DNA of 64,000 bases from Saxidomus purpurata (Eukaryota > Mollusca > Bivalvia > Venerida > Veneridae): the NCBI GenBank assembly GCA_022818135.1, contig JAFMSR010000017.1:40332455-40396454 (forward strand), in the 5' to 3' direction. Shown piece by piece: positions 1-64,000 of the stretch; positions within the stretch are counted from its first letter, which is position 1; every line of letters starts with the position of its first letter. The notes under the pieces were generated by a model that saw nothing but the letters and a program-made list of their open reading frames with translations, was not told the origin of the DNA and did no database searches. Both the position numbers and the translations under genes were made by a program.

Positions 1-357
1 TTTACGTGTGTATGTGTACTTTTATGTGATGTTCAATGGGTAAATTATTATACTAAATCTATGTCTACATGTCATTATTTGTAAAGTTACTCTGCCTGCT
101 TGACTCCTTTCGTGCATTTCTACCCCTCTTTATACACAACATATCGTGGTATAAATACAAGAACATTTTCAGGTCACAATTCATTCAGTACATTAGTCCG
201 AATAAAGGTATAATTATGCCAATTTTGTGATTTTGTTAGATTATGATTAACTCCCAGTAGAAATGTAATGACGTCGCACAAGGCCACTGCTGTCTAAAGA
301 ATACAGTTGAAAGCCTGAGCTGGAAAATCGAGTTATTTGATTCCGTCATAATTATTT

Positions 358-439
358 TTAAATTAAAATTAATTAATTATTTATTTATTTACTTAATTAA
401 TTAACTATTTAATTAATTAATTAATTAATTAATTAATTA
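358..439. repeat. AT-rich simple repeat, (TTAA)n/(TTTA)n
   Basis: About 80 bases built almost only of AATTAATT and ATTTATTT units with a few interruptions. It is low-complexity DNA with no coding content. Confidence 0.9.
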
Positions 440-1997
440 CGTTATTTTAATTAATGTCAAAAACGTAAAAACTTTATTATGATAAATATTTCTTGCGTTT
501 GTCTGACTTCTAGCTATGTTACATATATGTTCTGAGAACAAAATCTTATATTGCTTAGGGGAGGGGATACAGTTGACATTTACATGCAACAAAAACAGCA
601 CACACAATATTTGTAATCTCATTAAACAAATTATATCCGTAACGTCGTCCAAAAGCAGGCTTTTTTCGTCAATAAAATACTCAAAGGAACTTCATTATAT
701 TTTAAGTAAAATGTCAAAACTGCTTCGTTTTTCAAATTTTACGTCTTCGAGAAATTGAGGAGCATTAACTGTACAGTTGTTATAATATAACTAAAGAATT
801 TTCCAGGGGAATTATTAATTGCATCCTGAGAGATTGATTAATTTTCCGACAATAATGCTCAACAATATTTCGTGAGCCGCCTCTAGGTATATTATATTAA
901 TAATTGTTTTACGACTATGAACAGATTTCGGTTAATTGGCAAAATATTCTTGGTGTTGGTTGTGATATACAGGATGCAAGTTTTAAGTTTTTGTATAGAG
1001 ACATGCTATATTATTACACTACAATGTATGGGTTCCCTTATTAATGATGAATAATAATCAATGAACCGTGACTGAGTACGTAATTTGCCATTGTATTCCA
1101 TTTAACAAAGGGAGCAGACACGGTCAGTTTAAATTAGTTTATTTAAAACAGTAGAAAAATATATGTAAGATAATGAACAATTTACTAAAGATCCAAGATA
1201 TCCTACTAGCATGACAAAATATTTCTTTAGGGTTAATACCCAAACCTGGATTGCACGTTTACAGATGTGCTAGAATTAGAATATTTCAATTTTCTTTTAA
1301 AAATACATATATTTTATCAGTACATGACTAAATCTCTATGTGACTTAGTTGTGCCTTACTGTGTGTATTATCCACTTATCAAACTTAATGTCTTTTCTTC
1401 TCTTAATTTGAAAAATCTGTTGACTATCTTGACTATACAAGAACAAAAATGTTTTTTCAAATTTCACCCAAAGCTATTATCTGCGAAGAAAAGAATATTT
1501 GTTTTTCCTTCTTTATGTCACACTTCATTTTCATTAAAACGAAAAACAAATTGGAAAATGGAATCTCCGAGTTTCATTTTTCACTAACTGGTTACAACTT
1601 GCTTGTAGCAAATGTAGAAAGACACTTAATTTGCGTTGTTACATGGTAACTTCTGCTTTTGGCACACAATGTTTAAAAGCTCAGATAAATTAAAAGTTTA
1701 ATTTAGTATATTCTTTTTGCTGTAGATTCTTGCTTACGAGGTAAACGATAGCTAAGAACAGTATATAATAACTGATTTATACAAAACATTGTTAAAAGGA
1801 TTATAATTACCAGGAATTTCACTAGTTAAAACTTTTTGAGTTTGCTTTAACAGAATAGTTATTGATAGGAACCTGGATAAAGGGCATGTCCACTCTCTTT
1901 GGAAAGCTGATAGCTACCGAAACTGGGAAATTATATTTTTTATTATATTGGGGCATTATCATGTTGTGTTTTAAAACCCGAGTTTAATAAATTATCT
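440..1997. other. Gene-free stretch
   Basis: AT-rich sequence with only short open frames (106 codons at most) that show no recognisable domain, coding bias or splice structure. No repeat structure was seen. Confidence 0.5.
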
Positions 1998-2074
1998 GTG
2001 TGGTTATTTCGCCTGAAATGGTAGTGTGGTTATCTCGCCTGCAATAGGAGTAGTTATCTCGTCTGCAATGGTTA
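1998..2074. repeat. Three-copy 26-bp tandem repeat
   Basis: Three consecutive units with the core GGTTATCTCGCCTGCAATGG, differing at one to four positions; the third unit is about 25 bp. An 84-codon open frame crosses it but has no other support as a gene. Confidence 0.8.
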
Positions 2075-3335
2075 TGGTTAAACTCAGGTACTCAGAGAAG
2101 TTGCCTATATTTATTGCTCTCATGGCTTTGATCAAAGACGCTGGTGTCCAAAAAGTAGACAGTGTGAATCACGACATTAAAAAGAGATTGTTTCAATTTT
2201 ATCTTTTTAATTGCTCTTGTAGATCGGAAACAACTGTTTTTGCCAAGGAAATCAATATGAAAACTGTGGTAATTTACTAAAATTAAACGAATTATCACTG
2301 AAATCGGTCCGAATCTGGTTTAAATTACCATGCGCCTGAACGCAGAATATAAATAAATTCAAACAAACATATCAAGAGGTATAACAGAAGTGACAACTTC
2401 ACAGAAAGTAATTCTTACAGTAGTCATAACTCACTTAAAGTAATCATAACCACTAACAATCGTATTACACAAACATTTAATTAAACTAAAAGTACTTTGA
2501 TGGAGTGAAACGACATAAAACTAAACGGGTATCGAATGATATTTATAAAAGAATAGAAAACAACTTAATGGAAATCCAGTTATTATACAATTTAATGGAA
2601 AACAACCTCGGTCGTGACACCGCAATAGTTATCCTAGATTGTCTTCTTTGTGTTCACTAGATGTGCAAAGAGGAAAACAAAATACAGAAACATAATACAA
2701 GAAAGTCGATTTTCACTGTTCTTTGAAGGTACATGTAGCTAATTGCTTTGTTATAATTTATTACAAACAGAATCGCATTAAATTTGCTTTTTAGAACTTT
2801 TCCATGAAATATAACATTTCATAACACAAGAACTTGTCGCAATAAAGTTTAATTTACAGCGACTGAATCAGTTTAAATTTCCGTTTTATTCTATTCGTGC
2901 ATTTTTATAGGCAATTTATCAAATGTTTCGCATCTAATTCTGAATTTATTCCAATCTCAAAACTCTTTTCAGCAGAATTGTAATAGTTGTTATAGGATGT
3001 TTGAAATTTAAATTCAAGTCAAAAGCGTCTATGATGACTTCCTTCCTGGACTCTTTTTGATAGTAATAGTCCCAAGAGTACAATTATAAGAAGCTTTTAT
3101 TTTACCGAGGAAGATTGTCTTATTGGCGGAAGTGATCTTTATTTGTACATGTACCTAAAACATTCCTTACTGCATTTTTAATCTATAAATACCTGTTAGA
3201 AACCTATAGATATTGCAAATAAAATAAGAAAAGGTTTCTGGCCACTAGTTTTCGTGAGGAAATGAATTGAATGCAACAGAAAGGAATATGTCAAGTTGTC
3301 AACAGTAGAACATGATAGGAATAACTGTTTTGTAA
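2075..3335. other. Gene-free stretch
   Basis: AT-rich sequence without recognisable genes or repeats. Open frames are below 100 codons and unremarkable. Confidence 0.5.
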
Positions 3336-3464
3336 TTTTGATATTTGCGAGGGTAAAAGGGTTTTTTTTAATGTCGCAAAGTTTAACGGCGACGGCGTAG
3401 CCGGAGGCTGTTAAAACACTGTTTGCGACCATTAAAACCGTATATACGGTCGCAAATATCAAAA
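3336..3464. mobile_element. 129-bp element with 15-bp perfect terminal inverted repeats
   Basis: The ends TTTTGATATTTGCGA (3336-3350) and TCGCAAATATCAAAA (3450-3464) are perfect reverse complements. Inside, TTTGCGACC and GGTCGCAAA form a second inverted pair around CCGTATATACGG. A diverged copy in the opposite orientation lies at 21494-21612. Size, hairpin-like ends and dispersal suggest a very small non-autonomous DNA transposon. A related TTTGCGACT...AGTCGCAAA pair follows at about 3532-3570. Confidence 0.65.
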
Positions 3465-3570
3465 CACAAATAGATCCCTTTTCTAATCGCACAATGTGTC
3501 TAAATGAGAAATAAAAGCGGCCGTTTGAATTTTGCGACTATATATACGTTATTTAATAGTCGCAAATTTA

Positions 3571-6500
3571 AACGACGTCACCAATCAGAAACGACGTTAC
3601 ATCGGTACTGCGTTAGAAGATCCCATCATCTTCTTTTCAGTAAATTCAACGTGATCCTGGTACTTTAAATATAATACATTTGTACATCCTACTGAAGAGC
3701 CTTGTTGAGTCTCCGGCACATTGGTGTTTTATCTATCAGTCGTATGGTTGCTACACAGTGTCTTTTTAGTACTTTGTCAGAGTTTTGTCTGGAAGATGAA
3801 GCAAACAATCTTTGTATATGTGATTTCAATAGGACATGACAATGTAAGTAAATCCCAGCCTGGGCTTTTATTAAAGTATTAAACTTTTATTTGAAATTCA
3901 ACGTATTTGAAATTCTGATAGAAGGCAATTTCCTGAGAAGTCAGCTTGCAAAAACTGAGGTAGGATAAGGCGCTATTTCAGCCGTTTAATAGTCTACATT
4001 TAAGTGTGAAATCAAGTTTAACTTATCAAATATTGAGGTAAAATTAATTACATACAGAAGTTTCAAAACTGTTTTGTCATGTCATGCATTTACATTAAAA
4101 TTTCGTTGAGTGGACTAATCTTGTAGTTTACATATGATATACATTTAGGAAACTGTTAAAAGTAATGTAATGAATTAAAAGCCAACACTAACTCATTGGT
4201 ATTTAATCTTGGCACTGAAACAAAATTTTACATTTTATTAAATATAACGTCGTCACTTCGAAACTGATCAATGTCTAAATATTGGCCGACTTTGCTGCAT
4301 TGTAGCTGAGTTTCCAAGAGTAAGACATAATCATAATGTCTATACTTAGATCAGTTTTTCCAATCTGATTACTACGCTATTTCGCACAAAGGAACAACTT
4401 GTTTGTGTACAATTATGATAACTATTTGTTTAATTAATTTACATAAGTTTAAAAATAGAGTGTCAAATCTGTATTTTGCATTAAACTGATTGTTCATGAA
4501 AAGACTGCGAGGAAGAGTTTACTTTGATTTTATTGAACTATATTGATAGCGCATTGAAAAAGAACCAATGGTTATTGTAGGACGCAATCAAATTATGGTG
4601 CAACCCCTAAAGAAGGTAGATTACTATTTGATAATCACGTTTCAGCTTTTTGAGAGTCTGTAATATTAAGTAACAACACTTAATAATTTGCACAATTTAC
4701 ACTTTAAAATTATTTTCAGAATGTCAGAAACCAAGACAAATTTCTTTCAGTTTTATAACAAGAAGGTTGAAACTATGTCTATTGTATATCGACTTGTAAA
4801 TAAAAAGGGAATGGTTTTGCTTTAATAGCAATTTCATATACAAACAGAATAGCAGAAAACAAATGTCTATGTAAAGAAAGGTCATGGGTCCCTCATTTCA
4901 AACATGTTAGAACATAATGAATGATCTATATACTATGCATTGCTTAAAAAGAACTCACAAACCCAGCTTTGAAACGTGTTGTAAGCTGTTTTAATGCTTT
5001 ACAATCCTTCATATATGATACATCTGTTTTGCACTGCACTTTTGAGTAATCTAAAACAACTTGTTATCTTGTACACATTGGGACTTCGTTACTTACGAAG
5101 GAATCTGAGTATCCTACGGTATGCCAAATCTTTAAGTGCTTTAATCAAGGGTGATGAAGATGTATTGCGCAAAAATGTAGTTTATTGACACTTAACAAGA
5201 GCACGGGGTCTCGAAGGACAGACTCATCGAGAAAGTCTGATTCTATATAAACTTTCGATATATTTCATAGCATCAACCCTCGCGTGGTACTGCCATGTAC
5301 AGTAACGCGCGCTTGATGAAATGTCACTCGTGTCTTTTCATACTGATAGAGCAATGTTGTTATACTGTTCAGACGTTTAATTTGCTATTATTTCTATAAT
5401 AAATACTACATGTCTAGGGAACTTAAACTTATTACCAGTGGCTCATCTAATACTGAAAGTGGTAAGCATTTTGTTTTAGTTTATATAAATTTACGGTAAA
5501 AAAACACGTACTACATTGAATGACACAACATAATAATTTCTAAGTGTTTGAAATTATTTGTTGTTCAATCGCAGAGCAGTATTCACTGCACTTTAACTTT
5601 GGTAAATCAATTATTATATAAAGAGTCATTAACTAGGGGAACAATACTGATTTACCAATTTAAAAACATATCAAACAATAACTATAAAGCAGGTTAATGC
5701 GTCGCGCCTGACTAATTTATTTTTGCAAATGCATCAAACTGAACACCAACCTATACATGAAACCTATCAGTTAATACTTTTTGTCCATTGTTTTTATTAA
5801 TATAAATGTTATACATGTATTAGAAATAACTTAATTATGTTAGTAACTTCTATTCGTACTCAATCTTAGTTGTGTAAAAGCACTGTAAATGTCTTGCAAA
5901 CGCGAGGTGTACATTGTATAACAACTCCTTGCAACTGAATTGTTAAACTACGGGCACTTAGCTACCTTTTAACACGACTAAGATTTAAATAAAGGTAGTA
6001 CTCCACAAACATGGTAAGTTATACGAGGGTTAGAAGAAAGTTATATGCTTAATTAAAAGCATGTTTCCAGGAGGTGGGAATGCTTAAAAATGATTAAATT
6101 AAATTTAAAAATGTTTGGTTTATAGCATATGATTCAAACATTTTGTTGTGGTTGAATTTCATTTTTCACACTAATCGCACCTGTAATCCTACAAATTGAT
6201 ACAATTCAAACCATGCAATGCTCCTAAGGTTTTTACACTTTAATGTTAAACAAAAAAATAAAAGAAGAAAAATACTTCATTTGCTCATAGTGTATATAAA
6301 CACGATACGATTGCATGCCTGATTGAAAGACACGGCATGATAACATTTTCAGACGGACCTCTCTTTCCTGATTGAAGTTGTGATTGTACAAAATTGGTAT
6401 TTAGAAAATGTTCGTTTATCTAAGAATTTCAGGAAACACTAGTCTCTCTTGGGCATTTAACTACACGCTGTTAACAAGTATCTGTTAGACGAAAAGTATT

Positions 6501-7094
6501 GAGATGAGCCATTAAAATGACTCCGAGACATTTACCGAGTACAGATAACATTTCTGTGCGAACAATTTATGACTACCTTTATTCCGATTAAGGGCGGAGG
6601 ACTATGGAATTATTTGGTTACAACAGTATTCATATTATTCACGAATAAGAGACAATTAGAAAGACAAGTAGAAAAGAGAAGTTTTCAAGAAGAGTGCAAG
6701 ACACATAAAATATCTCTAAAGATAGAAAGAAATACCAAGATTACACGACAAATTCGAAATGAAGACACTATGCAAATAATTATATGGTTTTGCTTTCGAT
6801 TTTTATTGCCAACATATTATGATAAAAAGAACAAGATACCCCTTCCCCGACCACCAAAAAAGGAACAGAGAGGTTATGCTCAGCGTCTTTATCATAGGTT
6901 ATTAAGGTGCTGCGTATACGAGGACGATTGTTTATTTCATTTAAAGAGGCACTCCCTACATCTAGCAGATTGTATTCTCGAAACATAGATTATGTGTTCA
7001 ATGAACGTAAAATGATAATTAAATACAATTTCAAAGAATAACCTATGGCGGAAAATGCCTCAGTTTACCACAATTAATCAATGTAGAGGCCTTC
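3571..7094. other. Gene-free stretch with a small hairpin
   Basis: No supported gene. The longest open frame (6569-6988 +, 139 codons) is not recognised and has no Kozak, splice or domain support. An imperfect hairpin sits at 5281-5311, where CGCGTGGTACTG pairs with CAGTAACGCGCG over a short loop. Confidence 0.5.
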
Positions 7095-7316
7095 TGAAAA
7101 ATCGCATCCACCAATTAATTGTACAACAACAACTTTACATAGAATATTAAATGGTTTACGGTACTGCAGTATATTTAAACCGCTGATTTTATCGATAATG
7201 GCAGGGAATGCATAGCTAAAACTTTCAGGTTAAGTTATAATACTTCCAAAGATTCATTATTTATGTTTTGGAGGTTATTGAGTTTGACATCATTATAGGG
7301 TATGTCCCTTTAAATA
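7095..7316 (+). repeat. Dispersed repeat, copy 1
   Basis: This segment, with landmarks GGTTTACGGTACTGCAGTAT and a terminal GTCCCTTTAAA, reappears in reverse orientation at 35877-36112 with many scattered differences. The inverted placement, and the fact that the second copy interrupts a segmental duplication, suggest a transposable element. No terminal repeats were resolved. Confidence 0.7.
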
Positions 7317-7717
7317 CCGTTCCACGTGACCATCAAAATTTTAGATAAAATATTAATCAGTGATTTATACTCATAGAATGATAAACATTACCATAGTTGT
7401 AACAAAAAATAACGATCTTTAAAACAGTTTCATTAACATTGAATATATAGGAAATCTGTAAAAACAAAATTTGACTATCCTAGTCAAAACTAAAAAATCC
7501 ACCCATTTGGTTATGTTTATCTAATTTGCAATGACTTGCTTAAACTTATTTATCATCCACTGTGTTTTCAGTATCATTCTTAACGAAGAAACCAATTTGA
7601 CCATTTTGAAGGGTAATATAACTTTAACCTAAAATGTATATATAGCTCAAGTCCAACAACAATGAAATAAGTCATGACATCACGTTCTCCTTTGTTTTTA
7701 CCGTCACTCCAGAAAAC
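7317..7717. other. Gene-free stretch
   Basis: AT-rich. It contains the near-palindrome TTTGACTATCCTAGTCAAA and may be a continuation of the neighbouring repeat. No gene seen. Confidence 0.4.
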
Positions 7718-7978
7718 TTAAGGTAGTGCACCATTTCTCTTAGTGGGTGGGGTACATGTTTGTTCAATTCAATCATTTTCCTTTAATATCAAATGTGTTT
7801 CACTTGATTGAGATGTAATAATATTGTAGTATTCTAAAGAAAAAAAGGAATTAGTGAACAATAATGAAGAACGGATACATTTTGAAGCGTACAGGAACCG
7901 GGTGAAATGAAAAAAAGGATAAATGAAAACATGCACCCCACCCACTAAGGAGAATGATGAATTATTAACTACCTTAAA
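7718..7978. mobile_element. TTAA-flanked MITE, about 253 bp
   Basis: TTAA occurs at both borders (7718-7721 and 7975-7978). The body begins GGTAGT and ends ACTACC. A strong subterminal inverted repeat follows: CTTAGTGGGTGGGGTACATG on the left matches CATGCACCCCACCCACTAAG on the right with one difference. A TTAA target-site duplication is characteristic of piggyBac-type insertion, although the terminal bases are not the usual piggyBac CCC. There is no ORF, so it is non-autonomous. Confidence 0.75.
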
Positions 7979-8245
7979 GTAGTTTAACGCTAATAGATTT
8001 TGTTGATTTTATAATCGCTTTATTTCAGTTCATTTTATTGTTTATAAGTAATTCACCTGTTCTTATAATGTGGATATGGAACACGCAATTCGCTCCTATA
8101 ATCTCAAGTTTCCTACAATAACAACGCAAAATACAAATTAGATTTAATAGCTGTTACATGAACATCTTGTAGCGCATTTATTGCTCTTCTTGTTTATTGC
8201 TAATATTTCAATCTTGCTAACAACATGTTGCAGATAAAGACGGCG

Positions 8246-8812
8246 TACCAAAATTGTTTAATAGTCATGATAGTGTCTGATCAGTAGTGTGCAAAAATTG
8301 CTCAATAGTCATGATAGTGTCCGATCAGCATGGTGTTCAAAAATTGTTCAATAGTCATGACAGTGTCCGATCAGTGGTGTTCAAAAATTGCTCAATAGTC
8401 ATGATAGTGTCCGATTAGTGGTGTACAAAAATTGCTCAATAGTCATAATAGTGTCCGATCAGTGGTGTACAAAAATTGCTCAATAGTCATAATAGTGTCC
8501 GATCAGTGGTGTACAAAAATTGCTCAATAGTCATGATAGTGTCCGATCAGTGGTGTTCAAAAATTGCTCAATAGTCATGATAGTGTCCGATCAGTGGTGT
8601 TCAAAAAATGCTCAATAGTCATGATAGTGTCTAATTAGTGGTGTACAAAAATTGCTCAATAGTCATGATAGTGTCCGATCAGTGGTGTACAAAATGCTAA
8701 ATTGACATGATAGTGTCCGATCAGTGGTGTACAAAAATTGCTCAAAAGTCATAATAGTGTCCGATCAGTGGTGCACAAAAATTGCTCAATAGTCATGATA
8801 GTGTCCGATCAG
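8246..8812. repeat. 44-bp satellite, about 13 copies
   Basis: Head-to-tail repeats with the core TAGTCATGATAGTGTCCGAT followed by CAGTGGTGTACAAAAATTGC. Most units differ by one to four substitutions; one near 8690 is shortened by a few bases. There are no unique spacers between units, so this is a minisatellite and not a CRISPR-like array. A small open frame (8782-8967 +) starts in the last unit and is not considered real. Confidence 0.95.
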
Positions 8813-9389
8813 CCGTATGTAAATATGTTTTTCTTGAAACCTCCGAAAATAAGACAAGAACATTAACTACTGACCGTATTCATAAGTTATCATGTTTCGA
8901 ACATTTTGGATTTGTTAAAAAGGCGAAATTTACTCAGCACTCAACAATAAAAGCGTATTTGATATAGAAGACATTAAAACCGTAAGATATTTTGTATGTT
9001 TTGTTATAATATATATAATTTCTAAATTCTTAAAAGTATCGCTACAATGTTGGCGGTAGAATAAAAGAATAACACAGTTGTCCTTAATCATGTACCAGAA
9101 GGGTACCAAGCGTATATTAAGAGACATTTGTTTTTGAGAAAAAAATGCTCACCTGATTGAATATATTTACACTAGAATATTTCAGTCATCTCAGCTGGCA
9201 TAATTGTCGACCACGGACTATGCATGTGCAAATCCACAACAGAGTCTGTGTTGTGGTAAATTTGTAAACAAAATTTCCTTTACATATATTGCCGATCAGA
9301 TATTTGTTTATCATTTTATTGTCATAAACATGTACATCTGCAAGCAACATTTAATCATGGTGATATGATTGTACAATGCATAGTTTACT
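8813..9389. other. Gene-free stretch
   Basis: AT-rich DNA between the 44-bp satellite and the first copy of the 9.4/13.1-kb duplication. Nothing recognisable. Confidence 0.4.
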
Positions 9390-10330
9390 CTTACAGGCAT
9401 GTCTACAAACGTTTGTGTAAATTCATACGCAATACTAAATTTGCTACAATGTGTGAATGTTTATAAAAAAAACCTTGCCTGTATTGTTCCTTTGTTTAAC
9501 AAACTACCTCTTGGGTTAAAAACATTTTCATTTGGTTGCAAATGTCAATTATACTTTCAGATAAATTATTTGCAGACTGTTGTAATATTGTATCTTGCAT
9601 AATTTATTCTGCACATCATATGACATTGTACGATTAACTTCCCTAGATTAAGACACACTACTTATTCCTTGGTTGATGGTAAACCTTTGCAACGCAGTAT
9701 CTCTGAGGCATGATTTATGTCACTCCAATCTTAAACCTTAACACAGTAATGTCATAATCAAATATACAATACCGTCTTAGAAACGCTGCTTCAAGGGATT
9801 ACCAAGAATGTGCCTATTTCGACAGAAGAAAAACTCAGAGAGCTGTTACTGATTATATAATGTAATAAATGCCGTAGGATTTAGTGTAAAATTAAATTTT
9901 CTGCAAATTATCTTACTATTAAATTATTTACTCAAATATGGCAACACTTTGAGTTTCTCTTTTTCGATTTAAAAACTTATTCGAGATGAAAATATTATTC
10001 TTTTAAAATTAGTAATTTCTTCAATTTATATCTTGATACTTCAATTATATTAATGTAAATTTGTAGAAAGCAATAAAATCTCGATAGGCGGGAAATTCTT
10101 ATATGTAGTCTGCCTAACGGAAGAAGCATTATAATAAATGATTTTCGCGGTTTTTGTCTGACCTGTTTTTCAATTACTACCCTCCATTATTCCGATTTTC
10201 CGCCGAAAGATAAAACAATTATTTAAAGATGTTCAATTTAAGCACTTTCTTAGTAATTAAAACAGGGTATTTCAGGGATGAAGAGGCGTTACTTGAATGT
10301 CATTGATGAGAAATAGAGGAGGAATTTATT
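9390..10330 (+). repeat. Segmental duplication, copy 1 of 2
   Basis: Collinear similarity with 13100-14060 in the same orientation. Landmarks include GCAAATGTC(A/G)ATTA, GACACTCCAATCTTA-like and TAATTAAAACAGG. The copies are strongly diverged with many indels. No conserved reading frame is evident; the 67-codon frame at 9399-9602 is not preserved in the second copy. Confidence 0.65.
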
Positions 10331-11052
10331 TTTGTCAAAAAATTTTTTTTCAAAGGTTCTGATATTGTTAAATTGATTAAGTGAAGTAAGCAAAGTGAAT
10401 ATTCTGCATCACAAAAGCATTAAGACTATCAGACGAAAGCAAAATCATGGCGTCAAGATATTTAGATCACCTATAAGCCTAGAATTATAGCAAAATGAGA
10501 TACTAACGTTAGCAACATTCTCAAATACAAAATCAATTTGGTTTGCCTTCAACAACGCCTTGTCAAAAAGATCAAATAGAGATTTATTGTTAAAGCTTGA
10601 ACCACACTTAACAAACGGAAGATCTCAATCCTACACTTTTATGGGAATATACGCAATACCATAGTTTACGTAAAAAAACAAACGGATCACGCAGCTGTCT
10701 TAGTGGTCCCCGACCGAAGTTTCAAGCTATTTCTTGAGAATGTGTTTATTCTTTACCTTGGTAGCGCGCTATGCCTTATCGTGTTTACACTTTTCTTGCG
10801 TTTTCCTTATATGGCTATTATAACCACCCACTCGCCTCCCGTACAACAAAGTTGTAAAAGTTTGTATACTCGATTCAGCTTGTACGTCTGTCTGTCTGTC
10901 CGACTGTATGCAGACATGCACGTTTCGTTCGGATTATTTTTAACAGAGTTATGAAACTTTGTTTTTTAATACAGTGTACATACTACATAGAATAGTTTGT
11001 GCGTGCTTCATCTTCAAAACCCTTCGACAGAATTGAATAGAACTTCGCAGAA
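10331..11052. other. Gene-free stretch
   Basis: No supported gene. A short (GTCT)n run near 10890 follows a more GC-rich patch and may be the edge of a dispersed repeat. Confidence 0.4.
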
Positions 11053-11322
11053 GTGACTGGTACCAAGCCTAGTAACAATATTATGATAATGCTTTCCCAT
11101 TCAAAATCCTTTTATGAGGATGTATTCCATTTTTTGCTAGAATGTCCACTTTACACTGATCTGAAAAAATATTTATATCAAAAATGTTATTGGTCAAGAC
11201 CGAATATACCGAAATTTACTGAATTAATCAAATCTGATAAAGTTGGTATCAACAGGAATTTAGCTAAGCTCGTACATAAAGCTCTTGAGATGAGAAACGA
11301 ATATTGTTTCTCTCATAATTAA
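11053..11322 (+). pseudogene. 3' end of a non-LTR retrotransposon reverse transcriptase ORF (5'-truncated)
   Basis: The open frame ends with a segment typical of the extreme C-terminus of CR1/L2-like LINE polyproteins: an acidic pair, then HFLLECPLY, then a basic/aromatic stretch and a final alanine- and arginine-containing helix (residues about 20-85). The preceding cysteines of the usual C-terminal zinc-binding motif and the whole reverse transcriptase domain are missing, as expected for a 5'-truncated LINE insertion. The stop codon at 11320-11322 is followed by AT-rich, UTR-like sequence with several ACATGTA motifs. The match is a recalled family pattern, not a database hit. The first 15-20 residues are probably not part of the original protein. 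Confidence 0.65.
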
Positions 11323-12222
11323 TGTATACCTTACGTACCTCACGCTGTATATTTATACATGTAGTATAATGTACATGTTGACACTTGACATTATGTCGCT
11401 TACTCTTTATACATTTATATTCGCATGTACATGTATGGTCTACTGCTTATGAAGATAAACTAAAACTATTATGTTACATTAATTAAGGTTTTTGTTCTGT
11501 GCGCATGCAGTGTGCAGTGAATATTCATTTACCTTCAGTGATAGTTCTAATTTAATTTGCAATGTTTACGTTCTCATAAATTGAGGACGCAGGTGTGGTT
11601 TTCAGTTCTGTTATTGTTGATGCTTATGAGCATATTTCCTTCTAGTTATAATAATATTTCAATCAACTATTTTTTTTCAAATTCTTCAACAAAATGTCAA
11701 TATGCAGGAAAAAAGACATCATTTTAAAAAAAACTATCCATGTATCAGATTTTCTATTTGGACCATGCAATTGATAGTGAAGAGAGATGTTCAATGACGA
11801 AGAGTTACTGAGTAGCTAAAAGTGCATTTCATAAGCAAACTACATGTATACGCACCGTTCGCATTAACATAATTACCTTACCCTAGCAACGTAAGATCTA
11901 AGAAAAGCAATGTCATGTGCTGCAGATTTGTATTATGGCCTATATGTGTGTAATAATTAATTATAACAATGGTACATCCTGTGAATATTAAAATTTAATG
12001 TTATGTTATGAGCGAAGAACTTTTTACACGTGTCGGCCAAAGCAAGAACCGAGTTTCTGCGCCTGACATGGTCCAAATTGTCTTTGAAGTTGTAAAAACA
12101 TAGAATTTAACAGATATTTGAGGTAGACCATTTCAGGTCAAAGAATTTTCATCAGCATGCGTAGTTGTTTATCCCGGTGTGTGTATTTGGATATAAACTT
12201 GATAATAATGTCTTTACATATG
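11323..12222. other. LINE 3' flank and gene-free DNA
   Basis: The first 150 bases may be the LINE 3' UTR. Beyond that there is no recognisable feature. Confidence 0.4.
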
Positions 12223-12972
12223 CACTTGGAGCCACTTCTAACCCGACACTTATATAATTCGGTATAACTGAATTAATTGTATGCAGATTTCGTTCAAATT
12301 TAGAATATAATTAATTCACCACATAATACATACTTCTACGAAATTTCATTTTAATTGATTGACAAATACATATAAAACTTAATAAATAAAAATAACGCTG
12401 TAAAATCTGAATTCACAAAAAGCCCAACAATAAGAAAAATCACCGATTCATAATAAAATCCGTACATCGGAGTAAAGAAACGAAATACAATGTAATTGTA
12501 TTTTACAGATAAATTTCCATCTTTGTTACGATTCATAGTGAACAGGATGATACTGCATATGTTTTCAAATATAATTATTGCTAAATTAATATGATACATT
12601 TATATACGTGGCTGTCTGAGTGATTAGCCGGCAAGCAACATGTCAATTGCGCGACCACGCTCTTGGTTATTCATTCGAAGTGACTGATTTTTAAAATAAA
12701 AATTTTGTTTTTACGGTTTGAATTGCGTTATAGAATAATAAAATGAAAATGAAAATCGATATTTTTCGCTCACCTACATTTCCTCGTGCAAAATGGTGAA
12801 ATCGTACTTGTCACACGTGCAACAGTAACCGATCGTCACAGTTGGAAGGTTTTATCATTTTTATACAGCTAATGTTGCCAAACAACAAAATATTTAATTC
12901 GAAATAAATATCTTGAACCGTATTCGCGAAAATCGAATTTGAAAAGTGTCGGGTTAGAAGTGGCCCCAAGTG
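12223..12972. mobile_element. 750-bp non-autonomous DNA transposon with 29-bp TIRs
   Basis: CACTTGGAGCCACTTCTAAC... at 12223-12251 is the reverse complement of 12944-12972 with a single mismatch in 29 positions. Flanks are ATATG on the left and TATATG on the right, compatible with a short TA-containing target-site duplication whose exact register is ambiguous. The interior has no ORF longer than about 80 codons, so it is a deletion derivative or MITE. The superfamily cannot be fixed from the termini alone. Confidence 0.8.
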
Positions 12973-13099
12973 TATATGGTGACCAGTTTCAATATATATT
13001 CGTAGTAACTGTATAAAACTTCTTTGTAATATGTTCAGTTAATCATCATGTAAAGTTAAATACATGTACGCAACAGCTAAATATGGTATGTGACTTGAC

Positions 13100-14060
13100 C
13101 AGACTTTTTAAATCTTACTTGCTATTTAATGAATAAAACATACATACTTGAATATGTTGGTCTTCGAAACCTAACCTTTATTCAATGTTTCAATTTCCTT
13201 TTGCTTGTTTTTTTCATTCGCTTGCAAATGTCGATTACACCTTCACACTGCAAAGATAATGCTGCAATATTAAATTTAAGCACATTATCTAGAATTTAAG
13301 ATTTATGACAATTACTTTTAACGAGAAATCATTCCCTAGGTTCAGATGAACTAAGCAAATTAAATTGTTATTCAGAATCTGTGATCGAGTGTGCAACTTT
13401 GCAGCGTGGTATCCTTGGGGGATTATAAATGACACTCCAATCTTATCCCTTTCAAAGTAAATTGATAATCAAATATACCACAATGTCTTCAACGGGTATC
13501 ATAAAACCTCAGTTGCAAGAAAATAACAACACTATGCTGACTTTCACGGCAGTAAGCATTTTCAATTAAATTTACTACAAAATGTACTACAAAAAGACTA
13601 AAATGCTACAAAATGTCAAAAAGGCCAATGCGTATTATGTGTTATAAGAAATAACGTAGGATTTGTAGTTTAATAACATGTTATGACATTTCACAAACTT
13701 TTAATTCAAAAGTGGAACTTATAACTTTCTTGTTTCTAATTGACAAATTACACAAGGTGTGTGAATGCCATCATACTGTTGAATACATGTTTGTGTTATG
13801 CCTTTGTACTTCAATTAAGTGAATGCTTCTATAGCAGTAAGCAATATCTGTATAGGCGAGATATTTTATAGATAATAAACCGCCTGAAAAAGAGAAGAAA
13901 CATTCCGATACACAGTATTCTTGGTTTGTTTTATATCCAATATTCCATCGCTTGATAAGATAAGTGTTTACAGGGGGCTCAACTCTATAGTTTTCTTCCT
14001 AATTAAAACAGGAGAGTTCGGGGATAAGAGGCTCTTTATCGTTTGACACGCGATCAATGT
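13100..14060 (+). repeat. Segmental duplication, copy 2 of 2
   Basis: Collinear with 9390-10330, about 3.7 kb downstream of it. It contains a local ACTACAAAATG triplication near 13570-13620 that copy 1 lacks. No conserved coding frame. Confidence 0.65.
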
Positions 14061-14320
14061 ACAAAACAGAAGCTGCGTCCTTTTAACGAAAGCTCAATCC
14101 TATAACTTCATTTTGTCTTTTGACGTTTGATTGTAATAAGGGTAAATATTGTCAATACAAACCATACTTTCACCGGATCATATATTACGAAGATTTGGTT
14201 TGAAGTTCAGATTTTTGCGAATGATAAAACCTTTTCATTTTTACTTCAAATATACATATTCGCCAGTTTTTCCTTCCAAGCAATTGTGGCGTACCAGCAT
14301 TATACAAATAACATTTTGTC

Positions 14321-15054
14321 TGAAAACCGTAACTGATGGAAGAAAGGCTACCGAAAACCTGGAAAACCGTATTTGGTTGAAGGCAGGCTGTCGAAAACCT
14401 TGAAAACCGTTACTGATGGAAGGCTGGCTGCCGAAAACCTTAAAAACCGTAATTGGTGGAAGGCAGGCTGCCGAAAACTTTGAAAACCGTAATTGGTGGA
14501 AGGCAGGCTGCCGAAAAGCTTGAAACCCGTAATTGGTGGAAGGCAGGCTGCCGAAAACTATGAAACCCGTAATTGGTGGAAGGCAGGCTGCCAAAACTTT
14601 GAAAACCGTAATTGGTGGAAGGCAGGCTGCCGAAAACCTTGAAAACCGTAATTGATGGAAGGCAGGCTGCCAAAAACCTTGAAACCCGTAATTGGTGGAA
14701 GGCAGGCTGCCAAAAACCTTGAAACCCGTAATTGGTGGAAGGCAGGCTGCCGAAAACTGTGAAACCCGTAATTGGTGGAAGGCAGGCTGCCAAAACTTTG
14801 AAAACCGTTATTGGTGGAAGGCAGGCTGCCAAAACTTTGAAAACCGTTATTGGTGGAAGGCAGCTGCCGAAAACCTTGAAAACTGTAATTGACGGAAGGC
14901 AGGCTGCCAAAACTTTGAAAACCGTGATTGGTGGAAGGCAGGCTGCAAAAACTTTGAAAAACGTTATTGATGGAAGACAGGCTGCCGAAAACCTTAAAAA
15001 CCGTAATTGTTCGGGCCGGTACCGAGAACTTAAAAAGGCATGCTGCAAAACCTT
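14321..15054. repeat. 40-bp satellite, about 17-18 copies
   Basis: Head-to-tail units around GTAATTGGTGGAAGGCAGGC and TGCCGAAAACCTTGAAAACC. Each carries the near-palindrome GGCAGGCTGCC. Unit length alternates between 40 and 39 bases because of a recurrent one-base loss in the CCGAAAA segment. Long frames exist on both strands (for example 14440-15048 minus). They arise because the unit has no stop codons; a 40-bp period rotates through all three frames, so a conserved repeat protein is unlikely. Units at both edges are the most diverged, as in arrays growing from the centre. Confidence 0.95.
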
Positions 15055-15944
15055 GTTATTAGTCTGTTTAATTTCCTGTTGAGATTACAAATGCGAAGTA
15101 TCATGTCATTTATGATTGGTCAGTGGCACTGTTACTATAACAACAGAATGCACATACATTTTATAGTTCATTATAATCTAGAAGTGGGCAAGATTGTACT
15201 TTAAAAATGGTCTTTATCTTCATGGCTTCTCTGAGATTGTGCAGTCAATACAATTAATGTGCCCAGACATGGCGATGATTTCAATTATTGTATCCATGGG
15301 AACAGATGTGATAGAATTTCTTATATTTGATATTTTAACCATTATTATTTTCATTTGCACCAATAATGTGACATTTCGCGACAAATAAACAACAGAAATC
15401 GAAATTTATGTCGTAATATAGAAGACAAGAAACTATCAAGTACCATGAATAAGCTTTTGTTTATTTACGTTTTAGATTAGACATAGACATTACATTTAGT
15501 TTCAGAATTCGTTCAGATATGTCAGCGTTTTGCGGAGCATCTTGTCTCGTCCTAATCAATCAATGCTAAGGATTTTTCAGTTTCACCATGCAAGTTTGAC
15601 ATGAAAAAAGAATCATCCCCGTTTACCGACAAACTTAAGGTCTTTTGGACGACGGTATCTAAAGGTGTCCTGCGCCTTCATTTCGTATCTTTACGAAAAG
15701 CAAATTAAAGTAACAAACACATGAGTAGCAAAAGTGAGCTTGTAAATAAATCACCACAGGTAACAGACATGTTACAAACGTTTTAAACTCTACAGTTAAT
15801 GCATTGAATAATGAAGCTAGCAGTTATCATAATATGTGAAGTCTCATTAACGCTAGAAAGTGTTTTCGTGTAAAGTGTAGTGCCGCTTGTTATCAGCATG
15901 CATTCTATTTTCCAATTGAATGACCAGATTGCATGTTGTTCGTT
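15055..15944. other. Gene-free stretch including module U1
   Basis: No gene. The part at about 15690-15890 is the first of four related modules (see 20440-20830), recognised by CACAGGTAACAGACATGTTAC and by TCTCATTAACG downstream. Confidence 0.45.
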
Positions 15945-16325
15945 AATTCCCGGTGGGCACCAAAACTGATATTTTCACGAGTGGCGCAGCCACGAGTGTA
16001 AATAACAACTTTTGGTGTTCACGAGCGAAATTATCGTGATATCACATCGATACCAACTATTTTTCTGTTTATTTTATGTTTAAAACTCTATTTTTGTTGA
16101 GTTTGTTTCAATAAAATGTTGAAAATCGCGGGAAACGTCATCAGAAAGCAAGACATTTATGACGTCATTGACGTATGGTTTCCAACATTCTTTACACTCG
16201 GTTTACTTTTTGACGTTAATCCGGTATAAAGATTTTGATAATTTCACTGAGTGAACAGTGAGTTTATCAGGATATAATCCACCGTCATATTTCGATAAAC
16301 CAACGAAAAACATAAAATAAAATAT
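15945..16325 (+). mobile_element. Dispersed element with a GAGTGGCGCAGCCACGAG core
   Basis: The start, with ATTTTCACGAGTGGCGCAGC followed by CACGAGTG and TTTTGGTGTTCAC, recurs at 39480-39690. The end, with TCGATAAACCAACGAAAAAC and ATAAAATAAA, recurs there too and, reversed, at 22920-22997. The three partial matches suggest a dispersed non-autonomous element of roughly 380 bp with internal deletion in the 39-kb copy. No ORF. Confidence 0.6.
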
Positions 16326-16689
16326 TTTATACTTCAAAATGTAGTGAGAGAGAAGGAAGTCATTAGTTTATAGTTGTTACGGTAACATTAAGAAATCCTT
16401 TCTCACAGAGGATTTGAATCTAATATTGGGCCTTTCAAAGAACGATAGTTTATTATATAAAATGTCTGCTTGTAAATAACTAAATATTTTTAGAAATGAA
16501 TCATCACTGTTCTGTTAAATGTACTGTTAAAGGCCACTTTAACGGTATCAGCGGATGCCCCGAACCTTCAATCTATCAGAATTGTATTTTACTGTACATG
16601 TTCTCAAATACATAATTTCAAAGTGAGTTGAGAGTGTGCCTCTCACAGTCGAACGCAGTGACATCTCGAATTAGTGTTCGAGAGCAATG

Positions 16690-17853
16690 ATCCAGTAGGC
16701 CATTGAAGCTTTCTTCACATTCATATGCAATATTAGGTGATTTGAAATTTACAAACATTTATTCGCTTAAGATATAGTTGAATCTGAATGTCATATCATT
16801 AAGGTCACATCCTGTTAACCCTTACCATGCTTAATTTCTAAATTTGACTGTCACTTTTGGAAAGTATCATTAACTTTTCAAAGGTTGTCCACTCAACATC
16901 TACTGACCTAATGGAAAACACTACACATGATAACCACATGACTGCACGAATGTGCTTGCTGATCATGATTTGCACAGGTTGAGCTGATATAATCATTTGC
17001 ACCCAAACGGATAAAAAATTAATAGATTTGTGTTGTTTAAGTTTTACGAATATGACATTTTCAGCTGAATATGTTTTCATTCTAGATTACGAAATCAGAA
17101 AAAACAATTCATACAGATACGAAAATGTTAGCTATATTTGGGACACAAGTGTAACACATACTTCTCTTGGACTTTTTCTGAAGCGTTCAATAAATATATA
17201 GATTAACAGCATTTAACAAGATTTTGATAGGCGTCTAGGGATTGTCATATCTGACTGATAAAGCCAAAACGAAAAACAAATCAGGCAGAGCTATTGTCGT
17301 TTTTCTTCCATAAAACAATGTGGTCGCATCAAAGACACGATATACGTGGTATACAGATGTTTTACTAAATTATATACTTACCTATAAATGAAAGGTAAGG
17401 AATGCCTCAAACAGCAGAGATATTATACAATACAAAATCTTAGACCTGAACTGTAGACGGAATTTTTGTTTGATTAATATCATTCCAAGTAAACGAGTCG
17501 TTTGATAGCAATAACTGTATTATTTTTTGGGTTATGCAACAATTCTAACATATTCTAAAGGTAATACCGACACATAAGATGTGTTTGTTTATTTCAAAGA
17601 ACTAAAGAAATGCAAGGCAAACAATATTGTAATATATCACAATCGCAGCAGAACGTCGGCAAGTGTTGGTATTTTTATATACAATGTATTGCATAGACAT
17701 AAAACAGAGTTATAGCAGTAAAAAGAGAGGACAAAAGAGTGTATTTTTTGTATGATATTGCAATGTTATTGCAATCAGATGACAATAACCGAATTGACAT
17801 TGAAACTGGTACAACATCGAGCGAAGCGGATGCCTTAAACGAAAGTAGGTTTT
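16690..17853 (+). repeat. 1.16-kb tandem duplication, copy 1
   Basis: Matches 18172-19337 in the same orientation over its whole length, with strongly conserved blocks such as TAAGATGTGTTTGTTTATTT and TATATCACAATCGC. Frames inside (for example 16838-17080 minus) are not conserved between the copies, so no coding function is inferred. Confidence 0.8.
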
Positions 17854-18171
17854 CCATATATCAATTTTTTCTCTCCAGAAGTCTCCCAGAAAGAGGCTGA
17901 AAATAGGTTGTACATGAATAAACATGCCTTTTTTTAATTATAGTTAAATGAACTTTACTTCTATTGACATACAACATATATTTCTTTACAACATGCAATA
18001 AAGCGAAAGTATAACTAAAAGACTACCCAGGTCAATCTAAAGAAATACGAAAACATTCACACACTTGTTTTTCTGCAGCTGCAGTATTTCAAACAGGGAA
18101 ATACTTTACGGCTATTGTAAAGTTTTAGAAGCCAGTTTCAAACTGTATTTCCCTGAAACAATTTGGTATTA
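17854..18171. other. Spacer between tandem copies
   Basis: About 320 bases with no recognisable feature. Confidence 0.4.
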
Positions 18172-19337
18172 CTAATGGCCCTTTAAGCTTCGAATTCGTA
18201 TGAAATATAAAGTGATTTGAAATATACAAACATATTTTCGATATAGCTATAGTTGATTGGTAATGTCATATCATTACAGTCATACCATTTTATAAATATT
18301 AATCCTTTTCAGAATTTCTAAAACTGACTTGCAAAGTCAAAAGGTGTCCACTGAAAATTCACTGACCGAATGGAAAACAGTGCAAACGAATATCAGAGTT
18401 TGATCATGATTACCACTGGTTGTGCAGGCAGAATCATTTACAACTAGCAGGATACAAATTAAGACGTTGTGTTTTACGAATATGACATTTTCAGCTAAAT
18501 ATGTGTTGTCAGCCTAGAATACATGCACATTTGTCCATACGATTTCAATTGTGCGAGCTGTCAATCTCTCAAAACAGAGTTTCTGTGAATAGGTTTTTCG
18601 TTGTAGAATACTAATACAGCAGAACAATTCATACATAGACGAAATGTTTGCTACATCGGGGACACAAGTGTAACAAATACTTCGCTTAGACTTTTTTCTG
18701 AAGCGTTCAATAAATATAGTTTAGACGCAGCAAATTAGCATTTAACAAGATTATGTTAGTCGTCTAGGGATTGTCATATCAAACTGATAAAGCCACAACG
18801 AAAAACTAAACAGGCAGAGATATTGTCGTTTTTCTTCCATAAAACAGTGTGGTCACATCAATATATGCTCAACTATGAATGAAAGGTAAGGAATGCCTTA
18901 AACAGCAAAGATATTATACTTATTCATAATCTTAGATCTAAACTGTAGACGGATTTTCTGTTTGATTAATATCATTCTAGGTAAACGAGTCGTTTGATAA
19001 CGGTGACTGTATTATTTACAATTCCAACAAACTCTAAAAGTGATAGCGACACATAAGATGTGTTTGTTTATTTCAAAGAACTACAAGAATGCAAGGCAAA
19101 CTATTCTGTAATATATCACAATCGCTGAAGAACGTCGGCAGGTGTTGGTACTTTTATATATTGTCTCGACAAAAACACAGCGTAATGGCAGTAAGACTAG
19201 TGGGTGTATATTAGTCTGATATTGCAAGGTAATTGCAATCAGAAGAGAATTATCGAATAGACAGTGAAGTGAAAAATTGAACAACATTTGGCAAAGAGTG
19301 AAGCGTATGCCTCAAATGTTGTTTAGTGGTAGGTTCC
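18172..19337 (+). repeat. 1.16-kb tandem duplication, copy 2
   Basis: The second copy, about 1.48 kb downstream of the first. It carries an extra block of about 100 bases around 18510-18620 that copy 1 lacks, and lacks a short block near 17330-17370. A TA-flanked transposon (19330-20006) starts at its right edge. Confidence 0.8.
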
Positions 19338-20006
19338 AATTGCCGACCAGATCAACTCGATCGTTCCAATTGCCCAAATTCCCCCACCAAGTTCGACTAA
19401 CTGCTTGATAAGGATGGTACACGGCTACATGTACTTGATCGAACACGACCATTCACGACTCCTCAACACTTCAACACGACAACCACTCCGATCTCTCCCC
19501 GAACATCTCAACCCATACATGATCCACACATGATATCAACTCCATCAGCCATACCAGCTATTCCTCTACTAGATATGTACCGATCAACTCGACCGCTTAT
19601 CAACCAATACCCGATCGCTTGTACGCGACTTCTTCCCCACCGCTACTCGATAATACACGAACCCGACACGACCCCTCACGACTCCTTCACACAACTTCAA
19701 CCCGACAACCCCGCCGATATCTACTCGATCATCTCTACCTTTACACATTCCCTACACGATCAGCTTAAACCACTCGATCTCTAAACGATTGTTCTCCTAT
19801 CTACTCGACCAATACCCGATCGCTTCTCGAGCGCTTGGCCATTGAACCCTACTCCAATGTCAAAAGACGAAAACAATTCTTGTAGGAAGTGGGGTCGATG
19901 CCGAGCAATGTAGACCACCCCGACCACTATTACCGAGCGAGCCAGACCAGTCCTCGACCGCTAGATCTGGCTTGATCGAGTTGATCTGATTGGCAGCGGG
20001 AACCTA
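19330..20006. mobile_element. TA-flanked TIR element, 673 bp, GC-rich
   Basis: The body begins GGTTCCAATTGCCGACCAGA and ends with the imperfect reverse complement; about 30 bp of TIR (matching ATCAACTCGATC inward) are flanked by TA on both sides (19330-19331, 20005-20006). A TA target-site duplication fits a Tc1/mariner-like or related family. The interior is much richer in C and G than the neighbourhood and contains many degenerate ACTCGATC / CCCGATCGCTT motifs. The 84-codon frame at 19530-19784 is a by-product of this composition. No transposase is present. Confidence 0.75.
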
Positions 20007-20439
20007 GCAATAAGGAACCGTTGTTTTAGGCCCATTGCTTTCGGGCATATTTGGGGTGGAGTCAATGATTACGAAAGTTAGTAGCTGTCTTGCTAAAATA
20101 TTTCATAGCTAAGCATCACTAAACAAGTCACAATATTAAGGAGCATCATTTCTCGACCAGATAGCCCAAGAGACCGGAGATGATTTGTCTTTTGATCGCC
20201 ACAATTCCGCCTTGTTATCTATACTTAATTCTCATGGTGATTATCTGTCTTATTGCAGAAAGATTATTTTTTCTGCGTAACCTTTTTTCCAAACAAATGA
20301 TAATATTACCTAAATAGTTTTATTACTATTGGTATAATTAGACACTTAGCAGCCGCCTATTGTGTCACCTTTTGTAGTCATGCTGTAAAAACTTGTTTTT
20401 CTTTCGTTAACAGACCCCAAAGACTACGCTTAAAATAAA
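20007..20439. other. Gene-free stretch
   Basis: No gene or repeat recognised. Confidence 0.4.
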
Positions 20440-20830
20440 TCAAATTTAGAATAACAAGAGTAGCAAATAAATAGGAGCTTGTAACTGAGCTGTCAAAATT
20501 AAATCTACGGTTAGTTTATTAGTTTATACTAATTTATTTTAGCTCGATTGTGAAGAAAACTTGTAGCTTATCGAGTCACTCTCGAGTCCGTTTCCTTGTA
20601 AAACCAGTACTGGTGTCATATGAGGAGGTACGGTCGTGACCTTGGTGGGGCTCGAACCCGCAACCTCCGGGATGAGCGGCAGACACCTAAACCTCTACAC
20701 CACCGCTCCTAATCTACGGTTAATGAATTTCTATATGTAACTGGCAGGTATCATAATACACGAAGCATGTCTCATTAACGTTAGTGTTTCAATGTTGTAG
20801 ACTGTATTACCGGTTATAATAAAATATTCA
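20440..20830 (+). repeat. Diverged module U2, interrupted by a SINE
   Basis: The sequence on both sides of the SINE resembles modules at about 15690-15890 (U1), 23270-23420 (U3) and 25300-25440 (U4): a GAGCTTGTAA-like start, then a CACAGG or TCTACGGTTAATG segment and a TCTCATTAACG segment. U1 and U2 also share downstream sequence around CCAGATTGCA. They look like relics of one old repeated segment. Confidence 0.45.
20514..20710 (-). mobile_element. tRNA-derived SINE with 12-bp target-site duplication
   Basis: Read on the minus strand, the head starts AGGAGCGGTGGTGTAGAGG (box A-like) and continues to GGGTTCGAGCCCC, a good RNA polymerase III box B. A SINE body and an AT-rich tail ending near 20514 follow. 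AATCTACGGTTA is repeated exactly at 20502-20513 and 20711-20722, a perfect target-site duplication, which makes this a bona fide insertion. The head does not fold as a complete tRNA. A 5'-truncated relative lies at 26724-26835. Confidence 0.9.
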
Positions 20831-21493
20831 TCTAATTTTCTAATTGTCCAGATTGCAAAATTAACAAAAGCAGAGTTTAATCCATAAAATTAACAGAAAA
20901 ATTGCTGGTATCTATGTTATATCACGTCAACGTCAATTTAATTGTGCAAAGAAGTTTCTGCTTCCTATCATCTGCTATTAACCAGGTTGCAATAGGCAAC
21001 ATATTAGACTCTCAGGTAGATATTAAAATAGTTCACGCCAGAGAAGACATTTTATTTATCCTAGACACACGCATGATGTGACCACCAGTGGAACCCAAAG
21101 TTATACAAATAAAAATAAATATGCAATTACATTTTATCTCAGATGCCATTCAAATATAATTCAGTCCGTTGTCTCGAGTTACACAGACTTTTATCCGGCC
21201 ATCATTAATTCATGATTCAAATTTTTCTATAAACCATCACCAGGTCGTGACGAAGAATAAAAGCAAGGCACTTGATAAGCAATCGTTCTTTGATAGAATA
21301 AACATGTTCAAAGCGATCTGTGTATAAACTTGAAAAAATACTTCTAACGCACTTAATATCGTTTCTGATTAGTTACATATTCTAAATTTTAATCGGTAAA
21401 ATAATATATTTATATAGTCGGAAAATCAACGCTGTTTTGATTATCGCACACACATTATATGTTAGAATATGATTGGCTACATTTATTTAGTAA
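20831..21493. other. Gene-free stretch
   Basis: No gene or repeat recognised. Confidence 0.4.
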
Positions 21494-21612
21494 TTGTGAC
21501 ATTTGCGACCGTATATATGTTTTAATGGTCGCAAACAGTATTAACGGCTCCCGCTAACGTTAAAAATACTTGCCACCATTAAAAATCGTATATTAAGTCA
21601 CATATTCAAAAC
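21494..21612. mobile_element. Diverged copy of the 129-bp GCGACC element
   Basis: GACATTTGCGACCGTATATATG... and TTTTAATGGTCGCAAACAGT match the reverse complement of 3336-3464. The right end, TCACATATTCAAAA, is a decayed version of the terminal inverted repeat. The copy is inverted relative to the first. Confidence 0.6.
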
Positions 21613-22198
21613 CAAAATATCAGTTTCTTTATACTTTAAATCAGAATGTTTAAAGTAAAATGTACTTTATTTGGCTGTTAGACTGTTAGCGTAAGTGAAA
21701 TGATATTTTGTGCTTTACGAGATTTTTGAAATATTTTGAAACAAAAAAATGTATCTTGAAAACTGTACAGGATATCAGCAGTATTAATGTTTTTGATTCA
21801 ACAAAATTATCAAATGTCTTAGTAGAAGTTTTCCTGATACAGCAAAAAGATCATTTTGTAAACTAAGCATTGTTACTTGATGGCTTTCGTTGTGTCACAC
21901 CTTGACAAAATTAGCACTGTAAACACTGCATTTTGTCTTATTCTGAATCATTCATTAAAAGATACGATTGCATGTATTAGAGACCAACCAATGTAAAGTT
22001 TATAAACATCTCTTCCACAAAGCCGATGTTTACATCAAGTGTTTTAATTACCATGGTATACTGATACAAGCGACAGGCGTATTTTGTATTTTATGACAAT
22101 TTTAGCTCTTGTTTAACAAACCAGCTAATTATTATGTACATAATGATTAGTAAACACAATTATCGTATAAACATAATCTTCTTGCACATGGAAATTAA
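21613..22198. other. Gene-free stretch
   Basis: No gene or repeat recognised. Confidence 0.4.
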
Positions 22199-22557
22199 GC
22201 AAAAGGTGTCAGCATATACAGAAACGATGAATTAAACGTGTAAGAAGGATACATTAGATGGGTCTGAAAGTTATGCAAGTCTTTTTATGTGTCGTACTTA
22301 ATGGAATAAGAGCTTACATAAGTTCTATAGGTGTGAATTAAGTCAAACAAAGATTGGCATAAAATAAAAGTTTATGTAATGATCTATGCAAAAGGGCAGC
22401 ATTTATAGAAACGATGGATTAAACGTGTAAGACGGATACATTAGATTGGTCTTAAAGTTATGCAAGTGTTTTTATGTGTCGTACTTATGGAAGTGATAGC
22501 TTACTTAAGTTTAAGTCAATCAAAGATTGGCATAAAATAAAAGTTTATGTTATGATT
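22199..22557 (+). repeat. Two-copy tandem duplication, unit about 180 bp
   Basis: 22199-22384 and 22385-22557 share GAAACGATG(A/G)ATTAAACGTGTAAGA, AGTTATGCAAGT, TTTTTATGTGTCGTACTTA and AAAGATTGGCATAAAATAAA. Copy 2 lacks about 15 bases near its end. No ORF is preserved. Confidence 0.9.
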
Positions 22558-22919
22558 ATTAGATTGAAAGGTGTGACATTCCAGTTGCATGCAATCTTCA
22601 TTTTCTTGAAGTCATTTACTAAGTCGATCAAGGAAGATAAATAAATATGTAGCTAAGTATCTAAACACTGCTTGAAGTTAATTATTCTAAGCACCCGTCT
22701 GGCATTATATTTGTCGAAAGTAATGCCCAAGAAATGTACGGATATAGAACGTATTTAGACAATATTTGTTTCCAGTTTCAAGATTTCATGAGCAATCATC
22801 TTTGAAAGGGATGACAAGTCAAGCCAGCATTGTGCCGATATAGCAATGTCTTATATTTAATTATATCCTGTTGCGTGTTGAGGTGTTATTGCGAGTTTAA
22901 ACTGTCTTTATTTTATGTT

Positions 22920-22997
22920 TTTCAGTGGTCTATCGAAATATAACGGTGAATTATATTCCGATAAACTCACTGTACATTCAGTGAAAATTATCGAAAT
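22920..22997 (-). mobile_element. Fragment of the GAGTGGCGC-core element
   Basis: The reverse complement matches the right-hand 80 bases of 15945-16325 (CAGTGAGTTTATC, AACATAAAATAAA). The left part is absent. Confidence 0.55.
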
Positions 22998-25850
22998 ATT
23001 CTACCAAAGACAAAATGTTGTTTGGCATCTGAAATGTTTGATTTTGCAATAAAAACTAGGTATATACTAAGTCTACTAATCAAATTTCAAGCTCCTGAGA
23101 ACACTTTGGTATCAAAGACGAAGTCTGCACTGACAAAACACATATCAATAACTATTTCGTAAAATGACATCTATTTTACTTCTTTTAAATCCATTTTGAA
23201 AATACATCAAATAACTATTATCTACAATTTCATAAAAAAAAACATCGAAGGAAAAGTAAGAAAACGATTTAATTGGCAAAAACGAGTTTGTAATTGGGAT
23301 CGCCACAGGTTATAGACATGTTACAGACTTTATCGAGATCTGTAGTCAATGAGGTGATTGATGGAGCTGGCACGTGTTCAGCACGAGAGAAGCCCGTCTC
23401 ATTAACGTGCAATAGCGCGTCCCTGTAACTCCTGTAACCACTTAAACCAACGTCATAACTCTTACCAATTAATTCTAAAAGTCTTAAAATACAATATAGT
23501 GATCATTGCTTTTATTCAAAAACGCAGGAAGGAAAAAAACAAATATTGAAAATATGGTTAGAAAATACTATGTATGAAACACAGTCACTAAACATTGTTT
23601 ATTATTTAGAGGAATTAAAAGTTCTATACTAGTAGCCAATAAAATAATGTCCATATTACACTTTGGTCAAGAGTTTGGATGCTTTTACCTTAAAACGCCA
23701 AACTTATTTGAAAAAAAACGTAAAAGATGAATTATACTGTACTGAGCTATTTCGCTTATTAGCGAACAGAAATGCAACAAATTTTAATGAATAGGCGGAA
23801 TATCCAATTTTGACCAGAATAGTAAAAACAAATTTACCTATGTTCCAAAGAAATTAAAACCGTTGTACAGATACGTATATTTATTCCTTGTCAATATTTA
23901 CTTATAAAAGCAGTAAAAGGCCGTTTACCAAAATCAAGGTGGTAACCCTTGTTATAATAAATTTGATTTGTGAGAAATTATTGTAAATCCAGCGCTCCTT
24001 CAAGCCACTTGGTAGCGGTAATACAGACAGTTAGAGGATAGTCAATAGGGTCTTTGATACGTATAAATCTCAAGTTAAATTATGTCAACACTGACAGAGA
24101 TAAAAGCAGAGTGCTTTGCAATTGCAATGAAAATTATTTGTAATAGATTTAGCAATGGAGATCTCTGAAACAAAGAATAACGAAAACATCCTCCGACTGT
24201 TCACTAGGTTTCTATCTGCTGTTCGCAAAGAATAATACTAAATCCAATGTCTTCATGTCCCTAAACACGGACATAAGCATATCTCAATTATGTGACCTAG
24301 GAATAATAATATAATGAAATCAATTACATGTTGTATAAGCTTTTCGAATACCAAAGACAAAGGAAGCTTTTTCAAGATGTATTGTCTGACTTAGCTACTG
24401 ATTTACGTAAACACTAAAGCCGGTTAAAGTAAATCTAGCATAACTGATACCGAAAATATCGCTTTAAATTGCATGCAACGCAGAAAAAGCAGCTGCCTCG
24501 GTTTTTTTCGGCCTATAAATGAGTTCTTATGAAGACATTATATCGCCTATAAAATAGTGTACAGCTGTAGCATTGTTGTAAGTCAGCTGCCAGGTTAGTT
24601 TCTTCTAAAGCTTAATGCTAGTAAAAGTGATGCAACAGAGCTGGAATCAGGTCACATTGTCACTTTTACTTTGATCTGTATTGTTCCGGTGATGATGAAG
24701 AAATTACTATCCGAATTTTCAAATTAAGATAGAAAGACTCAAAGGCAACTAAAGTAAATTTTTGCGATTTCTTCACATTTCATCATAATTTCATATTTTA
24801 CCATTGCTATGATGTATTGTATTATGTTCCCGCAGTAAACTTAAGAAAGATAACTCCCTCTCCGCTTTAAGGGAACAAGGGCAATCCTGTGACAATCTTA
24901 TGTAGTAAACATATCGTATGATGTCAGATATGAAGTTTTTGTGCTACGAAATCTTACTATTTATTACACTTGCTTCAACTTGTTTTAACGAGAACAAATT
25001 GAGTATGAATTATGTCCCTTTTCAACTAAATTCACCGTTACAAGAGCCCTGTATCTCTTGAAGATGTCGTTAAGGTAAGGCCACCAATGACCCATAGCCA
25101 ACAAATCCTTTTAGCAGTTCTGAGATTGGCGACATTTTTGTATCAATTCTGCCATTATAATTATGTCTTCACTTGTTCTTTGATACTGAAATGTATTTTA
25201 AAACGTTCAACCACCTTGCTAATGATTACGTTATGTAGAATATCATTGATGACATAAACAGAAGAAGGTAGCATTAAACAGTTTTGAAAAATTGGCAACG
25301 AGATTGATTTTGTAATTGGATCGTCACAGGTATATAGCAGATATGTGATTAACTTATTCAAAGCCTGTAGTCATAATCTGCTTGATGCAGCCAGCAGGTA
25401 AACTGTTAACAGAAAACATCGTTAACTAATCGTGATGTTCTCTAGGTAGGACATTTCAATCCGATGTGATTAATATACGTTACGCTATGATTCCCTTAGC
25501 AAGAACGAGTGCTAAAATAAAAAGGTGTGTGGCTTCTGGAACTAGACAAACTCTTGTTTTCGCAGGAGTGGTCTATCAAAATGACGGTACTACTGATTGA
25601 CTAGCTGCTGTTCTATTATAATAACCATCCCCTGTATAATTACAGTAGCAATACAGCGAAAGTACACATAAATTTTAAAGCTCTCATTAAAATGCCTTTT
25701 ATAAGCGATTTATGCCAAAGTAATAATTAAGCTTTAGTGTAACATTTCTGTTGTTAAAACTGTTTTCCTTCAACAAAGTGTTTTTTTTTTGTGAAGTACA
25801 CGTTATGTCTATAAGATTGTTTTAATCATTTGTCTAACAAAAGCTATTAT
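22998..25850. other. Gene-free stretch with modules U3 and U4
   Basis: No gene. Two relics of the repeated module lie at about 23270-23420 (GATCGCCACAGGTTATAGAC) and 25300-25440 (GGATCGTCACAGGTATATAG). The rest shows no structure. Confidence 0.4.
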
Positions 25851-28800
25851 TTGCTTTTAAGTCTTTTTTGCAGTATCAAATTGCAATAATAGATTTGTAT
25901 GAAATTTCTATTGATGTGCTATTCTGGAAAACTGAAATAGATTTTTTTCAACCCTAAAACTAGTCGCCTTTGGATCTGAGTGTGTCTTGATAAGTTGGAA
26001 CTTCTAACAGTTAAATTTTGTCATAGATAAGTGAGTTACGAGACCAAGAGAATTAAAACATACTTTGAGCTATTATAACCTCAGGGCTTTTATGCAATCT
26101 ATTCCTATTCTTAAAACGTTACATAGAAAATTCTAAGGATATTTAATTACTGCAATTTTGTGTAATACTATACTGTGAGATATTATAAACTGCTACTTGT
26201 TAAACATGACGTGGTCACTATAGAATTACAAAATCTCTAGTATAGTTTGCTAGAGTAATTCTTTGACAAAGCCTGTACACTTTAATGTTGGAATTGGCCA
26301 TCGGACAGAAATTCAATACATTTACAATTGCTGTTTATTCATGAAAGCATAAGAATATTTTCTGTTGACATTTGTGAGTAATTTGTTTGTTAGGTTTTCG
26401 CCACTTGTTTTGATGCTGGAAATTACCACCTCCGCTATCGGTGTCATTAGCAGTGGGCGAATAGGATCGGAAGACAGAAGCGAAGTGCTAGATGTAAGCA
26501 AGAATGGGTTAACTTTCATCTTGTATATTAACGGTGTCTTTAAAGTGTCTCATATATTCTAAGTTAATAGTTTGTCAGTCAGTCAAACCCGTGGAGAACA
26601 AAACTGTCAACATTAGTTCCTTTGATACTCAGAACTATTGTTTTGTGCCCGACGGCTATTCATTGTTCTATATTGTTTATCATTTCTTTTTTTTTCTTAT
26701 AAATAACTTCTTCTTTCTTTAGATTATACTAATTCATTTTAGCTCTATTGTAAGAAAGGTTGTAGTTAATCGAGTCATTCCCGAGTCCGATTCCTGAAAA
26801 AACCAGTACTCGAGTCATACGAAGTGGTAGCTTCTTTTATTACATAAATAGTTTATACCTATCATGTGAAGCAGCATTTTATCGTGTCAACAATTAACTA
26901 GGGTTTTTTTTCTCTCGAATATTTCGAACCTCCTATAAACTAGCATCCATAGTAAACAAAGTCATTAATACATAATTATATGTACGATTATCTATAATGC
27001 ATCGACTTAAGTTCACACATTAATGTTCATGTATGAAATGTATGCATACAATTGTGAATCGTAATATCCCTTACTAAACAATACAAACATTGCCGACTTT
27101 TAAAATAAAGGAAATACCCATTAATCTCAGTCACGTAATTTGTGCCTGATGTGGTCAAAATATAAGCGCAAATTAAACAGCAAATTAAATATCAACTGTA
27201 CATTAGCATCCGTGTGTGTTATGAGTTTTGGGGGATGGTAATTTATTGTAGATGTCATTTCCTGTCTCGTAAGATGCCTTTCGCACTGATGGTGTATATG
27301 CTAATGTCATTAGTATTCCATGACAAACGTAATAAACATGTGCATGCTTAAATATTACAAAATGGAAACTTCTTACTGTGTTTGATTTACATTAATTATA
27401 TTATTCTTTGAAAATATACCATAACTTTCACCTTGGAAAGAAGAATAACGAAATTATATGATATACTCTAAATTTCTTTTATTTCAATTTGCAGGACACT
27501 CAAATGTGAAACTGGTCAAACTCTTTCTGTTTTTGACATTTGTTGAAAGTTTTTCACATATAAGGTAAAAAAAAATCACATTTGAGTTAGCGTAAGGGTT
27601 TCACATTTTGTCAAAAGTTTTTACATATAAAGAAAAATTAATATGTTATTTTCGACTAATTAGGGTAGTTTAAGTACCACTTGTTGACAATAAGGTCAAT
27701 ACGGTAATTTAAAAGGTAATATAACTGTACTATTATACATAATGTATGTAAATATATACAAATGTATAACACTGTTTATTACGATTTTGTATGAAAGGCT
27801 TTTATCAATTCATTTTCGAAAAAAATAAATGAAGCAAAACCATATCTAAAAATATTTCAATATTTTTTTAATGGATACCTTTTGTATATAATGTTGTAAA
27901 TTTACAAAAAAGGAAGCTAACTCCTAGGTTCCTTGGTAATTTAGGTATGTGATGACGTCCTGCCAGAAAGGATATTGAATATGTTTCCTTGTCAAAAACA
28001 TTCATGTGACCAGGGATGCTAATATATACATCAAGGGCTACAAAGTAGAATATACACGCTCCTGTTTTAAGATTTTACAGCCTTTTAAAACTAATGTCAC
28101 TGATACACATGTATATCAAAAGCAAAATATGTCATTTGCCGAGTAAAACATACACGTGTCGTTTTGAATGGACAGAGCTATGGTTATCAGAGTGATAGTT
28201 TATTTACATTAAACATGTACTTTTGCTTAATTCGTGTTTATGCTGCAGAAATCTTGAAATGAAAACCGCTAAGAAGTAAATAATTTGTTGAAAACTTATA
28301 GCTAACCATACCATTGTACAAATTATATAACTTCTTGAAGGCCTACGTCGCGACAACATATCTTTCTATCATATTTATATTCTATTTCTCCTTAGTTGGT
28401 AAGCTTATTAAAAACAAATTTATTTTTGAGCTACAGCTATGCGTTCCATAATAAGATATAGTAAAGTTCAAAATGTCATGATATATAGCTGTAAATATAA
28501 AAATGCATCAGTGTTGAAACCTTTTATTAGGATCATGGGATAATTTCATTAATTCAAAATTAAATATTTCAAAATTGTCGGACGGCAAACGTTTAAGGTC
28601 ATAACATTTAATAATTTTGTGTCAAGGTTCATATAAATAGTAACTTTTTAATATAATTTATCAGCAAACGCTTACAACTCCTCGAAGATAGACAGTGCAA
28701 TATTTCAATGAAAGTTATAATAATTTTTTTGCATGTTTAGTAAAGTCAAAAGAAGAAATTTTTGGATTAAAGACCACATAGTTAAGGCAACTACTACATT

Positions 28801-29640
28801 ATGACAAAGGGAAGTTTGCTTGTTTTCATGTTACATTATGAAAATATATGCTCGGAATCTAGAAGCTGCGTATCGGATGCATTCATTGACTTTCCCACCC
28901 GTCATGATCGCGTATCTGTTAACGTTTACAGGTCGATTACATATTGTACTTTAAGCCTACTGGAATAGAACGGAAAATGCCGAGGGGAACATGTAAGTCA
29001 TGTGTACATGTCAGTATGTTTGTCATGAGTTATTTATGCTATTGCTTTCATGCGTTTTTACATAGCTGTTTAATTTTGAATAGTGTTTACTTGCTCTGTA
29101 AATGGGTTTGCTTCTGGAACATGCAACAATATATCATGATAAACGGAAATAAGCAATACATCTTAAAGTTGCAGAGTTTGGCTTTCATTTATCCGATATC
29201 TTGCAGCAATAGAAGTAAAGGTGTCTACTTGTTTAAAAATGTGCTCTTGGAAATGCAAAAATATATAAAAAGGAAACGAAAGCATACAATAAATCTTACC
29301 AAAGCAGTTGCAAAAGTAGGTTTGCAATTAGAAACAGCTGTCGGCTGTACGAGTATGTTTCAGCAATAAACCTCTCTATAGAAGTTACATCCCGAATGGT
29401 TTCAAATCCGTAAGTCATAACTTACAATTTCCACATGCCTGATACAAATGTCTCGATACTCTATAAGGCTGTCTGTTTGATATATGCATTTTTCCGGTCT
29501 GTTTTTTTTTCATCAATTCTTCTTACTTCATTGTCCTTTCACATTTCGGCCAACATTGGAACATTTCGTGTGCCTTTGCTGGTAATCTACCTTTAAAGCT
29601 GATCGTTAAGTTACCGTAAAAAAAAATTTATTTTTCATTT
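25851..29640 (+). repeat. Old segmental duplication, copy A
   Basis: Collinear similarity blocks with 32450-38000: 25880/32460 (ATTTGTATGAAATTTC-like), 26385-26600/33955-34180 (CATCTTGTATATTAACG), 27960/35560, 28190/35785 (ATAGTTTATTTACATT), 28486-28735/36515-36752 (ATTGTCGGACGGCAAA) and 28960-29600/37410-37990. The order is the same with different insertions. Frames in it (for example 28944-29369 +, 141 codons) are not conserved in phase and no domain is recognised, so no gene is called. Confidence 0.65.
26724..26835 (-). mobile_element. 5'-truncated SINE copy
   Basis: TATACTAATTCATTTTAGCT, ATCGAGTCATTCCCGAGTCC and AACCAGTACTCGAGTCAT match the body and tail of the SINE at 20514-20710. The tRNA-like head is absent. 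Confidence 0.75.
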
Positions 29641-32449
29641 TATTAACATGCATAATGATGTTGATACATATTAAACGTTACCAAGGGCGTAGAAACAAAT
29701 TATAGCAAAATAGTTACGATATCATGAAATGAGTTGAATATCAACCTTCGGCTAAATCGGCACCGTTACCTGTGATATGTACATTATCTATGTGAAATTT
29801 CAACTTAAGAATGTTCTGGTACGATTTTGAATTTGGTAGTGTCAAAAATTGTTACTAATTTAGAGTTATACGTGAACGCAGGTATTCAAGTACTGGAGCC
29901 TTTTAATATGTTTAAATGTTTTAGAAATGTGTATTTACATAGTCATGTTTGAAGACACTTAATTATTTTACGAAAATCTGGGATAAGCGTAAATTGCTCT
30001 AAAGAGTTTAAATAAAGTGTATCCGTTGATGACAATTTTTGTTGGTACATAACCTATTTAAAGAATTAGTGATGCAGTTACAAAGTTGACAATCTTATAC
30101 AAACGTTGGAACAAGTTAGCGTAGAATTCATATAGTCTGCAAAAGTACAAGGCGCCTGTTACCATTTGTAATTGCAACCATCTGATGACGACGAATTGGC
30201 AAGTCCAGTTGGATGATCAAACGGCAAATCATGTTACTCAAAAGTATCGTCGATTAGGTTCTGATGTAGGTTTCTTACAAAGAAATTGGGAGTATAGATG
30301 AATGTAACTAAGGTATGAATAGTCGGTTTGTTTTCAATATTTCGAGTTACTACTAAAAGAAATGTCTACAGCGTTTCTTGTTCAACTACAGAATATGTTT
30401 GCACGTGTTAACACAAAAGGATAATTCATTTGCCAGGCCTTATTAGAAATTCTTGACGTATATTATCTAGTAAAAGATTACGATTTCGCATGGCTTGAAT
30501 TCGGCCATTCAGTAACATAATTGCCTATAAGCCTTTATCAATTACCCAAATATGTCATATTGGTAACTATTGTATTGTATCAAGCATATGCTAAAGATGC
30601 ATTGAATAGGATAAGCAGTCACTTTAGCAAAAGTGTAAACGGGTTTCATTTGCTAAATATTGCATTATTTTAATGGTTTCATTCTAGTGATGCCGGTATT
30701 TCCAAACGTTACAATATTAGAAGCCTTATGTCTTTCATACTCTTTTGTTAATGACTAGTGACTTAAGGAAATTTTGAGTATTGTATCATTATTAGTATGC
30801 ATTCTTGACGATAAGTATTTGAAGAGACAACATAGGATGTTACGACAGAAAACAGATGTAATAGTCATTTAAAGCGAATTGACAAGACCATTTGAACAGT
30901 TAAATCTAATCGCAAAACGAGAGTTTTACTGTGCTAAACTGCTTAAATCGAATTAGGTTAGTTCAAGACGGTATTACGTATATCTGTTTTCACACAATAA
31001 GACATATTTTAGCTATATTTGGCAGTATACATCGCATTAACCACATTCCAGCTATGAATGGCAATTTACTTTTGTTCAAAACCTCACGAAACAGAGAATG
31101 ATTAACTTGTTAAAATGGAATTACAAAGCTGATTGTCAAGGCCTTTTTATAAAGTTTTTGAAGGTATATATTGTTATCTATTGAAAGTTTCAGCTCTCTC
31201 GGTATGCTATGTTGCCTTCGGCCTAGTGTAAGATAAGTGCTAAAAAGCCATGTTTGTGACTTATTGTGCAAAAATAATACATATTTATAACTGTAGTGAT
31301 AATATAACATGACTCGCTGGTTCTGTATTTCATGCATCCTTGGATATCTGGAACAAAACGTCACAGGGCATACAATGTTATTTGTTCCATTTATTTTCAA
31401 TTTTTTATTCCTGCAGGCCTAAATATATTTCGTATAAGTAGCGCCTATTGCAGAAGCCAAGTTTTTAATGTATAGTAACTACGTTTTAGTTTAGGCAGCA
31501 GCTTAGAACAGCAATAATTTTATGTTTTCACTGTTTTCCTATTGGAAAGTATGCATGTGTTCACGTTCACAATATTTTAAGAATTTCTGATACAACCATA
31601 TGTAAAATATAACAAATACAGTTTTGTACATGTCTATTAATGTACATTAGAATTGATTAAGGGACTAATTGACAATGTGAAGTCACAAGGTTCTTCGAAT
31701 TGTGCAAAACTGGTTTTATCGAATTCAATAATAGATTAACACTGGATTCAGGATGTGGAAATGTTTCGGTTACACAATGGGACTCACCTAGTGATTGGAA
31801 AGTTGTATAGATTGCGTTGAGCCATGACGGAATTGTGAAAAGCCATTTTAATAATCTGTTAAGAGGCCCGGATAATTGAAGTATGCTAACATATTAAAAC
31901 ATGTAGTCTTAAAAGCTTGTCTGATGGCAGCAATCAGTTTAAGATCAATCTATTCAGAATAGTTTGCAATGTTTAAGAGGGGTTTTTTGAAGAGACAATA
32001 TGAAACTAAAAGCGTCCTCTAAACTGGTAGTGTTATGATTGTCAAAAGTGCGAGCTGCTAAATAGACATTGATATTTCGGCAGCCGGTTATACCACATTA
32101 CCTAGCCTCAGTTACTGTATCCAATGCTAACGTGAGGCTCTGCTTGATGACTATAACAATACGTAAATGTATAGTCTGCAAGGTGTGACGTTATTCATTT
32201 TGTTGAGGTTTTAGATAATCTTATGTTCACGCGTGCCTTGGAGATTAACCAAAGGTATTACTTTTATTAAAGGTCCTGTTAGTGTAGGCAACATTTTGAA
32301 AAGAACATGTTGGGTTCCTTTAACAAAAGGTTAAAGTTCCAAGTATGTCTTAGAATTTCTGACCGTTCAAGGCGGTGCCCCACTGTCTTACATAACACTA
32401 TTGCCTCTTGTTTTTGTGCTGTCTTGTTATTTGGTGTATATTAAATTGT
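29641..32449. other. Gene-free stretch between duplication copies
   Basis: No recognisable gene. The 96-codon frame at 31110-31400 minus is unrecognised. A short stretch near 31710-31780 (AATTCAATAATAGATT, AGGATGTGGAA) resembles 32510-32570, hinting at further internal duplication. Confidence 0.4.
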
Positions 32450-33870
32450 GTGTAATGGATTTGTGTGAAATTTCAATTATCTGCGTAGCCTGAAAACGTG
32501 AAACAGAATTCTTGCGAGCTTCAATAATAGAAAATGGGCCTTCAGGGTGATGTGGAACTGTTTACTAACTTGGGAGGCTTCTAATGTTTGGAACGTGGAT
32601 TCCCTGTATTGATATTTTTTTGATTTTTGTTCATAAGGGGACGTGAAAGTCTGGATAAGTAGCCATTAAATGAATAAAAATTAACGAATCTGTCAATAAT
32701 TAAGATTGCGAAGGGTAACTAAAATTATTATTTGTAATTTTTGTCTTGGTATATGGGGATATATTACACGCCTCAATCCCTTCCTAACGTTGGGAATTAT
32801 AAGTCTAGGCAAGAGTGATTCTACTTGAAAAGCAACATAACATATATTATCTGTGAGGCAACAACGACTTGTTGCTGGAATTAGCTATAATGGACAGATA
32901 ATGATTTTTTAGCCAAAACTCACCGGGGATGTTTCTTGCCTAAAGCTCTACCAACGTTGTTCAAAGCATTACATTCCATTCTGAACAATGGCAACAAATG
33001 TAAAGTGCGTATTAATACGCAAACAATCTGCAAAAAGTAAGAAATAGCAACCCTAGCGTAAAGCAAAGGAAAGCTTAATAAGTTTGATGCACATCGATGT
33101 TTAGAATCGCTCGTATCGAAAGTAAATAAACTATATGGTATTTATAGACTTTTCAAGCGAGCAATGATTTCCATTAAATAGACCATACATTGAAACGGCA
33201 GGCATAATCCTTTTCGTATGTTTCGTTTTTTAATCGTTGTAAACCAGTCTCGGCAAAGATTTGGTATCCATGGCTTCATTTTTTGTAAATAAATTTCGGT
33301 TCTGATACGCTGAAATGAATTTCTTGAAAAAGCAATTGCTTTCGAAAAAAGCAAATTAAAATATAATGATTGTTACTATTTGAAAACTAGAAAAAGCAAT
33401 TGGTGAAAAATATGGGGTAATCCCAATTACACCAAAGCCTAATCTTACTATACCACATATAAAGTTGAAATCTGCCAAAACCGCAATGCCCGGAGCTTTT
33501 ATTCTTTGTGTTTAGTATAACTTCAAGTTTGATTATAAATTTGGACATTAAGTGCAAGACATTTTAAAACAAGCCATATCCTTTTGACCAGTGTTTTTTA
33601 TCGTACTGACAAATCTCATGTTATATTTTTTCAGTTCTGAATCGTAATTTTGTTTTTCGAAGTTACACAATGCCTACTACGGACTTTAAATTTTGCTTTT
33701 ATTTTGAAATCTTCAGTCATCAAATGTGCTTGACCGACCATGTATTAAACAATGAGTGTTTTCAATGGTACCTCAGTTATGACCGAGTTCGATGTGTTAT
33801 TAAAATCTGGTAGCCAGTTACACAGACCTATAATTGTGCTCATTTGTCATCAACGGTACCCTGTTCTTGG

Positions 33871-33938
33871 CCGACCTTGTATAACGACAATGGTACCCAG
33901 CTGCCCGACCTTGTACAACGACAATGGTACCCAGTTGA
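33871..33938. repeat. Two-copy 34-bp tandem repeat
   Basis: CCGACCTTGTATAACGACAA followed by TGGTACCCAGCTG is repeated immediately with two changes. A more degenerate third unit may start near 33735. Confidence 0.8.
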
Positions 33939-34889
33939 GCGATATAAGGCCATTTTAATAATTTGATCATGGTAGGAATAAGATGAAAATATCACCTCCA
34001 CTGTCAATGGCATACATTTAATAATCAGTGGGCGAATGGGATACAAAGAGAGAAGCGATATTGCTCAATCGTAAACAAAATTGGTTTACATCCATCTTGT
34101 ATATTAACGATGCCTTTAAAGTGTCTGGGATATATACCAAGTTAATAGCCAATCAGTCATTCACCCCTGCAGAGTATCAAATTGTCAACACATACATATC
34201 TGTTGTAATTAAACGTAAATATCATTCCCTGATTACTTAAAACGAACCTACAATGTCTTAACTTTCCGTAAACCATTCATAAACGATGTGTTGCGAAAAT
34301 GTTTTCTAATAAACTGATGTTTTCTTCATTTGATGAAGCATATTTCTTCCTTGTTATTTATAATAAACTATCGTTTGTTCCGTAGGTACTGATCATCTAC
34401 ACTCAGTTTTAAAGGAACGTCTAAAACAGATTTTTTTAAACTTATTATATATCCTTGACAAAAACTAATTGTAAGACTATTGATTTAGATGGCAGAATAC
34501 ATAAAGTACGTTGACAACTGTATTCATTTGAAGGCGAATAATATTCACCAATTTACGTCTATTGTAAGTTTTGGTTGAGGGTGTAGTAAATTTACTCGTT
34601 AACGCAGCGGAACTGATGCCTTTCGTATGGATTTAAATTTGTATAGTTGAATCTTCCATAATGGAATGTAATTAACCTGCATATACCTGCGAAAATATTG
34701 CAACATGGTAAAATGTGTATGACTAACATTTAAGCTATATTCATAGGAAAGAATTTCATTGAAATTGTGACAAAATTGTATGATATATATCCTCTATATA
34801 ACAAGTAACTGGAGTATTATTAGACTGGCATCCGTTGTTTCTGGACAGTTTACAACATTTTCACAATTTCTCCTTCCCTTGACTCGAAG

Positions 34890-35110
34890 CGAACTAGTGA
34901 GAAGTGTTTACTTATTTTGCCAATGTGTTTGTTTCCTCAAAACGCTGCAGTTCAAATTGAGACGCAAAAAAGGCAATCAATCAAATGATGTTGCAGATAT
35001 AGATGTGGAATAGAAAAGTAAAGGAAAAAGCTGCCTGCTGTTTGTATCAGCAATTAATATTTTCTCTACAAAATGCATGTATCAATCTACATTCTAAATG
35101 AGTTTTAAAT
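34890..35110 (+). repeat. Sub-copy B of the duplicated segment
   Basis: AGTGTTTACTTATTTTGCCA and the next 200 bases match 37553-37770 closely (GGAAAAAGCTG, TGCTGTTTGTATCAG, CTACATTCTAAATGAGTT). The corresponding part of copy A is near 29085. The shared frame gives a VYL(F/L)C...VCF motif in all three, but stops and shifts follow. Confidence 0.75.
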
Positions 35111-35876
35111 TGTACGTCATAACCTAGTGAATATATCTCTTTCAGAAGTTGACATTTATACTCTGGAGAAAAATACAGGGAGATTATTCAAAACTAAGCA
35201 AGACAAGGTGAAAACGGTAGGGCGCTAAAAGTAGTTCCATTACTCTAGTGAAAACGTGTAAGAATTTGTTTTCGACTACTGTATGTGTTACTCCCTTCCC
35301 ACATGCCAACAATTGAACTTATTTATTGCGTATTTTTTAATCAAGAATTGTGTTTAAGTATCTTTCTTCTTTTTAATTGAATATTAATTGATATGGCAAT
35401 GTTGAAAGGTATTATAATCTGAATATTATACATTCAAAATAAATTTAATTTTATCTATTATGAGGAAGTCGAGAACTATATCAAGATTTGTCGGATTTAT
35501 TCAAGAGAATTTTGGTATTTTCTGTGGACACAGCAACGGAAATTAGATCCTTAGGTGCCTGGTCAATTAGGTTACCGTCCGGATAATCCAGCAACGATAT
35601 TGCGTGTGTATTCCTGTCAAAAGCAATTCTGTACTTGGACTAGGGCATTTTACATGTTTATTACACATTACATGCCCAGACTATTTATTGCTCGGCTTTG
35701 CTTTTTTCAGCAATGGTACGTAGTTACCGAGCATCATTATATACGTTAAAATGTTGACTGCACAAACGTATGTTTGTCTTTATGATAGTTTATTTACATT
35801 TTGATTGATACATATTTATGCTACACTTTTTTATATTATAGAAATTTGTAAAATGAAAACCTAAACTAGAAAGTAA

Positions 35877-36112
35877 TGTTTTAAAGGGACATACGAAATA
35901 ACCTCCAAAACATTAATACTAGAATCTTTGGAAGTATTATAACTCAATTTAAAAGTTTCAGCTTCATTTCCAGTCATTATCGATAAAATCAGCGGTTTAA
36001 ATATACTGCAGTACCGTAAACCGTTCATTGTTGTTGTACAATCAATGTATGTATAGAAAGTGAATGTTGTTGCACTAATTAATGGGTGGATTGCCGATGT
36101 TATAACAGAAAA
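35877..36112 (-). repeat. Dispersed repeat, copy 2 (inverted)
   Basis: Reverse complement of the repeat at 7095-7316 (AAAGGGACATAC start, ATACTGCAGTACCGTAAACC, TTGTTGTACAAT). It interrupts segmental copy C at a point where copy A has no insert, so it arrived after that duplication. Confidence 0.7.
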
Positions 36113-36773
36113 AGCGAATATAATCACGCCTTATAACCCTGTACAGGGCCATTGTACTGACCCTCCAAGTCTTACATATAAACAAGGAAACTGGTACTCA
36201 TAAATATACGTAAACAACCTGGACGTATATTTTTGAACGTGTACAGTAAGAGCGTTTCATGTATTTATGATTTTTATGCTACTTATGCTGGATAAGCTAG
36301 TTAAAGATATGTCCATTTTTCTACAGCTAACGTGCTCGGGCACCAACCATACTCGGGATTTGCAGATTATAACACGAATAGTTCAAAAAAATTACTCTAC
36401 TAAAATTTAATCACAGTCTTTGAAACAGGTTAAAGATATGTCCACGTACGTACATAATGATATAGAATAGTTCAAAGTCGCATATGACCACCAACATCGG
36501 AAGTAGGTGAAATAGAGCTGTCAACATAAAAATGCATCAGAGTTGAAACTTTTTATTAGTATCATGGGGTTATTTTCATTAATTTTAAATAAAATATTTC
36601 AAAATTGTCGGACGGCAAAGGTTTAAGGTCATAACATTTCAGAATTTCATAGCAAAGTTTATAAAAAATAGTAATTTTTACATAATTTATGAGAAAACAT
36701 TTACAAACTCCCCAAAAATAGACTTCAGTATTTAATGAAAGGTGAACATGTATGAAAATAGATCGGTATAATC

Positions 36774-37168
36774 ACGGTGGGGAATCTCATGATCAAAATA
36801 ATCTCTAAACAAAGGCACATCTATGAACAATGTTAGAAAATTATGAGAGCCGTTAAGCTGTACATTAAAACTAAAGCCCATCTTATGACAACATAAAAGT
36901 ATCTAAGAGCTACACAGGTATCAATCACAGTCACTTCTGATTATGCTGAACACTTCAAAAATAAATTATGTCAGTTTCTTGAAGTGTTCAGCACAGTGTG
37001 AGGACGGTGACTTTGATTGAGACCTGTGTAGTTCTTGAATACTTTTATGTTGCCATAAGATAGACTATATTTTACATTTACAGCTAAACGAATTTCATTA
37101 TTTTTTGACATTCTTCAGAGATCTACTTTTGTTTAGAGATTATTCTGATCACGTGATTCCCCCATGGT
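36774..37168. mobile_element. Foldback MITE with arms of about 190 bp, copy 1
   Basis: Almost the whole element is an inverted repeat: ATAATCTCTAAACAAA on the left pairs with TTTGTTTAGAGATTAT on the right, and CTGAACACTTCAA near the centre with TTGAAGTGTTCAGCA. The loop is about 20 bases (ATAAATTATGTCAGT). A second full-length copy is at 52556-52946. It sits inside segmental copy C and is missing from copy A, so it is a later insertion. RNA from either strand would form a long hairpin. Confidence 0.85.
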
Positions 37169-38000
37169 TTTTTACGGTTGTCGTGTATAAATATGTAGAT
37201 AGTTACTAGAAGACGGTCCTGGATTAAAAATAATATTCTCAAGATGACTAGCTTCTACTCGACAACTAAGGGAAGTGTTGCAATAAACACTATGAAATTA
37301 AAATATGAAAGCGGCGTTTTATACGCATTTATTTACTGCACTAGTTACAAAATATGTAGTGATATGTTGTACACATATCGATTTCGATCAGCGGGCTGTT
37401 TCTACTGGAGTACAACGGAAAAAACCGAGGAGAAACGAGCAAGTCACGTGCCGTTTACCATGATTGTATCATACATTTATTGTACCAGTATCATGTTTGT
37501 TTTTACCTGTTTTAAACTACGTGCAGCGTTTCATTTACATACAGCTGTATCCGAAAGTGTTTACTTATTTTGCCAATGTGTTTGCTTCTTCGAAAGGCTC
37601 CAGTATAAACTGAGACGCGAAAAACGGGCAATAAATCTTATGTTGTTGCAGAAATAGATGTTGAATAGAAAACTAAAGGAAAAAGCTGTCTGCTGTTTGT
37701 ATCAGAAATAAATATTTTCTCTAGGAAAAAACATGTATTAGTCTACATTCTAAATGAGTTCTAAATGGTACGCCATAACCTAGTGAATGTTCACGTAACA
37801 TATGATACAACAGTCTCGATAGTCTACAAGGCTGTATGTTTGATATATATTGAGAATTGTTTCCCACGCATTTCTCCTTCTTACTTCATTGCACTTTCCT
37901 ATTCTTGTCGCCATGGAAATTTATTAAGTGCTTTGTTTCTGTCTTTATGTTTCTTTTCACGTGGTAATCTATCTTTACTGCTATAACTGTTACTTCCACA

Positions 38001-39000
38001 GCCGATAATGTTAAAAAATTAGTTTTTTTGTTTCACGATATTGACGTTTTTTGCAACCGTTACTCACAGAAGATACGTAGAATCCGTGAAATTAGACGTG
38101 AGTACTGTATCTATTACGGGACAACAAGTGACAAGCCAGTGTACTTATTAAAATTTGCGAAAAATTCATCCAGTTAAATCGCATCCATCTGTAAACAGCA
38201 AATAAGCCGCCGTATAGATTGAAGACTGACTTCTACTAGAGAAGTAAACGGATCATAATGGCTCAGATTAAGGGTTTAGTAACCGAATGTTGGATTATAA
38301 AATATGAAAATATTGTTAAGTTAAGTAATAGCTGTCTTTTAATTTTAATATCTTTTCAGTCAAATCTTATTCCATCGTCCATTGCTCTACTCATGTGTTT
38401 TTGAAAGTGCAAATATTGCTGATATGTCTTAAGTGCATGTATTTTTTCTCGATTTCTGGAACCTTATTTTATATTTCGAGGGTTTAATGCGAGGCTGTTC
38501 TAAGAATATAATAGAAACAAAAACACATAATGATAGTTTCCCCTTTAGCCCTCGAATACATTTTGCTTCTCTTTTTTCATAATAGTGTAAACCTTTTACC
38601 AGTATTGCAAAACTTATTAATATTTATTATTGAGTGTAATACACATTATTTCTCGAAACAGTTGTATTAAATGGCTTAAGCAGTATACTTGAGCAAAAAC
38701 CTCAGCATTCACTTCCGATTGTGTGCATGTTTTTATCCCTGTGTCGGCAGGAACGAAATTTTCGTATAATTACAGCAGATTGAGTGAGCTGTTTCTGCCT
38801 TGTCATTTAATTTTGTTTGTTAATGATTGAAGCATAAGAGATGTGTTTTGCTTATCAATTCGTTCGTCTACCGCGTACATCATTTGAAGATATAAAATAT
38901 GTAATACATTGCTTTATGCCTTTGTGCATAGTCACTCTTACGTTCAAATAGATACGGGATTAGCACTTGCACCGGTGGAAACTGTGGCCTCGTGTGTGTG
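38001..39000. other. Gene-free stretch
   Basis: No recognisable gene or repeat. Confidence 0.4.
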
Positions 39001-39034
39001 GAGGGGGGGGGGGGGGGGGGAGGGGGCGGGGGGC
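39001..39034. repeat. Poly-G tract
   Basis: An 18-base G run, then AGGGGGCGGGGGG. A 71-codon minus-strand frame with a polyproline run crosses it and is an artefact of the tract. Confidence 0.95.
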
Positions 39035-39479
39035 ATTGAAAGTCAACAGCTAGACAATGTAAGATCCAAGATGTATAACATGGTTTGATGAGCAATGTAG
39101 GTGGTATCGATTCGCTAAATCACTTATACCTATATTTACTAACAAAATTAATTAAAACTGAATTACAACACGTTCAAAAGGAAAAAACATTACAAACGTG
39201 TACTTCATACAAATGTTTAAAAGCCAACATCAGAATGATCCTGACGTGATGAGTCCTATTGTTTTAGATAGTATTGAAGAATTAACAATGATAGGATATG
39301 ATTGTCCTCACAAGCATGAACAATAATATAATATACAGAAATCCCTAAACACTCAGCAACAGCCACACTTACACACAGAACAAAGAATCCTCCAACTCTG
39401 TCTGCTTGTGGTCAGTAACATAACTGCATGGTTCATATGACATAGAGGATAATTGTTGGTTTTGGTGTAATATCACGTT

Positions 39480-39690
39480 ATAATTTCACCGAGTGGGAAC
39501 CAAAAGTGATATTTTCACGAGTGGCGCAGCCACGAGTGAAAATGACTTCTTTTGGTGTTCACAAGTGAAATTAACGTGATTTTACACCGATATTGGTAAT
39601 CCACTGTTTCAAAACTGTGGATTATCACGTTTTGTTCACTAAGAAAACTCTATAATTCACCGGAAAACATAAAATAAATAATGATAATCA
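39480..39690 (+). mobile_element. Dispersed element with a GAGTGGCGCAGCCACGAG core, short copy
   Basis: Shares the left 110 bases and the right ACATAAAATAAA end with 15945-16325 but lacks the middle. Confidence 0.6.
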
Positions 39691-39737
39691 TCATAATCAT
39701 CATCATCATCAATATCATCATCATAATCAATATCAAT

Positions 39738-39805
<68 letters not shown>
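39679..39805. repeat. (ATC)n microsatellite
   Basis: About 125 bases of ATC/ATA triplets, perfect in its right half. Confidence 0.95.
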
Positions 39806-39904
39806 ATATGCAGTTTCTGTTTTTTAGAATAAAAGCATTGCTTTACATAGACGAAAGCACATTGATTGTGAAAATGATTGTAAAAGGTAGAATATATAAT
39901 TAAT

Positions 39905-39990
39905 TGAGGTACCGGAATGGCGCATTGGTAGCGCGTTCAGCTAGGCATCAAGGAGTTCACGGTTAGATCCCCACCAGTGTCATGTAGTAG
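39905..39990 (+). mobile_element. tRNA-like SINE head
   Basis: TGGCGCATTGGTAGCGCG is a good box A and CGGTTAGATCCCC a decayed box B, separated by a tRNA-like distance. The expected acceptor stem does not pair, so it is not a functional tRNA. The downstream segment GTAGGTAAGACACGTTCCGC resembles the conserved body of many invertebrate SINEs, and the CT microsatellite takes the place of the tail. Confidence 0.6.
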
Positions 39991-40020
39991 TAGTAATGTC
40001 CGTAGGTAAGACACGTTCCG

Positions 40021-40205
40021 CACTCTCTCTCTCTCTCTCTCTTTGTCCCTCTCTCTCTCTCTCTTTTGTCTCGTCCTCTCTCTCTCTCTCTCTCTCTCTG
40101 TCTGTCTGTCTTCTCTGTCTCTGTCTCTGTCTCTGTCTCTCTGTCTCTCTCTCTCTCTCTCTCTTCTGTCTGTCTCGTCTCTGTCTCTGTCTCTCTCTCT
40201 CTCTC

Positions 40206-40239
<34 letters not shown>

Positions 40240-40264
40240 GTCTGTCTGTCTCTGTCTCTGTCTC

Positions 40265-40333
<69 letters not shown>

Positions 40334-40334
40334 A
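40021..40334. repeat. (CT)n/(CTGT)n microsatellite
   Basis: About 310 bases of CT dinucleotides with TCTG and TCGT interruptions. Three overlapping serine/leucine-only frames (89-125 codons) are artefacts. Confidence 0.97.
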
Positions 40335-43300
40335 AAGCTAATTATATCTGCAATGAGTCTCGAAATCGATTAATATAAGTTGTAAGAACTTTTTATTTGC
40401 AATCGACGAGAAAATAAATTTGTTTTCGTACAATCATATCCTTTTGAAATTTGAGCGTCACTGTTACATGTAGGTATAATACTACTTTAAATGTGATATT
40501 ATATGTTGTTATTACAGTTTTACAGCGTAAAATACTTACTAAAATATTCGACAATAACCACATCAAACTGAAAGATCTTGAATTGAACAACTCAATTTGA
40601 TGGTTTCAATATTTTGCCACTATAAAATAAACATAATACATGTACGTATAATAATGGTCTATTCGTGTATATGTATTACTGTACTGTGACCTACCTTAGG
40701 ACAGTAAACCATATAATACTGCGTTAAAATACGAACTATATACATGTAAATAAATCAACTAAACAAGTTATAAAAACAGAAAATTACTTAATGTTTCGAT
40801 TTTTGTGTAAGTCCTATATAGTTCGGTATAACACGTGACAAAGTAGTTCGTGATTCCGCACTTGTTTGCATATCAGTGCGCCGCAACATTTCTGCACATA
40901 AGTTTGAGCTGTCAAAATAACCCCCTGAACGGCACGAAGGCAAACAAAAACTCGTCTCCAATCAATACAATTTGTCTTAACTTTACGCGCAGTGCGCTAG
41001 ATTTACTCTTTTGAAGAGAATAAAGTAGAGAACAAAAGTTTCACCGAAAACAAGACTATTATCTTGTAAGATTTTACGATTTCATACACTATCTTGTCAA
41101 ATTTTCTAAAGCCCGTTTATAAATAGTTGCATATTCAAAAATGCGTAAAATATGCGTTAAAACCCCCTTCAGTGAATCTTTTGTAACGCTTTGCAAAACT
41201 TGTCAATTTAAATATTTGTGAAGAAAATAAATGTCAGCTCGCACCATGAATTTTGAACTCTTATTTTTATTGATGAATAGTTTTATACCTCAAAAATGAT
41301 ACTTATACAAGCTGTCTCGTTAAGGACAAGTACAGACAGCAGGTTTAAATTACTTTAAACGTTTTCGAAAAATGTGTTATGATAAAGGATTAGAACGTCT
41401 TTTCAATGATCTGCAATTAGGAACTAAAATACACTGACAACAAATATGTGCGGAATATTAAAATATATTTGCAAAAGTGTTGTAAGTGCAAACACACTTA
41501 GATCATGTTTTTATTGACGTGCGTTATGAATTTGCAGCAAGGATCCTGAAGTTTTGAGGGATCAGTATATAACATGTGTTGAAGGTTAGTGTTCGTGTAA
41601 GATAAAGAGAAATGCTTCACTGAGAATGAATTTATTTCGCGTTAATTAACCGCACGTGTAAACTAAATTTACTGTGCATTTCTTGGATTGTATTAATCTA
41701 AATTAATTATTAGTTTCTACGGTAAACTGGCTTAGAACAAAAACTCGATATCATCAATATATACTTATCGTGTGACTGTGTTAAGATATTGTATGAACCC
41801 TTTTCAAAATCTGTTCAAAATTTCCTTTTTATATGTATTTTCTTTCAATTAAATCTTATTTAAGGTCAGTAGAAGTTTATGTTGGCGTATTTGTAATATA
41901 TGTACTAAGTACTTACAACTTGTTGTTCGCTAAGGTAAGGTTGGATGATTGATTTATGTCAAGGTTTCGTTTTAATTCCATTTTGAAATCTAATTTCCCA
42001 TCACGTGTCACAAAATGTTTATGGGGGGGGGGGGATAACAAAGCCCCCTAATTCGACATAAATAAATAGCATTTTGTTATCTATCGCATTTCTTTTCTGC
42101 CCAGTGACTTTACTATATTATTACACTGATAGCACGATCCATGTACAAAAAGATAGAAGAGTGCACGTTTGTAATGTTTTACCAAATATTGTTGTTGTTG
42201 TTTTGACAATGATGTTTCTGCATTTTTTGTTCAAACAGATCTTGAAACCAAGTATTTATCATTTTGTTATATTTTGTGTTTTTGATAAAACGAGCAAATA
42301 AACCTCAAGCTGTTACAGCATACATTTGTTACTTGGTTATTATAGTGTACGAATATCCCCTAACCACAATATCATAGTTTGTTAATATTGCGAAATGTCG
42401 CTGTGTGCATGTTCTAAGAATGTTGACATCTGTGAAGTAAAAAAACGATATATAAAAGAAAACTGGAATAAAGCTACGTTTTATATGTGTAACCAATGCT
42501 TATTCAATGGGACTTAAGTATTTATTAATTGTACTAAAGGAACAGGATTTTAATACAAACTGGCACATTTTTCTAAGGGTAGGTTTTCCGTGTAGTTCCA
42601 ACACAGTTGGAATTGTTTAACCCGAAAAGAATCGCTTAAAATAGGTCAGAAACAAAGGAAGGTTTGTTGATTTTTTTCTTCAAAGACTGAGTAATAGTTC
42701 GGGCTATATTCTCAGGTGCAAACGTATTATATCATAACGATTTCATGATCAGCCTATCTCTAAAGATAATGATCTTAACAAACTGCTTGTGTAATTCTTC
42801 CTCTTCATCTACCTATTGAAAAGTCATTTATTTCACTACTAAGGTCGATATGCGCTCACTTGATGAAAATACTTGTGGGATAACATGCATTCCAACTGTG
42901 AGGTTTGTTCGTCGAGACGCGTTAACTGAACGTTATTTACAAAAATGTACTTATAAACTTTGTATAATAAATGTCTTTTTTGTTTTCAAAGTAACACGTT
43001 CCGGAAATGCATAGGAAATTCATTTCTCCATTCCTACGTTGTTGCAACTCATTTTGCATTGTGTAAACACTTAAGACTACAGAGTGGATTCTGTAATGTA
43101 TTTGTAAGGTATAGCTGATAACAATGGTGATACTCTATATTTTCCTTATAAAAAGCTAATTGTTTTACCTTCAAGATTTTAAAAGAAAAACAAACAAGTC
43201 GGCAAATTAAGACACACGGTGCGTTTAATACAATATTATATAATAACATTTATGTAAAAGCAATGTTTGTGACATAATGTATGTGTAATTACATTTTGTG
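40335..43300. other. Upstream region of the GPCR gene
   Basis: AT-rich sequence without recognisable coding exons; a G run is at 42024-42033. Part of it is probably the receptor gene's 5' intron or promoter region, because a 3' splice site precedes the receptor ATG, but no upstream exon could be identified. Confidence 0.4.
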
Positions 43301-43313
43301 CATTTGTTTTCAG
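43294..43313 (+). promoter_or_regulatory. Candidate 3' splice site in the GPCR 5' UTR
   Basis: A pyrimidine-rich run ending TTTGTTTTCAG, 55 bases before the receptor ATG. It suggests a 5' UTR intron with the coding region entirely in the next exon. Confidence 0.5.
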
Positions 43314-43368
43314 GTTAACGAAAGACCCCTTTCATCAGAGTGAGATATAACATCTGTGCCTTTGGACC

Positions 43369-45144
43369 ATGGCGGCGTCAATAATTACGTCAAACGTGAC
43401 GTCAGACTTGAAACCACGTGATAATTCGACACAAAGCAACGTCATTCATAGTGGACCAATCGTTGACGAAATTAGACGGGAACTTATGGAAATTTATATT
43501 TACCCATTTATATTTGTGATATTCTATATGGTTATCGGATTTATAGGAAATTCAATTGTGATCTATATATTTACGGTGAAATGGAAACTTACAAAAACAA
43601 CCATATTCATTCTCACACTAGCGGGCGTGGATCTGATGTCGTGTGTGATAAATATGCCCACAGAAGCCGCAATTTTGTGGAACCCAATGGATTTTGACTA
43701 TGATATCCTGTGCAAGATATCTCGATATACAACGTTCATAGCGTCTGCATCTTCGTCTTTTGTGTTGATCGCCATCTCTATTGACAGATATCTTATGGTA
43801 TGCCGACCATTTCTCGGCAGAGAATTAGGTGTACGATATGCTAAGAAGACATGTCTAATAGCCGTTCTCTTGGGCCTCGTTACAACATGGCCGTCACTTA
43901 TTTTTTACGGAACCTTTACATATCATATTGAGAAAACAGACAGCGAGACGGGAGGAAATGTGACCATTGAAACCAAAACATGTTTAATATCGAATTTCTA
44001 CGTAGAAAACTACAAACTACCAGCGGGATTTTATTTTTTCCTCTTCGGCGGACACGTTATAATGTTTGTGATATTAACCATGGTTTATTTATTAATAGGG
44101 CGCAGTCTTTTCATGTCCACCAGCACGGAGGTTTCTAATGAGAAGCGACACAGCCTGAAATATTTTGGTATTAGCATGATGTCCGCCTTTACTGGCACGG
44201 TGCCAAATAGTCCGGCAGATAACCGTGACCGAATGAGCTGGGGCAGCAGAAGTTCACGCGCTGTCTCGCTCGAAAATATACACCGCATTGACCAAAGCCC
44301 AGTAAACTATTTCCCAAAATCACAAGCTAGAAAAAGTAATGAAACCACAGTTAGTATTGTGTTAAATGACCTCGAAAAAGGAGATCAAGGAGAACCAAAA
44401 CATATATACACAAAAAAGAAAGATACAGTCGAAAAAAGATCGAATGACAGTTTGATGAAAGATAACATAGCGAATACAAAAAATAGTCCGTCGAACATTG
44501 ATAATATTTGTAGTGTCTCAGACAACGAAAACGATGATAAGTTAGAAATTACACGCTACAACCTTTGTGTTCAACAAGCGGTGTCAGATGATAGCGCGAG
44601 TGATACATCGTTTAACTCGCCTGAGAAGAAGCCCAAAACTAAATATTTGCATTTGAATATAAATAGAAAAGATAAAAACAAGATAACAAATGGTCGTTTG
44701 TCGTCAGCTTCGACCCCAAGTACAAATTGCTTAACACCTATGACTCCTATGACACCTATGACCCCAGATAGTGTAAGGGGGATTCTTTATCGAAGCCAAA
44801 GTGTAGAAAGTAGAGCGAGATTGAACCGCATTATCTCGGACGAACTAAGACATTCGGAGGTGAAGGAATTTAGTTTGCGTAGGAATACATTAATTATGCG
44901 GATGGTTACAATAGCTTTTGTCGTGAGTTTTCTCCCTTACTTAGTAATAGTGACAATGCGGTACTCAAACACGGATATACCTACAAAACTTAGTAAAGCA
45001 GAACAAATCTTGTATCATGTGTTTTTGAGGACATACTTTATAAATTCAATGATTAATCCTTTTATATATGGGTTCATGAACATGGAATTTCGAGCAAAAA
45101 TAAAAGAACTGTTTTGCAAATTTTGCACACGGCACAATGTCTGA
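43369..45144 (+). CDS. Class A (rhodopsin-like) G-protein-coupled receptor, intronless coding region
   Basis: 591 residues, a seven-helix plasma-membrane receptor. Seen: N-terminus with glycosylation sequons N9 and N19; TM1 about 46-70 (GN, N61); TM2 78-103 with D88; C115 and C205 for the conserved disulfide; DRY at 139-141; W174 in TM4; TM5 about 219-243; a very long third intracellular loop (about 245-505) rich in Ser, Asn and Lys with a TPM triplet repeat at 457-466; TM6 508-530 with S-F-L-P in place of the usual C-W-x-P; TM7 with NPFIY at 563-567; helix 8 with possible palmitoylation cysteines C583 and C586. The start is chosen because ACCATGG is a strong Kozak context and an in-frame TAA lies at 43348-43350. 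The ligand is unknown. It resembles the expanded peptide/amine-type orphan receptors of bivalves, but no close orthologue can be named from sequence alone. Confidence 0.95.
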   Translation: MAASIITSNVTSDLKPRDNSTQSNVIHSGPIVDEIRRELMEIYIYPFIFVIFYMVIGFIGNSIVIYIFTVKWKLTKTTIFILTLAGVDLMSCVINMPTEAAILWNPMDFDYDILCKISRYTTFIASASSSFVLIAISIDRYLMVCRPFLGRELGVRYAKKTCLIAVLLGLVTTWPSLIFYGTFTYHIEKTDSETGGNVTIETKTCLISNFYVENYKLPAGFYFFLFGGHVIMFVILTMVYLLIGRSLFMSTSTEVSNEKRHSLKYFGISMMSAFTGTVPNSPADNRDRMSWGSRSSRAVSLENIHRIDQSPVNYFPKSQARKSNETTVSIVLNDLEKGDQGEPKHIYTKKKDTVEKRSNDSLMKDNIANTKNSPSNIDNICSVSDNENDDKLEITRYNLCVQQAVSDDSASDTSFNSPEKKPKTKYLHLNINRKDKNKITNGRLSSASTPSTNCLTPMTPMTPMTPDSVRGILYRSQSVESRARLNRIISDELRHSEVKEFSLRRNTLIMRMVTIAFVVSFLPYLVIVTMRYSNTDIPTKLSKAEQILYHVFLRTYFINSMINPFIYGFMNMEFRAKIKELFCKFCTRHNV

Positions 45145-45566
45145 GAAAATCATACAAAATGGAAATTGGCTAGAGATCAGATAATTATTATTGTTTTTGT
45201 GTTAAACGAAATTATAATTATCATGTGTATATACTCGAAAGTGTTCGTCGAGTGACCAGGAGCAAGAAAATGTATCCACACAATAATTGATGTGCTATAT
45301 AATGTACATGTACACGGTAAACAACACCAGATATAGTTATATTGGTTTAAACTACATTTCTCTAATAAATTTCAACCAATCCTATCAATCTAGGGGCCGA
45401 TCGGATTTTTTTCATAAGAAGAAATTACTTTTCATTTGTCAAAAATATAAACGGGAAATGGGAAATAGTCATGACAAGAAAGTAATGTTTCCTTATAGAT
45501 GAAGCATTCTTCTAACTTTAGGTACCTAGGTTGATAAATTTGTTTTAGAAATGTTGTAGAAGTGTA
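45145..45566 (+). other. Probable 3' UTR of the GPCR gene
   Basis: AT-rich, no coding features. AATAAA at 45364-45369 is a candidate polyadenylation signal, about 220 bases past the stop. Confidence 0.4.
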
Positions 45567-45733
45567 CAGTGAACTCCGTATATAATGACTCTGGATATAA
45601 CGAATCTCCGGATATAACGAACACATTTTCTTTCTTTATTTTATATGAAAATGTTATATGGATATAACAAACTCCGGATACAAGGAACATATTTAAATGA
45701 TCCTAAGGAGTTTTTTATAAGCGGAGTTTACTG
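45567..45733. mobile_element. pogo/Tigger-like MITE, 167 bp
   Basis: Starts CAGTGAACTCCGTATATAA and ends with the imperfect reverse complement TTATAAGCGGAGTTTACTG. TA flanks both ends (45565-45566, 45734-45735). CAGT termini with a TA duplication are typical of the pogo/Tigger branch of Tc1/mariner. The interior holds degenerate repeats of CTCCGGATATAACGAA. No ORF. It sits just beyond the receptor's likely 3' end. Confidence 0.8.
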
Positions 45734-46099
45734 TACACGTATTCCAAACCAATATGACTGTATTTTCAATGCGTGAAGTGCTGTTTACCTTGTACAGGTG
45801 TTGCACATCAATTGGTTGATACAGTTTTTCTGTTCCTGGACACTCACGGCCTGCGATAACGGTGCTTTTAATATCAGCGCATACAAACGTAAATAGTTAT
45901 TTTCCGGATATAAAAACGGTCTTTATAAACCGTTATCAATCCAATATAGAAACAAATAATGCTCAAAAACGGATTTCAAATGGCAAAACTGCACCTTAAC
46001 TGCATTCTACAATATCCTAACAATAATAATTTTTTGTTGTCTGTATTTTGCTTTATTTAAAAATATTATATTTCACATAACTATTGTTAGTCGATTATT
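45734..46099. other. Gene-free stretch
   Basis: No recognisable feature. Confidence 0.4.
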
Positions 46100-46452
46100 G
46101 TCTTATGTTACAATATTTAGCCTGCGCCGTCCGTGACCATGGTTAAGCTATTATGATCACCCATTGTCCGCCGTGGCCAATTTTGCGTCATTCATATTGC
46201 CTCGTCAACAATTTGCTTCAAACACATTTCCTCCAAAACTACTCGGCCAATTTCAGTTAAACTTCAAAAAAAGTCTTTAGATGTTGCCCTACATTTGTTT
46301 CATTATCGCATTCAATGCAGAGGTCTAGTTACCATTCAAATCAATTAGGATATATGAAAAATCTTTTTGTGGATATCCACAAGGCCAAAAATTTGTTTTT
46401 ATCGTCTAGTATTGTCTACTGGACTTCCAAAGACCCTCCCCTTGGAGTCTCA
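46100..46452 (-). repeat. Dispersed bivalve-type repeat, cut by the assembly gap
   Basis: More GC-rich than its surroundings. Read on the minus strand, it has GAGACTCCAAGGGGAGGGTC, later GAGGAAATGTGTTTGAAGC and GCTTAACCATGGTCACGGAC. The wording resembles a repeat I associate with bivalve genomes; this is recollection and cannot be verified here. The gap right next to it suggests the assembler failed in a repeat. Confidence 0.35.
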
Positions 46453-46952
46453 NNNNNNNNNNNNNNNNNNNNNNNNNNNNNNNNNNNNNNNNNNNNNNNN
46501 NNNNNNNNNNNNNNNNNNNNNNNNNNNNNNNNNNNNNNNNNNNNNNNNNNNNNNNNNNNNNNNNNNNNNNNNNNNNNNNNNNNNNNNNNNNNNNNNNNNN
46601 NNNNNNNNNNNNNNNNNNNNNNNNNNNNNNNNNNNNNNNNNNNNNNNNNNNNNNNNNNNNNNNNNNNNNNNNNNNNNNNNNNNNNNNNNNNNNNNNNNNN
46701 NNNNNNNNNNNNNNNNNNNNNNNNNNNNNNNNNNNNNNNNNNNNNNNNNNNNNNNNNNNNNNNNNNNNNNNNNNNNNNNNNNNNNNNNNNNNNNNNNNNN
46801 NNNNNNNNNNNNNNNNNNNNNNNNNNNNNNNNNNNNNNNNNNNNNNNNNNNNNNNNNNNNNNNNNNNNNNNNNNNNNNNNNNNNNNNNNNNNNNNNNNNN
46901 NNNNNNNNNNNNNNNNNNNNNNNNNNNNNNNNNNNNNNNNNNNNNNNNNNNN
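46453..46952. other. Assembly gap (500 N)
   Basis: Exactly 500 N, probably a placeholder of unknown true size. Reading frames that run through it are artefacts. Confidence 0.99.
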
Positions 46953-46979
46953 ATTTAAATAGATAAAATAATTAATGCA

Positions 46980-47450
46980 AAAACACATGACGTGCAATTT
47001 CCGAACATCATACAATTTAAACGAGCCCAACATTTCTACAAAGCTTCGAAGAGTCTTTTTGCAGTTGTTGAACGATAAGATTACTAGAAAGTATTATATT
47101 TCTTTTCAATGAACCCTATAAATATAGTTCAAGAGTATTTTAAAAAGAACTAGCATAACATTTGAAATAACAATTCCCATTTGAAACACCTTTACACAAT
47201 TTCTATTCTATTTCTATGTATGAAATATATGGCAAATTCGATCGTGTTGATAGACGAAGCTATTAAAACATTGTTTGATAGAGTTACCCGGAAACCAACT
47301 GACGATGACTGGTCGATAATCTCATGTTCGGTTGTAAAACGACTGATGTGTGGGCAGATAGAAACCGTGACCGAAACGTTCGCAAAAATATGGGCATACG
47401 TGTCGAGGCTGAATTTGTTCAAGTTTTATTATAAATATCGCTTTGTAACA
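46980..47450 (+). pseudogene. Unidentified pseudo-exon, paralogue of 63195-63480
   Basis: Two blocks here match 63195-63480: FPNIIQFK-like (about 46999-47020), then ANSIVLIDEAIKTLF...TRK (about 47234-47295). The paralogue reads ASSIVVIDTAIKSLY...TRK. Differences include several synonymous third-position changes (GTG/GTA, ATA/ATC, GCT/GCA), as expected for sequence that was once protein-coding on the plus strand. Here the frame stays open to 47567, giving a 128-codon frame from 47181, but the first block is separated from it by a stop and about 150 extra bases. The family is not recognised. Confidence 0.4.
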
Positions 47451-47567
47451 AAACCGTTTTATGTCAATTATACAATGCTTCTTCTGTATATAAGACAAAC
47501 TAAAATCTTAAAGTTACGTTCATTCAAAATGCAATTACTGTTGTTAAAACATGTAAGAATTGACTAA

Positions 47568-48195
47568 TAGTGTAATATTTCTCTTAGAAGCAGACAGAAA
47601 ATGAAAATAAATTTAAAGAAAATTAAGAAGACTTTCAATTTTTGACTAGGATAATCAAAAAGATCCCAACTATATTCAATTGTAATCAGCAGAATTACAA
47701 CTGTTATTCAGAATCATGCATTTAGTTTGGTAAAGTTTTTGCCGGATCGCCGGATTTTAAAAAATGCTTCTATTGTTCTATCTTCTGAATTTTTACAGAA
47801 ATGAGGCACTGAAAGGGATATAGTGCTTTTCTTAAAACATGTAGCACTGATTTAATGTATCGTACAACAACTAAGTTCCTTATGACTAACTTAAAGACAA
47901 CAATTGTCCTATTGGAAGTGAAGCCCCAGTGAGTCGAAGAAATTTCAAAAATGCTCTCTTTTTCTTCAACAGTCAAACCAGTATCCACTTTCCATTTGCT
48001 CTTTTTCAGTTATTTGTTTCATTTGGTTGGCGAGGGATATAATTCACTGATATTTTGTAGCATTTACCCGAGTCCTATCCTCCATTTCCAGATCATACCT
48101 AAAGCCTAGCATTTCTTTGAGTATATATCATGATTTTCTCAGCTCAGTGCCACATGGTGAGCTATTAAGCTCTATGAACAAAGACTGGGAGGAAT
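47568..48195. other. Gene-free stretch
   Basis: No supported gene. A 72-codon minus-strand frame (47770-47988) has fairly balanced amino-acid composition but no recognisable motif. Confidence 0.35.
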
Positions 48196-48273
48196 GGAGG
48201 CTAGAATATGTAAATCTTGCTCGCTGAACATTGTAGAAGGTGAAGATCACATTCTCTGTCATTCTGAACTTTA
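48196..48273 (+). pseudogene. LINE C-terminal zinc-finger fragment
   Basis: A short frame reads ICKSC...EGEDHILCHSEL and then a stop. C-x2-C, an acidic run, then H-x3-C is the pattern of the C-terminal Cys/His motif in CR1/L2-like LINE polyproteins, the same region as at 11053-11322 but the more upstream part. The following 300 bases may be a decayed 3' UTR. Confidence 0.5.
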
Positions 48274-49245
48274 AACGGTACATTTTGTGATATGCGAGCT
48301 GACAGTAAGTACATGTGTACTAAGAATTAAATGACCGTGACAAATTAAAATTACTGATAACAAATTTTCCTGGAAGATCGCAAAAGGTGTAGGCAAAGCA
48401 TAACTGCAGAAGAACTGTTATGTGTTCATAATCAATGATGTGTTATGTATACAATAGCATTTGATATTATTGTAAGGTAACAATGTAATGGCTCTATATT
48501 ATCCATACTATGTTAAACAGTATATCCATCTACATTATTTTTTTTGTTTTTAGTATATAAATGACGCTTAACAAATTATTTGAATTATTTTATGCACTTT
48601 TTTGGTGTGCACTTCTGGGTGCTGTGGGGCTCGTTTTGGGGAGGCTGCGTTTTTGGTACGTGGCATTCCCTGTTTGATATTATTTTTGGTTTTAAACAGC
48701 AAGTATTGTAAAGTTGACCTCTAGACACACAGGGCTGGGGCTATTGTAATTATATCGCGTTTTAATGATATTTGTATATAGGTTTGATTCACAAGTCACT
48801 ATAATAAACTTACTTATAGAATGGTTTGCTCTTTTATTCTTTTTATCTACATATATGTTATTAAACCAGTCTGTCCTCCTCTTTGTTTTTTCTAATATTT
48901 CGAAGTCGTAATAAATCCCAAGTTCTATTGCTGTTTCTATTAAATTCATGTCAAGAACAATTGTTTGCAGAAATAATTCATTATTGTTTCCAGATCATCA
49001 AAGGTAAAATGCCCTCAAAACCATAACTTTGATTACGGGACTTAATTCACCATCAAGAGACTGTATCCGACAAATAAGATAAAAGAAATAATGTTACTTG
49101 AGATACAAAATTACATTTTCTATGTGAAAATAATGTAATTGTATAGACACTGTAAATGAGTTGTTGTAACATGAATATAATAACTGAAAAAAGTGCTATG
49201 CTTTATATGCTGCATGGTCGTTTTGACTCTGTATTTTATATATAT
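48274..49245. other. Gene-free stretch left of the Tc1-like element
   Basis: AT-rich. No gene or clear repeat; the TA dinucleotide run ending at 49245 is the target region of the transposon. Confidence 0.4.
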
Positions 49246-50815
49246 ACTCAAAAAAATAATTAAAGGGTCAGAAAATTAAGAGCATTTCCTTTCTTGGGAA
49301 TAACGTGTAGGTATAAAAATCTTGTATCAACATTGAATTAGGTATCTATACAAAGCTTTACAAAAGGTAATCATGAATTTCAATAGAATTATGAGTTGTT
49401 TTCACTAGGGGTTAAAATTTCATGTTTTTGATAGGATTTGAGCAATTTATGTCATTTGTGTTCAACAATCCCCTACATAAGATTGGTTGCCAAATCATTT
49501 TATAGAGAGGTTTTTTACTGAGAATATCGTTTGCTCTAAGTTATCAGTTAAATTCACTATGCCACGACGCCATATGCGCCAAAATGAGAGACAGAGGGCG
49601 CTGGGGATGCTGTTAGGGGGCTGCATCCAACGTAATGTGGCCCAGCAGTTGAACGTCACCCAGAGCGTGATTGGTCGGTTGTGGCAGTTGTACCTTGATA
49701 CTGGGGATGTTCTTAGGCGACCAGGTCAAGGGCGTCCACGCGTTACTGACGCTGCCCAGGACCGTCAGTTGACATTAGCGGCGCGACGTCGCCGGTTTGA
49801 CTCTGCTGTTACACTTGTCAGAGACTTTGAACGCACACATGGTTACCGGATTTCTGTGCAAACTGTGAGGAACAGACTCAATGCTTCTGGTTTGAATGCT
49901 CGGAGACCAGCTGTAAGGACCCCATTGACCCCTGATCACCGTAGACATCGACTGGAGTTTGCCAGACAGCACGTGCATATTGGACGCCAAAGTTTAAACA
50001 GCATTCTCTTCACGGATGAATCAAAGTTCAATTTAGATTTTCATGATGGACGCAGAAGAGTGTGGAGAACAAAAAATGAGCGTTTCCGTGACTGCTGTGT
50101 GGCAGAGCATGACATGTTCAGGGGTGGGTCGGTCCTGGTATGGGCCGGCTTTTCTTACGACGGTCGTACGGACCTTTACGTCATCAGGAACGGTACATTG
50201 AATGGTTTACGCTACAGAGACGAGATACTGGCCGACTTTGTAAGGCCGTACGCTGGAGCAGTTGGACCGGACTTCATGCTAATGGATGACAACGCTAGAT
50301 TCCACCGTGCCAGGGTGGTCAATGAGTACCTACAACGTGAGGGAATCGAACGCATGGAGTGGCCAGCCAGATCTCCCGACTTAAACCCAACAGAACATGC
50401 ATGGGACAACATGCAACGCCGAATATCAGGCCGAAACAATCAACCACAGACAGTGAATGAGCTGACCGACGCCCTTGTGGAGGAGTGGACAAGGATTCTC
50501 CGCGCGAACACGAGAAAGCTGATCGCGATGCCAAGCATTGATTGAAGCTAGAGGAGGACATACACGGTACTAAGCTGTGAATTTGTGATGTTACATTGAC
50601 AATTTAAAAGTGCTATACCCCACCCACTATGTGCGAAACGGTGGAATTTTGTGACTAACAGTAATTAGCAGTAACATTTGACATTATTTTTCTCTGTATT
50701 GATAAAGTAGTCAATGAATTTGGAAGACTATACATCTGTGATATTATTAAATACATTTATTTTGGAACATTTTCTATTGTCCTCAATATTTGACCCTTTA
50801 GTTATTTTTTTGAGT
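49246..50815 (+). mobile_element. Tc1-like DNA transposon, nearly full length
   Basis: 25-bp terminal inverted repeats (49246-49270 and 50791-50815), beginning ACTCAAAAAAATAA and ending AAAGGGTCA, with one mismatch. Total size is 1570 bp with one central transposase frame, the usual Tc1 layout. The left end sits in a TA repeat and TA occurs two bases beyond the right end, consistent with TA target use, although the exact border register is uncertain. The near-identical TIRs imply a fairly recent insertion. Confidence 0.93.
49559..50545 (+). CDS. Tc1-like transposase (DD34E), C-terminally frameshifted
   Basis: A cut-and-paste transposase that binds the element's own TIRs in the nucleus. 328 residues from the ATG at 49559; an upstream in-frame ATG at 49487 adds 24 residues, but the chosen start gives the family's usual basic N-terminus (MPRR). 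Seen: two helix-turn-helix regions (about 8-50 and 65-120) joined by a GRPR motif (58-61); catalytic D153 (FTDESKF), D244 (MDDNARFH) and E279 (SPDLNPTEHAWD), with exactly 34 residues between the second D and E. Oddity: the frame ends ...IAMPSID, yet the next frame at 50529-50570 reads CQALIEARGGHTRY followed by TAA, a C-terminal ending typical of this family. A small indel just before 50529 has therefore replaced the last residues. The catalytic core is intact; activity is uncertain. Confidence 0.95.
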   Translation: MPRRHMRQNERQRALGMLLGGCIQRNVAQQLNVTQSVIGRLWQLYLDTGDVLRRPGQGRPRVTDAAQDRQLTLAARRRRFDSAVTLVRDFERTHGYRISVQTVRNRLNASGLNARRPAVRTPLTPDHRRHRLEFARQHVHIGRQSLNSILFTDESKFNLDFHDGRRRVWRTKNERFRDCCVAEHDMFRGGSVLVWAGFSYDGRTDLYVIRNGTLNGLRYRDEILADFVRPYAGAVGPDFMLMDDNARFHRARVVNEYLQREGIERMEWPARSPDLNPTEHAWDNMQRRISGRNNQPQTVNELTDALVEEWTRILRANTRKLIAMPSID

Positions 50816-51016
50816 GGTATTCCCCAGCGTACTTTATTTTCGTCCTGTTTGTGTTGTTAACGTCACATGTTTTGTTCGTTATTCATTCAAGTATATTCAG
50901 TCACCACATGAAACAGTTAAACATCATTCCACACAACCCGTATACTCAATCACAGAGCTTCTAACCTGTACTAACAATTGTAAATAACATTGACATGTAT
51001 ATTGTCGTCACTGTCA

Positions 51017-51315
51017 TGCTTACGCACACTTGAATACACCGTTGAACAAGGCTCACGCCGTCTTGGTGCTTCTCATTTATTTTATTACAAATGCCATTTG
51101 TTGTGCCTTCACAGGTAAATATCCGTATATGGATTGTGCAAGTATCATTTGTCTATCATTTCATGACATTCATTTGCCTCATTTATTTGTACTTGACTGA
51201 AATTGTTAAATTGCGCACACTTCAATACACCGTTGCACAAAGCTAACGCCGTCTTGGTGCTTCTCATTTATGTTATTATAAATACCATTTGTTGTGCCTT
51301 CACAGGCTAGTACCA
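51017..51315 (+). repeat. Two-copy direct repeat, about 100 bp
   Basis: 51023-51112 and 51214-51306 share GCACACTT(G/C)AATACACCGTTG, GCCGTCTTGGTGCTTCTCAT and CCATTTGTTGTGCCTTCACAG. The copies start 191 bases apart. Both end in CTTCACAGG, which looks like a 3' splice site, but no exon follows. Confidence 0.85.
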
Positions 51316-52555
51316 GGCCATTCGTCACACAAAGTTGCAGAACTCACTAACCATATAGAAACGCCTACATATATAAAAAGCTTGGGTTTTTTTCTAGCAA
51401 GTATTTGGCGCATTTTTTATATCATAAACACTTTCTAGTGTCTTTGTATGAGTATATTTGCATATTATTTAATGCAAAAGTCTGTCATGCTTTTAAGAAT
51501 AGTCAGTATTCATTACGTTTAAACGGAGTGTTACTTTTCTGCAAGAATATCGTATCCCAGAACTATAATAACCACATTTTCTTGACATATTCATTGTCTT
51601 ATCTATGACAAAACAAACAAAAAGGTGTAGTCGCACAGAATTTTGATATGCTTTTCTTTTTTACTGACAGCTTTCAATCGTTTCTAACACTGTTTTAATT
51701 TTGAATGATGCATAATATCTGTAGCTAATATATACATATCACTCAGCTCCTGTATGGTGTTAGTAGTCATTTATTTTTATGCTTCGGCTAAAACACTTCG
51801 TGCCAGACAACATTGGCACGAGTAATAATTTCAGATTGTGTTGGGAAAAGAGTAATTATGTTTGATACCTCAGTCATTTCAAAGAATTTTCAAATCAATT
51901 TACAACGACTGGACAACTCCGTACATGTAATAATATGTTGATGATATACAAGAAAGTGCGAAACTTCTTGTTGCTCCTTATTTTATAACTTGACTAAAAA
52001 CAATGATTTCAAAACACATAAAAAATAAGTAATTCTAGAAGACTTATCCCAGTTACGAATAGAACTGAAAATAAACCTACAAATTGATTTGATGGGAGTG
52101 TTAGGTCTGGACTAATATACACAGCAACATGTTTATGGTTTGACAATATATTAAATCAGAAAGTTATAAATCAATTTTTTTTATTTTTGATGGTCACTTT
52201 GAACTTCAATATTACTTTCAAGATGTGTCTTTTGTGCACGTGTACATTTTAGTCATTTGTGAATTAGACAGCTAACTGATGAAAAGTGCGTTTTACATGT
52301 TAATCCGATAAACAAATTATAATATAAAAATTGTCAACGCAAGAAATTGCGAAACCGACCGTCACGCAATGGAACATAACACCATTTCAGAAATATAAAA
52401 TCAATATATGGCACTGCGTGATAGGATTTTGTTTAACTTTTTTTCCGCGTCTAGTTAGTTTGGCTTAATTTATCTTAAAAGTCACCTTGAATATTATTTT
52501 CTTATTTTTTCTTTAAAGTAAAGTCAGCTATTTTTGTCTGATTGTTAATAGTCCC
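51316..52555. other. Gene-free stretch with a hairpin
   Basis: No gene. At 51798-51821, TCGTGCCA and TGGCACGA form an 8-bp perfect stem with an 8-base loop. Confidence 0.45.
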
Positions 52556-52946
52556 CGTTGACCGTGGTTTTGTTTTCTTACAAAATTAACTTAAAAGTAC
52601 ATCTATGAAAAATGTTAGAAAATTATGAAAGCCGTTTAGTTGTAAATTAAAAATATAGCCTATCTTATGGTATCATAAAAGTATTATAGAACTACACAGG
52701 TCTCAAGCACAGTCACCTTCTAATTGTGTTGAACACTTTAATAATAAATTATGTCAGTTTCTCGAAGTGTTCAGCACAATTGGAAGGTGACTATGATTAA
52801 GACCTTTGTAGTTCTATAATACTTTTTTGTTGCCATGAGATAGGCTACATTTCACATTTACAGCTAAACGGCTTTCATTATGTTCTAACTTTTTTCTGAG
52901 ATCTACTTTTGTTTAGAGATTATTTTGATAACGTGAATCTCCACTG
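52556..52946. mobile_element. Foldback MITE, copy 2
   Basis: Same structure as 36774-37168: ATCATAAAAGTATTATAGAACTAC pairs with the right arm's GTAGTTCTATAATACTTTT, and ATAAATTATGTCAGTTTCT is the centre. The outer left 30 bases are more decayed than the right end. The flanks differ from copy 1, confirming mobility. Confidence 0.85.
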
Positions 52947-53310
52947 TGAGATATAGACCTTATTCAAAAGTGTTTTTGTAAACAAATAAAATAGTCCATA
53001 CAGGTGATCGATAGGACCGCCCACACCTACGATCAGCCTCATAGAATATTGAACAAACTTTCTGAAGCAAATGAAAGAGGCAATATGAGAGTATATAATA
53101 AAGATCAATATTACAGTTTTTACGACCTGTGAAAAGACGATATCGACCGAGGACAAAGCTAACTTAACATCACCCTCTACAGGTCCGAAAAAATAAAAGA
53201 AACATAAAAAAGATATATACGACATTTAATGAACTGTTAGGCATACGATAAACTCCCCTTAAAAAAACCTTATACATTATTGTTTCAAATAAATTGTGTT
53301 AGCTTATACA

Positions 53311-53316
53311 CTAAAC
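53311..53316. other. Left target-site duplication of the 8.9-kb element
   Basis: CTAAAC directly before the left TIR; the same six bases follow the right TIR at 62202-62207. Confidence 0.8.
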
Positions 53317-53432
53317 TACGGAAGCCCATTAGTGCCATTTTGTCTTATGCGTTTTGTGTTATGACTAATGACTTATGTGTCATGACTTATATGTTATGTG
53401 TTAAGAGTTATGTCTTATGACTTATGTATTAC
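53317..53432 (+). repeat. Left terminal inverted repeat
   Basis: Outer 74 bases perfect, inner 40 bases similar (GTTAAGAGTTATGTCTTATG). It is composed of irregular 12-17-base units around GACTTATGTG. Confidence 0.9.
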
Positions 53433-53676
53433 TTCTAAGACACAGCAGTCTCATAGCAAAAACAATGGCGGGTGAAATCTCAATTACTCTTCAGTTACAA
53501 AGGGAACGAAAATGAAGACGTTTTATTAATTGGTGTAAGTAGTAAATACCTTGATTGTGTAAGCTTGATAACTTTATGTATGGTAGCCATATAGTTTGAT
53601 ATATTTCTTTATAATTATGCAAGTGAGCAATAGAACGTTTGATTTTGTGAACACAATGTCACACTTCATGTTATAT

Positions 53677-53747
53677 TGGCTTCGTTGGTAAAGCCGTAAG
53701 TCTGCTAATCCAGGGGTCGTTTGTTTGATTCCTAGCTCTGTCATATA
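53677..53747 (+). mobile_element. tRNA-derived SINE head fragment
   Basis: TTGGCTTCGTTGGTAAAGCC is box A-like, GTCTGCTAATCCAGGGG looks like a tRNA anticodon arm and TTTGTTTGATTCCTAG is a decayed box B. The ends do not pair as an acceptor stem. It lies inside the 8.9-kb element and so inserted into it or was captured by it. Confidence 0.6.
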
Positions 53748-54213
53748 ACTTTGTTATGGAGTAATTTCTAGTGACTACAGCCATTCTACCGATAGTAAAT
53801 ACACGGTTACACATGCAATAAGCAGACTTTGGGTACGTTCATTCATACATTCCACACACCACATATCGACATAGGCTACATCGTACAACGCAACAAATTG
53901 TCAAAAACATAGGAACATACCATTTTACATATATTATGTCGTCTTCATATATGTAAACGTGTCGTGATATTTTGCTAGAATGATGACTATATGATTTCGA
54001 ATCAATTATAAAATTAGCATGACGAAACAGGTTTGAAATCAGAAAACACACAAACATGATTGCACTTAAACGACGGGGTAATTTTGTAACAATCATGTAG
54101 TTGGTTGTATATATTTTCAGATCCATTTGATAAACATGATCGCAGTGTATAGCATGTGGCTGTGTCTGTGGATACACCAGGTTTACCCTGTTACAGGAGT
54201 GACACCTTCTAAT

Positions 54214-54902
54214 ATACCTGAAACATTGACAGCAGGAAGTACACGGCTAGATTTAGTGAAACAATATTTTTACTGTGGGTTTACATATCCTGAAATTGTT
54301 TTGCTGTTGTTTGTGATAAATAACATTAAAATATAGTTGCGACAGCTTAACAGAGTTACAACTTACGACGTCGAACTAGGTACACACCAGATCACATTGT
54401 TATTACATGTAATTATATTTCCGAAGAAATTGAGACAAGCGGTCAGTGCATTGGTTACCGTTCCATGTGGAAACGTTTGGTAAATGAACATAGGTTAAGA
54501 GTTCCGAGAAATAAAGTTCTTTCTATTATGAAAACTATAGACCCTGATGGAATTACTTTTCGGAAGGCCCACCGGCTGAAAAGACGCAAGTACAGAACAA
54601 AGGGGCCGAATTATGTTTGGCATGTAGACGGATACGATAAACTGAAGCCTTATGGCTTTTGTGTACACGGTGCTATTAACGGTTACAGCCGAAGGATACT
54701 TTGGTTAGAAGTTGGTGAAAGTAACAACAACCATGCACTGAAGACGCTTGGGGTTGCTCCGCGAATTCTTCGGTGTGACAAAGGAACGGAAAACTCAACT
54801 CTGTCTTTACTCCAACCGTTCTTCCGATACTTTGTTCCCGAAGTATTTGGTGGTCACAATTTTGGAAAGACTGTCGATCAACAAGATGTTGAGGTATGCT
54901 GA
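54214..54902 (+). pseudogene. rve-type integrase/transposase, decayed
   Basis: An integrase-core protein of a family found in many bivalve and fish genomes; it would act on transposon ends by DDE chemistry. Seen: an N-terminal helical region (LVKQYFYCGFTYPEI) from about 54250, a stop (TAG) at 54334 followed by LRQLNRV, a frame change near 54365, then an open frame to 54902 with GYRSMWKRL, an R-K rich linker, GPNYVWHVDGYDKLKPYG (catalytic D at 54627), NGYSRRILWLEV, ILRCDKGTEN (second D at 54777) and a probable third acidic residue E at 54891. The interval between NGYSRR... and the second D looks about 10 residues short. The C-terminal domain after 54902 is lost or unrecognisable. TTTTCAG at 54114-54120 may be a 3' splice site. 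Clearly inactive as it stands. Confidence 0.8.
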
Positions 54903-55906
54903 GAAATGTATGGCTTACACAGGACTGTATGCAGTCAAGAATTTCAAGATTTGGCAAAATTACTAAAACCTGACCTCCACATTCCCGTTACTGCACAAGG
55001 GGCTCTAGAGTTATATACATGGAAATGCTGGAACTCATTGACGAAATATTGGAATGATTTTTCTTATCTCATAGCGTCACATGAATTTTTGATAATTATT
55101 CTCCACCAGTGTTTCACTGTGAAATTTTGGTCTGTTACAAGGAAAAGTGCAGTAGTGTATATAAACGGAATATTGTGTTAGCATGTTCATCCGTGTGTTT
55201 GTAGGGGTTCTAGAGAGGGGGTTTCTTTTGGTTTTTACTAAAACCTGTACCGTACACCGTACAAATCTTCGTGGCGGAACCGTATTTAATCTATGTTTAA
55301 AAATTATGTAAATAAAAAATAAGAAAATGTTTATCATTTTACATTTTAAAAATATCTTTGGTAAGCCTAGCTTATGTTTCGCTAATCAAAACGATGTAAA
55401 AAAAATATGAATGGTGACGCGAAATACCGGGAGTGAACTCAGTTTTGTTAATGAACAATGATAAATGTCGCATATTTTCCCCGATATTGAATGTTGTTTT
55501 ACATGTTGTTTATATCAAAACCTAGACTCCAATTGTTGAAAACGTTACAGAATACTTCTTACTGATACCACATATCATTTTAAGCAGAAATATCGATGAA
55601 TTCCATCAGCCTCGAATGATTTCATATGTTATTTCCATACGTTCCTGGTATCGGGTCAGTTAGTCTTCACTGATGAGTCTCCTATAACACTTACGAAATT
55701 TATCAAGGATTTACAAAATATTTTTTAAACATTTGAAATAAATATTCTGTTATTTTTATTGTACATAATAATATCTAAAACTGTTTTCTAAAAATAAATT
55801 GAATACGGTCGTATCAATCTGTAGTTATCAGTACATTACGAAGATTTACACGGTGTACGGTACGGGTATTAGGAATAACCGTTTCTTTTCGCCAGTCTGC
55901 TGATCC

Positions 55907-56230
55907 CTATGGGAAATTGCTTTTGCCTAGAATGTACAGGTGCGCTGGTCCTTCATTTTTGACTTTAAACGTGTCAGCTGCTTGCCAGTTGCTGATTTTA
56001 AACGGAAAACAATCAGTTCTTCCAAGCTCCCAATCAAATCGCCATTTCAGTAGTAGGAATTTCTTGTAATTTGTAACTAAAATCGCATAATGACAAGGGA
56101 AGCCTGTACGCGAATGTAAATGTTGAAGAAAGTCATGCAACCCATTTGGCAAAACAAAAAAGGAAGTGGCTATTCGGACGTGTAGTGAAATAACCCGCAG
56201 TCTGCTTTTCGTACGGCAGTTTTGTATCAC
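55907..56230 (-). CDS. Unidentified 107-codon ORF inside the 8.9-kb element
   Basis: An open frame with balanced composition and coding-like codons, especially in its second half (a K-W-R-F-D-W-E-L stretch, then F-K-I-S-N-W-Q). It has no domain that I recognise. Its first 20 codons lie in one arm of an inverted repeat (56163-56238 with 56681-56760); the other arm would encode a similar N-C-R-x-x-S stretch in the opposite direction, interrupted by stops. It could be an exon of a minus-strand gene of the element rather than a complete protein. Confidence 0.35.
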   Translation of the reverse strand: MIQNCRTKSRLRVISLHVRIATSFFVLPNGLHDFLQHLHSRTGFPCHYAILVTNYKKFLLLKWRFDWELGRTDCFPFKISNWQAADTFKVKNEGPAHLYILGKSNFP

Positions 56231-56760
56231 ATAGCATATATATTTCTGATGTGATTAAACTAATATATTTTACGAGAAACACGTGTATAAATGTGCTCTG
56301 CTTTTTTCAGTTTTATTTTGCAGAATGCGTATTTTTGTACAATAAAATTTATTTAGAATGAGTACATTAATTAAGATTTGGACATACGAGAATTCTTACA
56401 AATACGTTATGAAGATGTGCTCTGCTTTTTTCGCTTTTTTTTTCTTCTTTTTTGCGCTCATGAAATGTATACATGTATTTACATAAAATCGTAATATATG
56501 AAACCAAATTAGCAAAACTCTCACCTGATTATATGTTTATTTTCAATAGTTAATCGATTAAAAACCAGATCAACCATTTGATTTTTTTATAAGTGCTATC
56601 CGGTCTTTCTATACATTGGGAAATGTAAGAAACTGGTTGAAAAATTATCAACTTAATCATTTCAAAAATATACATAATTGATGTTATGTGATACAAAACT
56701 GCCGTGCGAATAGCAAACTGTCGGTTATTTAACTATTCGTAGTGGAGAGTAGCCACTTCA
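56163..56760. repeat. Inverted repeat, arms about 78 bp, spacing 440 bp
   Basis: AGTGGCTATTCGGACGTG... CGGCAGTTTTGTATCACATA at 56163-56238 matches the reverse complement of 56681-56760 with roughly 80 percent agreement by eye. It may be a nested foldback element or an inverted exon duplication. Confidence 0.65.
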
Positions 56761-57702
56761 AAACAAAAATGTACATGCATGACATTCAATAACGATAATT
56801 CGTACACGCTAACAGTGCGTATATTAATTTATGCGTCTACCATTCGCTGGACTTATAATTTATGCGCTCAGTGCACATTTCTTCGACATTTCTGAAAGCA
56901 TATACGCTGAGCGAATAAATCTTTTGAACCAATATAAGATTTGTGCGTCTACCGAACTGCAAAAACTGGAAACATGGTAGATTATAGACAAAATACTACA
57001 TGATAGGAAAGCATGCCGAGAGTTGCACAACTTTAGAATGATACTTTGGCTAGTCCCTTGCGGAACATGTTACGATGAGAATCGACCAGTGGCGAGGATA
57101 TATATTTTGGACTGTCGAGAAAACAATAGTATTTTGGGTAGTACTTAGGGACTCCGAACCGTAAAGCAAGTTGATATACAGGCAGCAATCAACCCCAGCT
57201 ATTGGTTCTCCACAGTTTTGTTTATCCGTTTGAAAAAAGAACAAGAAGTCATGTATATCAATCATTTAATATTTAACATATCCTCCTGGCCAATGGTAAG
57301 AACAAAGGAGTAGAATTTCTCAGCACTGCCATGCTAATAAGACATCTTTGTTTTAAACTAACAATCATGACACAAACAAGAGCTGCCAGAGGAACAGTGC
57401 GCTCAACTATTCTCAGATCATGATAGTAATACAAATGCTTGTCCATAAATACAAAGTCCAAAAGGGGGGATAATTCAGTCAAAATGCTTGAAAGAGTTAC
57501 GGATTATACCCATTTCTCTCTGTGTCAGGATCATATACACGTGTATCTTGAAAGTAATCATCAATAACATAACAGATGAGGGAATCATTGGAACAGGAAA
57601 GCTCCCTTCACTTTGGGGCTTTCCACTCAGCAGCTCTTCACTTAGGGACTTTTTTGAAGTTCTTAAGTACAAATAATATTGTGAAGAAAACACACCAATA
57701 CT

Positions 57703-60700
57703 TTAAAAAAAATCTTGAAGAGAACATTCTTCTCCGTTACTACCAGTGAATTTTTCAATGACTTCTCCATTATTTGTGGATAGTTTAACTTCCATGTCTG
57801 ATAATTTGCCCATATCATTCTTGCCGTCCGGAAAAAATCTTGTTGCATAATTTGTAACTGTTTGAACTTTCTGTTCTTCTTCCCTTTTGAATTCATACAT
57901 TCGTGTTCCTCCTCTCCGAGCTGTCGCTTGCCTGAAATTTCCTCTAGTTTGATGGAGCCATCCAATCTGTAGTTTAAATGTTGGGTGTGTCCCAGTGCCC
58001 CGCTGTTTCTGAAACAATAATGTAAATTTACCAAACGTCATGTAGAGGAAATATGACCATGTTGTTTGAGAGTGCCCCTCCAATCTGAAAATGCTTCCTA
58101 CGTGCATGATGGTGGCTTTCACAAATGAACATATTGATTGAGGAAAAGTCAATTTACTCAAAATTATTATAATTTATTCTGATTATTATATGCTGAAAAG
58201 GGGGATCCAGTCGCAACCAAAACCCACTCATCCCCTGTTACATTTAAAAAAAATTCTGTCTGACGTCTTATGTATTATGAATTATGTCTTATGACCTATG
58301 TCCTATGTTTTATGTCTTATGACCTAAAGATTATGGATTATGTCTTATGGATTATGCATTCTGTCTTCTATATTATGTCTTATGATCTCTGTTTAAATAA
58401 TATCTAAACAGAAATGCAGATATATATGTTGACAGTCTGATTGCTTGCTCATCTACTATGCTATCTCCTCCTTGATGGATTTTGACAATATTCAGTAACT
58501 GAGTCCGCTGGGTCAAAATGATGACATGCAGTGTCATATTCTTGTGATTTTTTACCCTAGGGTCAAAGGTAAAATCAAGTTAAAGGTCAACATTACTTCA
58601 TTTCTATTTACATACCAGTTCATGGTGCTGGACGATGTGTATCACGGACGATGTGTACCTGAGACGATGTGTAACACTTTACGGAGACGATACACCACTT
58701 AGAGTTATTTCAACTACATTTGTACATAGCTAAGGAAGTAGCTTGTTGCTATGGAAGTTAGTGGTTGCTAAGGAAATAAATGTGGTTCAAATGCTTAGTG
58801 TTATCAAAGGTACTTACAAGTTTGGTTCAAACAGAACAATAAACAATACAAATCTACCGCCAGACCTTCAGTCAGCTGGCTCAGTCGACGTCTTCAAGAC
58901 TAGACTAGCCACCTACTATATCTAACTTCACTCTTAGTTTCTTTTATCCTTCACTGTACATACTTTCACTTTTATCTATTTACTTCCTTTCTTGCGCAAC
59001 CCCCTGACAGAACATTCAATTTGTTGAATTTGGCCAGTAATAGTAGAAGGTAGAAGGGTAAAAATTATAGGGTTGCTAAGACGGTAGGTGGTTGCTTAGG
59101 ACGTCACTGGTTGCTATGGAAGTCTATGTGATTCCAAAGGGTAAGTGTTATCCAAAGGTACTTAAAAATAGTTTGGTTGCAATACAGCTATTCAAGCTAC
59201 ATGGTTGCTAAGGAAGTCAGTGGTTATTATGAAATTATATACATTCTCAAGTAAAGAAAAAGATATAGAAACTAAGTCAAGTGCCTCGTAGTGTAAGATA
59301 AGAAGATTTTTAAAGGTTCTACCTATATCACTATATGTAAAACTAAGTGGGTCTTTTATGATTTGAAACTATAAAACTATGTGCCTTTTAGTTTAAGACA
59401 ATGCGTTTTTTAAAGTTTTTTCTCTACAACTCTATAGATGTAAAACTAAGTTAGCCCTTGGGTAGGGTCAATTTTTACCAGAGGGCCATGATTTCCACTA
59501 GATGATCCTACATGCCAAATATCTAAGCTCAGTGTTATGAGGTTTTAGACAAGAAGATTTTTAAACGTTTAGCCAATATGACACTTCATTTAAAACTAAT
59601 CAAGCCCCAGGGTGGGGCTAATATGACCCTAGATGTCAGGATTTGAACAAACTTGGTAGAGGTCTACTAGGTAATGCTGCATACCAAATATGTAGGCTTT
59701 GGGCCTTGCAGTTTCGGACGAGAAGATTTTTGAAAGTTTTCCTTATATATACTTACATTTGTATAAATGTAAAACTAAGTTTCCCCTGGGTTGGACCGAA
59801 TTTGACCCCAGGGGCATGATTTGAACTTCTCTTGGTAGTAGAGGATCTTAAGATGATGCAACATGCTAAATATGAATTTCAAAGCTCTGGGTCATGTAGT
59901 TTCATTCAATAACATTTATGAAGGATTTCCTCATATAACGCTATGTAAAACTAAGGGCTTCTGGGGCGGGGTCAATTTTGATGCCAGGGGCATAATTTTT
60001 ACAATCTTGGTAATGGACCTCCAGATCATGCCACATTGCCAAATGTCAAAGCTTTAGGCCAAGTGGTTTCACATAATATTTTTGAAATTTGAATTTTAAA
60101 CCCCCGGGTTCAGTATTGGAACAAACTTGGTATAGGTCCACTTAGTCTCACTAAATCGCCTCCGAAGCCTGACCCATTTTATAATCTGACTTTTTATAGT
60201 TGTCAAGCTTCTTCTAGCAAAATTAATTAGGCTAAGGTCCACTCTAACTTTAATACTGCTCAGGTTACTAATATAATCAATTGAATGTTCACTATATTTA
60301 CCTTCTTTGGATTTTCCATATATGTATCCTTTTCCATTGACTTTTGTTTTTTCTTCTTTTGGCCGGCTATGCTGCGAACCAATTCCTGAATACGTTTTCT
60401 TCTACCATCTTCCTGAAGGAGTATTGATTTATATTTTATACAGAATGTTGAATGATAAAGTTTTCACAAATTTATCAATCTGACACTAGTGGCCGATTTA
60501 AATTTGGACCGACAGATTTCGGGCACTGGCCGGACCAGATGACTGTCACATTTTCCCCAATTTCAGTAAGTCTGTCTTCCAAAAATATTGATTAATTACT
60601 TAATTCACTCTGAGGACAAACAATTTTGAAGCAGATCTATATATGTTGTGCTATTTGCATTGTATTTGTAAGACGAAACATTTTGGGTACAAATCAATTC

Positions 60701-62087
60701 AGTTTTTTTTTATCTTCTCCCGAACAGGGCGGTATTTAAAACTTTTGCGTAAGTTTAAACGAAACACTTTTAAATAAGTCAAACTTACAACTATGAGTTG
60801 TTAAATAGACTTAATTCTGGTTTTGTTTATTTTCTTGATGGTTTCTACACCAGAAGAAATGTGTGCTACTAATGGGGGGAGTGTATCTAAGGGAGGTAAT
60901 GTGTTCTTTCACCAAACAGTTGCAGTACGGCGAACAGCTCATTGAAAGTCCGTTATATATTATTTTAATGTAAAATGTCACTTTGTTAGTTTGCTCTTAG
61001 TATGTTTTATCACTGCAATAGCTCAAAACTCTTCAATTTCAGAAACTACACACACTTGGCTATGAAATAAATAGCGGAAAAGCAGGGGGTGATAAGCTTA
61101 TAATTATGACATGATCATGTGACATGGTGTGTCAAGGCACGCGAAACTGTCGCTCTGCATAATTCTTTCATTAGTTTGGCAATTCTTGGCTTATAGTGCA
61201 ATTTTGTTGGACAATTCGATTCTACAAAGTTTCAAGTTGGTGGTGTTTCACAGAAATGGTATAAAACAATCAGGAAATAGTGCAAAGAAAGCACATAGAT
61301 CTATAGTGATGGACAGGCTGTTGTTATTGACAGTAAAAAAAGGCGGCGCTGGTATCTGTACCAATAGTGAAATGGCAGTGGCTAGGATAACGGATCCGTA
61401 ATCTTAGCCTCATAGTCAAGGATTACGGAAATTCCGTATAACAAGACAAGCTGCAGAATTTTTTTCCCGGGGGGGGGGGGGGGTTCCAACACCTAAAATT
61501 CCCTTTTCGAGGAAAATGTATATAAGGAAAATAAAGAAATTGACATATTTTTCAAATTCCAGGGGAGGGGGCGGGGGGGGGGGGGCTCCGGACCCCCTGA
61601 CCCTCCTCTGGATCCGCCCCTGCTAGACAACCCTATCCGGTTATTAAAGTATTGATGTAATTACTGATTTACTTAAAATGACTAAACTCGTTTACTAGTG
61701 ATTGGTGCTTTGCATACCTTGTCACGTATATTATATATATTTTTTATGTTATATATGTATACTCATAAAATCGCAAATTGTGATTTTGAGTTAATAAAGT
61801 TCTGTTCTGAGCTTACAACATTTCAATTTAATTAAAACCTCATTATCTTTTAGTTCTTTGTTTCTTCTTAAATTATCAATGTCCATGAAACATTGGACCC
61901 AGATGAAAGCGAACGATACATGTACTGCAGAGCTTCTAGAATCTGTTTTAAGTTTCATCTCTATATTCAGTAGTTTTCTTTTAATAAACAACGTAAGTCA
62001 AGCTGTTTACATTTCAAGGCTTACCAAACAGTCTTCTTTCTCACTTTCAGATGAAAGTCCACCCTCCGTCACATCAGTATAAGACAT
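57703..62087 (-). CDS. Candidate three-exon gene carried by the 8.9-kb element
   Basis: Proposed exons on the minus strand: 62087-62025 (21 codons, starting MSYTDV, acidic, then donor GTAAGC), 60412-60302 (37 codons, preceded by CTCCTTCAG, followed by GTAAAT) and 58008-57703 (101 codons plus TAA, preceded by TTGTTTCAG). All three junctions are phase 0, giving 159 residues. The protein would have an acidic start, a lysine/arginine-rich middle (GRRKRIQELVRSIAGQKKKK) that could act as a nuclear localisation or DNA-binding segment, and a C-terminal part with a KREEEQKVQTV helix and FFPDGKN. The start codon lies within the inner right TIR, so the TIR would supply the promoter. The family is not recognised. 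Splice sites were judged by eye and exon 2 is short, so the model is provisional; extra small exons are possible. Confidence 0.45.
58262..58390. repeat. Internal TTATG-motif array
   Basis: About 130 bases of irregular TCTTATGACCTATG / GATTATG units, the same word type as in the inner TIRs at both ends. It may be a relic of an earlier terminus or an internal transposase-binding array. Confidence 0.75.
58625..58700. repeat. Short GACGATGTGTA repeat
   Basis: Four irregular copies of GGACGATGTGTA / GAGACGATGTGTA within 70 bases. Confidence 0.7.
58738..59250. repeat. GGTTGCTAAGGAAGT direct repeats around a LINE tail
   Basis: TTGCTATGGAAGT, GTGGTTGCTAAGGAA and AAAGGTACTTA recur on both sides of 58845-59065. 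This indicates a tandemly repeated target into which the LINE tail inserted. Confidence 0.6.
58845..59065 (+). pseudogene. CR1/L2-like LINE 3' end
   Basis: The last residues of a reverse transcriptase ORF (NLPPDLQSAGSVDVFKTRLA then a stop at 58924) follow the pattern N-x-LP-x5-A-x-SV-x2-FK-x2-L that ends many CR1/L2 polyproteins. The 3' UTR contains TTGCGCAACCCCCTGACAGA and ends GGCCAGTAATAGTAGAAGGTAGAAGGG, a simple-repeat tail as expected for L2-like elements. Confidence 0.7.
59330..60160 (+). repeat. Tandem array, units about 110-180 bp, roughly five copies
   Basis: Recurrent order: TGTAAAACTAAG, then CCCTGGG...GGGTCAATTTTGACC, CAGGGGCATGATTTGAACAA, CTTGGTAGAGGTC, ATGCCAAATAT, AAGATTTTTAAAGTTTT. 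Unit starts are near 59336, 59441, 59591, 59768 and 59945, so unit length varies through deletions. It resembles a repeat class widespread in bivalves (recollection). Not coding. Confidence 0.8.
61464..61625. repeat. Poly-G tracts within a GC-rich dispersed repeat end
   Basis: G runs at about 61469-61482 and 61574-61587, separated by AT-rich sequence and followed by CCCCTGACCCTCCTCTGGAT and CCGCCCCTG. The second half reads like a dispersed-repeat terminus. Run lengths are unreliable in sequencing. Confidence 0.7.
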
Positions 62088-62201
62088 AAGACATAACTCT
62101 TAACACATAAGTAATTACACATAAAACATAAGTCATGACACATAAGTCATTAGTCATAACACAAAACGCATAAGACAAAATGGCACTAATGGGCTTCCGT
62201 A
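62082..62201 (-). repeat. Right terminal inverted repeat
   Basis: Reverse complement of the left TIR; the outer 74 bases (62128-62201) are identical. The inner end contains ATGTCTTATACTGATGTGAC on the minus strand, where the candidate minus-strand gene starts. Confidence 0.9.
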
Positions 62202-62207
62202 CTAAAC
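62202..62207. other. Right target-site duplication of the 8.9-kb element
   Basis: CTAAAC, identical to 53311-53316. Confidence 0.8.
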
Positions 62208-63194
62208 ACTGAAACTGGGATCTATTATTACATCATAAAGTACAACTACTTTACTTCAGATTTCTAGACGCGTCATTTGCAGTTCATACTACAATAAAGA
62301 ATACATAATTCATAACAAAAAGCATTACAAAAGTGTGCTGTCACTTGCAGGTGGAAATGTAAACGTCTGTGTTCTTTTTAGTTAGTTTAAAACACCAAAG
62401 GCAGAGTACGTTTTTACAACAACTTCTAATGACATTACTGGGAAAACAGAGTAGTTGTCAATCATAATTTGGCCTGGTTTTATGGAAAGCCACAGCTGTC
62501 TTATGACAAGTCATTTCTTTATATCTGGTTAAAACCGTGTTTTATTCTGTCAAAACACTCTGTAATTATGTCGAAAATATATGCCATTTTGTCATAACAA
62601 TGATTGTCAACACGATTGTAACGACAGTGAATTTCAGAAGACGTAATTTAGTGGGTAATGAGTTGAGATATTATCTTTAATAAATTCCTTATGCATTAGC
62701 GCACCTTTTATGATTTGTACGTGAAACAGAAGCCAGAGGTCCGATCCGATCGTTTATTTCATCTGGAGAAGAAATATACTTTGACTTATTTATTATAAAG
62801 GCTTTCGCGGAGAATTTTGTAATCCACCTGTTGAGTTTAATTTTACGAATGCCTTTTGTCAATTTTATCGGTCAATTATTCTCAATAAGACTGAGTTTCT
62901 TTTATCATAATGTACGACTTATACAGGCATGTAAAATACTTTCCCTTTAGCTTTACGTGGATAACATTTGAATTTGTATTTCGTAATAACTGGGAACCAT
63001 TTTTTCACAGATTCAACAGTAAATAGTTATTAAACTATTTTCATGACTTACAACTTAATTAAATGTCAACTTCTTTGAAGAGTTAAACATTTAGGAATTC
63101 TATTTTAGAGAAACTTAAAAAAAAACTAACAAGGACTGACAGCTAAGTGACTGAAAAAAAACTATTTAGTTTCACGTAAAACTGCGATGATACA
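62208..63194. other. Gene-free stretch
   Basis: AT-rich sequence with no recognised feature. Confidence 0.4.
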
Positions 63195-63480
63195 AAAAAA
63201 GTCTGACACCAAATTTCCGGACATCATGAAATTCAAATGAAATATGCCTTTCTGAAACACTTCTGAAAATCCTCTGGCAATTGTTTGACAATTAGATTAC
63301 TGTGTTAAACAGTTAGCAAGTTCGATCGTAGTAATCGACACGGCAATTAAATCTCTGTATGATGAAGATACCCGGAAAATGAAATGACAATAATAGGTCT
63401 CATTTGTCTCATATTTACATGTTAAGTATTTACCAAATATAACATAGCGGATATGTGGGCACCTTAATGTGACATTTAAA
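63195..63480 (+). pseudogene. Unidentified pseudo-exon, paralogue of 46980-47450
   Basis: FPDIMKF-like and ASSIVVIDTAIKSLY...TRK blocks match the 47-kb copy. Here they are only about 80 bases apart, but the frame is broken by several stops (after KFK, and directly after RKMK). It is the more decayed of the two. Confidence 0.4.
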
Positions 63481-64000
63481 TACAATGATTTACGCTTAAA
63501 CGTGTTAATACTTGTCAAGGTTAAATATATGATTTAGTTTCGGTACATAAAATAATGTTGTAAAAAGCTGTTTGAAGCCCATAAATAAATACCTCTATAA
63601 ATAAACTATAGTTATTACCATAGCATCGTGTTTTAATAGGTCGTCTATATATGGACGGAAATAAATAGTTTCTTTTGTGTCTTGATTAGTAAAGTATTAC
63701 TGAGAAGCATTTGTTTTCCATACAGTTTTCAAATTAGGTTATGAGAATTAGGTAAAGGTTATGATTAATTAGAAGTATGATATCATAATTTAAAGCAGGG
63801 CATCATGATATTTTATATATCCATTTACGACTGTTGTATTATGGCTACTGGATATTTCTATCGGAAAGCGGTGTTTGAACTGTGATCTGTAATAGAGAAC
63901 AGTATCTATCAGTTACAGTAACAGAGTAAATGTGCCATAGAGTAATGTTGAATCGAGTAAATACGTTATTTCTCGAAGGCTATCTATAAAATACAGCATG
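63481..64000. other. Gene-free window end
   Basis: AT-rich sequence; nothing recognised. Confidence 0.4.

Follow-up and report, generated by a model that had tools for sequence, protein, structure and literature searches.

The segment at positions 53317-62201 of the window (the whole 64-kb stretch of DNA that was analysed) is interpreted, from its sequence, as one insertion of a non-autonomous DNA transposon of the IS3EU superfamily, with a probability of about 0.88. The transposon proper spans 8,885 bp, and its assignment to the IS3EU type derives from the 6-bp target-site duplication, the TA..TA and TAYGG-type termini and the remnant of an IS3-type transposase, the same features that support the IS3EU-like group proposed in an earlier note on this DNA.

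The limits of the insertion are sharply drawn. The duplication CTAAAC, read directly from the sequence and unstranded, occupies positions 53311-53316 on the left and 62202-62207 on the right. Immediately inside lie the left TIR (53317-53425, plus strand) and the right TIR (62079-62201, minus strand), whose outer portions, 53317-53390 and 62128-62201, are equal at 74/74 bases when one is read as the reverse complement. The gapped alignment of the arms extends over 109 bp on the left and 123 bp on the right, with identity at 108/109 aligned bases and two gaps (5 + 9 = 14 bases), both within the array of 7-bp TTATGxx units that fills the inner TIR; the subterminal array on the left covers 53341-53431 and falls largely inside the TIR. 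The 74-bp pair is the longest exact inverted match of the window (the runner-up measures 48 bp), and sequences simulated in 20 first-order Markov runs contained exact inverted matches of at most 20 bp. Moreover, the chance that random position pairs in the window share a 6-mer flank is 0.0006 (200,000 draws), so that the joint match of TIRs and 6-bp duplication is far beyond chance. The 13-mer GGAAGCCCATTAG occurs, within the window, at both element ends only. The earlier note had described perfect 74-bp outer TIRs flanked by CTAAAC on both sides and had read them as the mark of a single insertion event; the 74/74 and 6/6 identities are confirmed, and the pairing of the TIRs with the 6-bp duplication bears out the single event. 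Such transposon families commonly include short non-autonomous copies, and two separate inverted MITEs could in principle supply the TIRs with no 8.9-kb unit between them, but this is very improbable, given that CTAAAC abuts both outer ends, as a single insertion predicts, that an IS3-type transposase remnant lies between the ends, and that each end is present once in the window. Further units of the same kind as those of the TIR arrays make up a third, internal TTATGxx array (58257-58384, plus strand), which is not accompanied by the TACGGAAGCCC end, and TTATGTCTTATG is found at six places in the window, all of them inside the element.

The length of the duplication narrows the choice of superfamily. 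PiggyBac elements duplicate TTAA, Tc1-mariner elements TA and hAT elements 8 bp, and all three are ruled out by the 6-bp CTAAAC, as the earlier note had argued. The termini read TACGG...CCGTA, with TA at both outer ends and in a form that also fits TAYGG..CCRTA, and the interior contains the remnant of an IS3-like DDD/E transposase, since the frame at 54351-54902 (plus strand) matches Pfam rva_4 (PF24764), which we take to be the IS3EU transposase domain, with an E value of 1.3e-13 (51.6 bits, the cut-off being 26). HTH_21 and rve match the same frame below their cut-offs, and the NCBIfam matches to IS3 (E 6.9e-5) and IS481 (E 0.004) are also below cut-off. These features can be set against published descriptions: in the portion of PMC10045372 drawn on here, the termini of complete IS3EU families are always TA..TA and their duplications usually 6 bp long, while the corresponding portion of PMC12730594 gives TAYGG..CCRTA ends, TIRs longer than 30 bp and 6-bp duplications for the TET-carrying IS3EU elements of rust fungi. 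IS3EU is counted as one of about 20 superfamilies in the part of PMC9587614 consulted.

The transposase remnant is carried on the plus strand and is heavily damaged. Its N-terminal part (54154-54357), delineated by tblastn of the relative P0003 and by shorter matches of P0006, P0012 and P0016, lies in a frame that differs from that of the core and contains an in-frame stop at 54334-54336 (NNIKI*LRQL). The core (54351-54899) comprises the HTH_21-like region, below cut-off, and the rva_4 integrase domain; it keeps the first two catalytic D motifs and, compared with relatives, has gained two residues and has lost nine that follow SNNN. The C-terminal part (54813-55016), placed by alignment of P0011 residues 242-309 and P0031 residues 230-297, lies beyond a large in-frame deletion and is interrupted by an in-frame stop at 54900-54902. 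This deletion, from about FFRY to FVPE, removes the block with NQRIEAWW of the relatives, which both P0011 and P0031 span. Overall, the lesions, mapped by alignment with six relatives from the 120 listed, amount to two stops, one frame change and two deletions, one of which takes the block with the catalytic Glu; none of four motif patterns for this residue was found in any of the six frames of the element. A catalytically incomplete transposase makes the copy at most a non-autonomous IS3EU member, and a working transposase would not be expected from 53317-62201. The view that the internal integrase had decayed, already put forward in the earlier note, matches the stops, frame change and deletions found.

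Relatives of this transposase are numerous. The protein search returned 370 of them at E <= 0.001 out of 383 candidates, the two top-scoring ones being 69% and 74% identical. Few of the 120 matches listed bear organism names, and these include the bivalves Ruditapes, Dreissena and Argopecten, the corals and relatives Acropora, Montipora and Paramuricea, the hemichordate Saccoglossus and the nemertean Lineus, together with a single record attributed to a lucinid symbiont. All three catalytic motifs are present in 30 of the 120, with the spacing D-58-D-40-E in 28 of these 30. A profile that combined the window frame with 16 relatives out of 18 (P0029 and P0104 omitted) gave 46 pattern matches in viral contigs and 31 in genome contigs, none of which was confirmed, and a PDB search with the transposase profile yielded no match at 0.001. 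The TIR pattern was absent from the genome contigs searched; its match on the viral contig L001 (2,668 of 38,073 bases read) is dismissed as chance, because it falls inside a 418-aa open frame in the bacterial code and no inverted partner is listed for it.

The 8,885 bp overstate the element's own length, because part of the 8.9 kb is made up of nested insertions and not of cargo. A MITE-like element of 651 bp (55230-55880, unstranded) has 43-bp arms that are 86% complementary and lies between two identical copies of a 9-bp duplication, GTTTCTTTT (55221-55229 and 55881-55889); going by the length of the duplication, we presume it to be Mutator-like. A second MITE-like element with long inverted arms, also unstranded, lies at about 56163-56759, its exact boundary and duplication being uncertain, and carries CAAAACAAAAA near both ends. 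Farther to the right, the frame at 58734-58922 ends in LPPDLQSAGSVDVFKTRLATYYI. We take this frame to resemble the C-terminus of a LINE reverse transcriptase, and it is presumably the 3' end of a nested LINE, although Pfam returned nothing on it; near 61.62 kb there is what we suppose to be a possible hAT-like end.

Other repeats and open frames populate the window outside the transposon. A pair of related palindromic elements, each measuring roughly 360-380 bp, lies at 36779-37162 and 52593-52949, the latter ending about 370 bp to the left of the transposon, and tandem arrays occur at 8242-8900 (44-bp units) and 14274-15018 (units of about 40 bp). An uninterrupted Tc1/mariner-type transposase frame of 354 codons, with Tc3-type HTH and DDE_3 domains, is found at 49481-50542, and a 597-codon open frame at 43351-45141 has a rhodopsin-type 7TM domain (E 3.1e-31). 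Between about 46.45 and 46.95 kb the bases are unknown and appear as X in the translations.

The state of the interior and that of the ends point to different ages, and the interior, looking older than the ends, suggests that this copy was probably already defective at its last move and was mobilised in trans by an intact relative. Specifically, another copy would have supplied an intact transposase, and this enzyme would have bound the TIRs, and perhaps also the subterminal TTATGxx arrays, excised the element and joined it to target ends staggered by 6 bp, the repair of which would have left CTAAAC on both flanks. We lean moderately towards this trans-mobilisation step, and thereby to a late move, on account of the single substitution in 109 arm bases as against five disabling lesions within roughly 1 kb of transposase sequence and at least two nested elements. 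One nested element has arms that differ from each other (43 bp, 86%), and from these, which perhaps were never identical, we infer that the nested elements pre-date the last move. With respect to this step only, an autonomous IS3EU copy might instead have inserted with identical TIRs and decayed in place, a course that we consider possible but unlikely. For the arm divergence of 1/109 the exact 95% interval is 0.02-5%, and a divergence of up to about 5% would leave time for some lesions; moreover, the retention of all three catalytic motifs in 30 of the 120 listed relatives is in keeping with this course. However, the arms differ by one substitution and 14 gapped bases, whereas roughly 1 kb of transposase has two deletions, two stops and a frame change, and the interior has received two or more nested insertions. 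Gene conversion between the arms, or fast decay after an autonomous insertion, would also account for the low TIR divergence, and the word recent, used for this insertion in the earlier note, holds only as the bound given by the arm divergence. Mobilisation in trans, the reading we favour, is likened to an inference made from a pedigree for the fungal element Styx: in the portion of PMC10853768 consulted, the authors connect a new insertion with a parental copy whose integrase was non-functional, and infer that degenerate copies move.

On the minus strand, three phase-compatible exons may compose a second gene running leftward from the right TIR, which we put forward as a hypothesis. Candidate exon 1 (62025-62087) starts with an ATG at 62087 in the array of the right TIR and has 21 codons and the donor TTG|GTAAGC; candidate exon 2 (60302-60412) has 37 codons, a CAG acceptor and the donor AAG|GTAAAT; candidate exon 3 (57706-58008) has 101 codons and the acceptor TTTCAG|AAACAG and ends at the in-frame TAA at 57703-57705. 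Both candidate introns are of phase 0 at each end, and the exons may resemble gene models in fish and invertebrates. The homology searches, in which single-exon queries represent exon 3 and exon 2 entered only when joined to it, yielded no homologue: the 156-aa frame containing exon 3 drew 10 protein candidates, none at E <= 0.01, exon 3 in a longer read-through context, which admits longer relatives, drew 19, none at E <= 1, and of two pattern matches of exon 3 in the viral contigs neither was confirmed. No Pfam or NCBIfam model matched the candidate exons searched above its curated cut-off, the weak matches being FH2 (E 0.14) and PRK14108 (E 0.095). In the PDB, the joined peptide of exons 2 and 3 matched catalases at E 0.7-2 and WD-40 proteins at E values down to 9.8e-32, the latter being rejected as a repeat artefact because each hit comes from a repeat-like stretch of about 37 residues summed across many repeats. 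The fold predicted for exon 3 plus 18 codons past the stop had a mean pLDDT of 46.5 and was uninformative.

Three-base periodicity counts against the second gene, as the candidate exons are not separable by it from random segments: the fraction of random window segments at least as periodic was 0.11 for exon 3 and 0.78 for exon 2 (taken as 60304-60411, which trims its ends by one or two bases each), compared with 0.02 for the transposase core, all fractions being slightly low since some random segments in the run of N gave no value. Among the other minus-strand frames, the long one at 53842-54246 shows no three-base periodicity. The frame at 55907-56254 looked coding by eye, but no Pfam family matched it, its part 55910-56176 had no PDB match and its part 55910-56155 showed no periodicity (0.66). 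Of the several coding-like regions mentioned in the earlier note, the decayed transposase stands and the minus-strand exon set lacks statistical support, while 53842-54246 and part of 55910-56254 lack periodicity. It is also quite unlikely that the interior includes host sequence captured as the cargo of a Pack-type element, as phase-compatible candidate exons for which no transposon homologue was found might suggest: a host-gene homologue was not found either, candidate exon 1 begins inside the TIR, which is better suited to a gene of the element, and the interior consists partly of nested repeats. A broader proposal, which we regard as doubtful, is that animal IS3EU elements carry a spliced second gene of an undescribed family, opposite to the transposase and with its ATG in the right-TIR array. 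The TIR, its array and the start of the gene would then make up a single module, and the fungal alpha-kinase genes would be the positional counterpart of this second gene. This possible accessory gene could be checked across animal genomes.

The element is a fresh example of an already described superfamily and a fairly ordinary find, which leaves the picture of IS3EU unchanged. Its value is that of a well-delimited representative of a minor superfamily, probably in an invertebrate genome, with well-kept ends and a ruined interior. The literature searches on IS3EU, worded in other terms, returned no paper on a second gene in an animal IS3EU element; a search combining alpha-kinase, DNA transposon and transposase returned PMC12730594 only, and one combining DNA transposon, integrase, HECT domain and bivalve returned none. 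The suggestion in the earlier note that large gene-carrying elements are undescribed for IS3EU does not hold, as fungal cases are published in the portions of PMC10853768 and PMC12730594 consulted. The first of these describes Styx of Zymoseptoria as IS3EU-like, with about 52% of copies measuring 7,927 bp and four coding sequences. By this description, and not by protein comparison, Styx resembles the present element in its large size, its 6-bp duplications and the inferred movement of degenerate copies, whereas it is fungal and has a 36-bp TIR. The rust-fungus elements, as far as the cited part of PMC12730594 describes them, share the TAYGG..CCRTA ends, the TIRs longer than 30 bp and the 6-bp duplication, and their transposase and alpha-kinase genes have opposite orientations, as would the transposase and the candidate second gene here; no Pfam family, and hence no TET or alpha-kinase domain, matched above cut-off in candidate exon 3, in the joined exons 2 and 3 or in the minus-strand frames of 55200-57752. 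In the oyster Crassostrea gigas, two satellite repeats bear the label DNA/IS3EU in the part of PMC8268682 consulted. GingerRoot, described from clubmoss and compared by description only, shares the 6-bp duplication, the mostly TA..TA termini and a related transposase, according to the cited portion of PMC10045372. Lastly, the IS3EU superfamily of Repbase itself, as characterised there, has the TA..TA termini, 6-bp duplication and IS3-like transposase seen here, and the present copy differs from its described members in being broken and swollen by nested elements.
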